From assembly GCF_019711515.1 (NCBI RefSeq), contig NZ_JAIGNO010000001.1, forward strand, positions 310,001 through 374,000: 64,000 nt of DNA. Direction: 5' to 3'. A program made the translations under genes and the position numbers. Origin of the DNA: Qipengyuania qiaonensis. GTDB taxonomy: Bacteria > Pseudomonadota > Alphaproteobacteria > Sphingomonadales > Sphingomonadaceae. Under the pieces are notes generated by a model, which saw only the letters and a program-made list of their open reading frames with translations, made no database searches and was not told where the DNA came from. How positions within the stretch are numbered: position 1 is the first letter of the stretch; each line of letters opens with the position of its first letter. Shown here piece after piece: positions 1-64,000 of this stretch.

Positions 1-1083
1 GTCGGTACGACGCAGTGGGATATCAAGCGCGTCATCGCCTATTCGACCTGTTCGCAGCTCGGCTACATGTTCTTCGCCGCGGGCGTCGGCGCCTATGGCG
101 CGGCCATGTTCCACCTGTTCACGCACGCTTTCTTCAAGGCACTGCTGTTCCTCGGCGCAGGCTCGGTCATCCATGCGATGCATCACGAACAGGACATGCG
201 CTATTATGGCGAGCTGCGTAAGCACATCCCGCTGACCTTCTGGGCGATGATGGCCGGGACGCTGGCGATCACCGGTGTGGGCATCTATCACCTCGGCGCG
301 GGCTTTGCCGGCTTCTGGTCGAAAGATGCAATCATCGAGGTCGCCTTCGCACGCAGGACCGAACTGGGCAATTTCGCCTTCTGGATGGGTGTTTTCGCGG
401 CGCTGCTGACAAGTTTCTATAGCTGGCGCCTGATGTTCCTGACTTTCTGGGGCAAGCCGCGCTGGATCGAAAGCGAGCACATCCAGCACAGCGTTCACAA
501 GACGCCGGAGCAGGCTGGCGAGGACACTACGGGCGGTTATCACCCGCACGAAAGCCCGCTGACCATGCTCATCCCGCTCGGCGTCCTGTCGATCGGTGCG
601 GTGCTGGCCGGGCAGATCTTCGCGCCGACTTTCCTCGACAGCGCTGCTTTCTGGGGCAGCTCGATCTTCTACAACGAGCCGCTGATCCACGCGATGCACG
701 GCGTGCCCTATCTGGTGAAGTACGCCGCGTTCATCGTGATGCTGATCGGCCTGTTCGTCGCCTGGTACGCCTATATCAAGGACACCAGCATCCCGGCGAA
801 GACCGCCGAACAGCTCGGCCCGGTCTACCGCTTCCTCTACAACAAGTGGTATTTCGACGAGCTTTATCACTATCTCTTCGTGGTCCCGGCCTTCTGGCTC
901 GGCCGCCAGTTCTGGAAACTCGGCGATATCGGCACGATCGACCGCTTCGGCCCCAACGGCGTCGCCTGGGTGGTCGAGAAGGGCGCCGTGGGCGCACGCA
1001 AGTTCCAGACCGGATATCTTTATAGCTATGCGCTGGTGATGCTTCTCGGCCTCGTCGCCGCGGTCACCTGGGTGCTGTTCTGA
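1..1083 (+). CDS. nuoL: NADH-quinone oxidoreductase subunit L, 3' part
   Basis: The reading frame is open from the first base, so the gene is cut by the window edge; 360 C-terminal residues are present. NuoL is the large antiporter-like membrane subunit of respiratory complex I at the distal end of the membrane arm. The visible part starts in the conserved segment [17 protein letters not shown], followed by hydrophobic helices including the [17 protein letters not shown] segment with the buried His/Lys residues of the proton channel, and ends with the long C-terminal region and last TM helix. It is followed directly by nuoM and nuoN in the usual complex I order. Confidence 0.96.
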
Positions 1084-2639
1084 TGGAGTTCCCCATCCTT
1101 TCCCTGATGCTCGCCATCCCCTTGGCCGGTGCAATGGCCTGTCTGTTCCTGGGTGCGCAAAGCGCGCGCATGGTCGCGCTTGTCGCCACTCTGCTGAACC
1201 TGGTTCTCGGTATCGTTCTCTGGATGAATTTCGAGATCGGCGGCGCGCAGTGGCAGTTCGTCGAGCGGGCGGAAATCTTCGCCGGCTTCAGCTATGCGCT
1301 CGGTATCGACGGCATTGCGCTGATGCTGATCATGCTCAGCGTCTTCCTGATGCCGATCTGCATCCTCGCCAGTTGGGATGCGATCGAAAAGCGCGTCGGC
1401 GAATACATGAGTGCCTTCCTACTGATGGAAGTACTGATGATCGGCGTTTTCGCCGCGCAGGACATGTTCCTGTTCTACATCTTCTTCGAAGCCGGCCTCA
1501 TCCCGATGTATCTGATCATCGGCGTGTGGGGCGGCGATAACCGCATCTACGCCTCGTATAAGTTCTTCCTCTACACGCTGCTCGGCTCGGTCCTGATGCT
1601 GATCGCCATGATGTGGATGGTGAACGAAGCGGGCACCACCGATATACCGACGCTGCTGAACTACGACTTCCCGCCCGCCGCGCAGACCTGGCTGTGGCTG
1701 GCCTTCTTCGCCAGCTTCGCGGTGAAGATGCCGATGTGGCCGGTCCATACCTGGCTGCCCGATGCGCACGTTCAGGCGCCCACCGCCGGTTCGGTGATTC
1801 TCGCCGGTGTCCTGCTGAAGCTGGGCGGCTATGGTTTCATCCGTTTCAGCCTGCCGATGTTCCCCGAAGCGAGCGAGCAGTTCGCATGGCTGGTCTACAT
1901 CCTCTCCATGGTCGCCGTGATCTATACGTCGCTCGTCGCCCTGGTGCAGAACGATATGAAGAAGCTGATCGCCTATTCCTCGGTCGCGCATATGGCGATC
2001 GTGACGGTTGGCCTGTTTGCCTTCAACGTACAGGGTATCGAAGGCGCGATGATGGTCATGCTCGGCCACGGCCTGGTGTCGGGCGCGCTGTTCCTGTGCG
2101 TCGGCGTCATCTACGACCGCCTGCATACGCGCGAGATCGCACGCTATGGCGGGCTGTCGATCAACATGCCGAAATATGCACTGTTCTTCCTGCTGTTCAC
2201 CATGGCCAGCATCGGCTTGCCGGGCACCAGCAACTTCATCGGTGAATTCCTTGCGCTGGCGGGGATCTACAAGGTCTCGACGCTGGTGACGCTGGTCTGC
2301 ACCACCGGCATCATCCTCGGTGCTGCCTATATGCTCTACCTCTATCGCCGCGTGGCATTCGGCGATCAGAAGAACGCCGATGCGGCCGCGATGCCCGATC
2401 TCAATGCCCGCGAATGGGCCATGCTTGCCCCCATCGCAGCCGCGGTGCTGTGGATGGGCGTCTATCCGGAAAGCTTCCTTGCCCCCATGCGTCAGGACAT
2501 CGCTGCACTCGAAGCGCGTATCGCGCGGGCCGCCCCCGATTTCGATGCCGACAATGTGATCGGCACGCCGCGCGAGCATAATGCGAACTACGTCGCGCCT
2601 GCGCATGGCGAAGGCCACGGTGAAGAGGGAGCGCACTGA
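1083..2639 (+). CDS. nuoM: NADH-quinone oxidoreductase subunit M
   Basis: 518 residues, normal length for NuoM, the second antiporter-like subunit of complex I. The protein is almost wholly hydrophobic with about 14 predicted TM segments. Family landmarks are the FYIFFEAGLIPMYLIIG segment with its conserved Glu in helix 5, the PMWPVHTWLPDAHVQAPT loop and the LIAYSSVAHM segment. The start ATG overlaps the nuoL stop in a TGATG junction, so translation is probably coupled. The C-terminal tail is His/Glu rich (HGEGHGEE). Confidence 0.97.
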   Translation: MEFPILSLMLAIPLAGAMACLFLGAQSARMVALVATLLNLVLGIVLWMNFEIGGAQWQFVERAEIFAGFSYALGIDGIALMLIMLSVFLMPICILASWDAIEKRVGEYMSAFLLMEVLMIGVFAAQDMFLFYIFFEAGLIPMYLIIGVWGGDNRIYASYKFFLYTLLGSVLMLIAMMWMVNEAGTTDIPTLLNYDFPPAAQTWLWLAFFASFAVKMPMWPVHTWLPDAHVQAPTAGSVILAGVLLKLGGYGFIRFSLPMFPEASEQFAWLVYILSMVAVIYTSLVALVQNDMKKLIAYSSVAHMAIVTVGLFAFNVQGIEGAMMVMLGHGLVSGALFLCVGVIYDRLHTREIARYGGLSINMPKYALFFLLFTMASIGLPGTSNFIGEFLALAGIYKVSTLVTLVCTTGIILGAAYMLYLYRRVAFGDQKNADAAAMPDLNAREWAMLAPIAAAVLWMGVYPESFLAPMRQDIAALEARIARAAPDFDADNVIGTPREHNANYVAPAHGEGHGEEGAH

Positions 2640-4102
2640 TGAGCTACGCAACCTCTCTATACCTGACGGGCGCCGAAATCGGCCTGTCGCTGACCGGACT
2701 GGTTCTGCTGCTGGTTGCCGCATGGGGCGGCACGAAATCGGCGCGTCTTCTCACCATGGTCAGCGTTGCCGCGCTGATCGGCGCGGCGATTTTCAGTATC
2801 GGCCTGTTCGACCGGGCAACAAGCGAAGTCGCGGGTCGCGCTTTTGGCGATCTTTACCGGGCCGATGCTTTCGGCAGCTTCGCCAAGATCCTGATCTATC
2901 TCGCGTCCGCCGCGGTTCTCGTCGTCACTCCGCGATTCTTCGCGCAATCGGGCAGCTATCGTGCGGAATACCCCGTCCTGCTGCTGTTCAATGCGGTCGG
3001 CATGGGGATGATGGTATCCGCGACCGACCTGATGACGCTCTATATCGGCCTCGAGATGTCGAGCCTGTCGAGCTACGTCCTGGCCAGTTTCCTGAAACAG
3101 GATGGCCGGTCGAGCGAAGCGGGGCTTAAATATTTCGTTCTCGGCGCACTGGCCTCCGGCATCATCCTCTACGGCGTCAGCCTGGTCTATGGATTTACCG
3201 GATCGACCAATTACGAAGGCATCCGGGCAGCGTTCGAAACCAACTTCTCGACCGGTGCGCTGTTCGGTGTGGTGTTCGTGCTCGCCGGCCTGGCATTCAA
3301 GGTCAGCGCGGTGCCGTTCCACATGTGGACGCCCGACGTTTATGAGGGCGCTCCCACGCCGGTCACCGCATTCTTCGCCAGCGCTCCAAAGGTCGCGGCG
3401 ATGGGCATGCTGCTGCGCATGGCGATGGACCCCTTCGCCGGCGAGGTGGACAGCTGGCGCCAGATTGTCATATTCTCCGCACTGGCCTCGATCGTGGTCG
3501 GCGCGCTGGGCGCCATCGGCCAGCAGAACCTCAAGCGCCTGCTCGCCTATTCCTCGATCAACAATGTCGGCTTCATCCTGATAGGCCTTGCCGCGGCGAC
3601 ACAAGCAGGCGTAGCCGCTTCGCTGACCTATGTGGCGATCTATGTCGCCATGACGGTCGGCAGCTTCACCGCGCTGTTGATGCTGCGCGCACCCGACGGC
3701 ACCAATCTCGAGACCTTCGCGGATATTTCGGGCCTTTCGACAAAGCGCCCGGCGCTGGCATGGTCGCTTCTGGCAGTGATGTTCAGCCTGGCGGGCATTC
3801 CGCCCCTGTTCGGCTTCTGGGGCAAGTTCGTGGTCTTCCAGGCAGCCGTTCAGGCCAACCTCGTCGCCCTGGCGGCCATCGGCATCGCGGCAAGCGTGAT
3901 CGGCGCTTTCTACTACCTCAAGTTCATCAAGGTGATGTTCTTCGACGAGCCCACGCGCGAGATCGAGACGACAAGTCCGTTGAGCCATTGGGCGGTATTG
4001 GCCATCTGCGTGGCGATCATCTCGCCGCTCGGCTATCTGCTGACCATTCCGCTGGGTGAATGGACTGCGCAGGCGGCAGCCTCGTTCGTCGCCGCGATGT
4101 GA
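2639..4102 (+). CDS. nuoN: NADH-quinone oxidoreductase subunit N
   Basis: 487 residues, the third antiporter-like complex I subunit. Typical NuoN segments are visible: LYIGLEMSSLSSYVLA with the helix-5 Glu, VPFHMWTPDVYEGAPTPVTA, and KRLLAYSSINNVGFILIG. About 14 TM helices are expected. The start codon overlaps the nuoM stop (TGATG). This ends the nuo operon; birA follows in an overlapping arrangement, so the downstream genes may share the nuo transcript. Confidence 0.97.
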   Translation: MSYATSLYLTGAEIGLSLTGLVLLLVAAWGGTKSARLLTMVSVAALIGAAIFSIGLFDRATSEVAGRAFGDLYRADAFGSFAKILIYLASAAVLVVTPRFFAQSGSYRAEYPVLLLFNAVGMGMMVSATDLMTLYIGLEMSSLSSYVLASFLKQDGRSSEAGLKYFVLGALASGIILYGVSLVYGFTGSTNYEGIRAAFETNFSTGALFGVVFVLAGLAFKVSAVPFHMWTPDVYEGAPTPVTAFFASAPKVAAMGMLLRMAMDPFAGEVDSWRQIVIFSALASIVVGALGAIGQQNLKRLLAYSSINNVGFILIGLAAATQAGVAASLTYVAIYVAMTVGSFTALLMLRAPDGTNLETFADISGLSTKRPALAWSLLAVMFSLAGIPPLFGFWGKFVVFQAAVQANLVALAAIGIAASVIGAFYYLKFIKVMFFDEPTREIETTSPLSHWAVLAICVAIISPLGYLLTIPLGEWTAQAAASFVAAM

Positions 4103-4821
4103 TCCGCTTCGTCACCGAAACCGGTTCGACCAATTCAGACCTTGCGACACGATTGCGTGCGGGCGAGGTGGTGCCAGAAGGCCATTGGCTGGTCGCAGAC
4201 CGTCAGGCGGCCGGGCGAGGGCGGCAGGGCAGGACCTGGTTCGACGGCACCGGCAATTTCATGGGCTCTACCGTGGTCCATCTTTCGCCGCGCGATCCCA
4301 ATCCGGCAACGCTGGCTCTGGTGGCCGGTATTGCGGGATATGAGGCGGTGTCGGGCCTCCTTGCCGAGCCGGGCCGGTTGAAGCTCAAATGGCCGAACGA
4401 TCTGCTGCTGGATCATGCCAAGCTGGCGGGAATCCTGCTGGAACGGGAAGGGCCGGCGATTGTCGTCGGAATGGGTGTCAATCTGGCGGCGCCCCCCGAT
4501 TTGCCCGATCGCGAGACCATCGCTCTTTCGGCTTTCGGTCCAGCGCCCGACCGCGATCTTTTCGCTCGGACGCTGGCATCGGCGTTCGACCGGGAAATCG
4601 ACCGCTGGCGTACCTATGGGCTCGAACCGTTGATCCGTCGCTGGGAAAGTGTGGCGCATTCCCGGGGTACGGAGTTGACGGTGAATCCCCCGGGCGAGGA
4701 CAGGATCGTGGGCACTTTCGATGGGCTTATGGCGGATGGGGCCCTTTTACTACGCTTGGCGGATGGCACGGTCCGTGCCATCCACGCGGGCGATGTGATG
4801 CTCGTGAACCAGGGGAACTGA
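4099..4821 (+). CDS. birA: Biotin--[acetyl-CoA-carboxylase] ligase
   Basis: Short, class I biotin protein ligase that lacks the DNA-binding HTH domain of E. coli BirA, so it should act only as an enzyme: it activates biotin to biotinyl-AMP and attaches it to the carboxylase carrier subunit. Motifs seen are TGSTNSDL near the start, the adenylate-binding loop ADRQAAGRGRQGRTW and KWPNDLLLDHAKLAGILLE. I prefer the GTG at 4099, which overlaps the nuoN stop (GTGA) and starts the protein one residue before the conserved IRFVTETGSTN; an ATG at 4060 would add 13 unconserved residues inside nuoN. 240 residues from this start. Confidence 0.92.
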   Translation: MIRFVTETGSTNSDLATRLRAGEVVPEGHWLVADRQAAGRGRQGRTWFDGTGNFMGSTVVHLSPRDPNPATLALVAGIAGYEAVSGLLAEPGRLKLKWPNDLLLDHAKLAGILLEREGPAIVVGMGVNLAAPPDLPDRETIALSAFGPAPDRDLFARTLASAFDREIDRWRTYGLEPLIRRWESVAHSRGTELTVNPPGEDRIVGTFDGLMADGALLLRLADGTVRAIHAGDVMLVNQGN

Positions 4822-4824
4822 ACC

Positions 4825-5598
4825 ATGCTGCTGGCGGCCGATGTCGGAAACACCAATGTGGTTTTCGCCTTGTTCGAGGGGCGCGAGATCAAGGCTCGCT
4901 GGCGGATCGCCACCGATCCGCGCAGGACGGGTGACGAATACGCCGTGTGGCTGCTTCAGCTCGCCGAGTTTCAGGGCTTCAGTACGGAGGATATCACGCA
5001 GGTCATCATCGGCTCGGTGGTACCGCGCGCCATTCACAATCTCACGGTTCTGTCCGAGAAATATCTCGGTATTACGCCGCTTATCGCAGGGCAGGGCGGT
5101 GCCGAATGGGGCTTCGAGCTGGATATCGAACAACCCAGTTCGCTCGGTGCGGACAGGGCCCTGAATACGCTTGCCGCGCATGCCAAATATGACGGCGATC
5201 TGATCGTGGTGGATTTCGGCACCGCGACGACATTCGACGCGGTCGATTTCAACGGTGCCTACAAAGGCGGGATCATCGCGCCCGGCATCAATCTTTCGCT
5301 CGATGCGCTGGTGGGCAATACCGCGAAGCTCCCGCGCATCGCCATCGAGAAGCCGGGTAGCGACAGCGTTATCGGCCGGAACACGGAGGATCAGATGCTG
5401 ATCGGCGTCTTCTGGGGCTACGTCTCGCTGATCGAAGGTCTGATCGCGCGCATGAAGAAGGAAATCGGTCGACCGGTCAGGGTCGTCGCGACCGGCGGGT
5501 TGGCGATATTGTTCGACGAGCACACCGATCTGTTCGACTTGGTCGATGCAGACCTCACGCTCGAAGGTCTGGCCATTCTTGCGGAGCGTTCGGCTTGA
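4825..5598 (+). CDS. coaX: Type III pantothenate kinase
   Basis: 257 residues. CoaX phosphorylates pantothenate in the first step of coenzyme A synthesis and belongs to the ASKHA fold. The N-terminal phosphate loop DVGNTN, the central [11 protein letters not shown] motif and the PGI motif are present. It lies three bases after birA and its stop overlaps the rnj start. The birA-coaX-rnj order is one I know from other alphaproteobacteria. Confidence 0.96.
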
Positions 5599-7244
5599 AG
5601 AAAGATTTTACCCCGGAAGACGAACTGCTTTTCCTCGCGCTCGGTGGATCGGGCGAGATCGGCATGAACGTCAACCTTTACGGGTGTCAGGGTCGCTGGC
5701 TGATGGTCGACCTCGGGATGACCTTTTCGGGCGATCAGTATCCCGGCGTCGACCTCGTCTTCGCCGACATCGAATTCATCGAGGAGCGGGCCGACAAGCT
5801 CGAGGCGATCGTGCTGACGCACGCCCACGAAGATCACATCGGTGCCGTACCCTATTTCGCCGCCGATCTGGGTGTTCCGATCTACGCGACGCCGTTCACC
5901 GCCGATCTCGTCCGAAGGAAACTGGAAGAGGCAGGCATCGTCGATCAGATCGAACTCAAGGTGGTTGACGACGATCATGGCAGCTTCGAAGTCGGACCGT
6001 TCGAGATCACCTACATCCCGCTCGCGCACTCTATTGCCGAAGGCAACGCGCTGCTGATCGATACCCCGCACGGCCGCATTTTCCACACGGGCGACTGGAA
6101 GCTCGACGAAGACCCGATCATTGGCGAGCCGACCACCGAAGAAGAGCTGACCGCGATTGGCGATGAGGGCGTGCTCGCGCTCGTCTGCGACAGTACCAAC
6201 GTCTTCAACCCCGCGCCCAGCGGATCGGAAGGCGCGGTGCACAAGGGGTTGCTGGAAGAAGTACAACGTCACACCGGAAAACGCGTTCTGGTTACAACCT
6301 TCGCCAGCAATGTTGCACGCCTCCAGACACTCGGCGACGTCGCGCGCGAGACCGGCCGCCAGCTATGCGTGGCCGGCCGTTCGCTCGACCGCATCATTGA
6401 GGTGGCGCAAGACAACGGCTATTTGCAGGACCTGCCCGATCTTGTCGATTTCGATACGGCAATGGGCCTGCCGCGCGGTGAGGTTCTGATCCTCGCGACG
6501 GGCGGGCAGGGGGAACCGCGTGCTGCACTCGCCCGCATTGCCGAAGAGAACCACCCCCTCGAACTGGTCAGTGGCGATGTGGTACTGTTCTCCAGTCGCC
6601 AGATTCCCGGCAACGAGATTGCCATCGGCGCGGTACAGAACCGGCTTGCAGCGCGCGGGATTACCATGGTCACCGACCGACAAAGCATGATTCATGTCTC
6701 GGGGCATCCGGGGCGACCGGAGCTCGAGGCATTCTATGGCTGGCTGCGGCCGGACATTCTTGTCCCGGTGCATGGCGAGATGCGACACATGCAGGAACAG
6801 GGCAGGTTGGGGAAGGCGAACGGTATCCCCGACCAGGTAGTCCAGCAGAACGGCGACATCGTCCGGCTCGCGCCTGGGGCTCCGGGCAAGATCGCGGAGG
6901 TGCGGGCAGGGCGGCTCGTTCTCGATGGCGACATCATCGTTCCCGCCGATGGCGAGGCCATAGCCATGCGTCGTCGGATCATGCGCGAGGGCGTTCTGAT
7001 CGTCGCGCTCGATGGCGATCTCAATCCGCGTATCGACAGTCTCGGATTGCCTCTCGACGAGGATTACGAGGACTTTGTGACCGAAGCGAGTAGCGATATC
7101 CGCGATGCGATAGCCAAGCTGCGCGGAGCCGATCGCCGCTCGGAGGCCAGCGTCCATGAAGCCGCGCGTCTTGCGGCGCGCCGTGCCGCCCAGCGCTGGT
7201 CGGGCAAGCGTCCGCAAGTCCGCGTTATCGTGCCGAATCTCTAG
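5595..7244 (+). CDS. rnj: Ribonuclease J
   Basis: 549 residues, full length for RNase J, a metallo-beta-lactamase/beta-CASP nuclease with 5'-3' exo- and endonuclease activity used in mRNA and rRNA processing. The zinc-binding signature HAHEDH sits at residues 76-81, with [13 protein letters not shown] and VSGHPGRPE (beta-CASP and metal motifs) further on. The start is TTG, overlapping the coaX stop (TTGA); the next internal Met is already inside the conserved core, so a shorter start is unlikely. Confidence 0.95.
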
Positions 7245-7255
7245 GAGACGCACCG

Positions 7256-7528
7256 ATGCAATGGACCAGCATTCTTGCGATCTATTTCCTGTTCTTCGTG
7301 TTCAGCGCCTTCGTGCTGCTACCGTTCGGCGTACGGACCCACGACGAGGCGGGGGTCGAAAAAGTACCCGGGCAGGCCGACAGTGCGCCCGTGGAGTTTC
7401 GCGGCGGGAGGGTGCTATTGCGTGCAGCCTTACTCGCCGTTCTTGTCACCGCCGCCTATGTACTGAACTACATTTACGCGTGGATCACTGTCGATGATCT
7501 GATGTTCTGGGGCCCTTGGGCGGAATGA
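7256..7528 (+). CDS. DUF1467 family membrane protein
   Basis: 90 residues with two TM segments (about residues 5-24 and 60-85) separated by a charged loop containing RTHDEAG. This layout and the VLLPFGVRTHDE stretch fit the DUF1467 family, whose members are small inner-membrane proteins of unknown function in alphaproteobacteria. It lies 11 bases after rnj with an AGGAG-like ribosome site, so it is probably co-transcribed. Its stop is only three bases from the end of the convergent gene. Confidence 0.85.
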   Translation: MQWTSILAIYFLFFVFSAFVLLPFGVRTHDEAGVEKVPGQADSAPVEFRGGRVLLRAALLAVLVTAAYVLNYIYAWITVDDLMFWGPWAE

Positions 7529-7531
7529 TCG

Positions 7532-10153
7532 CTACCTCAGGCGTTCCAGGGCCTGCGCCAGCACAACATAGAGCTTACCCATGTCGCTGCTGAGCAATGT
7601 AACGCTGACGGCATTGCCATCTCGGGTCGATAACATGGTGCGGAGCATCGCCTCGAAATCATGGATGTAACGGCTGACATGCTCACGAAAATCGTGATCG
7701 CTGTCGTATAGCTCAGCGATCTCGCGCGCTTCGGTATTGTCCAGCAGACGAACGGCCCGGCGGGTGAAAATTCCGCGATCGCCCCGCAGATAACTTGCCC
7801 ATGCCGTGTCCGTGATTTCGGTCGACAAAGCCTTCGCGATATCGATGGCATTCGAGTTCAGGCTCTCGGTGATCAGAGCGACCCGGCGAGAGAAATCGTT
7901 GCCGACATCTTCGGTCGCACGTTCGCGGGCATGGGCGATGCGGCTCTCGAGATTGCCGGCAAGTTCGTTGACCTTGGCCAGTTGGTCGCGCAGCTGTCGT
8001 GTAACTTCGCGTCCGGTCTCCGCCGAACGCTCCGTGGCGCGATCGAGCGAGGAGATCGCTTCCTCGGTATGCTCCCGCAGTGCCTTGTCGATGGCCTCGG
8101 CACTTTGTGCGCCGACATTCTCAGCAATGCTCTTAATACGCTCGGCCTGTTCGGTTTCGATGGCCGTCAAAGCGTTGCGCGCGCTGCCTTCCAGGGTTGC
8201 GATCGCGTCGCGCAATTCTCCTTGGGCGCGAGCGGACACGGTGGCGCTTTCGTCGCCCAGTGCAGCAACACTTGCGCGCAGACGCTCAATCCCGTCGACC
8301 TGAGCTGCCGCGGTTTCGCCGAAGTGGGCTTGGAAATGGTCTACTCCAGCTATGGCCTCGCGGCTCCGAACCTCCGCAGCATCCATGCTCGAAGTAAGCG
8401 CTTCGCCCGTCGACTTTGCTTGATCGAGCAAGCTTTTCACTTCGGTCGCACGCCTTTCGATCTCGGCAAGGCGTGCTTCGCTCTCCTCTATGGCGACGGG
8501 TAGGTCTTCTCGACCGTGCTTCGCGCTGGCCTGGATGAGCTCAAGCAACCTCACGCTTGCATCGGTCAAGGCCGCTACTGCCATGTCCGTGCCGTCCAGC
8601 GCTTCGCGGCTTTCCAACAACTTCGTATTCAGCGCGTCGATACCATCGGACAGTTGGGAGTGCGCTTCGCGGCCCTGCAGCGACACCGATTCGAATGTGG
8701 CGCCCAGCGCCGCAATTCTTTCGCCGAGTTCCTCGCCTTCCACTGAGATGAGCGAAAGCTGCTCGGCCTGGGCTGCCCGACGCTCCGCAATTGTTTCATC
8801 AAGTGCGGCAAGCCGCTCGGTTAGCCGGGTATGCGCTGCCTCTTCGGCCTCGTCGAATTCGGTCTGTCGCCGCCCGGTTTCGATAGAAAACAAGCGGTTG
8901 CGTTCCGCAATCCGCGCATCCACGTTCTCTGCCTCGTTGAACAATTCTTTCAATTTGGAACTGGCCGAAGCGGTTGCGGCTTCATCGATGCTGGCAATTT
9001 CTGCGACTGCTTCGCCCAGACGTTCCTGCATGGCCGCAATCTGACTGGCCCAGGCCGTCAAGGCATGGGCTTCTCCGTCGCGGATTGTCTCGGCGAATTG
9101 CTTGCTTTCCCGACGGACCGTTTCGAGGCGATTGTTGAGGCTTTCCATCGCCGCCTCGCGCTCAACGCCAGCTGCAGCATTAGTTTCGGCCAGCTCGGCT
9201 CGCAGGCTTTCGAAGCGCTTCCTGATGGAAGCCAGCGCGTCAATCTCGCGACTGTCGAGCTCGCCGCGAAATGCTTCGCTACTGTTCCGCAGTTCCGAGA
9301 AACGCTGTTCTGCGATGTCGCCTAGCTGGTCGGCTTGCGCCGCAAACGCATCTAGCGATGCATCGACGCGTTTGCGCAGGGACGCGACTTGCCGTTCGCT
9401 GGCCGCTCCGAATTCGTTCAGCCGTTCGAAGCCCTCGATCAAGTCGTCAAGCTGGCTTCTTGCCTCGCGTCCTGCTCCACCGATCTGGTTCGAAACATCT
9501 TTTGCCGAGTTGGCGATAACCGGTAGATTGTCGCGCAGTTTGCCCATGTTTTCCAGAGCACTAACGCTGACACGTGCTATTGATTCGACCTTATCGCCAT
9601 TTTCGCCAATGAGCGATTGCAGGCGATCAGCATGCTCTGACAGTCGATCGGTTGCAGTGCGACCGAGATAGTCCAGCTCTCTGGTCTGGCTGGTCAGGAA
9701 TTCGCGCGCCAGGCTCAGTTCGCGATTGACCGTGACGAGACGCGCTTCGAGTTCGGCCGATTGAGTGGATAGCGCGTGCGCGACCTCCGAAAACCGCCTC
9801 GCCTCGCGGGTCGAATTGCGCATGGCGAGCAGCCAGACCGCAACGACAAGCAGGACCGGGATCGACCATTGCGTGGCAAGGGCGGACCATCCATCGGGCG
9901 TCGGTCCCGTTTGAATAAAGGCATGATGTGCCCATCCGAAAAAGGCCGTCCAGCCTAGTATGACCGTGATAGCAAGCGCAGGAGCGAGCCAGCCACGTCT
10001 TGGTTTGAGCTCCTCATCTTCAGGCCATTCTTCTTGAAACAATTCTTCATCATCACTTGATGTTTCTTCGTTAACATCCTCGGAAACCTGGATTTCCGGA
10101 GTGTCTTCATCCGTCGAATGATCGACGGCCTGGATCAGAGGGCGCTTTCTCAT
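7532..10153 (-). CDS. Large two-TM coiled-coil protein, TipN-like architecture
   Basis: 873 residues from the ATG at 10153. Visible layout: an acidic N-terminal tail (about residues 15-50), two TM helices (about 56-76 and 97-111), then roughly 640 residues rich in Glu, Ala, Arg and Leu heptads that read as continuous coiled coil, and a globular C-terminal 85 residues (from about YLRGDRGIFTRR) ending LAQALERLR. The caulobacterial polarity marker TipN has the same plan and similar length; I see the architecture but cannot prove homology. A GTG at 10204 would add 17 residues, but a CtrA-type box would then lie in the coding sequence, so the ATG is preferred. No enzymatic motif is visible. Confidence 0.8.
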   Translation of the reverse strand: MRKRPLIQAVDHSTDEDTPEIQVSEDVNEETSSDDEELFQEEWPEDEELKPRRGWLAPALAITVILGWTAFFGWAHHAFIQTGPTPDGWSALATQWSIPVLLVVAVWLLAMRNSTREARRFSEVAHALSTQSAELEARLVTVNRELSLAREFLTSQTRELDYLGRTATDRLSEHADRLQSLIGENGDKVESIARVSVSALENMGKLRDNLPVIANSAKDVSNQIGGAGREARSQLDDLIEGFERLNEFGAASERQVASLRKRVDASLDAFAAQADQLGDIAEQRFSELRNSSEAFRGELDSREIDALASIRKRFESLRAELAETNAAAGVEREAAMESLNNRLETVRRESKQFAETIRDGEAHALTAWASQIAAMQERLGEAVAEIASIDEAATASASSKLKELFNEAENVDARIAERNRLFSIETGRRQTEFDEAEEAAHTRLTERLAALDETIAERRAAQAEQLSLISVEGEELGERIAALGATFESVSLQGREAHSQLSDGIDALNTKLLESREALDGTDMAVAALTDASVRLLELIQASAKHGREDLPVAIEESEARLAEIERRATEVKSLLDQAKSTGEALTSSMDAAEVRSREAIAGVDHFQAHFGETAAAQVDGIERLRASVAALGDESATVSARAQGELRDAIATLEGSARNALTAIETEQAERIKSIAENVGAQSAEAIDKALREHTEEAISSLDRATERSAETGREVTRQLRDQLAKVNELAGNLESRIAHARERATEDVGNDFSRRVALITESLNSNAIDIAKALSTEITDTAWASYLRGDRGIFTRRAVRLLDNTEAREIAELYDSDHDFREHVSRYIHDFEAMLRTMLSTRDGNAVSVTLLSSDMGKLYVVLAQALERLR

Positions 10154-10185
10154 AGATTGTAAATCTATCACCAAAGTTCGCGGCC

Positions 10186-10201
10186 TTAAACTATATTTAA
10201 C
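10186..10201 (+). promoter_or_regulatory. CtrA-type binding box
   Basis: The sequence TTAA-N7-TTAAC is an exact match to the alphaproteobacterial CtrA consensus. It lies 33 bases upstream of the coiled-coil gene's ATG at 10153 and about 200 bases upstream of the forward gene at 10403. The spacing fits promoter control of the reverse gene. Binding is inferred from sequence only. Confidence 0.65.
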
Positions 10202-10402
10202 CACTGTGTTCGCGCGGTGCGACCGTGTCCTGCCAATTGACCGGCTTTATCTCGGCTTGCAGGACCGCAGGGAGATGCGGGCTTGAAACCGCATGGATGA
10301 GCACGTGGGCATTACAGACTGAGGGAAAGTGTATCTTGCGGGTTGGCGAGTGCCCTGTACCGCACTTAGAAGCATGGCTCGTTTCGCAGTATCTGTCCGG
10401 AG

Positions 10403-11587
10403 TTGAACTTGCGCGCCGCCCTGCTGTCAGTGCTCGATGGCCAAGCCGATCCGCGCAAGGTCCCGGGGCCATTCCGAATGCTCGCTGGCGCGCGCATTGT
10501 AGAGCGTCAGCTCGATATCGCATTGGCAGCGGGATGCGAGATCGTTGCTTGCCTTGCGAATACGGTTGGTCGGGAGGTCATCGATCTTCAGTACCGTGCC
10601 GAAGCAGCTGGAGCGCGGTTCATAGCAATTCGCGAGCCGCGCAAACTTTCTGGATTGGTCACTGCGACCGACGAATTACTGGTGCTTGCGCCGGGCGTGC
10701 TGCCCGATGAGGAGCCGGTTCTTCGTTATCTCGGGAAACCGTGTGTTCTGGTGTTTCCCGAGGATCCTGCGATCCAAAGAGGATACGAGCGGATCGACGC
10801 CCAGTTCGCATGGGCCGGGGCGTTGTTGGTGAAAGGGAACGCAGTCGAGCATCTCGCACAACTTCCCGGAGATGTCGATGCGCCCTCTGCCCTCCTGCGG
10901 ATCGCGCTTCAGGCAGGCGTGCGAACCCATCCGCTCGAAACGCGTCTGCTGGAAGATCACGCCTGGTTGCGCGATCCTTCGCCGGAAGAGCTGGCAGCGC
11001 GTGAGCGGAGCTGGGTTTCGGGTCATGCCGACGTAGCATCGTTTGCCGCGCCGGGCCTTGCTATCGCGGAACGAATGGGAGTGCGTCTCGCTCAGGACAC
11101 GCTTGGCGGAAACTTGCCGAAGATACTGGCGCTGGCCTCGGTCCTTGCGGGAGCGATCGGCCTGTCTCTGGCAATCGCCGGGTGGTTGCTGCCCGGTTTT
11201 GGCTTTGCCGCTCTTGCGACGTTGCTGTTCGCGATGGAGGAGGTGGTCCGGCGGGTTTCGAATGCCGGGCAGGTTCGACCGCGCGTACCTCTGTTGGTCC
11301 AGGCGATGACGATTCTGCTCGATCCCCTGCTAGTGGTCCTTCTCGCCATGGCATCGCCGGAAGACACTGGGTGGCTTCGTCTCTTTGTGCCCGCCGTGCT
11401 TTTCGGTTTGCTGCATCTGGGCGAAAAAATCGGCACGAAGCGTTGGAAGCGCAGTTATGCAGACAGAGTGCTGTTGTCTGTTCTGCTTGTTCCGGCAGTG
11501 TTTTTCGGCGTGGCGCAGCCGGTGGTAGCGGTGCTATCGGCTGCTGTTCTGATTACGCTTTTTCTCACTTCCGAACCGCGAAACTAA
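10403..11587 (+). CDS. Membrane protein with nucleotidyltransferase-like N-terminus, unknown function
   Basis: 394 residues from a TTG start. The N-terminal 230 residues are soluble; the segment MLAGARIVERQLDIALAAGC followed by IVACLA resembles the start of MobA/GT-A nucleotidyltransferase-type folds, but no full catalytic signature is clear. The C-terminal 150 residues hold four to five hydrophobic helices, as in proteins where a sugar or lipid head-group domain is joined to a membrane domain. I do not recognise a named family. It shares the intergenic region holding a CtrA-type box with the divergent coiled-coil gene and is followed by another such box, so it sits inside a putative cell-cycle locus. 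The start is uncertain. Confidence 0.65.
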   Translation: MNLRAALLSVLDGQADPRKVPGPFRMLAGARIVERQLDIALAAGCEIVACLANTVGREVIDLQYRAEAAGARFIAIREPRKLSGLVTATDELLVLAPGVLPDEEPVLRYLGKPCVLVFPEDPAIQRGYERIDAQFAWAGALLVKGNAVEHLAQLPGDVDAPSALLRIALQAGVRTHPLETRLLEDHAWLRDPSPEELAARERSWVSGHADVASFAAPGLAIAERMGVRLAQDTLGGNLPKILALASVLAGAIGLSLAIAGWLLPGFGFAALATLLFAMEEVVRRVSNAGQVRPRVPLLVQAMTILLDPLLVVLLAMASPEDTGWLRLFVPAVLFGLLHLGEKIGTKRWKRSYADRVLLSVLLVPAVFFGVAQPVVAVLSAAVLITLFLTSEPRN

Positions 11588-11599
11588 CGCGCATTTAAC
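11584..11599 (+). promoter_or_regulatory. CtrA-type binding box (one mismatch)
   Basis: CTAA-N7-TTAAC, followed by CAT, so that the right half reads TTAACCAT. It matches the CtrA consensus except for the first base. It overlaps the stop of the preceding gene and ends 23 bases before the ATG of the DUF2336-like gene, a position suited to promoter control of that gene and the kinase behind it. Confidence 0.5.
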
Positions 11600-11622
11600 C
11601 ATAACGCCGCTATTCGTGAGAA

Positions 11623-12582
11623 ATGTCGATGCCTGAAGCATCTCGAGAGGACGCTGCCGACCAGGAAACCCTGCGCGACGCGCTCGCCCGCGGGAACGTG
11701 GCGCTCGCGCGCATCGGGCCCATTCTTTCGCACTTGCTGGCTGCGCCCGACCATTCTTTGTTCAGCGACGAAATCGTCGCGCGGATACGCGGCATGTGTC
11801 AGCATCTTGCCTGGCAGGTACTCCGCGCGCAGGCCGAGGCCGCAGGGCAGGCGGGGCGCGAGGCTTTTGCCGAACGACATGGCGAGGCGCTGGCGGAACA
11901 TCTCCTGAGCGGTCCGGCTCTGCTGGCCCATTGCCATGCATTGGCGCTCGAATGGCAACTTACGGAGAAGCTCGAGATACAATACGGTATCGATCCGGTG
12001 CTTTCCCCGCTCATCCAGGAGTTGATCGCGGCGGAAGATGACGGTCTTGCCAGCGCTGCCATGGCATCCCTGACCGCCCAGGCTCGTTTCTCGCAGACCC
12101 AGCGCCGAATGGAGTTGCCCCTCGGCGAGCTTCCGGGAGACCTGTTCCACGACCTGCTCATGGATTGGCGCGCCTTTGGCGGTCATCTTCGGTCCGATGC
12201 GATGATCCGCGCCGAAGCGAAACTGCGCAACGCCTATGACGAGGGAGCCGGACGGATCGCGCTGCTGTCGCGCGTCGTTGGCGGAATGGGCAATGATGTG
12301 CAGCGAGCGCTCGATATCGATCAAGCTGGCGCGCCGCTGTTTCTTACGGCGATGGCTGCACGCACGGGTCAGTCGCGGGTTGCGGCAGTATTGTCGACCA
12401 ATCAGGAGCAGACCGCACGCCTCGCGCTCGGCTTGCGCGCGGCCGGCCTCGACAGTTCCGAGGTCGAGCGTCAGGTGCTGCGTCTCGATCCCAAGGCTCT
12501 GCCACCGCGCGAGATCGCCGGTATGCCGCCGGAAGATGCACGCCGGCTTCTGGCCGAAGCTGCGATCGCTGGAGGCGCCTGA
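11623..12582 (+). CDS. DUF2336-like protein
   Basis: 319 residues, mostly alpha-helical, without TM segments or signal peptide. The repeated Ala/Leu-rich helices and the central block MASLTAQARFSQTQRRMELP resemble the DUF2336 family of alphaproteobacteria, whose role is unknown and whose genes often lie beside PAS/histidine kinase genes. It is two bases upstream of the kinase gene, so the two are translated from one mRNA. A second in-frame ATG lies at 11629. Family assignment is from memory of typical members and is moderate. Confidence 0.65.
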   Translation: MSMPEASREDAADQETLRDALARGNVALARIGPILSHLLAAPDHSLFSDEIVARIRGMCQHLAWQVLRAQAEAAGQAGREAFAERHGEALAEHLLSGPALLAHCHALALEWQLTEKLEIQYGIDPVLSPLIQELIAAEDDGLASAAMASLTAQARFSQTQRRMELPLGELPGDLFHDLLMDWRAFGGHLRSDAMIRAEAKLRNAYDEGAGRIALLSRVVGGMGNDVQRALDIDQAGAPLFLTAMAARTGQSRVAAVLSTNQEQTARLALGLRAAGLDSSEVERQVLRLDPKALPPREIAGMPPEDARRLLAEAAIAGGA

Positions 12583-12584
12583 CG

Positions 12585-13985
12585 ATGGCCACCATTGGCA
12601 CCCCCTATATTGCTCATGCCAAGGCCGATGCCGATGGCAGGCTGGTGGAAGCCGACGAGGTACTTGCGCGGCTGCAACGCGCCTGCGGCGGTTCGATCGG
12701 TTCGCGGATTGCGATCCCGGAGCTTCTGGCGCTGGTGGAGAAAGCGCAACGCTATGGCTTGCGCTTGGCGCGCCAGTTCGAGGCAGTGGATGGCGAAAAC
12801 CGTGTGACGGCTTGGGTTGAAATCGCACCATCGATTGGCGGGTCGGGAGAGAGCGATGGCAGTACCATCGACGTGGTCAATTGGCACACCGATGAACTGC
12901 CGCCCGAGAACGAAACCGACGCGGCGCGAAGGCGAGTGGAGATCAACCGACACCTGGCCGACTGCACTGCGCGCCTCGATTCAAACCAACGCCTGCTCGC
13001 CATCGATACCGAGGCACCGGATCTAGCTGAATTCGCGCATGTTGCACTTGCCAATGTCGGGAAGCCCTGGACCGATTTCGTGCGATTGCCGGGCAATGCA
13101 CACCAGCAGCCGCTGCATTGGCGCTTGCTGGACGGCACACAATGCGACATCGACGGCTCGGCTCGCAGGTGGACCGCACATCTCGAACCGCTGGGCCAGC
13201 CACAGCCAGGGAGTGCGGGTTTTGTACTCTATTTGACAGCCGATAGCCCGCTTGCAGGAGCGATCTCCGAGGCGGAGGCGGACGGCGCAGACGGGCCGTC
13301 CTTCGGTCGGGATCTGACGCCTGTGCTGCGCCAGCCGATCAATCGCATCATCGCCAATGCCGAAACCATCCGAACCAAACTCGCCGGGCCGCTTGCAGAC
13401 GAGTACAGTTCCTACGCAGCCGACATTGCGACCGCCGCGCAGCATCTCCTGGCGCTGATCGACGATCTTTCCGATCTGGAAGTGGTCGAATCGGAAGATT
13501 TCGTTACCGCTCCCGATCGGATCGAACTTGCCGATGTCGCCCGCAGGGCCTGCGGGATTCTCGGTGTCCGGGCGCGAGAGAAGGGCATCACCCTCGTAGC
13601 ACCGCCGGACGGCGAGGGGCAGTTGGCCATTGCCGAGTTTCGCCGAGTGCTGCAGATCCTGCTCAACCTGTTGGGCAATGCGATCCGGTATTCGCCGAAC
13701 GAAAGCCAAGTTTGGATTCGTCTGGATCGGATCGGGAATCGTGCGCTCATAACGGTGGCAGACCAGGGGCACGGACTTGAGAAGGAACAGCAGGAGCAGA
13801 TTTTCGAGAAGTTCGAACGGCTTGGCCGAAGTGGCGACGGCGGATCGGGTCTTGGCCTGTACATCTCGCGTCGGATCGCGCGGGCCATGGACGGAGATCT
13901 CACCGTGGAAAGCGCACCCGGACAAGGCGCACGATTTACATTGGCGGTACCGGCAGCGGACGAGCTGCGCGATAAGGCACGTTGA
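12585..13985 (+). CDS. Histidine kinase-like protein lacking the phospho-acceptor histidine
   Basis: 466 residues, no TM segment. Residues 1-235 form two PAS-like sensor regions; about 240-305 align with a HisKA dimerisation domain; about 335-460 are an HATPase_c domain with N box (NLLGNAIRYSP), G1 (DQGHGLE) and G2 (GSGLGLYIS). The usual S-H-E-L-R-T-P-L-N H box reads T-P-V-L-R-Q-P-I-N at residues 245-253, so the acceptor His is Pro246 and the adjacent Glu is Val. The ATP site appears intact. This recalls DivL, a kinase-like cell-cycle regulator with a replaced His. It ends the short operon with the DUF2336-like gene behind a CtrA-type box. Confidence 0.85.
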   Translation: MATIGTPYIAHAKADADGRLVEADEVLARLQRACGGSIGSRIAIPELLALVEKAQRYGLRLARQFEAVDGENRVTAWVEIAPSIGGSGESDGSTIDVVNWHTDELPPENETDAARRRVEINRHLADCTARLDSNQRLLAIDTEAPDLAEFAHVALANVGKPWTDFVRLPGNAHQQPLHWRLLDGTQCDIDGSARRWTAHLEPLGQPQPGSAGFVLYLTADSPLAGAISEAEADGADGPSFGRDLTPVLRQPINRIIANAETIRTKLAGPLADEYSSYAADIATAAQHLLALIDDLSDLEVVESEDFVTAPDRIELADVARRACGILGVRAREKGITLVAPPDGEGQLAIAEFRRVLQILLNLLGNAIRYSPNESQVWIRLDRIGNRALITVADQGHGLEKEQQEQIFEKFERLGRSGDGGSGLGLYISRRIARAMDGDLTVESAPGQGARFTLAVPAADELRDKAR

Positions 13986-14125
13986 TCAGATCTTTCTCGG
14001 CGTTCTCACGCAGAAAAGCAGCCCGAAAAAGAAGACAATGCTGCCGCCAATCGTACATTGCCCGTCAGCCAGCATTTAGCTTCCAACGGGCCGATTATCG
14101 ATGCCGGGGCCTTGAAGCGTCTAGA

Positions 14126-14160
14126 GGCCTTCGGAGCGCATAAAAGCTACTCCGAAGACC
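14126..14160 (-). terminator. Putative hairpin terminator of gltA
   Basis: Imperfect inverted repeat GGcCTTCGGAG / CTCCGAAGaCC with a 13-base loop, 18 bases after the gltA stop on the reverse strand. There is no clear U tract, so it may stop transcription poorly or serve as a 3' stabiliser. Confidence 0.4.
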
Positions 14161-14178
14161 ATTAGTACAAACCGCAGA

Positions 14179-15465
14179 TCAACGTTTGTCGATTGGCACG
14201 TAGTCGCGCTCGGTCGGGCCGGTATAGAGCTGGCGCGGACGACCGATGACCTGTGCGGGGTCCGAAATCATCTCGTTCCACTGCGCAACCCAGCCGACGG
14301 TGCGCGCCAAGGCGAACAGCGCGGTAAACATCGTGGTCGGGAAGCCGATCGAGTTGAGGATGATGCCCGAGTAGAAATCCACATTCGGGAAGAGCTTCTT
14401 TTCCCTGAAGTAATCGTCGTTCAACGCGATTTCCTCAAGCTGCAATGCAGTTTCGAATACGGGGTCATTGACGTCCAGGGCCTCGAATACCTCCCGCAGT
14501 GTCTGCTGCATGACCGTGGCACGCGGATCGTAGTTCTTGTACACGCGGTGGCCGAAGCCCATCAGGCGGAACGGATCGTTCTTGTCCTTGGCGCGCTCGA
14601 TATAATGCGGAATTCGATCGGGCGAACCGATTTCCTGGAGCATGTTGAGCGCCGCTTCGTTCGCACCGCCATGTGCCGGACCCCAGAGGCAGGCGATGCC
14701 GGCCGCAATGCAGGCGAACGGATTGGCCCCCGACGAGCCGGCGAGGCGCACAGTCGAGGTCGAAGCGTTCTGTTCGTGGTCGGCGTGAAGGATGAAAATA
14801 CGATCCATGGCGCGTTCGATGGCTGGGTGGATCTCATACTCCTCGGCCGGAACGCCGAAGGTCATGCGCAGGAAATTGCCCGTGTAGCTGAGCGAGTTCT
14901 TCGGCTGCATGAAGGGCTGACCGACAGAATACTTGTACGCCATGGCTGCGATCGTCGGCATCTTGGCGATGAGACGATGGCTCGCGATCTTGCGCTGCTC
15001 GGGATCCGAAATGTCGGTGCTGTCATGATAGAAGGCCGAGAGTGCGCCGACCACGCCGCACATGACCGCCATCGGGTGCGCGTCGCGGCGGAAACCCTGG
15101 TAGAATTGCCGCAACTGATCATGCACCATCGTATGTCGAGTGATCGTGTAGACGAAATCGTCGAGATCCTCTTGCGACGGCAGTTCGCCATTCAGCAGAA
15201 GGTAGCTGACTTCCATGAAGCTCGAATGCTCGGCGAGCTGACCGATGGGGTAACCGCGATGGAGGAGCACCCCTTCTTCGCCGTCGATATAGGTAAGCGC
15301 GCTTTCGCAGCTGGCGGTCGACTTGTAACCAGGGTCATAGGTGAACTTGCCGGTTGCACCGTACAGCTTGCGGATGTCGATAACATCCGGCCCGACGCTG
15401 CCCTGCAGCACGGGAAATTCCTGGGTTTGTCCACCCAGATCGAGGGTTGCCTGCTTGTCGGCCAC
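14179..15465 (-). CDS. gltA: Citrate synthase
   Basis: 428 residues, normal length for the type II hexameric citrate synthase that condenses oxaloacetate and acetyl-CoA at the entry of the TCA cycle. Catalytic segments are seen: [15 protein letters not shown] (His), [12 protein letters not shown] (His) and [13 protein letters not shown], with the catalytic Asp region near VDFYSGI. The start is GTG at 15465, ten bases after gltX and preceded by AGGAGA; a longer frame into gltX is only read-through of the open frame. Confidence 0.96.
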
Positions 15466-15475
15466 GCGTGTCTCC

Positions 15476-16924
15476 TCACTCGTTCTCATCGGTGCCTGTG
15501 GGCGAGGCCTGCGCGTCAATACGCAAGAGCGACTCTTCCTTGCCCAACAGGACCAGCACATCGAAAATGCCAGGGGACGTGGTTGTCCCCGTAAGCGCAG
15601 CGCGCATGGGCTGCGCGAGCTTGCCGAGACCCAGTTCGAGCTCCTCGGCATATGATTTCGTAGTGGCCTCCAGCGCCTGGATTGTCCAGTTGTTTTGCAG
15701 GTGCAGCATTTTCGACAACCCGGCGAGACGCCCGCGAGCTTCTTCGTCGAGCAGCCCGGCGGCCTTCTCGGTCATCTCAAGCGGGTGCTTGGAAAAGAGA
15801 AATGCAGCTCCCTCAGCCAGTTCATTCACGGACTTCGCACGCGTTTTGAGGACCGGCATAGCCTGGGTCAGCAGCTCGACATCCGCTTTCGGACCGATCT
15901 TCGCAGCGACGATTTCCGCCAGCCGTTTATCGTCGGCCTCGCGGATGTAGTGACCGTTGAGGTTCTGCAGCTTCTTGATGTCGAAGCGCGCCGGACCTTT
16001 ACCGACGCCATCGAGATTGAAGAGCTCGACGGCTTCGCTCTTGGTTATCTCTTCGCGGTCACCGTGACCCCAACCGAGGCGCAAAAGGTAGTTGAAGAGC
16101 GCTTCGGGAAGCACGCCTTCCTGGTCGCGATAGGCCTCGACACCAACCGCTCCATGACGCTTGGACATTTTCGCACCGTCCGGGCCGTGAATCAGCGGCA
16201 CATGGGCATAGACCGGATCGGGCCAACCGCCCTCGATAAGATCCATTGCTCGGATGATGGGAAGCTGTCTGAACGCATTGTTGAGATGATCGTCGCCCCG
16301 GATGACGTGTGTGACACCCATGTCGTGATCATCGACCACCACGGCAAGCATGTAGGTCGGCGTGCCGTCGGCGCGCAGCAGGACGTAGTCGTCGATCTCT
16401 GAATTCTTGACCGTGACCTTGCCTTGGACCGCGTCCTCGATCGTGGTTTCGCCCTCGGTTGGCACTTTGAGACGGATTACGAAGGGAGCGCCTGCTGGAG
16501 CTTCGCTTTCGTCGCGATCGCGCCAGCGGCGATCGTAGCGCATCGGCTGCTTGTTGGCGCGCTGCTGCGCGCGCATTTCCTCGAGTTCCTCGGGCGTGGC
16601 GAAGCATTTATAGGCATGGCCCGCCTCGAGCAGTTTCCGGGCGACTTCGGCATGGCGCTCGGCACGGTCGGACTGGAACAGCGGAGCGTCGTCGAAATCC
16701 AGGCCGAGCCAGTTCAGACCGTCGATGATCATGTCGATCGCGTCCTGTGTGCTGCGTTTCCTGTCGGTATCCTCGATGCGTAGCAGCGTGCGACCACCAT
16801 GATGGCGCGCGTACAGCCAGTTAAAAAGCGCGGTTCGTGCCCCGCCGATATGCAGATAACCGGTCGGGGATGGAGCGAAGCGGGTGACGACCGAAGGGGC
16901 CTTGCTGTCACTATCGCTTGCCAT
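15476..16924 (-). CDS. gltX: Glutamate--tRNA ligase
   Basis: 482 residues. Class I aminoacyl-tRNA synthetase charging tRNA-Glu. The HIGH-type motif is seen as [17 protein letters not shown] near residue 20 and the KMSKS-type motif as [10 protein letters not shown] near residue 250. I place the start at the ATG at 16924, where MASDSDSK precedes the conserved [11 protein letters not shown] and AAGGAAG lies upstream. It forms an operon with gltA and is divergent from comEC, whose start region partly overlaps that of gltX. Confidence 0.95.
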
Positions 16925-16952
16925 TGTCTCTCGCTTCCTTTCAAACACTTGC

Positions 16953-19136
16953 ATGGCGACACGGGGGACGCCCTCGATACCGATGGGGGAGGCGGGTGAA
17001 GAGACCCGCGTGACGGTGCGGCGCACTTGGCGCATGCGCGGTCTCTTGTCCAGTTCTGCGCAGATGTTCGAGACGTTTCTCGCAGCTGCGCAGTTCGACC
17101 GCGGGCCATGGCTGACAGTCGCTTTCGCGTGCGGGATCGGTCTTTGGTTTTACCTTGCGGCGCCGTGGCAATGGTTGGCGGTTATCGGGGGGACGCTCGC
17201 GATCGCGGTATTCGCTTTCGCCAAGTGGAAAGACAAGGCCGGCCGCGCCTATGTTATGGTGGCTGTAGTTTCGCTTGCTCTCGCCTTGGCAGCCGGTGCT
17301 TCGCTCGTCTGGGCACGATCGGCCATGGTGGGGGCCGGACCCATTCCCCATCCGCGCTTCGAACGGATAGACGGCCGAATTCTGGAACGCGAAGAGCAAC
17401 CCGCCGAGAACCGTGTCAGGCTGACACTGGCGGCGCGTGATATCGAGACCGGTCGAGCTATGGCTTATCGCGTCAACGTGCCGCTGGATGCGGACCGGCC
17501 CGAACTGCGCGAAGGGGCGAGGGTGCGGCTGTCGGCTCGTCTGATGCCGCCATCGCCACCGATCGTGCCGGGAGCGTACAATTTCGCGAGACGGGCCTGG
17601 TTCGAAGGGCTGGTCGCGACCGGATCGGCCGTTGGTGATGTTGAATTGGTGGAGCCGCCGCCGCGGTCCGAGCTGTCGCTTGCGTCCATCCAGAGGCGGT
17701 TGTCGGCGCATGTCCGCGACAGGCTCGGCGGGACCAGTGGAGCTATTGCGGCCACATTGGCGAGCGGCGATCGCGGAGCCATCCCTGAAACCGACGAAGA
17801 GGCCATGCGCGATGCCGGCCTGACGCATCTGCTGTCGATCAGCGGGTTGCATGTCAGCGCGATCATCGCGGCAACGTATCTGGTGACATTGAAGCTTCTC
17901 GCGCTCTGGCCGTGGCTGACCCTGCGCGTGAGGTTGCCGCTTGTTGCCGCCGTGGCGGCAGCGATGGCCGGGATCGGTTACACGTTGCTCACCGGTGCCG
18001 AAGTGCCGACGGTGCGCAGCTGCATTGGGGCGCTGCTGGTCCTGATCGCGCTGGCATTGGGCCGCGAGCCGCTGTCGATGCGCATGGTCGCGATTGCAGC
18101 AGGTGCCGTGCTGGCGCTGTGGCCGGAATCGCTGGTCGGGCCCAGTTTCCAGATGAGTTTCGCAGCGGTCATGGCCATCGTGGCCCTGCACAACGTCAGC
18201 GCGATCCGCGATTTCCTCGCCCCACGGCAGGAAAACTGGTTGCGGCGGGTGGCGAGACGGACTGCCGTCCTGTTTCTCACGGGACTGGTCATCGAACTTG
18301 CCCTGATGCCCATCGTGCTGTTTCATTTTCACCGCGCCGGCGTCTACGGTGCTGTTGCCAATCTCGTGGGCATTCCTCTGGTGACCTTCGTGTCGATGCC
18401 ACTGGTGGCGCTTGCGCTTGCGCTGGACCTTATCGGAGCGGGTGCTCCGGCATGGTGGTTGGTGGGCAAATCGCTCGACCTGCTTCTGGGGATCGCCCAT
18501 TTCTTCGCCGAACAACCCGGCGCGGTGAAGCTGGCGCCAAGGATCGGCATGGGAGTCATGACGATCTATCTGGCGGGCGCTCTGTGGCTGGCCCTATGGC
18601 AAGGGAAAACGCGGCTCTTGGGGCTGGTCCCGATCTCGGTAGCCGCTGTCCTCATGCTTGCGGCGCCGGTGCCCGATATTCTCATCACCCGCGACGGTCG
18701 GGATATCGGCATCGCCAACGAGACGACGCAACTGCTGGTCCTGCGCGACAGCGAAGGAGGATATGCCCAGGATAACCTACTGGAACTGGGTGGGACGGAC
18801 CGGGAACCGATCCCGATTGCCGATTGGCCGCAAAGCCGTTGCAGCGCCGAGTTCTGCGTTCTCACCATCAGGCGTGACGGTCGCGACTGGTCGATCCTCA
18901 TCGCCCGCAATCGCGATCTCGTCGAAGAGCGGGCATTGGCGGCGGCTTGCGCAAGAGCCGACATCGCCATTGCCGACCGCTACCTTCCGTATAGTTGCCG
19001 CCCACGCTGGCTGAAGGCCGATCGCCGGTTTCTCGATCGCGAGGGCGGCGCGGCAATCCACCTGGCGTCCGGCCGGGTCGAAACCGTTGCGCAGGATCAG
19101 GGCAAACATGGCTGGTGGCGCGCCGCCGACAGATAG
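16953..19136 (+). CDS. comEC: ComEC/Rec2 family DNA-uptake channel protein
   Basis: About 727 residues from the ATG at 16953 (16983 is also possible). Domain order: two to three N-terminal TM helices, a DUF4131/OB-like region (about residues 110-220), then the competence domain with many TM helices including DAGLTHLLSISGLHVSAI, the hallmark of ComEC/Rec2. The C-terminus (from about residue 560) is a short soluble domain rather than a full metallo-beta-lactamase domain; the HxHxDH motif is not seen. In competent bacteria this protein forms the inner-membrane channel for single-stranded DNA; function here is inferred from family only. Confidence 0.88.
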   Translation: MATRGTPSIPMGEAGEETRVTVRRTWRMRGLLSSSAQMFETFLAAAQFDRGPWLTVAFACGIGLWFYLAAPWQWLAVIGGTLAIAVFAFAKWKDKAGRAYVMVAVVSLALALAAGASLVWARSAMVGAGPIPHPRFERIDGRILEREEQPAENRVRLTLAARDIETGRAMAYRVNVPLDADRPELREGARVRLSARLMPPSPPIVPGAYNFARRAWFEGLVATGSAVGDVELVEPPPRSELSLASIQRRLSAHVRDRLGGTSGAIAATLASGDRGAIPETDEEAMRDAGLTHLLSISGLHVSAIIAATYLVTLKLLALWPWLTLRVRLPLVAAVAAAMAGIGYTLLTGAEVPTVRSCIGALLVLIALALGREPLSMRMVAIAAGAVLALWPESLVGPSFQMSFAAVMAIVALHNVSAIRDFLAPRQENWLRRVARRTAVLFLTGLVIELALMPIVLFHFHRAGVYGAVANLVGIPLVTFVSMPLVALALALDLIGAGAPAWWLVGKSLDLLLGIAHFFAEQPGAVKLAPRIGMGVMTIYLAGALWLALWQGKTRLLGLVPISVAAVLMLAAPVPDILITRDGRDIGIANETTQLLVLRDSEGGYAQDNLLELGGTDREPIPIADWPQSRCSAEFCVLTIRRDGRDWSILIARNRDLVEERALAAACARADIAIADRYLPYSCRPRWLKADRRFLDREGGAAIHLASGRVETVAQDQGKHGWWRAADR

Positions 19137-19150
19137 CGCGCCCAACCCGA

Positions 19151-19840
19151 TCAATGATAGCGCCGCAGCAATCCTGCGAGCTTGCCCTGAACCTGGACCC
19201 GATGCGGTTCGTAGATCTGGGCTTCGTAGGCGCCGTTGGCCGGATCGAGTATCACGCGCCCGGAATCCTTGCGCAGATACTTCAGCGTCGCTTCCTCGTT
19301 ATCGACCAGCGCAACGACGATTTCGCCGTCGCGGGCCGTATCGGTGCGCTTTACCAGAGCAAAGTCGCCATCGAAGATGCCTGCCTCGATCATGGAATCG
19401 CCCGATACTTCGAGCGCGTAGTGTTCACCCGGACCGAGAAGCGCGGCGGGAACAGGCATGCTCGACTGGCCTTCGATCGCTTCGATCGGGGCACCGGCAG
19501 CGATACGTCCATGAAGAGGAACATCGATGATATCGTTGGCCGGTTCCGGCGCCACCGCCTTTGCCGGGATTGCAGCACTCACGGCGTCGTTCGCGGCTGC
19601 GGGCTTGGGCGAGCCCATGACCGCATCTTCCGGCAGCTTGACGACTTCCAACGCGCGGGCGCGGTTGGGCAGTCGGCGGATGAAGCCACGTTCTTCCAGA
19701 GCAGAGATCAGGCGGTGCACGCCCGATTTGCTCTTGAGGTCCAGCGCTTCCTTCATCTCCTCGAAGCTCGGAGAAATGCCGGTTTCTTCCAGACGCTGCT
19801 GGATGAAGCGGATCAATTCGTGCTGCTTGGCGGTCAGCAT
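19151..19840 (-). CDS. lexA: LexA repressor, SOS regulator
   Basis: 229 residues from the ATG at 19840, chosen because [17 protein letters not shown] is the conserved LexA start. N-terminal winged helix (residues 1-65, with [16 protein letters not shown] as the recognition helix), a long Ala/Pro linker, an Ala-Gly cleavage site in [10 protein letters not shown], and the peptidase S24 domain with the catalytic Ser in [12 protein letters not shown] and Lys in ALVKRTD. The protein represses DNA-damage genes and cleaves itself when RecA filaments form. The linker is longer than in E. coli LexA. An SOS box just upstream implies autoregulation. Confidence 0.95.
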
Positions 19841-19863
19841 GGGTACGAACTCCCGTATCGACT

Positions 19864-19892
19864 GTTCACAAATCTGTGAACGAATGCGGAAC
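19864..19892 (-). promoter_or_regulatory. LexA operator (SOS box) of lexA
   Basis: On the reverse strand GTTC-N7-GTTC (19878-19892) is an exact match to the alphaproteobacterial SOS box. It is joined to an inverted repeat GTTCACA-AATC-TGTGAAC (19864-19881 on the forward strand). The sites lie 24-52 bases upstream of the lexA ATG, so LexA should repress its own gene. Confidence 0.8.
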
Positions 19893-20165
19893 AAGTAAGC
19901 AACTTGATTCGCCAAGTCAAGCATTTCAGCCATTTCCGGCCAATCTGCTGTGGAACATGCGTTCACGGTTCGGTCCGAATCGGGTCCAGTCGCCTTGCTG
20001 TCGCCGTTCAGCTTCGCGCGCATTAAGCTGACACATGGACCGCATGGACCACAGTCCAGGGAGGAAAAACGCCATTCCTACGGAACAGGGCAAGAGTCAT
20101 ATTGTCGAACCGGCATATGCCGGTACCGTTCCCGGCTTTACTGCATACCTGCCGTGTAGGACAGG
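19893..20165. other. Intergenic region between trpC end and lexA promoter
   Basis: With the lexA operator, the non-coding gap between lexA and trpC is 325 bases. It holds a perfect 16-base palindrome ACCGGCATATGCCGGT at 20109-20124. I see no credible gene. In several sphingomonads, as I recall, moaC and moeA lie between trpC and lexA; no trace of them is visible here. Confidence 0.5.
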
Positions 20166-20951
20166 TCAGGTGCCGATGAGGGCGCGGGTAGCGGCCTCGA
20201 CATCGACGTGCCGCATCAGGCTTTCGCCCACGAGGAAGCTGCGAACGCCCGAGCGTGCCAGACGCTCGCAATCGGCACGCGTTGCTATTCCGCTTTCGCC
20301 GACGAGGAGCGACCCTTCGGGTGCAAGCGGGGCGAGCCGTTCGGTCGTCGCAAGGTCGGTCGCGAAGCTTCGCAAGTCGCGGTTGTTGACGCCGATCAGG
20401 CGCGACTGCAGCGAGAACGCCCGTTCCATTTCCGCCTGATCGTGCACTTCCACCAGAACGTCCATGCCATAGTCTATTGCCGCACTCTCGATTTCGGTCA
20501 TCGCGCCGTCGTCCAGCGCAGCGACGATGATCAGTATCGCGTCGGCACCCAGCGCACGGCTTTCGACAACCTGCCAGGGATCGACCATGAAATCCTTGCG
20601 CAGAACGGCGAGGTCGCACGCATTGCGGGCTTCGACGAGGTAATCCTCGTGGCCCTGAAAATAGGGAGCATCGGTCAGGACCGAAAGACATGCGGCTCCA
20701 CCAGCTGCATAGGCACGTGCGTGTGCAGCGGGTTGAAAATCTTCCCGGATCAATCCCTTGGACGGGGAAGCTTTCTTGATTTCCGCGATCAGCCCGAAGC
20801 CGGAATGTTGAGCGCGTGCGAGTGCCGAGCGAAATCCGCGCGGGGCCGATCGATCGCGCGCGTTCGCCTCGAGATCGGCCAATGAGCGGTCCTGCTTGCG
20901 CGCAGCCACTTCATCGCGCTTCGTCGCGCAGATTTCTTCCAGCTTGTTCAT
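20166..20951 (-). CDS. trpC: Indole-3-glycerol phosphate synthase
   Basis: 261 residues, a TIM-barrel enzyme that closes the indole ring in tryptophan synthesis. Motifs: [13 protein letters not shown] near residue 55, [25 protein letters not shown], and [12 protein letters not shown] with ESGI near the C-terminus. It starts one base after the trpD stop, as the last gene of the trp operon, and has the normal length without a fused TrpF domain. Confidence 0.97.
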
Positions 20952-20952
20952 T

Positions 20953-21945
20953 TTACGCGGCCATCGCGATCCAGCTTTCGAGAAGTGCCTTGGCCTTACC
21001 CGAATCTAGCGCTTCGGCGGCGATTTCGGCACCATCGGCCCAGTCGTCGGAGCGATCGGCTACGATCAAGGTGGCGGCCGCGTTGAACAGCACCGCGTCG
21101 CGATAGGGGCCGGGGGCTCCGGCCAGCAGGGCTTCCAATGCACGCGCATTGTGTTCGGGATCCCCGCCGCGAATGGCCTCCACCGGCGCATGCGGCAGGT
21201 TTGCCTGTACGGCGACCACCCGGCGCATTTCGAATTCGTTGCCCTGCACATCGGCCAGTTCATTGCCGCCCGCGAGGCTCAGTTCGTCGAGCCCCTCGTC
21301 GCCCGATGCGATGAAGGTACGCTCCGTTCCGAGCTTGGCCTTGGCCGCCGCATAGATCGGCACATAGGCCGGTCGAGCGATACCGATCAGCTGGCGCTTG
21401 ACGCCTGCGGGGTTGGACAGCGGGCCCATCAGATTGAAGATCGTGCGCACGCCGAGTTTTTGCCGAATGGGTTGAATACGGCCCATCGCGGGATGATGGT
21501 TCTTGGCGAAAAGAAAACAAATTCCCAGCTCAGCCAATGTCTTTTTGGCCGTTCTTCCCGCCGCTTCCATATCGAGACCGAGCACTTCCAGCGTATCCGC
21601 CGCGCCCGATTTGCTGCTGGCGGCGCGGTTGCCGTGCTTGGCAACCGGCACGCCGCAAGCGGCGACCACCAGGCTGACTGCGGTGGACACATTGAGCGTA
21701 TGATGCCCGTCGCCACCGGTGCCGCAGCAATCGACCGTGCCTGCGGGCGCATCCACCGGGATGAGGCGCATACGCAGCGCTCGCGCGGCTCCGGCGATTT
21801 CGTCGGCGGTTTCGCTGCGGGCCGACATGTCGACGAGAAAACGGGCGATATCCTCGTCTCCGGTCTCGCCGTCGAGGATCCAGCCGAAGACTTCCTCCGC
21901 TTCATCTTCGCCCAGATGCTGTTTTGCGTCGGGAAGCCGTTTCAT
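20953..21945 (-). CDS. trpD: Anthranilate phosphoribosyltransferase
   Basis: 330 residues. Transfers phosphoribosyl from PRPP to anthranilate. Typical motifs: CGTGGDG with HTLNVST (PRPP and phosphate binding), [15 protein letters not shown], and [17 protein letters not shown] followed by GPLSNPA. The ATG at 21945 overlaps the trpG stop as ATGA, so translation is coupled to trpG, its glutamine amidotransferase neighbour. Confidence 0.97.
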
Positions 21946-22556
21946 GCCGGGACCTTTGCAGCGATACCGCATATGTCGAGAAAGTTGGCGAGCAGCGCGT
22001 GACCATGCTCGGTGGCGATGCTCTCGGGGTGGAACTGCACGCCATGTATCGGCAGTTCGCGATGACGAAACCCCATCACGCTGCTGCCGTCGAGGCCCGG
22101 CGTTTCGCTCGACGCGTTGACGTCGAGACAGTCTGGAATGTCCTCGACCACCAGCGAATGATAGCGCGTCGCGGCGAAGGGTGACGGCAATCCGGCAAAA
22201 ACACCGCTGCCGTCATGCGTGACGGGTGACGTCTTGCCATGCATAAGCCCGCCGCGCACCACATGCCCACCGAAATGCTGGCCGATGGACTGGTGCCCGA
22301 GGCAGACGCCGAGCAGCGGCTTGCCCGCATCCGCACATGCCGCCACGAGGTCGAGACTGACGCCTGCTTCGGTCGGGGTACGGGGCCCGGGGGAAATGAG
22401 GTAGCCGGCATGGCCTGCCGCCAAAGCCTCGCGTGCCGAAATGGCGTCGTTGCGTACCACCTCCACCTCCGCGCCCAATTCCATGAGGTAATGGACCAGG
22501 TTGAAGGTGAAGCTGTCGTAATTGTCGATTACGAGGATGGAGCGGCTGTCGGTCAT
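21942..22556 (-). CDS. trpG: Anthranilate synthase component II (glutamine amidotransferase)
   Basis: 204 residues from the ATG at 22556. Class I amidotransferase supplying ammonia to TrpE. The catalytic Cys is in [12 protein letters not shown] and the His/Glu pair in [14 protein letters not shown]; the opening [16 protein letters not shown] is typical. An in-frame TTG four codons upstream is less likely as the start. It is separated from trpE by two unrelated genes but lies on the same strand in the same compact array. Confidence 0.96.
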
Positions 22557-22630
22557 TCGTGGCGTCAATGCAGGGCTGTGGCGCGCCTTTCAAGCAAGGA
22601 AAGCTGCGAGCCGCGAAACGGCAGGTGGCG

Positions 22631-23593
22631 TCAGGAGCGCTTGCCTGCCAGCCGGTCGGTTGCGCGCACGAGGCCGTCGACAATGCCTGGCTCGCTAGCG
22701 CTGTGTCCGGCATCGTGGACGATCCACAGATCGGCTTCGGGCCACGCCTTCTTCAATGCCCATGCAGCGCCAGGCGGGGTGCAGATATCGTGCCGACCCT
22801 GGACGATGACACCGGGTATTCCGGCCAGCTTGTCGACGTTCTCGAGCAGTTGATTTTCATCGAGGAAGAAGTCTTCGAGGAAGAACCGTGCGCAGATTCG
22901 AGCGAAGGGAACCGCCTTGGCTGGGTCGCCGAAGCTGTCGAGCAGTGCCGGATTGGGTAGCAGCGTAGCGACATGGCCTTCCCACAGCGACCATTCGCGC
23001 GCGGCGGCGAGGCGCGTTGCCTCATCCTCGCTGGTGAGCCTTCGATAATACGCGCGGACGAGATCGCCGCGCTCTTCCTCGGGAATGAGGCCGATGAACT
23101 CGTCCCACTGCTCGGCCATCACCTCACTCGCACCATAGCCGTACAGCCAGGATCTTTCCCGCTGGCGCGCGAGGAAAACGCCGCGCAGGACCAGTTCGCT
23201 CACCCGCTCGGGATATTTCTGCGCATAGGCGAGGGCGAGGGTGGAGCCCCAGCTACCGCCGAAGGCCTGCCATTTTTCATGGCCGCACATTTCGCGCAGA
23301 CGCTCTATATCCTCGACTATGCGCCAGGTATCGTTGTTCTCGATCTCCGCGAAGGGCAGCGACTTGCCGCAGCCGCGCTGATCGAACAGCAGCACGTCGT
23401 AGAGTTCGGGGTCCCACTGGCGACGGTGGTCGGGCGACATCCCGCCACCGGGCCCGCCATGCAGGAAAACTGCCGGTTTCGCGCCTTTGGTTCCCACGCG
23501 CTCCCAGTAGAGAGAATGCCCCTCGCCGACGTCGAGCATTCCCGTGTCGTAAGGTTCGATCTCGGGATAGAGTACCCGGCAGGCTTCGGTCAT
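22631..23593 (-). CDS. pip: Proline iminopeptidase
   Basis: 320 residues, alpha/beta hydrolase that removes N-terminal proline from peptides. The oxyanion motif HGGPGGG is near residue 50, DQRGCGKS follows, and the nucleophile Ser is in GGSWGSTLALAYA; the acid and base are in GRHDICTP and HDAGHS. The ATG at 23593 overlaps the stop of the upstream lipoprotein gene (ATGA). It sits between trpE and trpG, which is an unusual guest position; a role in recycling peptide amino acids is possible but unproven. Confidence 0.93.
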   Translation of the reverse strand: MTEACRVLYPEIEPYDTGMLDVGEGHSLYWERVGTKGAKPAVFLHGGPGGGMSPDHRRQWDPELYDVLLFDQRGCGKSLPFAEIENNDTWRIVEDIERLREMCGHEKWQAFGGSWGSTLALAYAQKYPERVSELVLRGVFLARQRERSWLYGYGASEVMAEQWDEFIGLIPEEERGDLVRAYYRRLTSEDEATRLAAAREWSLWEGHVATLLPNPALLDSFGDPAKAVPFARICARFFLEDFFLDENQLLENVDKLAGIPGVIVQGRHDICTPPGAAWALKKAWPEADLWIVHDAGHSASEPGIVDGLVRATDRLAGKRS

Positions 23594-24426
23594 TCGGAGG
23601 CTTTCTTTCTTACCACGACTATGGGGCCGATAGGGGCCCCGGTATCGAGCCGCTCGGTAGCAGGGTTCCACAGCAGCGAGACATTGCCGTCGAGATACAG
23701 TGCGTTCTTCACTTCGAGCTCGTCCTTGTAGAAACGGGCGAGTTTGCCGAAGGAAATCGGCGCATTGGAAATGACAAAGTGCGCGCGCCCTTCATCGTCC
23801 ACGCCGACGGCGTTGCGCAACAGCTTGGACGGCCCGTCCTGTGTGATTTCCGGATGGATCTTGCCATCGACCACCAGCATCGGGCCGGATTGCGTGCCGA
23901 ACTCGGGTCGTTCCGTGACGTTGGCGAGGAACGAATCGGTATCGCGAACCACCCATTCGCCGCCGCTGCCGTAGAAGACGCCATTGGGCTTCATGTGAAA
24001 ATTGCCCTCGCCATCGGCGGTGTTGAGCTTGTGCAGTCGTTCCGAGTCCTCGACGAAATAGCCGATCGGTTCGCCCTCATCGTCGAACATGCCGGCGTTC
24101 ATGGCGAAGGCGATCGTTTCGCCGTCGCTCGCGGCCGCGAAGTCGGTCAGGCTGCGGTACGGTTTTCCATCGCTACCCAGAGCCATGTCTATCCGGTGGC
24201 GCGCAGGGACAGCGAGACAATGCGTAAGCGGCGCATCCTCGAAAATGATCGAGCGGCATGCGCTTTCGACCTGGCTTGCAAGCGTTTCGGCCGGTGTCGG
24301 CTCGGAACTGGGCGTGGCGGCCTGTTGCTGGCCGTCGATGCGCGCGCGGGCGACGGGTTCGCCCTCCGGCTGGGCTTCGCAGGCTGTCAGCGCGAGCAAG
24401 GCAAGCGCGGCGATTGAACACTTCAT
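23590..24426 (-). CDS. DUF2233 phosphodiester-glycosidase family lipoprotein
   Basis: 278 residues from the ATG at 24426, which overlaps the trpE stop (ATGA). The N-terminus is a lipoprotein signal: hydrophobic core then LALTAC, with Cys16 as the lipidated residue. The body resembles the DUF2233/NAGPA family (phosphodiester alpha-N-acetylglucosaminidase-like), with AFAMNAGMFDDEGEPIG, KPNGVFYGSGGEWVV and SGPMLVVDGKIHP. Members are exported and thought to act on glycoconjugates; the substrate here is unknown. It is the first guest gene inside the trp operon. Confidence 0.85.
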   Translation of the reverse strand: MKCSIAALALLALTACEAQPEGEPVARARIDGQQQAATPSSEPTPAETLASQVESACRSIIFEDAPLTHCLAVPARHRIDMALGSDGKPYRSLTDFAAASDGETIAFAMNAGMFDDEGEPIGYFVEDSERLHKLNTADGEGNFHMKPNGVFYGSGGEWVVRDTDSFLANVTERPEFGTQSGPMLVVDGKIHPEITQDGPSKLLRNAVGVDDEGRAHFVISNAPISFGKLARFYKDELEVKNALYLDGNVSLLWNPATERLDTGAPIGPIVVVRKKASE

Positions 24427-25922
24427 TGACCGAATCCGGGCTCCCTCGCGAGGCGAACGGCTTCTTTCGCCGCAGCGAGCAGAGCGCCCGCCTTCGCTTC
24501 GCATTCTCTCTGTTCATAGGCCGGATCGCTGTCGGCGACTATCCCCGCGCCGGCCTGCACATGCATGATGCCGTCCTTCACGACGGCGGTCCGCAAAACG
24601 ATGCAGCTATCGACCGAGCCGTCGGGCGCGAAATAGCCCACGCCTCCGGCATAGGGGCCGCGGGTAGCGGGTTCCAGCTCGGCGATGATCTCGCAGGCTC
24701 TCACCTTCGGGGCGCCGCTGACCGTCCCCGCGGGAAAACCCGCAAAGAGCGCGTCGATGGCGTCCTTCGAACTATCGAGACGCCCGGTGACATTGCTGAC
24801 GATGTGCATGACGTGACTGTAGCGTTCTACGGTGAAGCTTTCCGTGACGGCGACGCTGCCGGATTCGGCCACCCTGCCTACATCGTTGCGGCCGAGATCG
24901 AGCAACATCAGGTGTTCCGCCCGTTCCTTCGGGTCGGCGAGTAGCGACTGCTCCGCGATTAGATCCTCCACGCGCGTCGATCCACGCGGACGGGTACCCG
25001 CGATCGGCCGGATCGTTACCTCGCCGTCGCGCACCCGCACGAGGATTTCCGGACTGGAGCCGACGATCGCGAAGCCGGGCATATCGAGGATATACAGAAA
25101 CGGCGATGGATTCACCCGGCGCAGAGCGCGGTAAAGCGCCATCGGAGGCAAAGCGAAGGGAGAGGTGAATCGCTGCGACAGCACGACCTGGAAGATATCG
25201 CCCGCTTCGATGTAATCCTTGGCACGCAGTACCATGGCTTCGTAATCGGTGGCCGGCATTGTGGGGGCCAAAGCGGGGTCCGGATGCGCGAACGCCGATA
25301 GTTCCGGCTGACGGGCAGGTCGGGTCAGGGTGCGGAGGACGTCGTCGATCCGCTCGCCGGCCCGCTCTATCGATCCGTTCGGCCAGACGGGTGCGATGCA
25401 GAACAGGGCATCGCTCAGTCGGTCGAAGACCAGCATGACGGTTGGGCGCACGAAGAGCATATCGGGCAGGCCCAGCTCGCCTTCCGGTGGACGGGGCAGC
25501 TTTTCGACAAGACCTATCGTTTCATAGCCGAAATGGCCCACGAGGCAGGCGAGGGCCGGTGGCAATTCGTCCGGCACATCGCAGCGACAGGATTCGACCA
25601 GCGCGCGCAGGCTTTCGAGGGCGCCTCCTGCGCAAGGCTCAAATGCGTCCTCGGAATGCTGCCAATCGCGATTGATGGCAGCATCGTTACCGGTCGCTCG
25701 AAACACGAGGTCCGGATCGAGCCCGATCAGGCTGTAACGCCCGCGCACCTCGCCGCCTTCGACCGATTCAAGTAGGAAATCGCCGCGGCCCTCCTTAAAC
25801 AGCTTGAGCGCCGCGCCGACAGGCGTTTCGGTATCGGCGACAACCTCGCGCCACACCAATGCGGGCTTGCCTCCTGCCAGCGCCTCTCGCGCTCCGTCGA
25901 CGCCTTTCAGGCCGGTGCTCAA
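24423..25922 (-). CDS. trpE: Anthranilate synthase component I
   Basis: 499 residues. Converts chorismate to anthranilate using ammonia from TrpG. The N-terminal allosteric region includes LLESVEGGEVRGRYSLIG, and the catalytic half has PIAGTRPRGSTRVED, LLDLGRNDVGRVA and FPAGTVSGAPKVRACEII. The frame begins with TTG at 25922, seven bases after the ppiD stop; GTG codons further in are possible starts. The tiny gap leaves no room for a leader-peptide attenuator. Confidence 0.95.
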   Translation of the reverse strand: MSTGLKGVDGAREALAGGKPALVWREVVADTETPVGAALKLFKEGRGDFLLESVEGGEVRGRYSLIGLDPDLVFRATGNDAAINRDWQHSEDAFEPCAGGALESLRALVESCRCDVPDELPPALACLVGHFGYETIGLVEKLPRPPEGELGLPDMLFVRPTVMLVFDRLSDALFCIAPVWPNGSIERAGERIDDVLRTLTRPARQPELSAFAHPDPALAPTMPATDYEAMVLRAKDYIEAGDIFQVVLSQRFTSPFALPPMALYRALRRVNPSPFLYILDMPGFAIVGSSPEILVRVRDGEVTIRPIAGTRPRGSTRVEDLIAEQSLLADPKERAEHLMLLDLGRNDVGRVAESGSVAVTESFTVERYSHVMHIVSNVTGRLDSSKDAIDALFAGFPAGTVSGAPKVRACEIIAELEPATRGPYAGGVGYFAPDGSVDSCIVLRTAVVKDGIMHVQAGAGIVADSDPAYEQRECEAKAGALLAAAKEAVRLAREPGFGQ

Positions 25923-25929
25923 ATGCGCC

Positions 25930-27864
25930 TCAGTTGCCGATCAGTTGCTTGCGGACGGCTTCGATTGCCGAGGAGTTACGCGACACGCCCAGTTCCTCGC
26001 GCATGGCAAGGCGGAGCTGCTCGGCATATTCCTCGCCCAGCAATGGCCCCATCTGACGCTTGGCCTGTGCAATCAGCGGATCGTTATCGGCAATGTCATC
26101 CATCGCGATGTTGTTCACATTAACCACGAAGAACCCTGTATTTCCGCCAGCTTCGAGCTTCTTGGTCGTGTTCTCCGCCATGCTGAACAACAGCGCAATG
26201 GGTGGAGGTACACGCTGTTCGCGCTGACGAGCAAGGTCCTCTCGGGTCATATCGACCGACTGGGCGGGAGGAACGCGGCGATCTTCCGCGGCGAGTGCCG
26301 CAGCGATGGTGCTTCCGCCACGCACACGTGACATTACCCGGTCGGCAGCGGCCTGGGCTGCTTTCATGCCTTCCGCGGCACGCCAATGGGCTTCGACCAA
26401 TTGTTCGATTTCGCCATATGGGGCGACTGCGGCGGGGGTAATGTCGCCGACTTCGTAGACGAGATAGGTCTGGCCGCCATCGACAGGCGCGATTTCCGGC
26501 TCTTCCACGTCCATCTGGAACGCGGTTGCGAGCGCCGGTCGCAACACCTCGGGCACTGACCGATCGGGGCTTTCGAAAATGCGACCATCGGCGAGGGCGG
26601 GGCCGACGGTGGACAGATCAAGATCCAGATCGTCGGCAACTTCGGCCAGCGTAGCACCGTCTGCGAGCTGGTCTTCGATCTCGGTCGCAAGGTCGGCCAA
26701 ACCGCGCACGCGCTTCTCTTCGCGCAGCGTGTCCGTGATTTCGCCACGGACCTCGGCCAGGCTGCGCGCGGGGGCCGTATCGACGGCGTCGATGCGAGCG
26801 ACGTGCCAGCCCAGCGAACTGCGTGCCGGAGTCGTCATCGCTCCCTGTTCTGCGGAAAAATACGCGGCGGCGACAGCAGGGGAGGCTTGGGAGGCCAGTC
26901 CGCTGCGATCGACATCGGCCACGGGAGATGCGCGCAGACCGGCTTCGCGTGCCACCTGTTCGAACGATGCCCCCCCCGCAACACGATCGCGGATCGATTT
27001 CGCAGCCGCTTCGGTAGGAACGATCAGCTGTGTGAAATCGCGCGTTTCGCTAGCTGCATATTGATCCGCATCGCGCTCGTAACGCGCGGCAATTTCCGCG
27101 TCGGTCGGCTCGATGCGATCGCCGAGCGCATCCGAATCGAACGTCGAAAAACGTATGACGCGGCGTTCGGGACGGACGAAGGCTTCGCGATTCCGGTCGT
27201 AGTGGGAGCGCAGTACCTTGGGGTCGGCGGCGCCCGTCGGGGCATAGGTCGCGGCGGGCAAAAGCGCGATAGAGCCCTGCCGGCGCTCCTTGAACAACTG
27301 GGCATAGCGGTAGGCCAGCTTGTCGGGAACCGATGCGCCGAAGCCTGCCGGTATCAGCATCTGCTGGGACAGGAGACCGACCCCCAGATCGCTGCGGACC
27401 TGAGCATCCGTAATCCGCTGGAGCGCCAGCGCCTGCCGATAGGTTTCCTCGCTGAAATTCCCGTCCGCACCGCGAAAGGCCGGAATCATGCGAATTTCGC
27501 TGTTGAGCAGGTTTTCCCCGGCTCGAAGCCCATACTTTTCTGCATAGCCCAGAATGGCATGCCGATCGACCAGGGCTTCCAGCACCTGCTCCAACTGACC
27601 GCCGGCGACAAATTCCGGCATCGAAAGGGTCGGATCTTGCTGGCGAACGCGTTCGAGGCCGTTATTCGCCCCGGTCACTAGTTCGGAGGTCGAAATCTTT
27701 TCATCGCCGACAACGGCAACACGATCCCCGCCTGCGATACCGCCAAAGGTTCCGGTGCTGGAAACGTCAGCGCTGGCGAAAGCGAGAGCGATGAGCCCGA
27801 GAAAGGCGAGCGCCACGGCAAGGCCGAGCTTGGTCTTGAAGAAGTTGCGGAAAAACTGGAACAT
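25930..27864 (-). CDS. ppiD: Periplasmic peptidyl-prolyl isomerase PpiD/SurA-like
   Basis: 644 residues. One TM helix at residues 14-31 after MFQFFRNFFKTKLG anchors the protein, with the rest in the periplasm. A SurA/PpiD-type helical N-domain (about 40-250) is followed by a parvulin rotamase domain (about 265-370, FTQLIVPTEAAAKSI to WHVARIDAV) and a C-terminal helical region. It should help outer-membrane and secreted proteins fold. It heads the trp array on the reverse strand and is divergent from tpiA. Confidence 0.9.
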   Translation of the reverse strand: MFQFFRNFFKTKLGLAVALAFLGLIALAFASADVSSTGTFGGIAGGDRVAVVGDEKISTSELVTGANNGLERVRQQDPTLSMPEFVAGGQLEQVLEALVDRHAILGYAEKYGLRAGENLLNSEIRMIPAFRGADGNFSEETYRQALALQRITDAQVRSDLGVGLLSQQMLIPAGFGASVPDKLAYRYAQLFKERRQGSIALLPAATYAPTGAADPKVLRSHYDRNREAFVRPERRVIRFSTFDSDALGDRIEPTDAEIAARYERDADQYAASETRDFTQLIVPTEAAAKSIRDRVAGGASFEQVAREAGLRASPVADVDRSGLASQASPAVAAAYFSAEQGAMTTPARSSLGWHVARIDAVDTAPARSLAEVRGEITDTLREEKRVRGLADLATEIEDQLADGATLAEVADDLDLDLSTVGPALADGRIFESPDRSVPEVLRPALATAFQMDVEEPEIAPVDGGQTYLVYEVGDITPAAVAPYGEIEQLVEAHWRAAEGMKAAQAAADRVMSRVRGGSTIAAALAAEDRRVPPAQSVDMTREDLARQREQRVPPPIALLFSMAENTTKKLEAGGNTGFFVVNVNNIAMDDIADNDPLIAQAKRQMGPLLGEEYAEQLRLAMREELGVSRNSSAIEAVRKQLIGN

Positions 27865-27971
27865 GGTGTGCTGGCGATCCCATCGGGTTGCTGCTGTCGT
27901 CCAGGCGAGGCCTGAATGGTTGAGGCGCTTTATCCGCCCTGCGACCCATGGGCAACAGGGTGCAAAGGGTT

Positions 27972-28000
27972 TTGACGTGCGAAGAAACCTTGTCTAGCGG
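27972..28000 (+). promoter_or_regulatory. Possible promoter for tpiA
   Basis: TTGACG, a 17-base spacer, then TAGCGG. The -35 element is good and the -10 element poor. It lies 60 bases before the tpiA ATG in the divergent ppiD/tpiA gap, so position favours it more than sequence. Confidence 0.3.
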
Positions 28001-28059
28001 AGCGCAACCCTTGCCCCATATAGCGGGCCACTCATTCAGAAAATTCGCAGGACCAACCT

Positions 28060-28821
28060 ATGGCCGAACGGCCCTACATCGTCGGAAACTGGAAAATGAA
28101 TGGCACGCGCGCCATGCTTTCCGAAGCGCGCGCCATCGATCGTGCCGCTCAGCGCTACATGAAAGTGGAGGTTGCCGTTGCTCCTCCCTACACGCTGATT
28201 CATGCGGTTCACAAGGAAGCCGAGCAGATCGGCGTCGGCGCGCAGGATTGCCATCCCGGTGCCGAAGGTGCGCATACCGGCGACATCAATGCGTCGATGG
28301 TCGCCGATGCCGGGGCGAAATTCGTGATTCTCGGGCACAGCGAACGCCGGCAGGATCATGGGGAAAGCAACGAACTGATCAATGCCAAGATCGAATCGGC
28401 GCTGGAAGCCGGTTTGCGTGTCATTCTGTGTTGCGGCGAATCGCTTGAAACGCGCGATGCGGGCAAGGCCGAAAGCTATGTGCTTGACCAGCTCAGGGCG
28501 GCGCTGCCGGTCTTCCAGGACCCGGCCGAACGCCTGACGATCGCATACGAGCCGATCTGGGCTATCGGAACGGGGCGCACGGCGACAACGGACGATATTG
28601 CCGCCATGCACGGCGCGATTCGCGGATTGCTCGACGAAACTTTCGGCGAGGAAGATTCTGCGAAGGTGCGTATTCTCTATGGCGGCTCGGTCAAGCCGGA
28701 CAACGCCCGGGACATCCTTGCGGTGCCGGAAGTGGGCGGCGCGCTGGTCGGCGGTGCCAGTCTCTCTGCCGAAAGCTTTCTCGGCATCGTCGTCGGCGCT
28801 TCCGAGGCCGAAGAAGCCTGA
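28060..28821 (+). CDS. tpiA: Triose-phosphate isomerase
   Basis: 253 residues, normal length. Interconverts dihydroxyacetone phosphate and glyceraldehyde 3-phosphate. Active-site segments: GNWKMNG (Lys) at residues 9-15, LGHSERR (His), AYEPIWAIGTG (Glu and loop 6), and YGGSVKPDN. Starts a forward run tpiA-secG-pyrG. Confidence 0.98.
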   Translation: MAERPYIVGNWKMNGTRAMLSEARAIDRAAQRYMKVEVAVAPPYTLIHAVHKEAEQIGVGAQDCHPGAEGAHTGDINASMVADAGAKFVILGHSERRQDHGESNELINAKIESALEAGLRVILCCGESLETRDAGKAESYVLDQLRAALPVFQDPAERLTIAYEPIWAIGTGRTATTDDIAAMHGAIRGLLDETFGEEDSAKVRILYGGSVKPDNARDILAVPEVGGALVGGASLSAESFLGIVVGASEAEEA

Positions 28822-28899
28822 CGACGCCCACCTTGCCGTTTGGCGCCTGCGCGCCTAAATGCGCGTAAGCCCAACAATACCAATCCCAAGAGTACCCGC

Positions 28900-29271
28900 A
28901 TGTTTCTGTTTCTCACCGTCGTCCAGGCGATTGTCGCAGCCGCGCTCGTCGGCGTTATTCTGATGCAGCGCTCCGAGGGCGGTGGTCTTGGAATCGGCGG
29001 CAGCCCGTCGGGTATGCTGAGCGCGCGAGGAGCTGCGGATTTCCTCACTCGCTCTACGAAATGGCTGGCGATATTGTTCGTTATCCTGTCGATTGCCCTG
29101 GCCGCCGTTGCGGTCGAGACTACGGGCGGCGACGCTATCGAATCGACGCTTGATCGTACCGTCGCTCCTGCTGCGCCGGCCGACCCGCTCGGCCCGGCAA
29201 CCACTGGCGGGGAAGCTCCAGCGACCGACGATCCGCTGGCCGCCGATCCATTGGCCGATACAACCGAATAG
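28900..29271 (+). CDS. secG: Preprotein translocase subunit SecG
   Basis: 123 residues from the ATG at 28900. SecG is the small helper subunit of the SecYEG channel. Two TM helices (about 2-20 and 55-75) flank the conserved loop VILMQRSEGGGLGIG. The Pro/Ala/Asp-rich C-terminal tail (from about residue 85) is longer than in E. coli. It lies between tpiA and pyrG, an order I associate with this group. Confidence 0.94.
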   Translation: MFLFLTVVQAIVAAALVGVILMQRSEGGGLGIGGSPSGMLSARGAADFLTRSTKWLAILFVILSIALAAVAVETTGGDAIESTLDRTVAPAAPADPLGPATTGGEAPATDDPLAADPLADTTE

Positions 29272-29296
29272 ACCAAATTCCATCGCAAGCTTGTGG

Positions 29297-29320
29297 ATTG
29301 CGCCGCATGCGCGGCGCGAT
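29297..29320 (+). terminator. Hairpin between secG and pyrG
   Basis: GC-rich inverted repeat: GCGCCGC (29300-29306), loop ATGC, GCGGCGC (29311-29317), extended by weaker outer pairs. Only two Ts follow, so it may be an attenuating or 3'-end-stabilising structure rather than a full terminator. Confidence 0.35.
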
Positions 29321-29375
29321 TTGCGTGTGTTTGCGCTTGCCCCGACTCAAACTCTCAGCTTAAGGCCCGACTCCC

Positions 29376-31010
29376 ATGGCGCGGTATATCTTTATCACCG
29401 GCGGCGTGGTCTCCTCGCTCGGCAAAGGTCTCATGGCAGCATCGCTTGCTGCTCTTCTCCAGGCGCGTGGCTACAAAGTCCGTATCCGCAAGTTCGATCC
29501 ATATCTCAACGTCGATCCGGGGACGATGTCCCCCTATCAGCACGGCGAGGTCTACGTGACGGATGACGGTGCGGAGACCGATCTGGACCTGGGCCATTAC
29601 GAGCGTTTTACCGGTGTTTCGGCCCATCAGGGCGACAACATCACGTCAGGCCGCATCTACCAGGACATCATCGGCAAGGAGCGCAGAGGCGATTATCTCG
29701 GCGCGACGGTGCAGGTGGTTCCACATGTGACCGACGAGATAAAGGCCTTCGCCCTTGCGGGGCAGGACGATCACGATTTCATCCTGTGCGAGATTGGCGG
29801 CACCGTGGGCGACATCGAAGGCTTGCCTTTCATGGAGGCCATCCGACAGCTGCGGAACGATCTGGAGCCATGGCAGACGCTGAGTGTTCACGTCACGCTG
29901 GTGCCCTACATTGCCGCCGCGGGCGAGTTGAAGACGAAGCCGACACAGCATTCGGTACGGGAACTGGCCAGCCTCGGCATCAAGCCCGATGTGCTGCTGT
30001 GCCGGGCCGAACATCCGATCCCCAAAACCGAGCGCCGCAAGATCGCGCAGTTCTGCAATGTGCGCCAGGAAGCGGTGATCCCTGCGCTCGACGCACCTTC
30101 GATCTACTCGGTGCCTTTGCAATATCATGGCGAGGGGCTCGATGCGGAGGTGCTTAGGGCTTTCGGTATCACCGATGCTCCCGAACCTGATCTGTCGCGC
30201 TGGTACGATGTCGTGGACCGGCATTCGAATCCCGAAGGCGAGGTGACGATCGGCGTCGTCGGGAAATATGTCGGGCTTCAGGACGCCTACAAATCGCTCA
30301 ACGAGGCACTGGTCCATGGCGGCATGGCGAACCGGGTCAAGGTCAACATCAAGTGGATCGATGCCGAGGTGTTCGAGGGCGACGATGCGGACATTGCCGC
30401 CAAGCTCGAGCCCATGCACGCGATCCTCGTACCCGGCGGTTTCGGCGAGCGCGGAAGCGAAGGCAAGATTGCCGCAGTCCGCTTTGCGCGCGAACGCAAA
30501 GTGCCGTTCTTCGGGATTTGTCTGGGCATGCAGATGGCCTGCATCGAAGCTGCACGGTCGGCCGGCTACTCCGAAGCCAGCTCGACCGAGTTCGGCGAAA
30601 CTGCAGAGCCGGTAGTCGGTATCATAACCGAATGGATGACCGATGAAGGGCTGCAGACGCGTGAAGCTGGCGGCGATCTGGGCGGAACCATGCGTCTGGG
30701 AGCCTATGATGCGAACCTTGCCGCGAACAGTCATGTATCGAGCATCTATGGCGGAAATACCGAGATTTCGGAGCGCCACAGGCACCGTTACGAAGTGAAT
30801 AGCACGTACATCGATCCACTGGAGAAGCAGGGTCTGATCTTCTCGGGCATGTCTCCGGACGGTCTGCTCCCGGAGATCGTCGAGCGCCCGGACCATCCCT
30901 GGTTTATCGGCGTTCAGTTCCATCCGGAACTGAAATCGAAGCCGTTCGATCCGCATCCGCTGTTCGCCGGCTTCGTCGGCGCCGCGCTGGAACAGGCGCG
31001 CCTGGTCTGA
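29376..31010 (+). CDS. pyrG: CTP synthase
   Basis: 544 residues, full length. Makes CTP from UTP with ammonia from glutamine. N-terminal synthase domain opens with [15 protein letters not shown]; the C-terminal class I amidotransferase domain has its catalytic Cys in [18 protein letters not shown] and His/Glu in [13 protein letters not shown]. All expected landmarks are present. Confidence 0.98.
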
Positions 31011-31334
31011 GCCGCGGGAGCACTGGGCTCTCTAATGTTCTGTTTTCATTGAGTCAGTTGTGGCCGGCGCTTGTAACGAGGCGACAAAATAGGTGCGCCC
31101 CTTCAAGGTGGCTTTATCTTTTGATATACGTCGTGCAGACTTGGGGGAATGTCCGTATCGCTATACGGCTTCGTAAGCATACGCTTGGATAGCAAGCGGT
31201 GGGGCTTGCCTCGATGACGGTTGTCTTCTGCGACCCGGACGGCCGATTTCGGGGCTAGGCGGCGTTCAGCGTCGCGGGGGCGGAACCGATGTTCCGCCCC
31301 CTATACTTTCAGATTGGTTGGAAACGGACGCAGA
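31011..31334. other. Intergenic region between pyrG and hsp20 with three hairpins
   Basis: A 324-base gap between convergent genes, without a credible reading frame. It contains three hairpins: CCGTAT-CGCT-ATACGG (31153-31168), CGCTTG-GATAG-CAAGCG shortly after, and the strong GGGGGCGGAAC hairpin at 31276-31301. The first two could belong to a small RNA, but no clear promoter is seen. Confidence 0.35.
31276..31301. terminator. Strong hairpin at the hsp20 3' end
   Basis: Perfect 11-base-pair stem (GGGGGCGGAAC / GTTCCGCCCCC) with a CGAT loop, 33 bases past the hsp20 stop and in the convergent gap with pyrG. No long U tract on either strand. Probably a two-way terminator or stability element. 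Confidence 0.5.
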
Positions 31335-31808
31335 TCAGGCAGCCTTGCTGCCATCGTCCTGATCGTCCTTCACCACTTCGAACGGCTTCTGGCCGCCGAT
31401 GGCAATCTTTTTCGGCCTCATTGCCTCGGGGACTTCGCGCACGAGATCGATGACGAGCAGCCCGTCGGCCAGGTCGGCATTGTCGACCCGCACATAGTCG
31501 GCCAGCTCGAAGCGGCGTTCGAAGCCGCGATTGGCGATGCCGACATGCAGCATCTCGCCTTCGTTCAGCTCATCGCGCTTCTTGCCAGTGACGACCAGCA
31601 GGTTCTGCTGGGCGACGATATCGAGATCGGCGGAGCGGAACCCGGCCACTGCGAGTGTGATGCGATAATCGTCCTCTCCGCGACGTTCGATATTGAAAGG
31701 AGGGTAATTGTCGCCCCCGGCATTGCGAGCCTGGCGTTCCATCAGGTCGAACACGCGGTCGAAGCCGACGGTGGAGCGACGGAAGGGGGTAAGGTCCATA
31801 CGGTTCAT
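31335..31808 (-). CDS. Small heat shock protein, Hsp20/IbpA family
   Basis: 157 residues from the ATG at 31808, preceded by AAGAGGA. The alpha-crystallin domain spans about residues 35-135, from YPPFNIERRGEDDYRI to GLLVIDLVREVPEAMRPKKI, with the IbpA-like loop NRGFERRFEL. These ATP-independent chaperones hold aggregation-prone proteins during heat stress. The gene stands alone, reads toward pyrG, and has a sigma-32-type promoter about 90 bases upstream. Confidence 0.93.
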   Translation of the reverse strand: MNRMDLTPFRRSTVGFDRVFDLMERQARNAGGDNYPPFNIERRGEDDYRITLAVAGFRSADLDIVAQQNLLVVTGKKRDELNEGEMLHVGIANRGFERRFELADYVRVDNADLADGLLVIDLVREVPEAMRPKKIAIGGQKPFEVVKDDQDDGSKAA

Positions 31809-31898
31809 CGAAACAAATCCTCTTGTGAGCGATTTTATCCAGACGAGGCCCGAAACCGGCACCCCGCCGCCGTCACGCTTTGCGCAACGACGTATTTG

Positions 31899-31926
31899 AA
31901 ATAGGCGCGCCTTTGGGGGTTTCAAG
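31899..31926 (-). promoter_or_regulatory. Sigma-32 (RpoH)-type heat shock promoter of hsp20
   Basis: On the reverse strand CTTGAAA (31926-31920), 14 bases, then CCTATTT (31905-31899). This fits the alphaproteobacterial RpoH consensus of a CTTG -35 element and a CYTAT-type -10 element. It predicts a leader of roughly 85 bases before the ATG. Confidence 0.7.
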
Positions 31927-31972
31927 TATCCATTGTTCGCGCTAGCTGCCGTTGGAAAGACAGGTGAATTCT

Positions 31973-32236
31973 ATGAGCCAGCCACAGGTGGATATCTACA
32001 CGAAATTCGGTTGCGGCTACTGTTTTCGCGCCAAGCGGCTGCTGGACGAGAAGGGTGTCGATTACACCGAGTTCGATATCACCATGGGCGGAGCCAGGCG
32101 CGACGAAATGCTCCAACGTGCACCCACCGCCATGACTGTGCCGCAAATCTTCATAGGTGACACGCATGTGGGCGGGTCGGTCGAGCTCGCCGCGCTCGAA
32201 CGGGAAGGCAAGCTCGACGCCTTGCTGAACGGCTGA
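31973..32236 (+). CDS. grxC: Glutaredoxin 3
   Basis: 87 residues from the ATG at 31973, with AGGTGA upstream. Thioredoxin-fold, glutathione-dependent disulfide reductase. The redox site is CGYC at residues 14-17 rather than the common CPYC; the TVPQIFI cis-proline motif and GGSVELAALE segment are present. The next gene starts at the base after its stop, so the two are co-translated. Confidence 0.94.
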   Translation: MSQPQVDIYTKFGCGYCFRAKRLLDEKGVDYTEFDITMGGARRDEMLQRAPTAMTVPQIFIGDTHVGGSVELAALEREGKLDALLNG

Positions 32237-33055
32237 ATGCCGCAGATAGCCCTCGTGCAGATGACCTCGGGCATCGATGCCGGGGTAAATGCAATCAATC
32301 TAGAAAAAGCGATAATACGCGCTGCCGATGGCGGTGCCGAGATGGTGTTCACGCCTGAAATGTCGGGGTTGCTGGATCGGGATCGGCAGCGCGCGGCAAA
32401 ATCGATCGTCCCCGAGGAGGAGACCATCGCCCTCGCTCGGGTGCGCGAGGCGGCATCTCGGGCGGGTGTTTGGGTATCGCTTGGTTCGCTCGCTGTCGAG
32501 ACGCAGGACGGTCGATGGGCCAATCGTTCCTTCGTGATCGATGCGGATGGGGACATCGTGGCACGGTACGACAAGATACACATGTTCGATGTCGATCTCG
32601 CCAGTGGCGAAAGCTGGCGGGAATCCAACGCGTACAAGGCGGGCGAGAAAGTGGTCGCCGTAACCGATACGCCGGTTGGGAAACTCGGCCTGACGGTCTG
32701 TTACGACATCCGCTTTCCCGCGTTGTTCGACGCTTTGGGACAGGCGCGATGCGATGTCATTGCCATTCCAGCTGCATTTACCGTTCCTACGGGCAGTGCG
32801 CATTGGCATGTCCTCCAACGCGCTCGCGCGATCGAGGCGAGCGCTTTCGTCGTGGCAGCGGCGCAGGTGGGGGATCATGCTGATGGTCGGCGAACATACG
32901 GTCACAGTCTCGTGGTCGACCCCTGGGGCGAGGTTTTGCTCGATATGGGCGGTGCGGAACCTGGCCTTGCGTTGTGCGACATCGATCTCGACCGCATTGG
33001 CGAAGTGCGCGCGCAGGTGCCAAGCCTTGCCAATCGCCGCAAAATCGCCAAATAG
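32237..33055 (+). CDS. Carbon-nitrogen hydrolase (Nit1-like omega-amidase/deaminated glutathione amidase)
   Basis: 272 residues, nitrilase superfamily. The catalytic triad is seen as Glu in FTPEMSG, Lys in YDKIHMFDV and Cys in LTVCYDIRFP. The last block is typical of the Nit1/NitFhit branch, which repairs deaminated glutathione. Position directly after glutaredoxin 3 fits a glutathione link. The exact substrate is inferred. Confidence 0.9.
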   Translation: MPQIALVQMTSGIDAGVNAINLEKAIIRAADGGAEMVFTPEMSGLLDRDRQRAAKSIVPEEETIALARVREAASRAGVWVSLGSLAVETQDGRWANRSFVIDADGDIVARYDKIHMFDVDLASGESWRESNAYKAGEKVVAVTDTPVGKLGLTVCYDIRFPALFDALGQARCDVIAIPAAFTVPTGSAHWHVLQRARAIEASAFVVAAAQVGDHADGRRTYGHSLVVDPWGEVLLDMGGAEPGLALCDIDLDRIGEVRAQVPSLANRRKIAK

Positions 33056-33064
33056 GCCGCCTGA

Positions 33065-33526
33065 ATGATCGTATTCGACCTCTCCTGCAGCGAAGGCCAT
33101 CGTTTCGAAGGCTGGTTCGACTCGTCCGATGACTATACCGACCAGAAGGCGCGAAGGCTTCTGGCATGTCCGCAATGCGGTTGCGAGGAGATCGGCAAGG
33201 CGCCGATGGCTCCGTCCCTGGCCGCGAAAGGCAACACCCGGCAAGGCGCTGCCATTGAAACCACGCAGGTGGCCAAAGGCGAAATGCCTGCCGAGGTGAA
33301 GAAAGCTCTCGAAACATTGGCCAAAGCGCAGGCGAAGGCGTTGAAAAGCAGTACCTGGGTCGGCGACAAGTTTGCCGAGAAGGCCCGCGAAATGCACTAC
33401 GGCGAGGCGGATGAAGCGCCGATCCACGGTCGCGCCACCCGGGATGAAGCGGAAGACATGGTGGCGGAAGGTATTGCGGTGGCGCCACTTGTCGTGCCGG
33501 TCGCGCCGCCCGACGAACTCAACTGA
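33065..33526 (+). CDS. DUF1178 family protein
   Basis: 153 residues. Opens with MIVFDLSCSEGHRFEGWF and has a Cys pair (CPQCGC near residue 37) which, with Cys8, suggests a small zinc-ribbon-like site. This matches the DUF1178 family of uncharacterised alpha- and betaproteobacterial proteins. The gene lies nine bases after the amidase gene, a pairing I recall as common. Confidence 0.9.
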   Translation: MIVFDLSCSEGHRFEGWFDSSDDYTDQKARRLLACPQCGCEEIGKAPMAPSLAAKGNTRQGAAIETTQVAKGEMPAEVKKALETLAKAQAKALKSSTWVGDKFAEKAREMHYGEADEAPIHGRATRDEAEDMVAEGIAVAPLVVPVAPPDELN

Positions 33527-33564
33527 TTGCCACGCAAGGCCGAGCCGCTATACGGGGCCCCGGC

Positions 33565-33641
33565 GCGCCCGTAGCTCAGTAGGATAGAGCATCAGATTCC
33601 TAATCTGGGGGCCACAGGTTCGAATCCTGTCGGGCGCACCA
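33565..33641 (+). tRNA. tRNA-Arg (anticodon CCT)
   Basis: 77 bases with encoded CCA end. Acceptor stem GCGCCCG/CGGGCGC pairs perfectly; the anticodon stem TCAGA/TCTGG encloses loop TTCCTAA, giving anticodon CCT that reads AGG. The T arm GTTCGAATC is canonical. The region just downstream looks foreign, as is common beside tRNA-Arg genes. Confidence 0.97.
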
Positions 33642-33712
33642 TAAATAAATGACCTAGCGGGGAAGGGGTCGTTACCTTGCGACGGTCGGATAGCGCATAG
33701 GTAACGGGGGAT

Positions 33713-34204
33713 GTGGTGACTACGAACGAATGGCTTACGTTGCTCGCGATCGTGCTTGGACCAATCATCGCTGTTGTTATCACCCTCATCATCCAACGCA
33801 CTCGCGAGAAGCGAGAGAGGCGCCTCGTGATTGTCCGGATGCTTATGGCCACTCGGCATCTGCCAGGAGATCCGAATTATTCGACCGCGATCAATCTCAT
33901 ACCGATTGAGTTTTACGATGAGGCAGGCGTGATAGCCGCCCTCAAGGAATACAAACGGGCTACTGGTCAGGATCGCCCAATACTTCCCGATGGCAATGCG
34001 CGCGTAAACCAAGAGGTTGCGACCGCACAAATTAAACTCATCTCTGCTATACTGCAGTCGCTCGGTATGAGGGTATCGGAAGCGGACTTGGCGGTTCAAG
34101 CCTACGCTGCCGGCGGAATGATAGAGCGCGACAACCTTTATCTGCGCTCCCTAGATGCCCAGATTCGCACGGCCGATGCACTGGAGAAACAGCTCACAGA
34201 CTAA
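33713..34204 (+). CDS. Hypothetical membrane-anchored protein, DUF6680-like
   Basis: 163 residues from a GTG start. One TM helix at about residues 8-27 (LLAIVLGPIIAVVITLII) is followed by a basic stretch RTREKRERR and a soluble helical domain with MLMATRHLPGDP and VIAALKEYKRATG. It resembles proteins labelled DUF6680; no function is known to me. Codon use is visibly less GC-rich than in the neighbours, and it sits between a tRNA gene and a truncated transporter, so acquisition by transfer is likely. Confidence 0.65.
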   Translation: MVTTNEWLTLLAIVLGPIIAVVITLIIQRTREKRERRLVIVRMLMATRHLPGDPNYSTAINLIPIEFYDEAGVIAALKEYKRATGQDRPILPDGNARVNQEVATAQIKLISAILQSLGMRVSEADLAVQAYAAGGMIERDNLYLRSLDAQIRTADALEKQLTD

Positions 34205-34254
34205 GAGGGGAGAGGGAGCGTTAAAGGTGCGCATGACGACCGTTCCCCCTTTCT

Positions 34255-34362
34255 CACTTCCCCGATAATCGGATGAATATAATAAGCGTTGGCCGTAACC
34301 ACGGCCGCGGCGATAGCGAGCGAGTTCTCCTGCGCGGTCGTCAGCCGCTCGGCCTTGTTCAA
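34255..34362 (-). pseudogene. Remnant of an MFS transporter N-terminus
   Basis: On the reverse strand a TTG at 34362, with CAGGA nine bases upstream, opens a frame reading through NSLAIAAAVVTANAYYIHP and on to IIGEV. This matches the first TM helix of major facilitator superfamily efflux proteins. After about 36 residues the similarity stops and the frame closes at 34201. The rest of the transporter is absent, so this is a broken gene, probably cut when the neighbouring segment arrived. Confidence 0.55.
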
Positions 34363-34438
34363 ACCGCAATCCTGGGTGAAGGCGCCAAGAGAATGTCCTC
34401 GACAAGCCGGTCGGAAGATCCGGTCTTGGTTCGAAACC

Positions 34439-35317
34439 TTATGGTGTCTTGCGCTTGGTGTCACCTAGGTGGCTGACCGGCACCGTTTCCTTGAAGGTGT
34501 GCGTGACATAGGGGAAGGGGATTTCGATACCCTCTTCGTCCAGCGCTGCCTTGATCGCGCGGATGACCTTGTCCTTGCTTTCCCATGCTGCTCGCGGTGT
34601 CGAACCGGCCCACCAGCGCACCAGAAAATCGACCGAGCTCGAGTTGAACTCCTGCGCGAAAATATCGATTCCCTTGCTCGCGAGCACATCGTCGACATTC
34701 TCGACCGCACGAAGGATCACGTCGGCAGCGTGATCGAGTTGTGTGTCGTACGAGACGCCGACAACGACTTCATGGCGACGCTGGTCGACATCGGTGAAAA
34801 TCTCGACCGGGTTCTTGAACAGGATGGAGTTGGGAACGACCGTGAGTTCGCCCGATAGCTTGCGAACATGCGTTTCGCGCAAGGTAATATGCTCTACCTT
34901 GCCGGTAATTCCTTCGCATTCGATGACGTCTCCGATGCGCATTTTCTCGCGCAGCATGATCAACACGCCTGCAAGGAAGTTTTCGAAGATGTCCTGAAAT
35001 GCGAAGCCGATCGCCACCGCTCCGATCCCCAAACCGGCGAGAAGGCTGGCGGGTGTCAGATCGGGAATGACGACAACGGCGGCGACGAACAGACCGAGCG
35101 TCCAGATGCCGAGTTTTACGAGCGTATCGATCAGATTCTTGAGGCTCGCTCGGATTTCCGTGCGCCCTACGATCGTGTCGGATATGCGCGCGGCAAAGCG
35201 CGCGACGATCCACGTCAGGAAGACAATGAACAGCGCAATTGCCAGATTGGGCAAGGCTTCCACGAAGCCCGTGCTCATGTCCTGCAGCTGATCGCGCAGC
35301 GTAGCGATGTAATTCAC
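34439..35317 (-). CDS. mscS: Small-conductance mechanosensitive channel, MscS family
   Basis: 292 residues from a GTG at 35317 with GGGAG upstream; a longer frame from a TTG adds nine residues that include the ribosome site. Three TM helices (about 25-45, 70-90, 95-120) are followed by the MscS beta domain. The pore helix region GLGIGAVAIGFAFQDIFENFLAG and RIGDVIECEGITGKVEHITLRET are typical. It opens under membrane tension in osmotic downshock. Confidence 0.94.
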   Translation of the reverse strand: MNYIATLRDQLQDMSTGFVEALPNLAIALFIVFLTWIVARFAARISDTIVGRTEIRASLKNLIDTLVKLGIWTLGLFVAAVVVIPDLTPASLLAGLGIGAVAIGFAFQDIFENFLAGVLIMLREKMRIGDVIECEGITGKVEHITLRETHVRKLSGELTVVPNSILFKNPVEIFTDVDQRRHEVVVGVSYDTQLDHAADVILRAVENVDDVLASKGIDIFAQEFNSSSVDFLVRWWAGSTPRAAWESKDKVIRAIKAALDEEGIEIPFPYVTHTFKETVPVSHLGDTKRKTP

Positions 35318-35398
35318 GTTTAAGGAACTCCCTTTGCGGGGCAACGAGGTTACGACGCAAAGGGTTCCGATTTTCTCAGGTCTTTTGCTTAGCGGAAA

Positions 35399-35971
35399 TT
35401 AGCCATTTCCATGTTCGCTGCGGGCGATTTCATGCAGCCAGTCGGCATGGCGCGGAGCCTTCTTTGTTTCGCTCCATTCGTCGAGCATCAGCGGGGCCAC
35501 CCGCTTTAGTTCGGCATATTGCTCTTCGGTTCCGATATCGGTGGCAAGTTCGACGCGGTGGCCGTTGGGGTCGAAGAAGTAGATCGACTTGAAAATGCCG
35601 TGATGGGTCGGGCCGAGAACGTCTATGCCGAGGCTTTCGACATGCGCCTTGGCGGCAAGCAATTCCTCTTCGCTACCGACTTTGAAGGCGAGGTGCTGGA
35701 CCCATGCCGGGGTATTCTCGTCGCGGCCCATGTCCTTCTGGTTGGGCAGCTCGAAGAAAGCGAGGATGTTCCCGTTACCCGCGTCGAGGAAGACGTGCAT
35801 GTAGGGATCGTATTCCCCGGTCGAAGGCACGTGATCTTCGGCAAAGGCCGTGGTGTAATCCATACCGAGGACCTTGCCGTACCAATCGACCGTTTCTTTC
35901 GCGTCCTTGCAGCGATAGGCGGCGTGGTGCACGCCATCGAGCTTCACCGGATGGTCCGCGATGCCGCTCAT
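35399..35971 (-). CDS. VOC family (glyoxalase-like) protein
   Basis: 190 residues. Vicinal-oxygen-chelate fold with the four usual metal-ligand positions visible: His in DGVHHAAYR, Glu in AFFELPN, His in VQHLAFKV and Glu in HRVELATD. The substrate is unknown. Its ATG overlaps the hpd stop (ATGA), so it is translated with 4-hydroxyphenylpyruvate dioxygenase and probably acts in tyrosine or aromatic breakdown. Confidence 0.88.
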
Positions 35972-37089
35972 TCGGCAGGCTCCGTCTCGACCGTCTTCGC
36001 ATCCTCGACGCTCAGCACGCCTCGTTTGATCTGATCGCGCTCCATGCTTTCGAAAAGCGCCTTGAAATTGCCTTCGCCAAAGCCTTCGTCACCCTTGCGC
36101 TGGATGAACTCGAAGAACACCGGTCCGACCTGCGCTTCGGCAAAGATCTGCAGCAGCAGGCGGGGTTGGCCGCCTTCTGTGGTGCCGTCGAGCAGAATAC
36201 CGCGTGCCTTCAGCTCGTCGACCGGTTCGCCATGGTCCGGAAGGCGTTCGGGCAGCATCTCGTAATAGGTCTCCGGCGGTGCGGTCATGAACGGCACGCC
36301 GAGTTTGCGGAGATTGTCCCAGCAGCTGACCAGATCGTCGCAGATCAGCGCGATATGCTGAATGCCTTCGCCGTTGAATTCCTTGAGGAACTCCTCGATT
36401 TGTCCCTTGCCGCCTTCGCCCTCTTCATTGAGCGGGATGCGGATCTTGCCGTCGGGCGCGGTGAGCGCCTTGGAAGTCAGGCCGGTGTATTCGCCTTTGA
36501 TGTCGAAAAAGCGGATTTCGCGGAAGTTGAAGAGCGTCTCGTAATAGTCCGCCCAGTATTTCATGCGGCCGTTGTAGACGTTGTGGGTCAGGTGATCGAT
36601 GACGTTGAAGCCGGCGCCCACGGGGTGTTTGTCGACCCCTTCGAGATATTCGAAATCGATATCGTAAATGGACAGTCCTTCGCCTTCGGCATCGGCATAT
36701 CGGTCTATGAGGTAGACGATCGCGCCACCGATACCGCGAATCGCGGGTATCCGCAGTTCCATCGTGCCCGTTTCGACCGCCACCGGTTCCGCACCGCGCG
36801 AAAGCAGTTCCTCATACGCCTTCCTGGCGTTGCGGACCCGAAAGCCCATGCCGCAGGCCGAGGGACCGTGTTCGCGGGCGAAGAACCATGCTGCGCTGCG
36901 AGGCTCGTAATTGACGATGAGATTGATCTGACCCTGGCGCCAAAGATGGACGTCCTTGGACCGATGCGCGGCGACTCGCGTAAAGCCCATGGCTTCGAAC
37001 ACGGGCTCGATGATACCTTTGTCGGGTGCGCAGAATTCGACGAATTCGAAGCCGTCGAGACCAATGGGATTGTCGAAGAGATCGGGCAT
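35968..37089 (-). CDS. hpd: 4-hydroxyphenylpyruvate dioxygenase
   Basis: 373 residues from the ATG at 37089, preceded by AAAGGAA. Two VOC-type halves; the iron ligands in the C-terminal half are visible as His in VIDHLTHN, His in IQHIALI and Glu in FFEFIQRKG. The last helix region [15 protein letters not shown] gates the active site. It turns 4-hydroxyphenylpyruvate into homogentisate in tyrosine catabolism. Homogentisate dioxygenase is not in the window. An inverted repeat upstream is a likely operator. Confidence 0.96.
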
Positions 37090-37127
37090 GTCGTTCCTTT
37101 GAAGATCGGAGCGCGTTTGGTCCATAA

Positions 37128-37147
37128 CTGGTTGCATGTGTAACCAG
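37128..37147 (-). promoter_or_regulatory. Possible operator upstream of hpd
   Basis: Inverted repeat CTGGTT-N8-AACCAG, 38 bases before the hpd ATG, with a near-symmetric centre GCATGTGT. Size and position fit a dimeric MarR- or IclR-type regulator site. The regulator gene is not identified here. Confidence 0.5.
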
Positions 37148-37261
37148 GTCGAGTCAAGGAAAGAGCTCTTTCACGCTACGGCAAGTTCCAAATTCGCGCC
37201 GAACGGTTGTGCGGAACGAATTGCTCTTGCGCGGACAGGTTAACTGTGATTCTGTGAGGTT

Positions 37262-37576
37262 ATGCGGCGCACGAATTCCATAGCACCCATTCGCAGGGCA
37301 AAGATAACGCAGCATGCTGCGCTAGCGGCTCTGTTGGTCATGGGTGGCCTCGCGATCGCCGGCCCCTCTGGTCTGCTTGCGTGGAGCGAAAACCTTCGCC
37401 TGCTCGATCAGCGGGAGGCTCAGCTCGCCGAGTTGGAAGCAGAGCGCAGCGCGCTGAAGAATCGCGTCGCACTTTTGAATCCCGATGCCGCCGACCCGGA
37501 CATGGTTGGCGAGCTGCTTCGCAGCCAGCTCAATGTCGTTCACCCCGACGAGGTCGTCATTAAGTTGGAAGACTGA
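37262..37576 (+). CDS. ftsB: FtsB/DivIC-type septum formation initiator
   Basis: 104 residues: short cytoplasmic N-terminus, one TM helix (about 19-40), then a periplasmic leucine-rich coiled coil (LRLLDQREAQLAELEAERSAL). This is the FtsB/DivIC layout; the protein bridges FtsL and FtsQ in the divisome. Family similarity is weak by nature, so the symbol is given with some caution. It is followed by pdhA with a hairpin between. Confidence 0.82.
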   Translation: MRRTNSIAPIRRAKITQHAALAALLVMGGLAIAGPSGLLAWSENLRLLDQREAQLAELEAERSALKNRVALLNPDAADPDMVGELLRSQLNVVHPDEVVIKLED

Positions 37577-37609
37577 ACGGAGCGAAACCTTCGCTTTCCG
37601 TAAGGGTTT
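37577..37609 (+). terminator. Putative terminator after ftsB
   Basis: Starts at the base after the ftsB stop: ACGG-AGCGAA, loop ACC, TTCGCT-TT-CCGT, then AAGGGTTTT. A ten-pair stem with a two-base bulge and a short T run. Confidence 0.45.
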
Positions 37610-37703
37610 TCGTATGCACATGCGCTCCGCCGTTGCGTGCGTGGCAAGCCTGTGCCTATAGGCGCAACCGATATTCCTCCCCGGAAGAACAAGGACATCA
37701 GTC

Positions 37704-38780
37704 TTGGCCAAACCCCCCCGGACTAAGAAGACCCCCGCGAAGTCACCTGCAGAGGATACCGATTTCGTCCTTCATTCGCTGCAGGACGCGCTGGAGAAAG
37801 ACAGACGCTACGACGCGACCAAAGAGCAGATGTTCCATTTCTACGAGCAGATGCTGCTTATTCGTCGCTTCGAGGAGCGTGCGGGGCAGCTTTACGGCCT
37901 CGGCCTGATCGGCGGCTTCTGTCACCTTTATATCGGCCAGGAAGCTGTCGCTATCGGCCTCCAATCGGCGCTCGATGGCGACAAGGATAGCGTCATCACA
38001 GGATATCGCGATCATGGCCACATGCTCGCTTACGGGATCGATCCCAAGCTCATCATGGCCGAGTTGACGGGTCGCGAAGCGGGGATATCCAAGGGCAAGG
38101 GCGGGTCGATGCATATGTTCTCGACCGAGCACAAGTTCTATGGTGGCCACGGCATCGTCGGTGCGCAGGTTTCTCTTGGTGGAGGTCTCGCGCTTGCACA
38201 TCAGTACAACAACGATGGCGGCTTTTGCCTGGCCTATTTCGGTGACGGGGCGGCCAATCAGGGCCAGGTTTACGAAACCATGAACATGGCCGCCCTATGG
38301 AAGCTGCCGATCGTCTTCGTGGTCGAGAACAACCAGTACGCAATGGGCACGGCGGTCGGTCGCAGTTCTGCGGAGACCGAGTTCCATCGCCGCGGCACCG
38401 CTTTCCGCATCCCCGGCATGGACGTGAACGGCATGGACGTGCTCGAGGTGCGCCAGGCCGCCGAAATCGCGTTCAAACATGTGCGCGAAGGCAAGGGGCC
38501 GGTGCTGATGGAATGCAATACCTACCGCTATCGCGGCCATTCCATGTCCGATCCTGCGAAATATCGTACGCGTGAGGAAGTGCAGGACGTGCGCGAACAC
38601 AAGGATCCGATCGAGGGACTCAAGAAGGCGCTGCTCGAAAAGGGATCCACCGAGGACGAGCTCAAGGCCATCGACAAGGATATTCGCAAGACCGTGACCG
38701 AAGCAGCCGACTTCGCCGAGAATTCGCCCGAGCCGGAGCCCAGCGAACTCTACACCGATGTTCTGGTGGGGGAGTACTGA
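37704..38780 (+). CDS. pdhA: Pyruvate dehydrogenase E1 component, alpha subunit
   Basis: 358 residues from a TTG start with AAGGA upstream. The thiamine-diphosphate motif GDGAANQGQVYETMNMA is at about residue 180, with the E1-alpha signature GKGGSMHMFS and the phosphorylation-loop region YRYRGHSMSDP. Together with PdhB it decarboxylates pyruvate for acetyl-CoA. The start is non-ATG but the N-terminal basic/Pro segment is typical for the alphaproteobacterial form. Confidence 0.96.
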   Translation: MAKPPRTKKTPAKSPAEDTDFVLHSLQDALEKDRRYDATKEQMFHFYEQMLLIRRFEERAGQLYGLGLIGGFCHLYIGQEAVAIGLQSALDGDKDSVITGYRDHGHMLAYGIDPKLIMAELTGREAGISKGKGGSMHMFSTEHKFYGGHGIVGAQVSLGGGLALAHQYNNDGGFCLAYFGDGAANQGQVYETMNMAALWKLPIVFVVENNQYAMGTAVGRSSAETEFHRRGTAFRIPGMDVNGMDVLEVRQAAEIAFKHVREGKGPVLMECNTYRYRGHSMSDPAKYRTREEVQDVREHKDPIEGLKKALLEKGSTEDELKAIDKDIRKTVTEAADFAENSPEPEPSELYTDVLVGEY

Positions 38781-38783
38781 GCG

Positions 38784-40169
38784 ATGGCTATCGAACTCAA
38801 GATGCCCGCCTTGTCGCCCACCATGGAGGAGGGCACACTTGCCAAGTGGCTGAAATCGGAAGGCGACGAGATCGTCGCCGGAGATATTATCGCGGAAATC
38901 GAAACCGACAAAGCGACGATGGAATTCGAAGCCGTCGACGAAGGTACCTTGGGCAAGATCCTGATCGACGAAGGCACCGAAGGTGTCAAAGTCGGCACGG
39001 TGATTGCCATGCTGGCAGGCGAGGGCGAGGATGCGGCGGATGTGGAAGCGCCCAAGGAAGCAGTTCCGACCGAAGCCGAGCCCGGTGAAGGCAAGGATGT
39101 CGGTCAGGAACCGAGCGAAGCCGAGATCACAAAACCCGCGCGCAAGATCGACGTAAATGATCCGGACGTTCCCGAGGGTACGGCGTTTATTTCAACGACC
39201 GTCCGCGAGGCCCTGCGTGACGGCATGGCCGAGGAGATGCGCAAGGACGACCGTGTCTTCGTCATGGGCGAGGAAGTCGCTGAATATCAGGGCGCTTACA
39301 AGGTCACCCAAGGCCTGCTCGACGAATTCGGACCCCGGCGCGTGATCGACACGCCGATCACCGAATACGGATTCGCCGGCATTGGTACTGGCGCTGCCAT
39401 GGGTGGTCTTCGCCCCATCGTCGAGTTCATGACCTTCAACTTCGCCATGCAGGCGATCGACCACATCATCAATTCCGCGGCCAAGACCAACTACATGTCG
39501 GGCGGCCAGATGCGGTGCCCGGTCGTTTTCCGTGGCCCGAATGGCGCTGCAAGCCGCGTTGGCGCGCAGCACAGCCAGAACTATGGTCCGTGGTATGCCA
39601 GCGTGCCGGGCCTGATCGTTATCGCACCCTATGACGCAGCCGATGCCAAGGGTCTGATGAAAGCTGCCATCCGATGCGAAGACCCGGTGGTCTTTCTCGA
39701 AAACGAGCTGGTCTATGGCCGTAGCTTCGAGGTCCCCGATATTGACGACTACGTCTTGCCGATCGGCAAGGCGCGGATCGTACGTGAAGGATCGGATGTC
39801 ACGATCGTGGCGTATTCGATCTCCGTCGGCCTTGCGCTCGAAGCGGCAGAGCAATTGGCGGACGAGGGTATCGATGCCGAAGTCATCGATCTGCGTACGC
39901 TGCGCCCGCTTGACAAGGACTCGATCCTCACCTCGCTTGCCAAGACCAATCGTCTGGTGATTGCGGAAGAGGGCTGGCCGACCTGCTCGATCGCATCGGA
40001 AGTGATAGCGATCTGCATGGAAGAAGGTTTCGATCACCTCGACGCGCCCGTCAGCCGGGTGTGCGACGAGGACGTTCCTTTGCCGTATGCAGCCAATCTC
40101 GAGAAGCTCGCGCTGATCGATACGCCGCGCATCGTGCAAGCGGCGAAGAAGGTCTGCTATCGCGACTGA
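38784..40169 (+). CDS. pdhB: Pyruvate dehydrogenase E1 beta subunit with N-terminal lipoyl domain
   Basis: 461 residues, longer than the usual ~330 because a lipoyl domain is fused at the N-terminus (residues 1-80; lipoyl Lys in [14 protein letters not shown]), then an acidic Glu/Pro linker (about 90-125) and the transketolase-type E1-beta domain from residue 130 ([33 protein letters not shown]). This fusion is known for alphaproteobacterial PDH. It lies three bases after pdhA. Confidence 0.96.
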
Positions 40170-40185
40170 CCAGGAGGGCTCTTTC

Positions 40186-40848
40186 GTGGAGCGTGCCGAC
40201 CTGCTCGACGAATGTCCGGAGGTTTCGCGTGTCGCTTTGGCGAGCGCCAGTGCGAAGCGCGATCTGTGGCTCGCCGCGCTGGCGCTGGACGGACGGATCG
40301 GCCGGATGGTGCTGGGGGCGAGCGAACCCATGCTCGGCCAGGTGCGGCTCGCGTGGTGGCGTGATCAATTGGGGAAGCCTGTCGAGGAGCGCCCCCGAGG
40401 TGATGTGCTGCTCGACCTGATCGGTCGGAACTGGGCGCACGCCGAGTCCGCCCTGGTCGCTCTGGTCGATGGGTGGGAGGCACTGCTGTCGCCCAGACCG
40501 ATTGCGGATACAGCGATGATGCAGTTTGCCGAAGGGCGCGCGCAACTTGCTCGAGGTTTGGCCGATTATGTCGGTTGCAAGCGCGCGGCGGAGGATGCGG
40601 AGCGGGCGGGAAAGCTTTGGGCCTTCGCCGATCTGGCGCGTCACGCCGAGGATCGAACCGAACTCGATGGAGCGTTGAAACAAGGGATTGGGCTTGCTTC
40701 CGATCCTTTACGGCTGCCCCGTTCGCTGAGACCTCTCGCCGTGATCGGCGGATTGGCCCGGCGTGCCCTCCGTTCGAACGGGCAAGCAATGCTTGGGGAT
40801 CGTTTCAGCCCCCTGGTAGCCTTGCGGTTGGGTTTGATCGGACGCTAG
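40186..40848 (+). CDS. Squalene/phytoene synthase-like protein, probably non-catalytic
   Basis: 220 residues from a GTG start with AGGAGGG upstream. The segment EPMLGQVRLAWWRDQL is a hallmark of the squalene/phytoene synthase fold, including the NDUFAF6-like branch. However the protein is about 60 residues shorter than the enzymes and I do not see the Asp-rich DxxxD metal motifs, so catalysis of prenyl coupling is doubtful. It may be an assembly factor or a decayed enzyme. It follows pdhB by 16 bases. Confidence 0.75.
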   Translation: MERADLLDECPEVSRVALASASAKRDLWLAALALDGRIGRMVLGASEPMLGQVRLAWWRDQLGKPVEERPRGDVLLDLIGRNWAHAESALVALVDGWEALLSPRPIADTAMMQFAEGRAQLARGLADYVGCKRAAEDAERAGKLWAFADLARHAEDRTELDGALKQGIGLASDPLRLPRSLRPLAVIGGLARRALRSNGQAMLGDRFSPLVALRLGLIGR

Positions 40849-40880
40849 GCTAAAGGCTTGCTGCGGGAGGAGTTTGTCGC

Positions 40881-41339
40881 GTGAACCGGATCGTGCTCGG
40901 AGCATTCGTGGCGCTTGCGCTGATGGGATTAGGAACCTTCTGGTGGCAGGGCAGGGCGCAGGTAGAACGTGCGGCGCCACCGCCCGAAATGGCTGAAGCG
41001 GCAGAAACCTTGCCCGACATACCCGCATCCGATCCGAAGGACATGGTCGGTCCGGCACCGCCGACCGCGACCGAACTCACCAAGGAACAGCAGCGCTTCT
41101 TCCGCTACGATCGCAACCGCGACTGGCGCATCACGCGAACCGAAATGCTCTCGAGCCGGTCCGATGGTTTCCGCAAGCTCGACAAGGATGGCAACAATCT
41201 CCTCGATTTCGAGGAGTGGGCGGTCGCCACGGTCGACAAGTTCGAAGGCGCCGATACCGATGGCGACAATCGGCTGACACCGGGTGAATTCGCGACAACG
41301 GCCCCCAAGCCCAAGAAGAAACGTAGCTGCGCCTGTTAG
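40881..41339 (+). CDS. EF-hand calcium-binding protein with N-terminal membrane anchor
   Basis: 152 residues from a GTG with GGGAGGAG upstream. A signal/anchor helix (residues 4-22) and a Pro/Ala linker precede three EF-hand loops: [24 protein letters not shown] and [12 protein letters not shown], each with Asp/Asn at positions 1, 3, 5 and Glu at 12. The C-terminus ends KKKRSCAC. Likely periplasmic and calcium binding; its partner is unknown. Its stop overlaps the trmFO stop by four bases. Confidence 0.85.
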
Positions 41340-42703
41340 GCAGGGACGGCTTCCATGCTGGACAGCCACTCGCCGAAATCGGATTTCGCACGGTTCGTAT
41401 AGGCTTCTTTGCGCACTTTCTTGCCCACGTCGTGCAGGGGTGGGAAGAGACCGAAATTGACGTTCATGGGCTGGAAGGTGTCGGCTTGCGCATCGCCGGT
41501 TATGTGCGACAACAATGCGCCGAATGCCGTCGTGCCGGGTGGGGCGGTCCAGGTGCGATCGCCCAATTCCGTTGCCGCCATCAATCCAGCGATCAGCCCG
41601 ACCGCGGAGCTTTCGACATAGCCTTCGCAGCCGGTTATCTGGCCGGCAAAACGGATATGCTCGCTACCTTTTAGTCGAAGCTGGCGATCGAGCACGATTG
41701 GCGAGTTGATAAACGTATTGCGATGGAGCCCGCCCAGACGGGCGAACTCGGCGTTCTCCAGGCCCGGAATGGTCCGAAAAAGCTCGATTTGCGCGCCGTA
41801 TTTCAGCTTTGTCTGAAAGCCCACCATGTTCCACAGCGTGCCGAGCTTGTTGTCCTGGCGCAGCTGCACGACGGCGTAGGGCCAGCGGCCCTGTGGGAAT
41901 TCGGGCGATGTGTCGTAAGGATTGTCGAGACCGACGCCCTTCATCGGCCCATAGCGCAAAGTCTCGACACCGCGCGCAGCCATGACTTCGATCGGCATGC
42001 AACCGTCGAAATAGGGCGTATCGGCCTCCCATTCGCGGAACTCGGTCTTCTCGCCGTCCATCAATCCCTGGTGGAAGGCAAGATACTGCTCCCTGGTCAT
42101 CGGGCAGTTGATGTAATCGCCGTCCTCGTTCGACACTGCCGTCCGCTTGTTCCAGCGACTCTGGATCCAGCATTTCGACATGTCGATACTGTCGCGGTGG
42201 ACGATGGGAGCGATGGCATCGAAGAACGCCAGCCGATCCTGTCCCGTGGCTCCGACGATGCTTTCGGCGAGCGACTGCGCCGTGAGCGGACCGGTGGCGA
42301 CGATCGCTGGACCAGAAGAGGGGAGGGTGTCCACCCGCTCGCGCACGACGGTCACGTTCGGGTGCTCTTCGAGTGCGCGCTCGACTTCGGCGGAGAACAC
42401 ATCACGGTCGACCGCCATGGCCGAGCCGGCCGGAACGCGTGCCGTTTCGCCGGCGCGCATGATCAGGCTGTCGAGGCGACGCATTTCATGATGCAGCAAG
42501 CCGACCGCGTTCTTGGTATCGTCGTCCGAGCGGAAGCTGTTCGAGCAGACCAGTTCGGCAAGCCCATCGGTCTGATGAGCGGGCGTCATGTCACCACTGC
42601 CGCGCATCTCCGACAGGCGAACCTTGAAGCCGCGCTTCGCCAGTTGCCATGCCGCTTCGCTCCCGGCCAGTCCGCCGCCGATTATGTGGATATCATGGGT
42701 CAT
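41336..42703 (-). CDS. trmFO: tRNA (uracil-5-)-methyltransferase, folate/FAD-dependent
   Basis: 455 residues from the ATG at 42703. Methylates U54 in the tRNA T loop using methylenetetrahydrofolate and FADH2, unlike the SAM-dependent TrmA. N-terminal dinucleotide motif [16 protein letters not shown], then the family motif [11 protein letters not shown], and [17 protein letters not shown] near the C-terminus. Divergent from the lysoplasmalogenase gene. Confidence 0.96.
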
Positions 42704-42756
42704 TGCACGCGCCCTAATGCTTGCATGGCGACTTCGACAAGGCCTAGCGTCGCACG

Positions 42757-43431
42757 ATGCCACGCCGCGCCCTAATCGACCATCGCCCGTGGTTGCTCGC
42801 CAGCCTGATTGCAGGCGTCAGCTATTTCTTCGTGGCCGACGATCCGATCGGCGGCGTGTGGCTGATGCTATGGAAAGGGGCGGGCGTAGCCTTTCTCGCG
42901 ATTTACGCCGCCTTTCGGGGGAAGGGTATCGACGGTCTCCTGATCGCCGCTGCCCTGATGTTCGGTGCCCTCGGCGATATCGCGCTCGAGATCAGTTTTC
43001 TCTTCGGCGGGGGCCTTTTCGCCGTGGGCCATCTCATTGCGATCGCGCTGTATCTGCGCAACAGGCGCGAGCGGACCAGTCCAAGTCAGCTCACAGCCGC
43101 CCTTGCATTGCTCGCGCTTACACCCGTCATTGCCGGGCTGATGACCTACCCGCTCGAAAACTGGATGCTGGCCATCGCCTATTCGGGCCTGGTAGGAGCG
43201 ATGGCGGCCGCGGCCTGGACCAGCGGGTTCCCGCGTTACCGTGTGGGCGCCGGCGCCGTCGCTTTCGTGATCAGCGATCTGCTGATCTTTGCAAGGGAAG
43301 CAGCAGTGCTTCCCGACACCGTCACCAGCTGGCTGATCTGGCCTCTCTATTATTGCGGCCAGTTCCTGATCGCGACCGGAGTGGTGCAGACGTTGCGCAA
43401 CCGTCGCATTGGCGAACCGCATCGGGGTTGA
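42757..43431 (+). CDS. YhhN family lysoplasmalogenase-like membrane protein
   Basis: 224 residues, about eight TM helices. The motif [11 protein letters not shown] with two conserved acidic residues, GHLIAIALY and [10 protein letters not shown] match the YhhN/TMEM86 family. TMEM86B cleaves lysoplasmalogen vinyl-ether bonds; the bacterial substrate is uncertain. It has its own short divergent promoter region with trmFO. Confidence 0.85.
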
Positions 43432-43630
43432 CGCAGACCGCCCCGTTTAAAAAACTCCGAAGCGGCCGTTGCTAGGATCATTTTCGGCAAATAATTAAAT
43501 ATAATCAAATGGATAGGCTGCAAGCCTTTCACCGCGGCGTGCCGAAATTCTGTCACCTTCCCGATTGCCTATGCCTAACGCATTTTTGTGCCGAGGGGGG
43601 CTATTCGCCCCGACCGAAAATGTGAAAGAA

Positions 43631-43652
43631 CCGGAGTGATTCTAGCACTCGG
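43631..43652 (-). terminator. Putative terminator of gyrA
   Basis: Hairpin with GAGTG/CACTC core plus outer G-C pairs and a seven-base loop, 33 bases past the gyrA stop, followed on the reverse strand by TTCTTTCACATTTT. A second weaker hairpin (GGGGC/GCCCC) lies beyond it. Confidence 0.4.
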
Positions 43653-43684
43653 TGTCGATGTAGGAAACTCCCGCCGGGTCGCGA

Positions 43685-46525
43685 CTATTCGCCGTCGGGT
43701 TCTTCCCCGATATTGTCGTCCGAATGCAAGGTCGTATGCGGGGTGGTGCGGTCGAGCCCGCCACGGTCGGCGATCTCGTCCGCTACAGCCGCTTCGGCCT
43801 CGTTCTCGGGCTCTGCGCTCTCGTCGATGCGCGCAGCCTTGACGATCTGTTCGCCCTTGGCGACGTTGAAGATGCGGACACCGGACGAGCCACGTCCCGA
43901 AATCGAGAAGCCGTTATGGCTTTCGAAACCGCCTTCGATCAGGTGCCTGAACTGCAGTGGCAGGCGAATCAGCTTGGCCTGATCGGTGACCAGCATCAGT
44001 TGCATGCCGTGGCGCACGGGGAAGCTGGCGACCACATGGCCGTTGCGGTCCGGGTTGCTCGAAGGCTCGCCGATATTGGTCAACCCCTGACCGCCGCGAC
44101 CGGTTGTGCGGTATTCGTAGGCCGAAGAGATCTTCCCATAGCCGTTGGCCGTGAGCGTAAGGATGAACTCCTCGGCCTCGGCCATGTCCGCGACCTTCTC
44201 GGCATCCAGCGTCGGCGCGTTCTCGTTATTCTTCCAGTCGGCGGCACGCAGATATGCATCACGCATGTCGGTATCGCGTTCACCGGTATCGAGCACGGCC
44301 ATCGAGACGACTTTCTGACCATCCTTCAATTTCATGCCGCGCACACCGATACCCGTACGGCTCTTGGTCTCACGCGCATCGCCCGCGGCAAAGCGGATGG
44401 CCTTGCCGGCATCCGAGGCCAGGAAGATTTCCTGGTCTTCGGTCAGCAGGCGGACGCCGATCAGCCGGTCGCCGCTGCCTTCGACGAAACCCATGGCGTA
44501 TTTGCCATTGCTGGGGACATTGGTGAAGGCGTCCATCGAGTTGCGGCGCACCATGCCTTGCTCGGTCGCAAAGACGATGTTGAGCCTGCTCCACTCATTC
44601 TCGTCCTCGGGCAGGGGCAGCACGTTGGTGACACGTTCGTCATCGCCCAGCGGCAGGAGGTTGACCATCGGGCGGCCCTTCGTCTGCGGCCCGCCTTCGG
44701 GCAGCTTCCAGACTTTCATGCGGTAGACGCGGCCCGTATTCGTGAAGAACAGCACCGGGTTGTGCGTCGAGGTAACGAACATCTCGACGACGGCGTCCTC
44801 GTCCTTGGTTGCCATGCCGCTGCGGCCCTTGCCGCCGCGGGCCTGGGCACGGAAGGCATCTAGCGGCGTGCGCTTGATGTATCCACCATGCGTCACGGTG
44901 ACGACCATCTCTTCGCGCTCGATGAGGTCTTCGTCCTCGATCCCGTCCCAGGCGGGCGCGATCTCGGTCATGCGCGGCGTGGCATAGGTGTTGCGGATTT
45001 CTTCCAGCTCTTCGCGCATCACGCGATAGAGCTTCACCCGGTCGGCCAGAATCGAGAGATATTCCTCGATCGCCAGGCTCAGTTCCTTGAGCTCGTCGCC
45101 GATCTCGTCACGGCCGAGCGCAGTCAGGCGGTGGAGGCGCAATTCGAGAATCGCCTTCACCTGTCGTTCGGACAAACGATAGGTCCCGCCGGTCTGCTCG
45201 TCGGTCGGTTCGATCGCTTCGACCAGCGCGATATACTGCGCGATGTCGCCGATGGGCCATTCCTTGGCGAGCAGCCTGGCGCGGGCATCGGCCGGGTTGG
45301 AGGACCCACGGATCATCGCCACGACTTCATCGAGGTTCGATACCGCGACCACGAGGCCGAGCAAGATATGCGCCCGTTCGCGCGCCTTGTTCAGTTCGAA
45401 CTTGGTGCGCCGGGTAATGACTTCTTCGCGGAAACCGATGAAGGCCTGGACGAAATCGCGCAGCGTCAGAACTTCGGGCCGCCCCCCGCGGATCGCCAGC
45501 ATGTTCGCCGGGAAGCTCGACTGAGCCGGGCTGTAGCGCCATATCTGATTGAGCACGACTTCGGGCGAGGCATCGCGCTTCAGATCGACAACCACACGAA
45601 CCCCTTCGCGGCTCGATTCATCGCGAATGTCGGAAATGCCTTCGATCCGCTTTTCCTTGGCGGCTTCGGCAATCTTTTCGACCAGCCCGCTCTTGCCGAC
45701 CTGATAGGGAATGGACGTCAGGACAATCGACTGCCGGTTGCCTTTGGTTTCGACTTCGTGCCGGGCGCGCATCAGGATCGACCCGCGACCCGTGGTATAG
45801 GCGGCGCGGGCGCCGGACTTGCCGAGGATCAACGGCGCGGTCGGGAAATCGGGCCCGGGGATAATTTCGAAGAGATCTTCCGATGTTATCGCCGGATTCT
45901 CGATAAAAGCGAGGCAGCCATCGATCACTTCGCCGAGATTGTGCGGCGGGATATTGGTGGCCATCCCGACGGCAATACCGCCCGCGCCGTTTACCAGCAG
46001 GTTGGGGAAGCGGGCGGGCAGCACGGTCGGCTCCCGGCGCGAACCGTCATAGTTGTCGGTAAAGTCGACCGTATCCTTGTCGAGATCGTCGAGCAGGGCA
46101 TTGGCGACACGGGCCAGGCGCGCTTCGGTATAGCGCATCGAGGCTGGCGGGTCCGGGTCCATCGAGCCGAAGTTGCCCTGACCATCGACGAGCGGAACGC
46201 GCAGCGACCAGTCCTGCGTCATGCGGGCCAGCGCATCGTAAATCGCCGCATCGCCATGCGGGTGATAGTTGCCCATCACGTCGCCGACGATCTTGGCGCT
46301 CTTGCGATAGGGTCGCCCGGCAACGAAACCACCTTCCTGGCTGGCGAACAGGATACGCCGATGGACCGGTTTCAAGCCGTCGCGCACATCGGGCAGTGCG
46401 CGGCTGACGATCACGCTCATCGCGTAATCGAGATAGCTGGTCTTCATTTCATCGACGATGTCGATGCGGGCGTAGTCTTCACCGCCGGGGGCGGGGGTAT
46501 CCATGATATCGGTATCGTCGGACAA
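43685..46525 (-). CDS. gyrA: DNA gyrase subunit A
   Basis: 946 residues. Cleaves and rejoins DNA during negative supercoiling. Catalytic Tyr132 is in ASMRYTEARL; the quinolone-resistance region HPHGDAAIYDALARM has Ala93 where E. coli has Ser83, with Asp97 (E. coli Asp87) kept. The GyrA box QARGGKG separates the core from the six-bladed C-terminal DNA-wrapping domain, so this is gyrase rather than topoisomerase IV. The frame starts with TTG at 46525; ATG at 46504 is the alternative. Confidence 0.95.
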   Translation of the reverse strand: MSDDTDIMDTPAPGGEDYARIDIVDEMKTSYLDYAMSVIVSRALPDVRDGLKPVHRRILFASQEGGFVAGRPYRKSAKIVGDVMGNYHPHGDAAIYDALARMTQDWSLRVPLVDGQGNFGSMDPDPPASMRYTEARLARVANALLDDLDKDTVDFTDNYDGSRREPTVLPARFPNLLVNGAGGIAVGMATNIPPHNLGEVIDGCLAFIENPAITSEDLFEIIPGPDFPTAPLILGKSGARAAYTTGRGSILMRARHEVETKGNRQSIVLTSIPYQVGKSGLVEKIAEAAKEKRIEGISDIRDESSREGVRVVVDLKRDASPEVVLNQIWRYSPAQSSFPANMLAIRGGRPEVLTLRDFVQAFIGFREEVITRRTKFELNKARERAHILLGLVVAVSNLDEVVAMIRGSSNPADARARLLAKEWPIGDIAQYIALVEAIEPTDEQTGGTYRLSERQVKAILELRLHRLTALGRDEIGDELKELSLAIEEYLSILADRVKLYRVMREELEEIRNTYATPRMTEIAPAWDGIEDEDLIEREEMVVTVTHGGYIKRTPLDAFRAQARGGKGRSGMATKDEDAVVEMFVTSTHNPVLFFTNTGRVYRMKVWKLPEGGPQTKGRPMVNLLPLGDDERVTNVLPLPEDENEWSRLNIVFATEQGMVRRNSMDAFTNVPSNGKYAMGFVEGSGDRLIGVRLLTEDQEIFLASDAGKAIRFAAGDARETKSRTGIGVRGMKLKDGQKVVSMAVLDTGERDTDMRDAYLRAADWKNNENAPTLDAEKVADMAEAEEFILTLTANGYGKISSAYEYRTTGRGGQGLTNIGEPSSNPDRNGHVVASFPVRHGMQLMLVTDQAKLIRLPLQFRHLIEGGFESHNGFSISGRGSSGVRIFNVAKGEQIVKAARIDESAEPENEAEAAVADEIADRGGLDRTTPHTTLHSDDNIGEEPDGE

Positions 46526-46828
46526 AGTGTATTATTCCGTGCTGCGAACTGCTTATGTTCTGAAAGCCAAGAGCTTAGGCGAAAGGGGGGCAATGCGCCA
46601 CTTATCGCGGGAACCAAAGCCCGGTTTCGTGCGCTTTTTCCACATATGGGTGTTGCGCGCGCGGATGGTAGCCATGAACGACCGGCAGGATGGATATTCA
46701 ATGCCCGTTCAGCCCCATTTCGCCAGAAGAATTTGCAATGAGAGCCCATCCGCGGCATGCGACCCAGCCATAGTTCAACAGGCGCTCAAAGCGCTCAGCC
46801 CCCCTGTCCACTCTTGGGAGTTAACTAC
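46526..46828. other. Divergent intergenic region between gyrA and repeat-protein gene
   Basis: 303 bases with no supported gene. It must hold promoters for both directions, but I see no convincing -35/-10 pair. A direct repeat of GCGCTCA occurs twice near its right end. Confidence 0.4.
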
Positions 46829-48124
46829 ATGATTTTCTCACGTTTCGCCCGCAAGAACGGTATGGCTTCGGCCCTTGCGCTTGCGACAATGCTCGCGAGC
46901 GGTGCCATGATCGGCGCTGCTGCGCTGGAAACCCCGGCGCTCGCTCAGAAAGATAAGAAGGAAAAGCCCGCAAAGGCGGACTATTCCAAAGGCTTTATAA
47001 CAGCGTACAAACCACTCGAAGAAGCCGCGAATGCCGAAGCGCCCGATTGGGCGACGATCAAGGCTGGAGTTCCCGCGCTCGCCGCGGCTGTGGAAACACC
47101 CGACGACAAGAATGCCGCCGGCAGCTTTATTTACACTACCGGGACCAAGGCCCAGGACAACGCATTGTCGTTACAGGGCATGGAGATGATGATCGAGAGC
47201 GGCAAACTCGCTCCGGAAAATGTCGGTCAGTACAACTTCGTGGCGGGGCAATTGGCCTATGCCGCCGAGGATTATGCCAAGGCGCGCCCCTATTTCCAGG
47301 CGGCAGCAGAAGCAGGCTATACGGAAAACGATCCGCTAATCTTCGTGGCGGAAAGCTATTTTGCCGAAAACCAGGCGCAGCAGGGCCTGACCTATCTCGG
47401 CCAGCTTGTCGAAACCAAGATCGCCGCGGGCGAACCCGTGGATGAGGCGTGGCTGAAGCGTGGTCTGGCTCAGGCCTATAACAACAACCTTAAGGCGGAA
47501 ACCGCGAAGTTCTCCGGCTGGTATGTCAGCCAGTATCCGGGCGAGGATAGTTGGGGCGATGCCGTGGCGATCCTGCTCAATACCGGAGGCTACCAGAACC
47601 CCGAGGTTCTCGACCTGCTTCGTCTGGGCCAACGCGCTGGCGCATTGCGCGACGGCAAGTTGTATCTCGATTACATCGACGCCGCCGATTATCGCCGCCT
47701 GCCGGCCGAAGTCGTGTCGGTAATCGACGAAGGTTATGCCAAGGGCAAGCTGGAAAAGACCGACCCCTATGTCACCGACACGCGCAAGCAGGCCGCCGAG
47801 CGTGCTGCCGCCGACCGTGCCGATATCGACCGCTTGATCGCCGATGCCAACAAGTCCGGCGCGACACTCGCCACGGTGCTGGCGGCAGGCGATACGCTGC
47901 TCGGGCTCGATCGTCCCGCCGATGCCGAAGCGATGTATACCAAGGCGCTGTCCATGCCGAGCGTCGACGCGGCGATGGTATCGACGCGTCTGGGCATCGC
48001 GCAGCTCGATCAGGGCAAGAATGCGGAAGCCGAAGCAACGTTCAAGAAAGTCGAAGGTGCGCGCAAGCCGATTGCGAACCTCTGGGCTATCTACGCTACG
48101 CAGAAGACGGCAGGCGGCGCGTAA
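46829..48124 (+). CDS. Exported tetratricopeptide-type repeat protein, unknown function
   Basis: 431 residues from the ATG at 46829 with GGGAG upstream. A long signal peptide ends near ALETPALAQKDKK (cleavage after ALA, about residue 39). The mature protein is helical and Ala-rich, with TPR-like pairs such as YAAEDYAKARPYFQAAAEAGY and a repeat near the C-terminus LDQGKNAEAEATFKKVE. It is probably periplasmic and scaffold-like. Sphingomonad proteins of this type are annotated as hypothetical. A strong terminator follows. Confidence 0.82.
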   Translation: MIFSRFARKNGMASALALATMLASGAMIGAAALETPALAQKDKKEKPAKADYSKGFITAYKPLEEAANAEAPDWATIKAGVPALAAAVETPDDKNAAGSFIYTTGTKAQDNALSLQGMEMMIESGKLAPENVGQYNFVAGQLAYAAEDYAKARPYFQAAAEAGYTENDPLIFVAESYFAENQAQQGLTYLGQLVETKIAAGEPVDEAWLKRGLAQAYNNNLKAETAKFSGWYVSQYPGEDSWGDAVAILLNTGGYQNPEVLDLLRLGQRAGALRDGKLYLDYIDAADYRRLPAEVVSVIDEGYAKGKLEKTDPYVTDTRKQAAERAAADRADIDRLIADANKSGATLATVLAAGDTLLGLDRPADAEAMYTKALSMPSVDAAMVSTRLGIAQLDQGKNAEAEATFKKVEGARKPIANLWAIYATQKTAGGA

Positions 48125-48151
48125 GCGACCGATACTTTGGCCGGATCAAGG

Positions 48152-48181
48152 GGGCGCGGACTTCGGTTCGCGCCCTTTTTT
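48152..48181 (+). terminator. Rho-independent terminator with TTCG tetraloop
   Basis: Ten-base-pair stem GGGCGCGGAC / GTTCGCGCCC capped by a TTCG loop and followed by six Ts, 27 bases after the repeat-protein stop. The last T is the first base of the convergent gene's stop codon, so the element may serve both strands. Confidence 0.88.
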
Positions 48182-48909
48182 CAACGCAGTCGCTTTACAT
48201 AGAGGTGGTTGTTTTCGCGGCGCTCGACCTGGAATTGGTCGATCGACTGGAACAGGTCGGACAACCGCTTGAAGCCGTAATTGCGCACATCGAAACTCGA
48301 ACGGTTGCCGGCGATGTTGCCGACTTCGCTCAAGGAAGCATAGCCATTTTCGTCTCGTTTGGCGGCTTTCCAGGCAGTGCCGAGCAGCTCCACCAGTTCC
48401 TCATCGATTTCCGCTTTGCCGGGCGTCGCCTGTGACTTCGGCCTGTCCGCATCGTCCGCGGCGCCTTCGATCAGGGCGTCGATGTCGATGAAACGGGTGC
48501 AGGCGCTCTTGAACGCGGCAGGGGTCTTCTTGGTACTGCCGAAGCCATACACGATCAGTCCGTCCTGCCGGAGCCGCGTGACCAAAGGCGTGAAATCGCT
48601 GTCCGAGCTCATGATTCCAAAGCCGTCGACCTTGCCCTGATAGAGCAGGTCGATGGCATCGATCGTCATCGCCATATCGGTGGCGTTCTTGCCCGAAGTC
48701 AGGTCGAATTGCTGCTGCGGGCGAATGCCGTATTTGTGGGTGATCTTGTCCCAATTGGCGAGGTTGTTCTTGGCGAAATTGCCATAGGCCCGCTTGATGT
48801 TCACCTGGCCCAGTTCGGCCATGACGGTGAGTACCGGGTCGATGCCTTTCGGGCTGGTGTTATCCGCGTCGATCAGCAGGGCGATGTTCTTGAGGTCGGG
48901 TTCTGACAT
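48181..48909 (-). CDS. NYN-domain protein with C-terminal OST-HTH/LOTUS domain
   Basis: 242 residues from the ATG at 48909. The NYN (LabA/DUF88, PIN-like) nuclease domain covers residues 5-150: IALLIDADN, KNATDMAMTIDAIDLL and SSDSDFTPLV carry the conserved Asp residues. A short linker leads to an OST-HTH/LOTUS-type RNA-binding domain (about 175-242, GYASLSEVGNI to NNHLYVKRLR). The layout suggests an RNA-directed ribonuclease. It lies downstream of carbonic anhydrase on the same strand. Confidence 0.87.
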   Translation of the reverse strand: MSEPDLKNIALLIDADNTSPKGIDPVLTVMAELGQVNIKRAYGNFAKNNLANWDKITHKYGIRPQQQFDLTSGKNATDMAMTIDAIDLLYQGKVDGFGIMSSDSDFTPLVTRLRQDGLIVYGFGSTKKTPAAFKSACTRFIDIDALIEGAADDADRPKSQATPGKAEIDEELVELLGTAWKAAKRDENGYASLSEVGNIAGNRSSFDVRNYGFKRLSDLFQSIDQFQVERRENNHLYVKRLR

Positions 48910-48946
48910 GCCCGCACACATGGCTGCACGATGTGTCTCGTGCAAG

Positions 48947-49585
48947 TCAGGATGCCGGAAGGAATTCTCCGGTGCTCTCGTCGAGCAGATGCAGCACGCC
49001 ATCCGAAATCGCGAAATAGGCGCCGCGCAGCCTGAGGCTGCCATCGCCTTCCTTTTCCTGCACAAAAGGGAAGGTGCGCAGATTGGCGAGGCTTACTTCG
49101 ACCGCCGCGAGTTCCATCGCACGCTCGGCCTCGCGCCCAGTGGTTCCTTTTTCGGCGGCGATCGGTTCGCGGGCCTGATCGAGCATTTCGATCCAGTTCG
49201 CCACGAACCCGCCTTCACCGAGCGGGTTCCCATGAAGATCCCGAGTCAGTGCAGCCTTGCAGCCCCCGCACATGCCATGTCCTATGACCGCCACTTCGCG
49301 AACCTTGAGGAACTGCACCGCGAATTCGAGTGCTGCCGAAACGCCATGATGGCCCGGCGTGGTCCCGAACGGGGGGACCAGTGCCGCAACGTTGCGCACG
49401 ACAAAGATTTCACCCGGATCGACGTCGAAAATCTGTGCCGGATCGACCCGGCTGTCCGAACAGGCGATCACCATCACCTGTGGCGATTGACCTTCCTTCA
49501 GCTGTTCCCACCGGTCGTGCTGGCGCTGCCAGTCGCCCGTGCGGAAACGGCCATAGCCCTCGATCATCTCGTCGAATGTCTTCAT
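48947..49585 (-). CDS. Beta-class carbonic anhydrase
   Basis: 212 residues. Interconverts CO2 and bicarbonate. The zinc ligands and catalytic pair are seen in IACSDSRVDP (Cys, Asp-Arg) and GHGMCGGC (His, Cys). No signal peptide, so cytoplasmic. It is followed by the NYN gene 37 bases on and divergent from lipA. Confidence 0.94.
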   Translation of the reverse strand: MKTFDEMIEGYGRFRTGDWQRQHDRWEQLKEGQSPQVMVIACSDSRVDPAQIFDVDPGEIFVVRNVAALVPPFGTTPGHHGVSAALEFAVQFLKVREVAVIGHGMCGGCKAALTRDLHGNPLGEGGFVANWIEMLDQAREPIAAEKGTTGREAERAMELAAVEVSLANLRTFPFVQEKEGDGSLRLRGAYFAISDGVLHLLDESTGEFLPAS

Positions 49586-49673
49586 GCGTTATCCGCTGCC
49601 TCGATTCGACCAGCGATGCAAGTGCGGCGCACGAATAGCTATGCGGGTTGCGGGGCAGGGGCAGGGGGCTTAG

Positions 49674-50627
49674 ATGGGCGTCGACATGAACGACCTTTCT
49701 TCCGCACCCATCCCCGAGGGCGAACGCCCGAAAATGCAGCGCAAGCCGGACTGGATCCGCGTCAAGGCGCCTGTCAGCCAGGGTTATCAGGAAACGCGCA
49801 AACTCATGCGCGAGCTGAACCTGCATACGGTATGCGAGGAAGCGGCCTGCCCGAACGTCGGCGAGTGCTGGACCAAGAAGCATGCGACGGTCATGATTCT
49901 GGGCGACACCTGCACGCGCGCCTGCCGGTTCTGCAACATCAAGACGGGCATGCCCATGCCGGTCGATCCGCTCGAGCCGGAACATACGGCAGCGGCAGCC
50001 GCGGCCATGGGCCTCGAACATATCGTCATCACCAGCGTCGACCGGGACGATCTGCCCGATCGGGGTGCAGGGCAATTCGTCAAGGTCATCAACGCCCTGC
50101 GCCGTGAAACCCCCAATACGACGATCGAAATCCTCACGCCTGACTTCAAAGGCCGGATGAAGCAGTCGATTGCGGAGATCTGCGAAGCGGGACCCGACGT
50201 TTTCAATCACAATCTCGAAACCGTACCGCGGTTGTATCCGACAATTCGGCCCGGTGCCCGCTATTACGCCTCGCTGCGTCTGCTCGAAGAAGTGAAGGTG
50301 CACAACCCGCTCATCTTCACCAAGTCCGGCATCATGCTGGGGCTTGGTGAAGCACGGCTCGAAGTGCATCAGGTGATGGACGATATGCGTAGCGCGGATA
50401 TCGATTTCATCACCATGGGCCAGTACCTGCAACCGACACCCAAACACGCCGCAGTCGAGGAGTTCGTCACACCCAAGCAGTTCGCCGCTTATGGTTCGAT
50501 CGCACGGGCAAAGGGGTTTCTGCAGGTCGCGTCGAGTCCTTTGACCCGTTCGAGCTACCATGCCGGTGAAGATTTCGCCGAGATGCGCGCCGCGCGCGAA
50601 GCGAAGCTTGTAAAACAGGGCGCTTGA
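49674..50627 (+). CDS. lipA: Lipoyl synthase
   Basis: 317 residues, radical SAM enzyme that inserts two sulfurs into octanoyl groups to make lipoate, needed for the PDH complex encoded elsewhere in this window. Both clusters are visible: auxiliary [12 protein letters not shown] and radical-SAM CTRACRFC. An ATG at 49686 is an alternative start. Its stop overlaps the next start as TGATG. Confidence 0.97.
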
Positions 50628-51082
50628 TGCCCGGGATTCGCGAACAGCGTCGCCTGCCCTACAGCCAGGAGCAGATGTTCGATCTGGTTGCCGATGTCGG
50701 CAGTTACGGACAGTTCCTGCCATGGGTCGTGGCCACCCGCGTAAGGAGCGACAGCGAAACCGAAATGGTCGCCGATATGCTGGTCGGCTTCAAGGCGATC
50801 CGCGAGAAGTTCACTTCCCGGGTTCTCAAGAACCGACCCGGACATATCGAGGTGATCTATGTCGACGGCCCGCTAAAGGATCTCGATAATAATTGGACAT
50901 TCACCCCGACGGACGAGGGAGGGTGCGAAATCGATTTCTGCGTCGATTTCAGCTTTCGCAACGCTGTGTTCGAGGCGCTCGCCGGCCAGTATTTCGACCG
51001 CGCATTCCGCAAGATGGTGCAGGCGTTCGAAGATCGCGCCGACGAACTCTATGGCCGCGAGAACGCCGCCGCCAACCTTTAG
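50627..51082 (+). CDS. COQ10/RatA-type START domain protein
   Basis: 151 residues from the ATG at 50627. Polyketide-cyclase/START-like fold with LPYSQEQMFDLVADVGSYGQFLPWV at the N-terminus and SFRNAVFEALAGQYFD near the end, as in COQ10 and the E. coli RatA. In alphaproteobacteria it more likely binds ubiquinone or polyprenyl lipids than acts as a toxin. The lipA-coq10-cinA grouping is familiar. Its stop overlaps the cinA stop by four bases. Confidence 0.88.
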   Translation: MPGIREQRRLPYSQEQMFDLVADVGSYGQFLPWVVATRVRSDSETEMVADMLVGFKAIREKFTSRVLKNRPGHIEVIYVDGPLKDLDNNWTFTPTDEGGCEIDFCVDFSFRNAVFEALAGQYFDRAFRKMVQAFEDRADELYGRENAAANL

Positions 51083-51582
51083 GGCAGTAACAGTTCCAGC
51101 GCGCAAATCGTTGCTTCGCGGCGGATATCTGCGCGGGATGTGGGTTCGAAGCGCTTGAGTTCGCCTTCGGGTTCGCCTTCTTCGCCCCGTACTACTCGAG
51201 CGAAGACCACGGTTCCGACCGGCTTCAAATCGGTGCCTCCGCCGGGTCCGGCAACGCCGCTGATTGCCACCGCCACATTGGCCTGCGAGCGTTCGAGCGC
51301 TCCTTTGGCCATTGCCCATGCGCAGGCGATGGACACCGCACCGAATGTTTCGATTATGTCCAGCGGCACGCCGAGGCTTTCGATCTTGGCCTCGTTCGAA
51401 TAGGTGACGAAGCCCCTGTCTAAAACCGCAGACGAACCGGGTATTTCCGTCAGCGCAGCGGCGACGAGGCCACCTGTACAACTCTCTGCCAGAACGATTT
51501 TCCGCCCGGCCTCTGTGTTCCCTTTGATCACCCGCTTGGCAAGCGCGTCGATATCGTCGGGAAGGAGTGCTTCGAGAGGCAT
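51079..51582 (-). CDS. CinA C-terminal family protein (NMN amidohydrolase-like)
   Basis: 167 residues from the ATG at 51582 with GAGGAA upstream. Only the CinA C-terminal (PncC-type) domain is present. The motif AESCTGGLVAAALTEIPGSS and ISGVAGPGGGTDLKPVGTV are typical; PncC deamidates nicotinamide mononucleotide. It lies eight bases after ispDF on the same strand. Confidence 0.91.
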   Translation of the reverse strand: MPLEALLPDDIDALAKRVIKGNTEAGRKIVLAESCTGGLVAAALTEIPGSSAVLDRGFVTYSNEAKIESLGVPLDIIETFGAVSIACAWAMAKGALERSQANVAVAISGVAGPGGGTDLKPVGTVVFARVVRGEEGEPEGELKRFEPTSRADIRREATICALELLLP

Positions 51583-51590
51583 GCTGTTCC

Positions 51591-52736
51591 TCAATCGCTC
51601 TGTACTGTGGCGATCGCTTGCGCGGCGATCCCCTCGCCCCGCCCGGTGAAGCCGAGGCGTTCTGTAGTAGTGGCCTTTACCGATATCGCCGCAATGTCAA
51701 CGCCGAGCAGTTCGGCGATGCGGATGCGCATGGCCTCGCGGTGCGGGCCAATTCTCGGGGCCTCGCAGACGATGGTGAGGTCGACATTGTTGATTCGGTA
51801 GCCCGCTTCACCAACCAACCCAGCCGCGTGCGACAGGAAGCGGTCGCTGCTGGCGCCTTTCCATTGAGCATCGCTGGGCGGGAAATGGCTGCCGATATCG
51901 CCGTTGCCGATAGCGCCAAGCAGAGCGTCGACAAGGGCGTGAACCGCAACGTCGGCATCGCTGTGACCGACGAGGCCTTTGTCGTGCTCGATACGGACGC
52001 CCGCGAGCCAGAGATCTTCGCCCTCTGCAAGGCGATGGACATCGAAGCCCATGCCGGTCCGTACTGTGCAAGGCGACTGGCTCATGAAATCCTCCGCGAA
52101 AGTCAGTTTAACGAGTCGGTCATCTCCCGGAACGTGCGCGACGTCACCTCCTGCTGCATACAGAACCTGGGCGTCATCGCCCGCATTCCGTTCTCCTTGC
52201 CAGGCCTTGTGCGCTTTCAGGATATCCCGATAGCGAAATGCCTGCGGGGTCTGGACGCGACGCAATACGTCCCGCTGCGCAGCACCAGCCATCATGCCGT
52301 CACTGTCGATGGACAGGCTATCTACCACTGCAAGAACGGGTATCGCCCCAACAGCATTGTCGAGCGCCGCCAGCAGTCGCTGGATGACTTCCGGTGGCAG
52401 ATCGGGACGTGCGGCGTCGTGTATCAGGACCCGATCCGCGCTTTCGATCGCTTGAAGCGCGCGGAGGACCGAGTCCTGACGCGTATCGCCGCCCGTCACG
52501 AGCGTGAACCCGTGAAGGCCATCAAGTGCGTCAAGCGCAGCCTTCTCGCCGTTTTCCGGGACGGCGATGACCACGGGACATGCACCGGCCCGGAGAAATG
52601 TCTCGACCGAATGGCGCAGGACGGATTTGCCGCGCCATTGTGCGAACTGCTTCGGCAGGGGTTGCCCGGCCCGCAGACCTTTTCCTGCCGCAACGACAAC
52701 TGCCGCGAAGGAAGGGAGGGGTTCTTTATCCTGCAT
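51591..52736 (-). CDS. ispDF: Bifunctional IspD/IspF enzyme of isoprenoid synthesis
   Basis: 381 residues from the ATG at 52736. The N-terminal half is IspD (4-diphosphocytidyl-methylerythritol synthase) with AAGKGLRAGQPLPKQF; the C-terminal half is IspF (MECDP synthase) from about residue 225, with GMGFDVHRL, GHSDADV and ATTTERLGFTGRGEGI. The fusion is known in alphaproteobacteria and shows that the MEP pathway is used. Confidence 0.96.
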   Translation of the reverse strand: MQDKEPLPSFAAVVVAAGKGLRAGQPLPKQFAQWRGKSVLRHSVETFLRAGACPVVIAVPENGEKAALDALDGLHGFTLVTGGDTRQDSVLRALQAIESADRVLIHDAARPDLPPEVIQRLLAALDNAVGAIPVLAVVDSLSIDSDGMMAGAAQRDVLRRVQTPQAFRYRDILKAHKAWQGERNAGDDAQVLYAAGGDVAHVPGDDRLVKLTFAEDFMSQSPCTVRTGMGFDVHRLAEGEDLWLAGVRIEHDKGLVGHSDADVAVHALVDALLGAIGNGDIGSHFPPSDAQWKGASSDRFLSHAAGLVGEAGYRINNVDLTIVCEAPRIGPHREAMRIRIAELLGVDIAAISVKATTTERLGFTGRGEGIAAQAIATVQSD

Positions 52737-52817
52737 ATGAACGCTGCCCGCTAGCGACTTGCTGTTTTCGCTGCAACGCACTATGTGCGTGCCCAATATT
52801 TAGGCAACAATTCCGGC

Positions 52818-53837
52818 ATGACCACAAATCCTCATCCTCCGGCGCCGCCGAAGCCGATACTCGTCGGCGATGTGTCGATCGACACGCCTGTCGTGCTCGC
52901 CCCGATGACAGGGGTCACGGACCTGCCGTTCCGCAAGCTGGTACGTCGATATGGCTCGGGGCTCAACGTCACCGAAATGATCGCCAGCGAGGCTGCGATT
53001 CGCGAGACCCGCCAGAGCATCCAGAAGGCGGCCTGGGATATGTCCGAAGAACCGGTTTCGATGCAACTGGTCGGCTGCGATCCGTACAGCATGGCCGAAG
53101 CCGCCAAGCTGCAGCAGGACAACGGCGCGGCCATAATCGATATCAATTTCGGCTGCCCGGTTCGTAAAGTGGTCGGCCAGCTTGCCGGTTCGGCGCTGAT
53201 GCGGGAAGTTCCGCTGGCAACCCGATTGATGGAAGCCACGGTCAAGGCGGTCGACGTGCCGGTCACTGTAAAGATGCGCATGGGATGGGACCATGCCGAT
53301 CTCAATGCCCCCGAACTTGCGCGCATCGCCGAGGATCTCGGCGTCAAGATGATTACGGTTCACGGCCGCACTCGCAACCAGATGTACAAGGGCAGCGCCG
53401 ATTGGGCGTTCATCCGCAATGTCAAAGAAGCCGTGGCGATACCCGTGATTGCCAATGGAGACATCTGTACGATCGAGGATGCGGCCAATGCCCTGGAGCA
53501 GTCGGGCGCGGACGGTATCATGATCGGACGAGGCGCCTATGGCAAGCCGTGGCTGCTCGGCCAGGTGATGCATTGGTGGCGAACCGGTGAAGTGCTCGAA
53601 AGCCCGAGTTTCGACGAACAATACGAGGTGCTGATCGAACATTACAAGGCGATGCTCGATCATTACGGCGAGAGCGTTGGCGCCAAGATCGCCCGCAAGC
53701 ATCTGGGCTGGTACACAAAAGGCCTTCATGGTTCTGCGGAGTTCAGAAATTTTGTCAATTTCATCGATGATCCTCATAAAGTCATTGAAGAAATCGAACG
53801 TTTCTACCAGCCGTTTCTACGTCGCCGGGCAGCGTGA
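52818..53837 (+). CDS. dusB: tRNA-dihydrouridine synthase
   Basis: 339 residues from the ATG at 52818. FMN-dependent reduction of uridine in tRNA. Motifs: [13 protein letters not shown], the catalytic Cys in [19 protein letters not shown], and [10 protein letters not shown]. It sits directly before ntrB with a GTGA overlap, the conserved alphaproteobacterial order. Confidence 0.96.
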
Positions 53838-54895
53838 GCACATCGGTTGGTGCGCCCGATGCGCGAGATCAGCTCGCCGCCCTCATTTTTGCAGTCCTGC
53901 TACTCGATGAAGACGACATGATCGTCGAAGCAAACCATGCAGCAGAAGAAATGCTGGGGCGCAGCGCGCGTAAGCTGTGCGAAAAGCGTTTCTGGGACGT
54001 GGTCGGTATTTCCGATCAACGTCTGAGCGAGAATTTCGCCGCTTCGGATGCGCAGATAGTCGCGCGGGGGGTCATCATCGCGACGCCCGTCGGCGATCGA
54101 CGGGTGAATATCAGCAGTTCGCCTATGCATGGCGAGGGCGGTTGGCGTGTGCTCACCTTGTCGGATGCCGGGCAGCTCGAGAACGACGAGGATGAGGACG
54201 AGAGGGTCGAACTTCGCGCGCCGGCGGTCCTCGCACACGAGATCAAGAACCCGCTATCCGCCATTCGCGGCGCAAGCCAACTGCTGGCGCGGCGAGTGGC
54301 GGGAAAAGACAAGCTGCTGGCGAAAATGATCTCGGCCGAAGTGGATCGCATTGCCCAGCTCATCGACCGAATGCAGCAGCTGGGTGCCAAGCCGGTGAAG
54401 ATCACCGGCCCGTGCAATCTGCACGAAGCGGTCCGAAACGCCATGGCTACCGTGCGTGCCGGGCGCAAGGATGTCTGCGAACTGGTCGAGGAATTCGATC
54501 CCTCATTACCTGCCGTGGCCGCGGACCAAGGGGCGCTCGAGCAGGTCCTGATCAACCTGATCGCCAATGCTTGCGACGCGGGCGCTGGATCGGAGCAAGC
54601 GGCGGTAACCGTCAGAACGCGTTTCGTGAGCGGTCTTGTCTTCAACACGATCCGGTTGGGGAAAGCGACGCGCCTGCCGATCGAAATAACAGTCACCGAT
54701 ACTGGCCCCGGGATCGATCCCCTCCTGCGCGATCACGTGTTCGAGCCATTCGTGTCGAGCAAACCTCAAGGCCAGGGCCTTGGGCTTGCTCTGGTACGCA
54801 AGCTGTTGCGCGACATGGGCGGACGTATTTCGCACGAACGCGACGAGCGCGCGGGCAAAACGCATTTCAGGATCAACCTGCCGGTGGCGGGCTAG
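53834..54895 (+). CDS. ntrB: Nitrogen regulation sensor histidine kinase NtrB
   Basis: 353 residues from a GTG overlapping the dusB stop. Soluble kinase with an N-terminal PAS domain (about 10-110), H box [17 protein letters not shown] and an HATPase domain ([26 protein letters not shown]). It phosphorylates NtrC when nitrogen is short, under PII control. Followed by ntrC nine bases on. Confidence 0.95.
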
Positions 54896-54904
54896 GGGCG
54901 GGTA

Positions 54905-56317
54905 ATGGCGCATTCGATACTACTGGTTGAAGACGATAAGAGCATTGCCACGGTCATTACCCAAGCCTTGCGCGAAGACGGGTTCGACGTCACCGCCTGC
55001 GAAAGTCTTGCCCGGCGCGATGCCTTGCTGGCCGGCCACACATTCGATGTCATGCTGACCGACGTCATCCTTTCCGATGGCGATGGGCTGGCATCCATTT
55101 CCACCGTGCGCGAGCATGCGCCGCGGATGCCGATTATCGTCCTCTCCGCGCAGAACACGCTCGATACCGCCGTCCGCGCAAGCGATAGCGACGCCTTCGA
55201 ATATTTCCCCAAGCCTTTCGACCTGGACGAGTTGACGCAAGCGGTTGCGCAGGCCGTTGCCAGCCGGCCGGTGGCGGAAGGATCGGATGACGGAGAGGAA
55301 AGCGCACTGCCGCTGATCGGGCGTAGTCCGGCCATGCAAGGCGTTTTCCGCATGATTACGCGCGTAATGCGCAATGATCTGACCGTGCTGATCACCGGGG
55401 AGAGCGGCACCGGGAAGGAACTCGTCGCCGAAGCGATCTACCAGCTCGGCGCGAGGAAGACCGGGCCCTTTATTGCCGTGAATATGGCCGCGATCCCGCA
55501 CGATCTCCTGGAAAGCGAGCTGTTCGGACATGAGCGTGGAGCCTTTACCGGTGCGGTCAGCCAGCAGATCGGCAAGTTCGAACAGGCCAATGGCGGTACG
55601 CTGTTCCTCGACGAGATCGGCGATATGCCTGCCGAAGCGCAGACACGGCTGCTACGCGCATTGCAATCGGGGCGGATACGCAGGGTGGGGGGACGGCAGG
55701 AAATCGGCGTTGACGTACGCATCGTCGCAGCCACAAATCGTGATCTGGTGCCGATGATCGCCGATGGCCGCTTTCGCGAAGATCTTTACTACCGCCTCAA
55801 TGTGGTTCCGATCCATCTGCCGCCCCTGCGGGAGCGGCAAGAAGACATCGGCGCGCTGGTCCGTCATTTTCTCGGCCAGGCTGCAGGCGAGGGATTGCCG
55901 GCTCGCCAAGCGAGTTCGGACGCTATCGACGTTCTCAAAGCTCGCGAGTGGCGAGGCAATGTCCGCGAATTGCGCAATGCGGTGTTCCGCCTCGCATTGA
56001 TGGCCCGCGACGACGTGATCGACGAGTCATCGGTCAACGACGTCCTGCCCGCAACGCGTATTGCCGAACACGCGGACGCCAAGCACGGCTTCGACGCGGC
56101 GCTCGAGCTCTGGATCGAAACGATGCAGCCCGGCGAAGGTACATTGTACCATGCAGCCCTTGCGGCATTCGAGAAACCGTTGTTCGAACACGCGCTCGAA
56201 CGGACCGAGGGCAACCAGTTGCGCGCTGCGAGAATGTTGGGAATTAACCGCAACACCCTTCGCAAGCGGCTAGCGGAACTCGATATTGCGCCGGAAAGTT
56301 TCAACCGGAGACGCTAG
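54905..56317 (+). CDS. ntrC: Nitrogen regulation response regulator NtrC
   Basis: 470 residues: receiver domain (1-120, phospho-Asp in VMLTDVIL), AAA+ sigma-54 activator domain (140-375) with Walker A GESGTGKE and a complete GAFTGA loop (encoded at 55538-55555), and a Fis-type HTH (GNQLRAARMLGINRNTLRKRL). It activates sigma-54 promoters for nitrogen assimilation. A stop-adjacent hairpin follows. Confidence 0.96.
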   Translation: MAHSILLVEDDKSIATVITQALREDGFDVTACESLARRDALLAGHTFDVMLTDVILSDGDGLASISTVREHAPRMPIIVLSAQNTLDTAVRASDSDAFEYFPKPFDLDELTQAVAQAVASRPVAEGSDDGEESALPLIGRSPAMQGVFRMITRVMRNDLTVLITGESGTGKELVAEAIYQLGARKTGPFIAVNMAAIPHDLLESELFGHERGAFTGAVSQQIGKFEQANGGTLFLDEIGDMPAEAQTRLLRALQSGRIRRVGGRQEIGVDVRIVAATNRDLVPMIADGRFREDLYYRLNVVPIHLPPLRERQEDIGALVRHFLGQAAGEGLPARQASSDAIDVLKAREWRGNVRELRNAVFRLALMARDDVIDESSVNDVLPATRIAEHADAKHGFDAALELWIETMQPGEGTLYHAALAAFEKPLFEHALERTEGNQLRAARMLGINRNTLRKRLAELDIAPESFNRRR

Positions 56318-56337
56318 CGGCCGGCGTGCCGGCTGCT
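56316..56337 (+). terminator. Hairpin at ntrC stop
   Basis: AGCGGCCGG, loop CGTG, CCGGCTGCT: nine pairs including one G-T, beginning inside the ntrC stop codon. No T tract follows, so it is likely an attenuator or mRNA 3' boundary between ntrBC and ntrYX. Confidence 0.4.
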
Positions 56338-56366
56338 GCGGACCTCAGTTTGTCGAATTTGTACTT

Positions 56367-56394
56367 GCATAACTGCAACAGTGCAGTTGTATGC
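56367..56394 (+). promoter_or_regulatory. Hairpin enclosing the ntrY start codon
   Basis: GCAT-AACTGCA, loop ACAG, TGCAGTT-GT-ATGC. The ntrY ATG (56391) is part of the outer right arm. A folded leader would hide the start, so translation of ntrY may be controlled at initiation. Seen by pairing only; not tested. Confidence 0.45.
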
Positions 56395-58634
56395 CCGCCA
56401 CGATGTTAGCTGGCGTAGAAGGATCAAAGCGACAAACTCCGCGCTGGTGGCGCAGATTCGTCGTCACGTCGCGCCGTCAGAACATATTCGCCTATATCGA
56501 GGTCACTGCGGCTGTCGCCTTTCTGGTAATGGTTGCCAGCACGTGGGCGACTTTTACCAGTGCGCCGCCGAATGGCGATTTGCTGCCATCCCGTCAGGTA
56601 GCGGGCCTGCTTATCGGTACATTGATACCGGCAATGACGTTGCTGGTTCTCGCCGGACGGAGAATGGCCTTGCGGCGCGCAGCGGGCAGTACGGCGCGTC
56701 TGCACGTCCGCTTGGTGTTCTTCTTCTCGATGATCGCCGCCGTGCCGACGCTGCTGGTCGCCGGTTTTGCGGCTTTTCTGTTCCAATCCGGAGTGGATTT
56801 CTGGTTCTCGGATGATTCCCGCGGTTTGATGGAGAACGCGAATCGGCTTGCCGAGAACTATTACGAGGAAAACCAGCTCGATCTCGCCAACGAAACCGTA
56901 TCGATGGCGATGGACATGCGGTCTATTCTCGGCCGTTTGGAAATAACCGATCCGAACTTTGCTGTTCTCTATCAGTACCAAGCAGAGCCTCGGGATGTCG
57001 TCGAAAGTGCCATCCTGCAAGCGATGCCCGATCGTACGATGCGTACTGCGGTCGTATATGGTCTCAACGAAGACAGTGATCCTCGTGCATTTGCCCAGGA
57101 ATCGCTGGCCCAGCTGTCAAACGGAGAGCAGGTTGCGGTGCGAGGCAGCCCGGAGAGGATTGAAGCGGTCGCCCCGATCGACCGAGACACAGGTATTTAT
57201 CTTTATACCGCGCGCAGTTCCGAAGCCGGCACTTTCCGAAGCTGGCAGTCCGCGCGTTCGATCTCGACCGCCTATGACGAGCTCACCAAACGCGCTCGCG
57301 CGCTTCAGCTGCGCTTCAATCTGGCGCTTTTCTTCGTCTCGCTCGCGCTCGTTGGATTGGCCGTCTGGTTTGCGCTTCGCTTTGCCGACCGACAGGTGGA
57401 GCCACTTACCGATCTGGTCGCCGCGGCGCGAAAGGTCGGGGCGGGTAATTTCGCTCTGCGGGTGGAGGGGCGGACGGGGGCCGACGAGATCGGGCTGCTC
57501 AACCGTGCATTCAACAGAATGACGGCACAATTGGAAAAGCAGACCGATGCGCTGTTATCCGCCAATACCGAGCTTGAGGAACGTCGTAGCTTTATCGAAG
57601 CCGTTCTCGAATCGGTCAGCGCCGGAGTGATTTCCGTCGACGGCGATCTCAACGTCCTCCTCATGAATGCGCCAGCCCAGGCGATGCTCGCCAACGAAGC
57701 CGCGATCGGGAATCTGCCCACGACACTCGACGATCTTGCGCCGCAGATCGGCGCGATGGTACGGGCAGGGCTGGATAAGGGAGTGATTTCACACAGCCGC
57801 GATGGCGAACTGCTGACACTCGCGGTCAAAATCGGGCGCGAAAGCGACGGCCACGTCATCACTTTCGAAGATATCACCCGACAGCTGCTCGATCAGCGCC
57901 AGGCCGCATGGTCCGACGTGGCACGTCGCATCGCACATGAGATCAAGAACCCGCTGACTCCGATCCAGCTGGCCACCGAACGCCTCAAGCGGCGCTATCG
58001 CAAACAGATCGAGCAGGATGGCGAGCTCTTCGACGAACTGACCAGCACGATCGTGCGGCAGGTCGGCGATCTGCGAAAGATGGTCGACGAATTCTCGAGC
58101 TTTGCCCGTCTGCCAAAGCCGAGCTTTCGTCCCGAAGACGCCCTCGATCTCGTGCGGCAGTCGTTGTTTCTTCAGGAAGTGGCGCACCCGGATGTCGATT
58201 ATCGTTTCGAGGCCCCGGATAATGGTCCCATCCGGATCCAGTGCGACCGGCACCAGCTTGGTCAGGCGCTGACAAATACGCTTAAAAACGCGTACGAGGC
58301 AATTGAAGTAAAGGCACAATCCTCCGATATCGACTTTCGCGGCCGGATATTCGTGGAGGTGGTCCCCAGCGAAGATGCAATCACCGTTTCCGTGCAGGAT
58401 AACGGGATCGGGCTGCCTCAGGACCGCGTCAATATCCTGGAGCCTTATGTGACCACCCGGGAGAAGGGTACCGGGCTGGGCCTCGCAATCGTGAACAAGA
58501 TCGTCGAGGAGCACGGGGGAGAGATGATGTTTACCTCGGTAGATACCGGGGGCACGCGCGTGACCATGCGGTTCGCGCGCGACCCGCTGGCCATGAGCGG
58601 CGAAACGCAGACAAGCAGGAAAAGTGAAGGGTAG
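56391..58634 (+). CDS. ntrY: Membrane sensor histidine kinase NtrY
   Basis: 747 residues. Two N-terminal TM helices plus a third (about 35-55, 70-90, 105-130), a periplasmic sensor part, a TM helix near 310-330, then HAMP, PAS, H box [16 protein letters not shown] and HATPase (TLKNAYEAIE, DNGIGLP, GTGLGLAIV). Partner of NtrX; in other alphaproteobacteria the pair links nitrogen and redox or oxygen status. ATG at 56403 is an alternative start. Confidence 0.95.
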   Translation: MPATMLAGVEGSKRQTPRWWRRFVVTSRRQNIFAYIEVTAAVAFLVMVASTWATFTSAPPNGDLLPSRQVAGLLIGTLIPAMTLLVLAGRRMALRRAAGSTARLHVRLVFFFSMIAAVPTLLVAGFAAFLFQSGVDFWFSDDSRGLMENANRLAENYYEENQLDLANETVSMAMDMRSILGRLEITDPNFAVLYQYQAEPRDVVESAILQAMPDRTMRTAVVYGLNEDSDPRAFAQESLAQLSNGEQVAVRGSPERIEAVAPIDRDTGIYLYTARSSEAGTFRSWQSARSISTAYDELTKRARALQLRFNLALFFVSLALVGLAVWFALRFADRQVEPLTDLVAAARKVGAGNFALRVEGRTGADEIGLLNRAFNRMTAQLEKQTDALLSANTELEERRSFIEAVLESVSAGVISVDGDLNVLLMNAPAQAMLANEAAIGNLPTTLDDLAPQIGAMVRAGLDKGVISHSRDGELLTLAVKIGRESDGHVITFEDITRQLLDQRQAAWSDVARRIAHEIKNPLTPIQLATERLKRRYRKQIEQDGELFDELTSTIVRQVGDLRKMVDEFSSFARLPKPSFRPEDALDLVRQSLFLQEVAHPDVDYRFEAPDNGPIRIQCDRHQLGQALTNTLKNAYEAIEVKAQSSDIDFRGRIFVEVVPSEDAITVSVQDNGIGLPQDRVNILEPYVTTREKGTGLGLAIVNKIVEEHGGEMMFTSVDTGGTRVTMRFARDPLAMSGETQTSRKSEG

Positions 58635-58640
58635 GGCCGT

Positions 58641-60026
58641 ATGGCGTTAGATATTCTCATCGTCGACGACGAGCGCGACATTCGTGAGCTCGTGGCCGGT
58701 GTCTTGAGCGACGAAGGCTATGAATGTCGGACGGCGGCGGACAGTACGTCTGCACTGGAAGCGGTCGATGCCAAGCGGCCGAGCCTCGTCCTGCTCGATG
58801 TTTGGCTGCATGGAAGCCAGCTGGACGGGCTGGAAGTTCTGGACGCGATCAAGGTGCGTGAGCCGGATCTGCCCGTCATCATTTTCTCCGGTCACGGTAA
58901 CATCGATACAGCGGTCAGTGCCGTCAGTCGCGGAGCAGTAGATTTCATCGAGAAGCCGTTCGAGGCGGAGCGCCTGCTTCATCTCGTCGAGCGCGCGACC
59001 GAAACCGAACGACTGCGGCGGGAGAATACCCGACTACGCGAAAATCAGACGCAGGGTGACGAATTCACTGGAAACTCCGCAGTTATCAACACTGTCCGGG
59101 CCACACTGAAGCGCGTCGCCAATACCGGCAGCCGGGTTCTTGTGACCGGACCGGCCGGTGCGGGCAAAGAGGTCGCAGCGCGGCTCTTGCATAGTTGGAG
59201 CCCCCGCGCCGACAAGGCCTTCGTGATCGTCAATTCCGCCCGCATCACGCCGGAGAGATTTGAGGAAGAGCTTTTCGGCGAAGAGGCCGATGGCAAGTTG
59301 GTGCGTCCGGGCCTTCTTGAAACGGCGGATGGCGGAACACTTTACCTCGACGAGGTGGCCGATATGCCGCTTTCCACCCAGGCCCGGATCCTGCGAGTGC
59401 TGACCGAACAGAGCTTCGTGCGAGTTGGCGGCACGCGGCAGATCGGTGTTGATGTGCGCGTCGTTTCGTCGACTTCCCGCGACCTGGCGAAAGAGATGGA
59501 CGAGAAGCGCTTTCGCGAGGATCTTTTCTATCGACTGAATGTGGTTCCCGTCGAAGTGCCATCATTGTCCGAACGTCGCGACGATATTCCCTCGCTGGCC
59601 GACAGTTTTTTTGCCCGCTACGCGACCGAGCAGGGTATCAGGCCTCCGGAGATCAGCGAGGAAGCCATGGCTGCATTGCAAGCCTATGATTGGCCCGGCA
59701 ATGTGCGCCAGCTCCGCAATGTCGTCGAGCGCACTATCATTCTGACGCCGCGCGAAAATCTCGAACAGATCGAGGCGGACATGCTGCCGGAAGAAGTGCT
59801 CGGCGGGAAGGTGAGCGGGAATGGCGGGGTAGGGGCCATGATGGGTGCCCCGCTCCGCGAAGCGCGGGAAAACTTCGAACGCGAATATCTGACGGTACAG
59901 ATCCGCAGATTTTCGGGCAATATTTCGAAGACGGCAAACTTCATTGGAATGGAGCGCTCGGCGCTGCATCGAAAGCTCAAACTGCTTGGCATGGTAGAAA
60001 AAAAGGGGCCGGACCGGAAGAACTGA
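58641..60026 (+). CDS. ntrX: Response regulator NtrX
   Basis: 461 residues: receiver (1-120, phospho-Asp53 in LLDVWLHG), AAA+ domain (Walker A GPAGAGKE at about 170-177) and Fis-type HTH (GNISKTANFIGMERSALHRKL). The GAFTGA sigma-54 contact loop is missing: after ELFGEE the sequence reads ADGKLVRPGLLE. It therefore probably acts without sigma-54. It is six bases after ntrY. Confidence 0.95.
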   Translation: MALDILIVDDERDIRELVAGVLSDEGYECRTAADSTSALEAVDAKRPSLVLLDVWLHGSQLDGLEVLDAIKVREPDLPVIIFSGHGNIDTAVSAVSRGAVDFIEKPFEAERLLHLVERATETERLRRENTRLRENQTQGDEFTGNSAVINTVRATLKRVANTGSRVLVTGPAGAGKEVAARLLHSWSPRADKAFVIVNSARITPERFEEELFGEEADGKLVRPGLLETADGGTLYLDEVADMPLSTQARILRVLTEQSFVRVGGTRQIGVDVRVVSSTSRDLAKEMDEKRFREDLFYRLNVVPVEVPSLSERRDDIPSLADSFFARYATEQGIRPPEISEEAMAALQAYDWPGNVRQLRNVVERTIILTPRENLEQIEADMLPEEVLGGKVSGNGGVGAMMGAPLREARENFEREYLTVQIRRFSGNISKTANFIGMERSALHRKLKLLGMVEKKGPDRKN

Positions 60027-60192
60027 TGGGTGTCGCGAAAGTTGCGTATTCGCTTACCAAACCAGGATTGCATTGCGTTGTTTCGGATATTCAACCACTA
60101 TAGCTAGGCTCGCAGAAGCCTGCGGACAAACTCGGGCGTGGTGGGCGCCCAGATTGCACTCCTGAAAGGGTGCCAAGAAACGGGAAAAACAC

Positions 60193-60732
60193 ATGTCCGG
60201 CGACCGAACACTCTCTGCACGACCACGCCCCAAACCGCCTGAAACCGGTCAGGGCAATCGTCCACAGAATCTCCAGGATGCCTTTCTGAATCTGCTGCGC
60301 AAGAACAAGGCGCCGGTGACGATGTTTCTTGTCAAGGGCGTGAAGCTGCAGGGTATTGTCACCTGGTTCGACAACTTTTCGATCCTGCTTCGTCGCGACG
60401 GTCAGTCGCAGCTGGTTTACAAGCACGCGATCAGCACCATCATGCCAGCTCAGCCGGTGGACACTGCACAATTCGCCAGTCAGGGTTCCGGCGCCAAGCA
60501 GCGGCTGTTGCAGGACGTCTTTCTCAGCCGCGTAAGCCAGGCTGAGGCGCAGGTTACGATGTTCCTGGTCAACGGTGTGATGTTGCAGGGCAGAATTGCT
60601 GCATACGACCTGTTTTGTATGCTGCTCGAGCGCGACGGTTACGTCCAACTGGCCTACAAGCATGCCGTCTCGACGATCCAGCCTGCGACCCCGGTCGATC
60701 TGACCGAGGAATGGGAAGAGGACGACAACTGA
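60193..60732 (+). CDS. hfq: RNA chaperone Hfq with two tandem Sm domains
   Basis: 179 residues, over twice a normal core Hfq. Domain 1 (about 26-86) is canonical: LQD at 27-29, basic rim RKNK at 36-39, Lys51 and YKH at 76-78. Domain 2 (about 104-165) keeps LQD (106-108), Phe141 and YKH (155-157), but the rim reads SQAE (115-118) and the distal lysine is Met130. A 17-residue linker joins them and the tail is acidic (EEWEEDD). Hfq pairs small RNAs with mRNAs. It lies between ntrX and hflX. Confidence 0.95.
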
Positions 60733-62048
60733 GTTTCGACGATGATTTGATGGGCGAAGTATCGCGCGGTGCGCGGGCACTCGTGGTGTGTCCGGACATC
60801 CGCGGCATGGCCTACGACCTCGACGCACAGTCCCGGCTTGCCGAAGCCGAGGGCCTGGCGCTGGCCATCGGTATCGTGATTGCCGAACGTTTCGTACTGC
60901 CCGTGCGCGAGGTGCGGCCGAACCTGCTCTTTGGGGCGGGGCAGGTCGAGAATATCGGCATCGCGTGTGAACAGAACGAAGCCGAACTGGTCGTGGTGGA
61001 CGGGGCGCTTACTCCGATCCAGCAACGCAACCTTGAAGAAAAGCTGGGGCGGAAGGTCATCGATCGTACCGGCCTGATCCTGGAGATATTCGGCGAACGT
61101 GCCGCGACGGCGGAAGGTCGACTTCAGGTCGAACTTGCCCATCTGGATTACCAGCAGAGCCGCCTTGTGCGGAGTTGGACCCACCTCGAGCGCCAGCGTG
61201 GTGGCTTCGGCTTTCTCGGGGGACCCGGCGAAACCCAGATCGAAGCCGACCGGAGAATGATCCGCCAACGGATGGGGCGCCTGCGCAAGGAACTCGAGCA
61301 GGTCCGGAAAACCCGCGGCTTGCATCGCGAGCGGCGGGAGCGCGCGCCATGGCCGGTCGTCGCGCTGGTCGGCTATACGAATGCCGGCAAGTCCACCCTG
61401 TTCAACCGCCTTACCGGGGCGGGGGTGATGGCCGAAGATCTGTTGTTCGCCACACTCGACCCGACCATGCGTGCGATTGCCCTGCCGGGCGTCGAAAAGG
61501 CGATCCTGTCGGACACGGTCGGGTTCATTTCCGATCTGCCGACCCAGCTAGTCGCGGCATTCCGGGCCACTTTGGAGGAAGTCACTTCCGCCGACGTCAT
61601 CTGCCACGTCCGGGACATTTCCAATCCTTCGACCGCGGCTCAGAAAGCGCAGGTGCTCGCCATACTTCGCGACCTCGACATCATCACGGGCGAGGGCGAC
61701 ACATCGTCGATCCCCATCGTCGAAGTCTGGAACAAGTGGGACCAGCTTGCCGACGAGGATGCGCAGGAATTGGCCATGCAGGTCGAGGCGAACGAGGATG
61801 TTATCGCAGCTTCGGCGCTTGACGGCGAAGGCGTGGATGTGCTGCTCGAACGCCTGGGCGAGATGCTCACTCGCAACGCAACCTTGCGCACATTCGAAGT
61901 TCCGGCAAGCGACGGTCGGCGGATCGCGTGGTTGCACGCGCATGGCGAGGTGATCGAAGAAATCGAAGCGGCCAACGGTAGCTCCAACCGTCTGATCACC
62001 GTGCGGCTAAATCCGAAGGAACTGGGCCAGTACGAAGCGCTAGCCTAG
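60711..62048 (+). CDS. hflX: GTPase HflX
   Basis: About 445 residues from the ATG at 60711, which overlaps the hfq end by 22 bases; ATG 60750 is the alternative and neither has a clear ribosome site. HflX binds ribosomes and rescues stalled ones. The N-terminal HflX domain has [11 protein letters not shown] and [34 protein letters not shown] precedes the GTPase domain with Walker [10 protein letters not shown] and switch region [10 protein letters not shown]. Convergent with mazG, sharing four bases. Confidence 0.93.
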
Positions 62049-62809
62049 CCGATCTCGTGTTTGGCGCGCTGCCAGTATTGCTCCTGAATATCGAGATCGA
62101 GCGCGGGAAACTCCTTCCCGTCGACCTGAGATAGTTCTTCCATCTTTCTGAAACGACGCTCGAATTTTGCGTTCGCTGCGCGTAGCGCCTGCTCCGGATC
62201 CACGCCAAAGCGCTTCACGATATTGACCGCAACGAAGAGCACGTCGCCAGCCTCGATCAGGCGTTCCGCGTCGGTCGCGGCGCTTGCGAGTTCCTCGATC
62301 TCTTCGTGCAGCTTGTCGATGGGCCCGTTCACATCGGGCCACTCGAAACCCACGCGCGCGGCGCGCTTCTGCAGTTTGTGAGAGCGCATTAGCGCCGGGA
62401 GCGCCTCGGCCACGCCATCCATGGCACTTGCGGCACCCGACGCTTCGCGCTCTGCCGCCTTGAGATCTTCCCAGCGACCGCTGTCCATCGTGCCGCCTTG
62501 ATCGCCGAAGATGTGCGGATGGCGCGCCTCCATCTTGTCGCAGATGGTCCGGGCGACATCTTCATAGGAAAAATCGCCGGCTTCCTCGGCCATTCGGGCG
62601 TGGAACACGACTTGCAGCAACAAATCACCGAGCTCGCCGCGCAGATCGTTCATATCGCCGCGCTCGATGGCGTCCGCGACCTCGTAGGCTTCCTCGATCG
62701 TATATGGCGCAATCGTCGTGAAATTCTGTGCGGTGTCCCATTCGCATCCGGTTTCCGGATCGCGCAGCCTGGCCATGATTTCGAGAAGTCGGTGGGTTTG
62801 ATCGGACAT
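62045..62809 (-). CDS. mazG: Nucleoside triphosphate pyrophosphohydrolase MazG
   Basis: 254 residues with two MazG all-alpha domains, as in E. coli. The N-terminal domain contains CEWDTAQNFTTIAPYTIEE and the EExxE-type metal motif in IEEAYEV with ELGDLLLQ; the second repeats EEIEEL and DVLFVAVNIVKRF. It hydrolyses NTPs and lowers (p)ppGpp in E. coli. A structured leader lies immediately before the ATG, which has no visible ribosome site. Confidence 0.95.
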   Translation of the reverse strand: MSDQTHRLLEIMARLRDPETGCEWDTAQNFTTIAPYTIEEAYEVADAIERGDMNDLRGELGDLLLQVVFHARMAEEAGDFSYEDVARTICDKMEARHPHIFGDQGGTMDSGRWEDLKAAEREASGAASAMDGVAEALPALMRSHKLQKRAARVGFEWPDVNGPIDKLHEEIEELASAATDAERLIEAGDVLFVAVNIVKRFGVDPEQALRAANAKFERRFRKMEELSQVDGKEFPALDLDIQEQYWQRAKHEIG

Positions 62810-62817
62810 GACCGCGG

Positions 62818-62873
62818 TCTAGCCGAGAGGGTAGCGCATCGAAAGAGACGATGGAGCAGAAACCTCGGCTAGA
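62818..62873 (-). promoter_or_regulatory. Nested hairpin in the mazG leader
   Basis: Perfect ten-base inverted repeat TCTAGCCGAG (62818-62827) and CTCGGCTAGA (62864-62873), with an inner hairpin CATCG/CGATG (62837-62841, 62849-62853). In the mRNA the 3' arm ends eight bases before the mazG ATG, where a ribosome would land. Likely a translation or transcription control element; no known riboswitch class is recognised. Confidence 0.5.
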
Positions 62874-62874
62874 T

Positions 62875-62904
62875 GTATTAGACTGATAATATATATTATG
62901 TTAA
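62875..62904 (-). promoter_or_regulatory. Possible AT-rich promoter of mazG
   Basis: On the reverse strand TTAACA (62904-62899), 18 bases, TAATAC (62880-62875). The spacer contains a perfect 14-base palindrome ATAATATATATTAT (62886-62899 overlaps its edge). This is the most AT-rich spot of the window. If used, the start would fall just at the beginning of the leader hairpin. Confidence 0.4.
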
Positions 62905-63052
62905 ATAAGAGTGGTACCCATTCGAGCGGGCGAGCTCGGATAACTGGCCGGCCACCCTCTCGACGTTCCGCGCCCCGATCGGGCTTTTCCCGATCTGCTT
63001 GTTGGCAGCGATAATCATGCAAAAGACCGTCGCGCTGCCGATACCTGCTGGA

Positions 63053-63082
63053 GAACGCCTGAAGATCGATCAGGTGGCGTTC
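63053..63082 (-). terminator. Hairpin at the end of the DJ-1/PfpI gene
   Basis: GAACGCCTGA, seven-base loop, TCAGG-TG-GCGTTC; the right arm includes the gene's stop codon (63070-63072). No T tract, so terminator activity is uncertain. Confidence 0.3.
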
Positions 63083-63756
63083 GCGAGAATGTCCAGCAGC
63101 CTCTTGGCTGCAGGTTCGCTCGACGGCGGATTCTGGCCGGTTATCAGCAGGCCGTCCTCCACCACATGAGGCTCGAATGCTCCGGCCCTGGAGAACGATC
63201 CGCCCTGATCCTTCAGCACGTCTTCAAGCAGGAACGGGACCACATCGGTCAAACCGACGGCTTCCTCTTCCTCGTTCGTAAAGCCGGTGATCTTGCGGCC
63301 CTTGACGATGGGCTCGCCATCGGGCGCGGTCACGGTCTTCAGTACTGCCGGGGCATGGCAGACGAGCGCAACGGGCTTTCCGCCCACGAGCGCGCCCTCT
63401 ATGATCGCCTTGGATACCGGGCTCTGTGCGAGATCCCAAAGCGGACCATGACCGCCCGGATAGAATACGCCATCGAATTTCGAGATGTCCACATCGGCCA
63501 GTTTCAGCGTCGAGGCAAGCTGTGCCTGAGCATCCCGGTCCTGCTTGAACCGCTCGGTCGCTTCGGTTTGTGCGTCGGGTTCGTCCGACTTGGGATCGAG
63601 CGGCGGCTTGCCTCCGGCCGGGCTCGCCAGAGTTATATCGTGTCCGGCGTCCTTCAGCACGTAATAGGGTGCGGCGAATTCCTCGAGCCAGAAGCCGGTT
63701 TTCCTGCCGGTATCGCCAAGTTGGTCGTGGCTGGTCAAAACCATGAGGATTTTCAT
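63070..63756 (-). CDS. DJ-1/PfpI family protein (HchA-like)
   Basis: 228 residues from the ATG at 63756. Class I amidotransferase-like fold with the nucleophile Cys in ALVCHAPAVL, Glu in GFWLEEFAAPY near residue 20 and His next to the Cys. This fits the Hsp31/glyoxalase III-like branch of the DJ-1 superfamily, which detoxifies methylglyoxal or repairs glycated proteins. It lies next to a probable CsoR/RcnR-type regulator, which may control it. Confidence 0.87.
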   Translation of the reverse strand: MKILMVLTSHDQLGDTGRKTGFWLEEFAAPYYVLKDAGHDITLASPAGGKPPLDPKSDEPDAQTEATERFKQDRDAQAQLASTLKLADVDISKFDGVFYPGGHGPLWDLAQSPVSKAIIEGALVGGKPVALVCHAPAVLKTVTAPDGEPIVKGRKITGFTNEEEEAVGLTDVVPFLLEDVLKDQGGSFSRAGAFEPHVVEDGLLITGQNPPSSEPAAKRLLDILANAT

Positions 63757-63770
63757 TTGGGTAGTCCCTG

Positions 63771-63798
63771 TGTCGGATGGCTGGTGTCGGATGGCTGG
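63771..63798. repeat. Two-copy 14-base tandem repeat
   Basis: TGTCGGATGGCTGG occurs twice in direct tandem (63771-63784 and 63785-63798), just upstream of the DJ-1/PfpI start codon. It could be a repeated operator or a simple slippage product. Confidence 0.6.
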
Positions 63799-63884
63799 TG
63801 CGAGGTCTGTTTTCAGCCGCTTCCCGATATGAACACGCAATTCCGGCATCGGTTTCGATAGCGGCAATCAGGCGAGCCACCCGA

Positions 63885-64000
63885 TCATCGTTTGGCCTTC
63901 TCGAACAGATCGACGAGCTCACCGAACTTGCGCTTCTGCTCGTCAGCATCGCCGCTGGCGATCGCTTCGGCTACGCAACAGGCGGCATGGCGCTTGAGGA
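63885..64000 (-). CDS. C-terminal part of a CsoR/RcnR-type metal- or aldehyde-sensing repressor
   Basis: The last 37 codons of a gene running off the window. The frame reads LKRHAACCVAEAIASGDADE and ends ELVDLFEKAKR. The His-x3-Cys pair, followed by CVAEAI and an acidic helix, matches helix 2-3 of the DUF156 (CsoR/RcnR/FrmR) family, where these residues bind metal or react with formaldehyde. Small DNA-binding proteins of about 90 residues are expected. It is 128 bases upstream of the DJ-1/PfpI gene on the same strand. Confidence 0.65.
   Translation of the reverse strand, partial: LKRHAACCVAEAIASGDADEQKRKFGELVDLFEKAKR

What the first reader, a model, noticed from the sequence alone, without database searches (positions are those of the whole stretch)
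60193..60732. Tandem Hfq with an asymmetric second Sm domain
One 179-residue chain holds two Hfq domains. Both keep the proximal-pocket residues (LQD, Phe, YKH), but in domain 2 the basic rim RKNK becomes SQAE and the conserved lysine of KLQG becomes Met. A ring of three such chains would be a pseudo-hexamer with alternating basic and neutral/acidic rim patches, which should change how small RNAs and mRNAs are matched. I recall that double Hfq proteins have been noted in some sphingomonads, so the fusion may not be new, but I know of no functional study of the asymmetry.
Basis: partly seen in the sequence, partly recalled or inferred. Interest (0 to 1): 0.75.

Follow-up and report, generated by a model that had tools for sequence, protein, structure and literature searches.

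The report
Tandem Hfq with two unlike halves
This bacterium's only copy of the RNA-matchmaker protein Hfq is a double-length type already known from sphingomonad bacteria, and its two halves differ from each other in a fixed way that suggests a three-chain ring with alternating RNA-binding faces.

Summary
ORF 60193-60732 (+, 179 aa) carries two Hfq domains, the only Hfq matches in the genome. The tandem form is not new: NCBIfam has a model for it (NF010691), and a 2010 Zymomonas paper described it and asked whether three chains would make the ring (PMC2877685, passages).

Added here: in 171 distinct tandem proteins the two halves differ by a fixed swap on the distal, mRNA-binding face. Domain 1 has Lys instead of Asn at position 28 (171/171). 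Domain 2 never has Lys31 (171/171) and has Met in 167/171. All 51 single-domain Hfqs compared keep Asn28 and Lys31.

Flanking genes place 56 tandem rows in one clade with single-domain relatives basal: one origin in place. AlphaFold2 gives two Sm folds, pTM 0.78.

Best reading: a trimeric pseudo-hexamer with six U pockets but, here, three basic rims. Ring assembly and RNA binding are untested.

The parts
60193..60732 (+). hfq, 179 aa, tandem Hfq (two Sm domains in one chain)
   Evidence: no other Hfq match in the genome
60193..60270 (+). N-terminal extension, residues 1-26, Pro/Arg-rich, mostly predicted disordered
   Evidence: pLDDT under 50 over most of residues 1-22
60271..60447 (+). domain 1 core (L27-P85; Hfq positions 7-64): basic rim RKNK, Lys28, Lys31, named U-pocket residues kept
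60334..60336 (+). codon of K48 (Hfq position 28): Asn in 51/51 single-domain Hfqs, Lys in 171/171 tandem domain 1
60448..60507 (+). linker, residues 86-105 (20 aa); 15-26 aa in relatives, variable sequence
60508..60684 (+). domain 2 core (L106-P164; Hfq positions 7-64): Q8, D9, F42, YKH kept; rim SQAE, Met31, Leu41, Glu47, Gln63
60535..60546 (+). SQAE (residues 115-118), the domain 2 rim; private to this protein in the sample
   Evidence: 1 of 133
60580..60582 (+). codon of M130 (Hfq position 31): Lys in 51/51 singles, Met in 167/171 tandem domain 2 and Lys in none
60685..60729 (+). acidic C-terminal tail ([15 protein letters not shown], net -7)
   Evidence: net charge -2 or lower in 163 of 171 tandem tails; also in 20 of 20 family singles and 30 of 31 outgroup singles
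58641..60026 (+). ntrX-like response regulator, upstream neighbour
   Evidence: upstream on the same strand in 168 of 171 tandem loci and 20 of 20 single-domain family loci
60750..62048 (+). hflX GTPase, downstream neighbour (start taken as ATG 60750)
   Evidence: downstream on the same strand in 165 of 171 tandem loci and 20 of 20 single-domain family loci

Best explanation
An in-frame tandem duplication of the ordinary alphaproteobacterial hfq, made once within the sphingomonad family at the ntrX-hfq-hflX locus, replaced the homohexamer by three tandem chains whose domains alternate D1-D2 round a pseudo-hexamer (inferred). The main residues of all six proximal U-pockets are kept, so binding of sRNA U-tails should persist (inferred from conserved residues). 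The lateral rim is kept on D1 and lost to differing degrees on D2, so that in the window protein three basic patches remain. Their number matches the three acidic tails, which by analogy with Caulobacter Hfq would dock on the rim of the neighbouring protomer, always a D1 in an alternating ring (inferred). On the distal, A-R-N-binding face the positive charge of six Lys31 is regrouped as Lys28+Lys31 on each D1 and none on each D2, giving a three-fold pattern (residues shown, effect inferred). The product remains the cell's only Hfq, an RNA chaperone with a three-fold division of labour.
For: Two Hfq domains, the genome's only Hfq matches. One origin in place: a tree of flanking NtrX+HflX puts the 56 tandem rows chosen for it in one clade (SH-aLRT 99, quick search), with 19 single-domain relatives outside it; fewest changes 1; synteny shared. 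Domain tree: D1 one clade (96), D2 one clade (99). Fixed swap: D1 Lys28 171/171, D2 not Lys31 171/171 (Met 167), singles Asn28/Lys31 51/51. Pocket residues kept in D2: Q8 171/171, K56 and H57 170/170 with one row gapped. D2 is under purifying selection near the window: median pN/pS 0.032 over 21 pairs, D1 0.070. AF2 pTM 0.78 and 0.85. Acidic tip docking on the adjacent protomer's rim in Caulobacter (PMC6561178, passages).
Against: No tandem Hfq appeared among the 35 PDB sequences matched (longest chain 114 residues), and no multimer could be modelled, so alternation in one ring is not shown; pTM of a monomer does not prove a ring interface. D2's proximal side is not untouched: position 41 is changed in every main-clade D2 (Leu in 129 of 133) and D9 is Glu in 38 of 133. 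Rim asymmetry is not universal: 5 of 133 D2 rims keep +4. D2 is less constrained than D1 in Novosphingobium and Sphingomonas/Hephaestia. The predicted link between D2 rim charge and linker acidity (rho 0.36) has no support once relatedness is allowed for: 4 supported independent pairs, no signal. Z. mobilis Hfq did not bind the two sRNAs tested and is said not yet to be shown to be an sRNA chaperone (PMC7064620, passages).
Confidence: 0.6

Rival explanations
1. Standard hexamer through domain 1 only: six chains form a D1 ring and six D2 domains hang outside or form a second ring stacked on the first.
For: D1 is the better-conserved half (mean pairwise identity 0.878 against 0.749) and the closer to single-domain Hfq (0.825 against 0.639).
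Against: D2 keeps most residues of both RNA pockets and a confident Sm fold (pLDDT 95-98 over residues 111-170), and is under purifying selection near the window. pTM 0.78-0.85 suggests a preferred D1-D2 placement rather than a dangling domain. A stacked double ring is not excluded.
Confidence: 0.16
2. D2 is a partly redundant copy drifting under relaxed constraint, and the asymmetry has no function.
For: D2 rim positions vary by lineage. D2 pN/pS exceeds D1 in Novosphingobium (0.131 against 0.042) and Sphingomonas/Hephaestia (0.150 against 0.046), and both domains are weakly constrained across the degenerate clade (0.388 and 0.477).
Against: Several D2-specific states are fixed or nearly so across the family outside the degenerate clade (Met31, Gln63, loss of Trp38), as is the D1-specific Lys28. 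Near the window D2 is more constrained than D1. None of the 19 single-domain rows falls inside the tandem clade, so no loss of D2 is seen in that sample.
Confidence: 0.16
3. The chain is cut in the linker and the two domains then assemble as separate subunits.
For: The linker is less confidently modelled (pLDDT about 80) and varies in sequence and length.
Against: No conserved linker motif was seen by eye in the linkers printed, and no start codon with a clear ribosome site, by eye, to make D2 alone. Cleavage itself could not be tested.
Confidence: 0.06

Closest known systems
Zymomonas mobilis Hfq (ZMO0347) and the NCBIfam family NF010691 (PRK14091.1)
   Same: Two Sm-like domains in one chain within Sphingomonadales; the window protein scores 302.3 bits against a cut-off of 270. 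PMC2877685 (passages) describes the two domains, finds them in six other Sphingomonadales species and asks whether three chains suffice for the ring.
   Different: The passages read do not describe different RNA-binding residues in the two domains; the fixed Lys28/Met31 swap, the single origin and the rim trend come. Z. mobilis itself was not identified among the loci compared here.
Caulobacter crescentus Hfq (6gwk)
   Different: One domain per chain and six identical rims and tips per ring; the window protein would have three of each.
Eukaryotic Lsm hetero-rings such as S. pombe Lsm5/6/7
   Same: Ring of non-identical Sm folds that lacks six-fold symmetry, joined by beta4-beta5 pairing (PMC3355152, passages).
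   Different: Separate subunits there; a covalent tandem of two Hfq domains here. Resemblance of principle only; ring assembly is not shown here.

Membership tests
Hfq (Pfam PF17209) | Hfq domain above the curated cut-off | tested here: met
   185 bits against 27, two stretches; each domain alone over cut-off. The related Hfq_1 family also passes (38.3 bits, cut-off 27)
Hfq (Pfam PF17209) | Sm fold | tested here: met
Hfq (Pfam PF17209) | Proximal U-pocket residues Q8, F42, Y55-K56-H57 | tested here: met
   Present in both domains of the window protein; position 41 beside them is changed in D2
Hfq (Pfam PF17209) | Hexameric ring | not testable with these tools
   No multimer prediction and no coordinates; a three-chain pseudo-hexamer is inferred
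Hfq (Pfam PF17209) | sRNA-mRNA chaperone activity | not testable with these tools
   No experiment; in Z. mobilis still open (PMC7064620 passages)
Tandem Hfq (NCBIfam NF010691) | Match above the equivalog cut-off over both domains | tested here: met
   302.3 bits against 270, residues 13-178
Tandem Hfq (NCBIfam NF010691) | Occurrence in sphingomonads | tested here: met
   Of 149 family genomes 146 match, 125 tandem and 21 single (singles inspected); named tandem loci are Erythrobacter, Novosphingobium, Sphingomonas, Sphingobium and kin. No tandem seen in other families sampled (one two-match genome, G711, not inspected)
Heteromeric Lsm-type ring | Non-identical Sm subunits in fixed alternating positions | not testable with these tools
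   The sequences fit it; assembly unknown

The most novel reading that the evidence does not exclude
Tandem Hfq is an obligate bacterial 'hetero-ring' that reads mRNA with three-fold rather than six-fold symmetry. The Lys28+Lys31 / Asn28+Met31 alternation makes distal A-R-N triplets unequal, so good targets should carry A-R-N contacts in a six-nucleotide phase. In lineages such as this one only three rims anneal RNA, each gated by one acidic tail from a neighbouring chain's D2. Most of a bacterial family would then have moved to a specialised chaperone whose parts are divided among fused subunits, as in eukaryotic Lsm rings.
Probability: 0.3. Interest if true: 0.75.

Novelty: new member of a known kind. 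Interest (0 to 1): 0.52.

Why it matters
Hfq is mostly studied as six identical subunits, so the number and symmetry of rims and faces needed for RNA annealing is hard to vary. Here the ring appears to be fused in pairs, with different residues fixed in the two halves across the tandem-bearing part of a family. If the ring alternates, the protein is a natural experiment on how many rims, acidic tips and distal lysines a working Hfq needs. It might also bear on why Zymomonas Hfq did not bind the two sRNAs tested (PMC7064620, passages). The tandem itself has been known since 2010, which limits the surprise.

Tried and rejected
Secondary loss as the origin of the single-domain Hfqs in the same family: not supported by the sample. 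The 19 in the tree lie outside the tandem clade and all 20 usable ones carry Asn28/Lys31. Only 56 of the tandem proteins were put in that tree, by my choice.

Tandem outside the family: genomes with two Hfq matches outside it were G149, G464 and G711. G149 and G464 have one domain in the Hfq ORF fetched (L165, L220). G711 was not inspected.

Link between D2 rim charge and linker acidity: rho 0.36 over 133 proteins but no signal over independent pairs, so not claimed. More acidic tails go with less basic D2 rims (rho 0.54), also without independent support.

A separate start for domain 2: the nearest are ATG at codon 84 and TTG at codon 106 (and GTG at 89); none lies behind a clear ribosome site by eye.

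RNA families near hfq: the Rfam scan of the window found only a tRNA. Weak Pfam rows LSM and Mn_catalase fall below cut-off and are not used.

Literature: no paper of the held library has Hfq together with 'two Hfq domains', 'duplicated Hfq', 'Hfq domains' or pseudo-hexamer. Wider searches gave partly capped listings (for example 20 of 68, 30 of 408, 40 of 58), seen as titles and abstract starts only; passages were read in 12 papers. Some of these had nothing of use (PMC8102297, PMC5107571, PMC10725011).

Rows dropped before counts: L219 (frame broken, two ORFs; left as it is), L154 (single cut short by a stop), L129 (same place as L156). 178 tandem loci collapse to 171 distinct. L145 fell out of the flanking tree because its HflX reading was short.

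Full report
What is there. Window 60193-60732 (+) encodes a 179-residue protein with two Hfq domains, between an ntrX-like regulator and hflX. The genome (3.39 Mb, 33 contigs) has no other Hfq match. NCBIfam already holds a model of the double protein, NF010691, which this one passes (302.3 bits, cut-off 270). The nearest named relative found is Erythrobacter sp. AP23 (94% identity), which also groups with the window in the flanking-gene tree. The genome tool gives families as codes; that the window's family is Sphingomonadaceae in the wide sense is inferred from the named relatives.

Prior knowledge. PMC2877685 (passages) reported in 2010 that Z. mobilis Hfq has two Sm-like domains, that six other Sphingomonadales species share this, and asked whether three such chains would make the hexameric ring. 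PMC3474761 (passage) mentions two hfq-like genes in Novosphingobium aromaticivorans, citing earlier work not seen here. So neither the fusion nor the trimer idea is new. I met no paper describing different RNA-binding residues in the two domains (searches, several with capped listings; the library lacks most subscription journals).

Distribution and origin. Of 149 genomes sampled from the family, 146 match: 21 have a single domain (all fetched) and 125 are tandem by the span of the match. In the order search the genomes of other families that match show one match each, except G149, whose fetched Hfq ORF has one domain. In the class search (337 genomes, 276 with a match) the two-match genomes outside the family were G464, one domain in the ORF fetched, and G711, not inspected. 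A quick tree of the neighbours NtrX and HflX (87 rows: 56 tandem, 19 family singles, 12 outgroup; NtrX missing in most outgroup rows) puts all 56 tandem rows in one clade (SH-aLRT 99), with the singles outside it as a basal grade. A tree of the domains themselves, with few columns and poorly resolved inside, still separates D1 (96) and D2 (99). The simplest history is one in-place tandem duplication with no loss seen in this sample.

The asymmetry. From 232 loci, 178 tandem loci gave 171 distinct proteins (133 main clade; 31 and 7 from one divergent genus), compared with 20 family and 31 outgroup singles. Position 28: Lys in 171/171 D1; Asn in 51/51 singles and in 170/171 D2, the other being Lys. 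Position 31: in D2 Met in 167/171 and Ala, Leu or Ser in the other four; Lys in 51/51 singles; in D1 Lys in 163, Arg in 7, Gln in 1. Outside the 7 most diverged proteins, other D2 states that differ from the singles in 90% or more are at 13, 19, 37, 38, 41, 44, 47, 51 and 63. In the main clade Q8, F42, Y55, K56, H57 and the distal positions 25, 29, 30, 32, 33, 52, 61 are kept in both domains (one D2 row is gapped at the end); D9 is Glu in 38 of 133 D2, and 41 is Leu in 129 of 133. In P. aeruginosa Hfq, simulations predict that the backbone of 28 and the side chain of 30 hold the N base, and the backbone N of K31 bonds the A phosphate (PMC8121710, passages). The swap therefore changes charge beside conserved pockets rather than removing them. 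That Lys31 side-chain mutants weaken poly(A) binding in E. coli is recalled, not looked up.

The rim. Rim residues named for E. coli and Salmonella Hfq are N13, R16, R17, F39 with R19 and K47 (PMC4337610, passages). Net charge over 16-19 and 47 is +4.0 in family singles, +3.81 in outgroup singles, +3.88 in D1 and -0.56 in D2 of the main clade, where it ranges from -3 to +4 and is 0 or below in 101 of 133. The window's D2 has -2, and its motif SQAE occurs in 1 of 133. A D2 rim of +1 or more occurs in 20 of 56 tree rows, with 7 changes on the tree.

Mechanism proposed. Shown: two Hfq domains that keep the main pocket residues, fixed D1/D2 residues, an acidic tail in 163 of 171 (the tail is ancestral, present in 50 of 51 singles). 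Inferred: three chains per ring, alternating. In Caulobacter the acidic tip lies on the adjacent protomer's rim, and in the RydC complex N-terminal residues of a neighbour lie by the rim. In an alternating ring the only free tail (D2's) would meet D1's rim, the rim that stayed basic, while the linker that follows D1 would pass D2's rim, the one that mostly lost its charge. This fits but is not tested, and a comparative test of linker against rim gave no independent support. Functional consequences remain open; in Z. mobilis Hfq was not found with two sRNAs and its chaperone role is described as undemonstrated (PMC7064620, passages).

Verdict. Real, correctly read in most details, architecture already known. 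The added finding is a strictly conserved distal-face charge swap between the two halves, present throughout the tandem clade sampled, which makes the division-of-labour idea directly testable. On re-checking I lowered the main confidence from 0.62 to 0.60, because D2's proximal side is less untouched (positions 9 and 41) than I had first written.

Noticed in passing
L164, L213-L218 (Hfq ORFs; divergent genus g78): Seven relatives with genomes of about 2.1-2.6 Mb have a shortened, highly diverged tandem Hfq (140-143 aa): D1 F42 to Tyr, D2 Y55 to Phe and F39 to His, acidic tail lost in 7 of 7, yet D1 Lys28 kept and D2 without Lys31. The two scanned (L164, L215) miss the NF010691 cut-off. pN/pS is high across the clade (0.39-0.48) but low in the close pair L164/L214, against a dead gene.
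   Followed up: partly
window 60193-60270: A Pro/Arg-rich N-terminal extension of about 25 residues precedes domain 1 here and in close relatives; Sphingomonas-type tandem proteins seem to start only a few residues before domain 1 (by eye).
   Followed up: no
L174, L224, L229, L230, L104: Five tandem Hfqs keep a fully basic D2 rim (+4) together with a Glu-rich linker; not independent of ancestry.
   Followed up: partly
L219: One genome's tandem hfq is split over two frames (a broken or misassembled copy); left as it is.
   Followed up: no
window 54905-62809: Gene order of two NtrC-type regulators around an NtrY-like sensor kinase, then hfq, hflX and, on the other strand, a MazG-like gene (names by recall; only the NtrX and HflX places were compared).
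   Followed up: no
window 33565-33638: A tRNA gene, the only Rfam match in the window at the gathering threshold.
   Followed up: no
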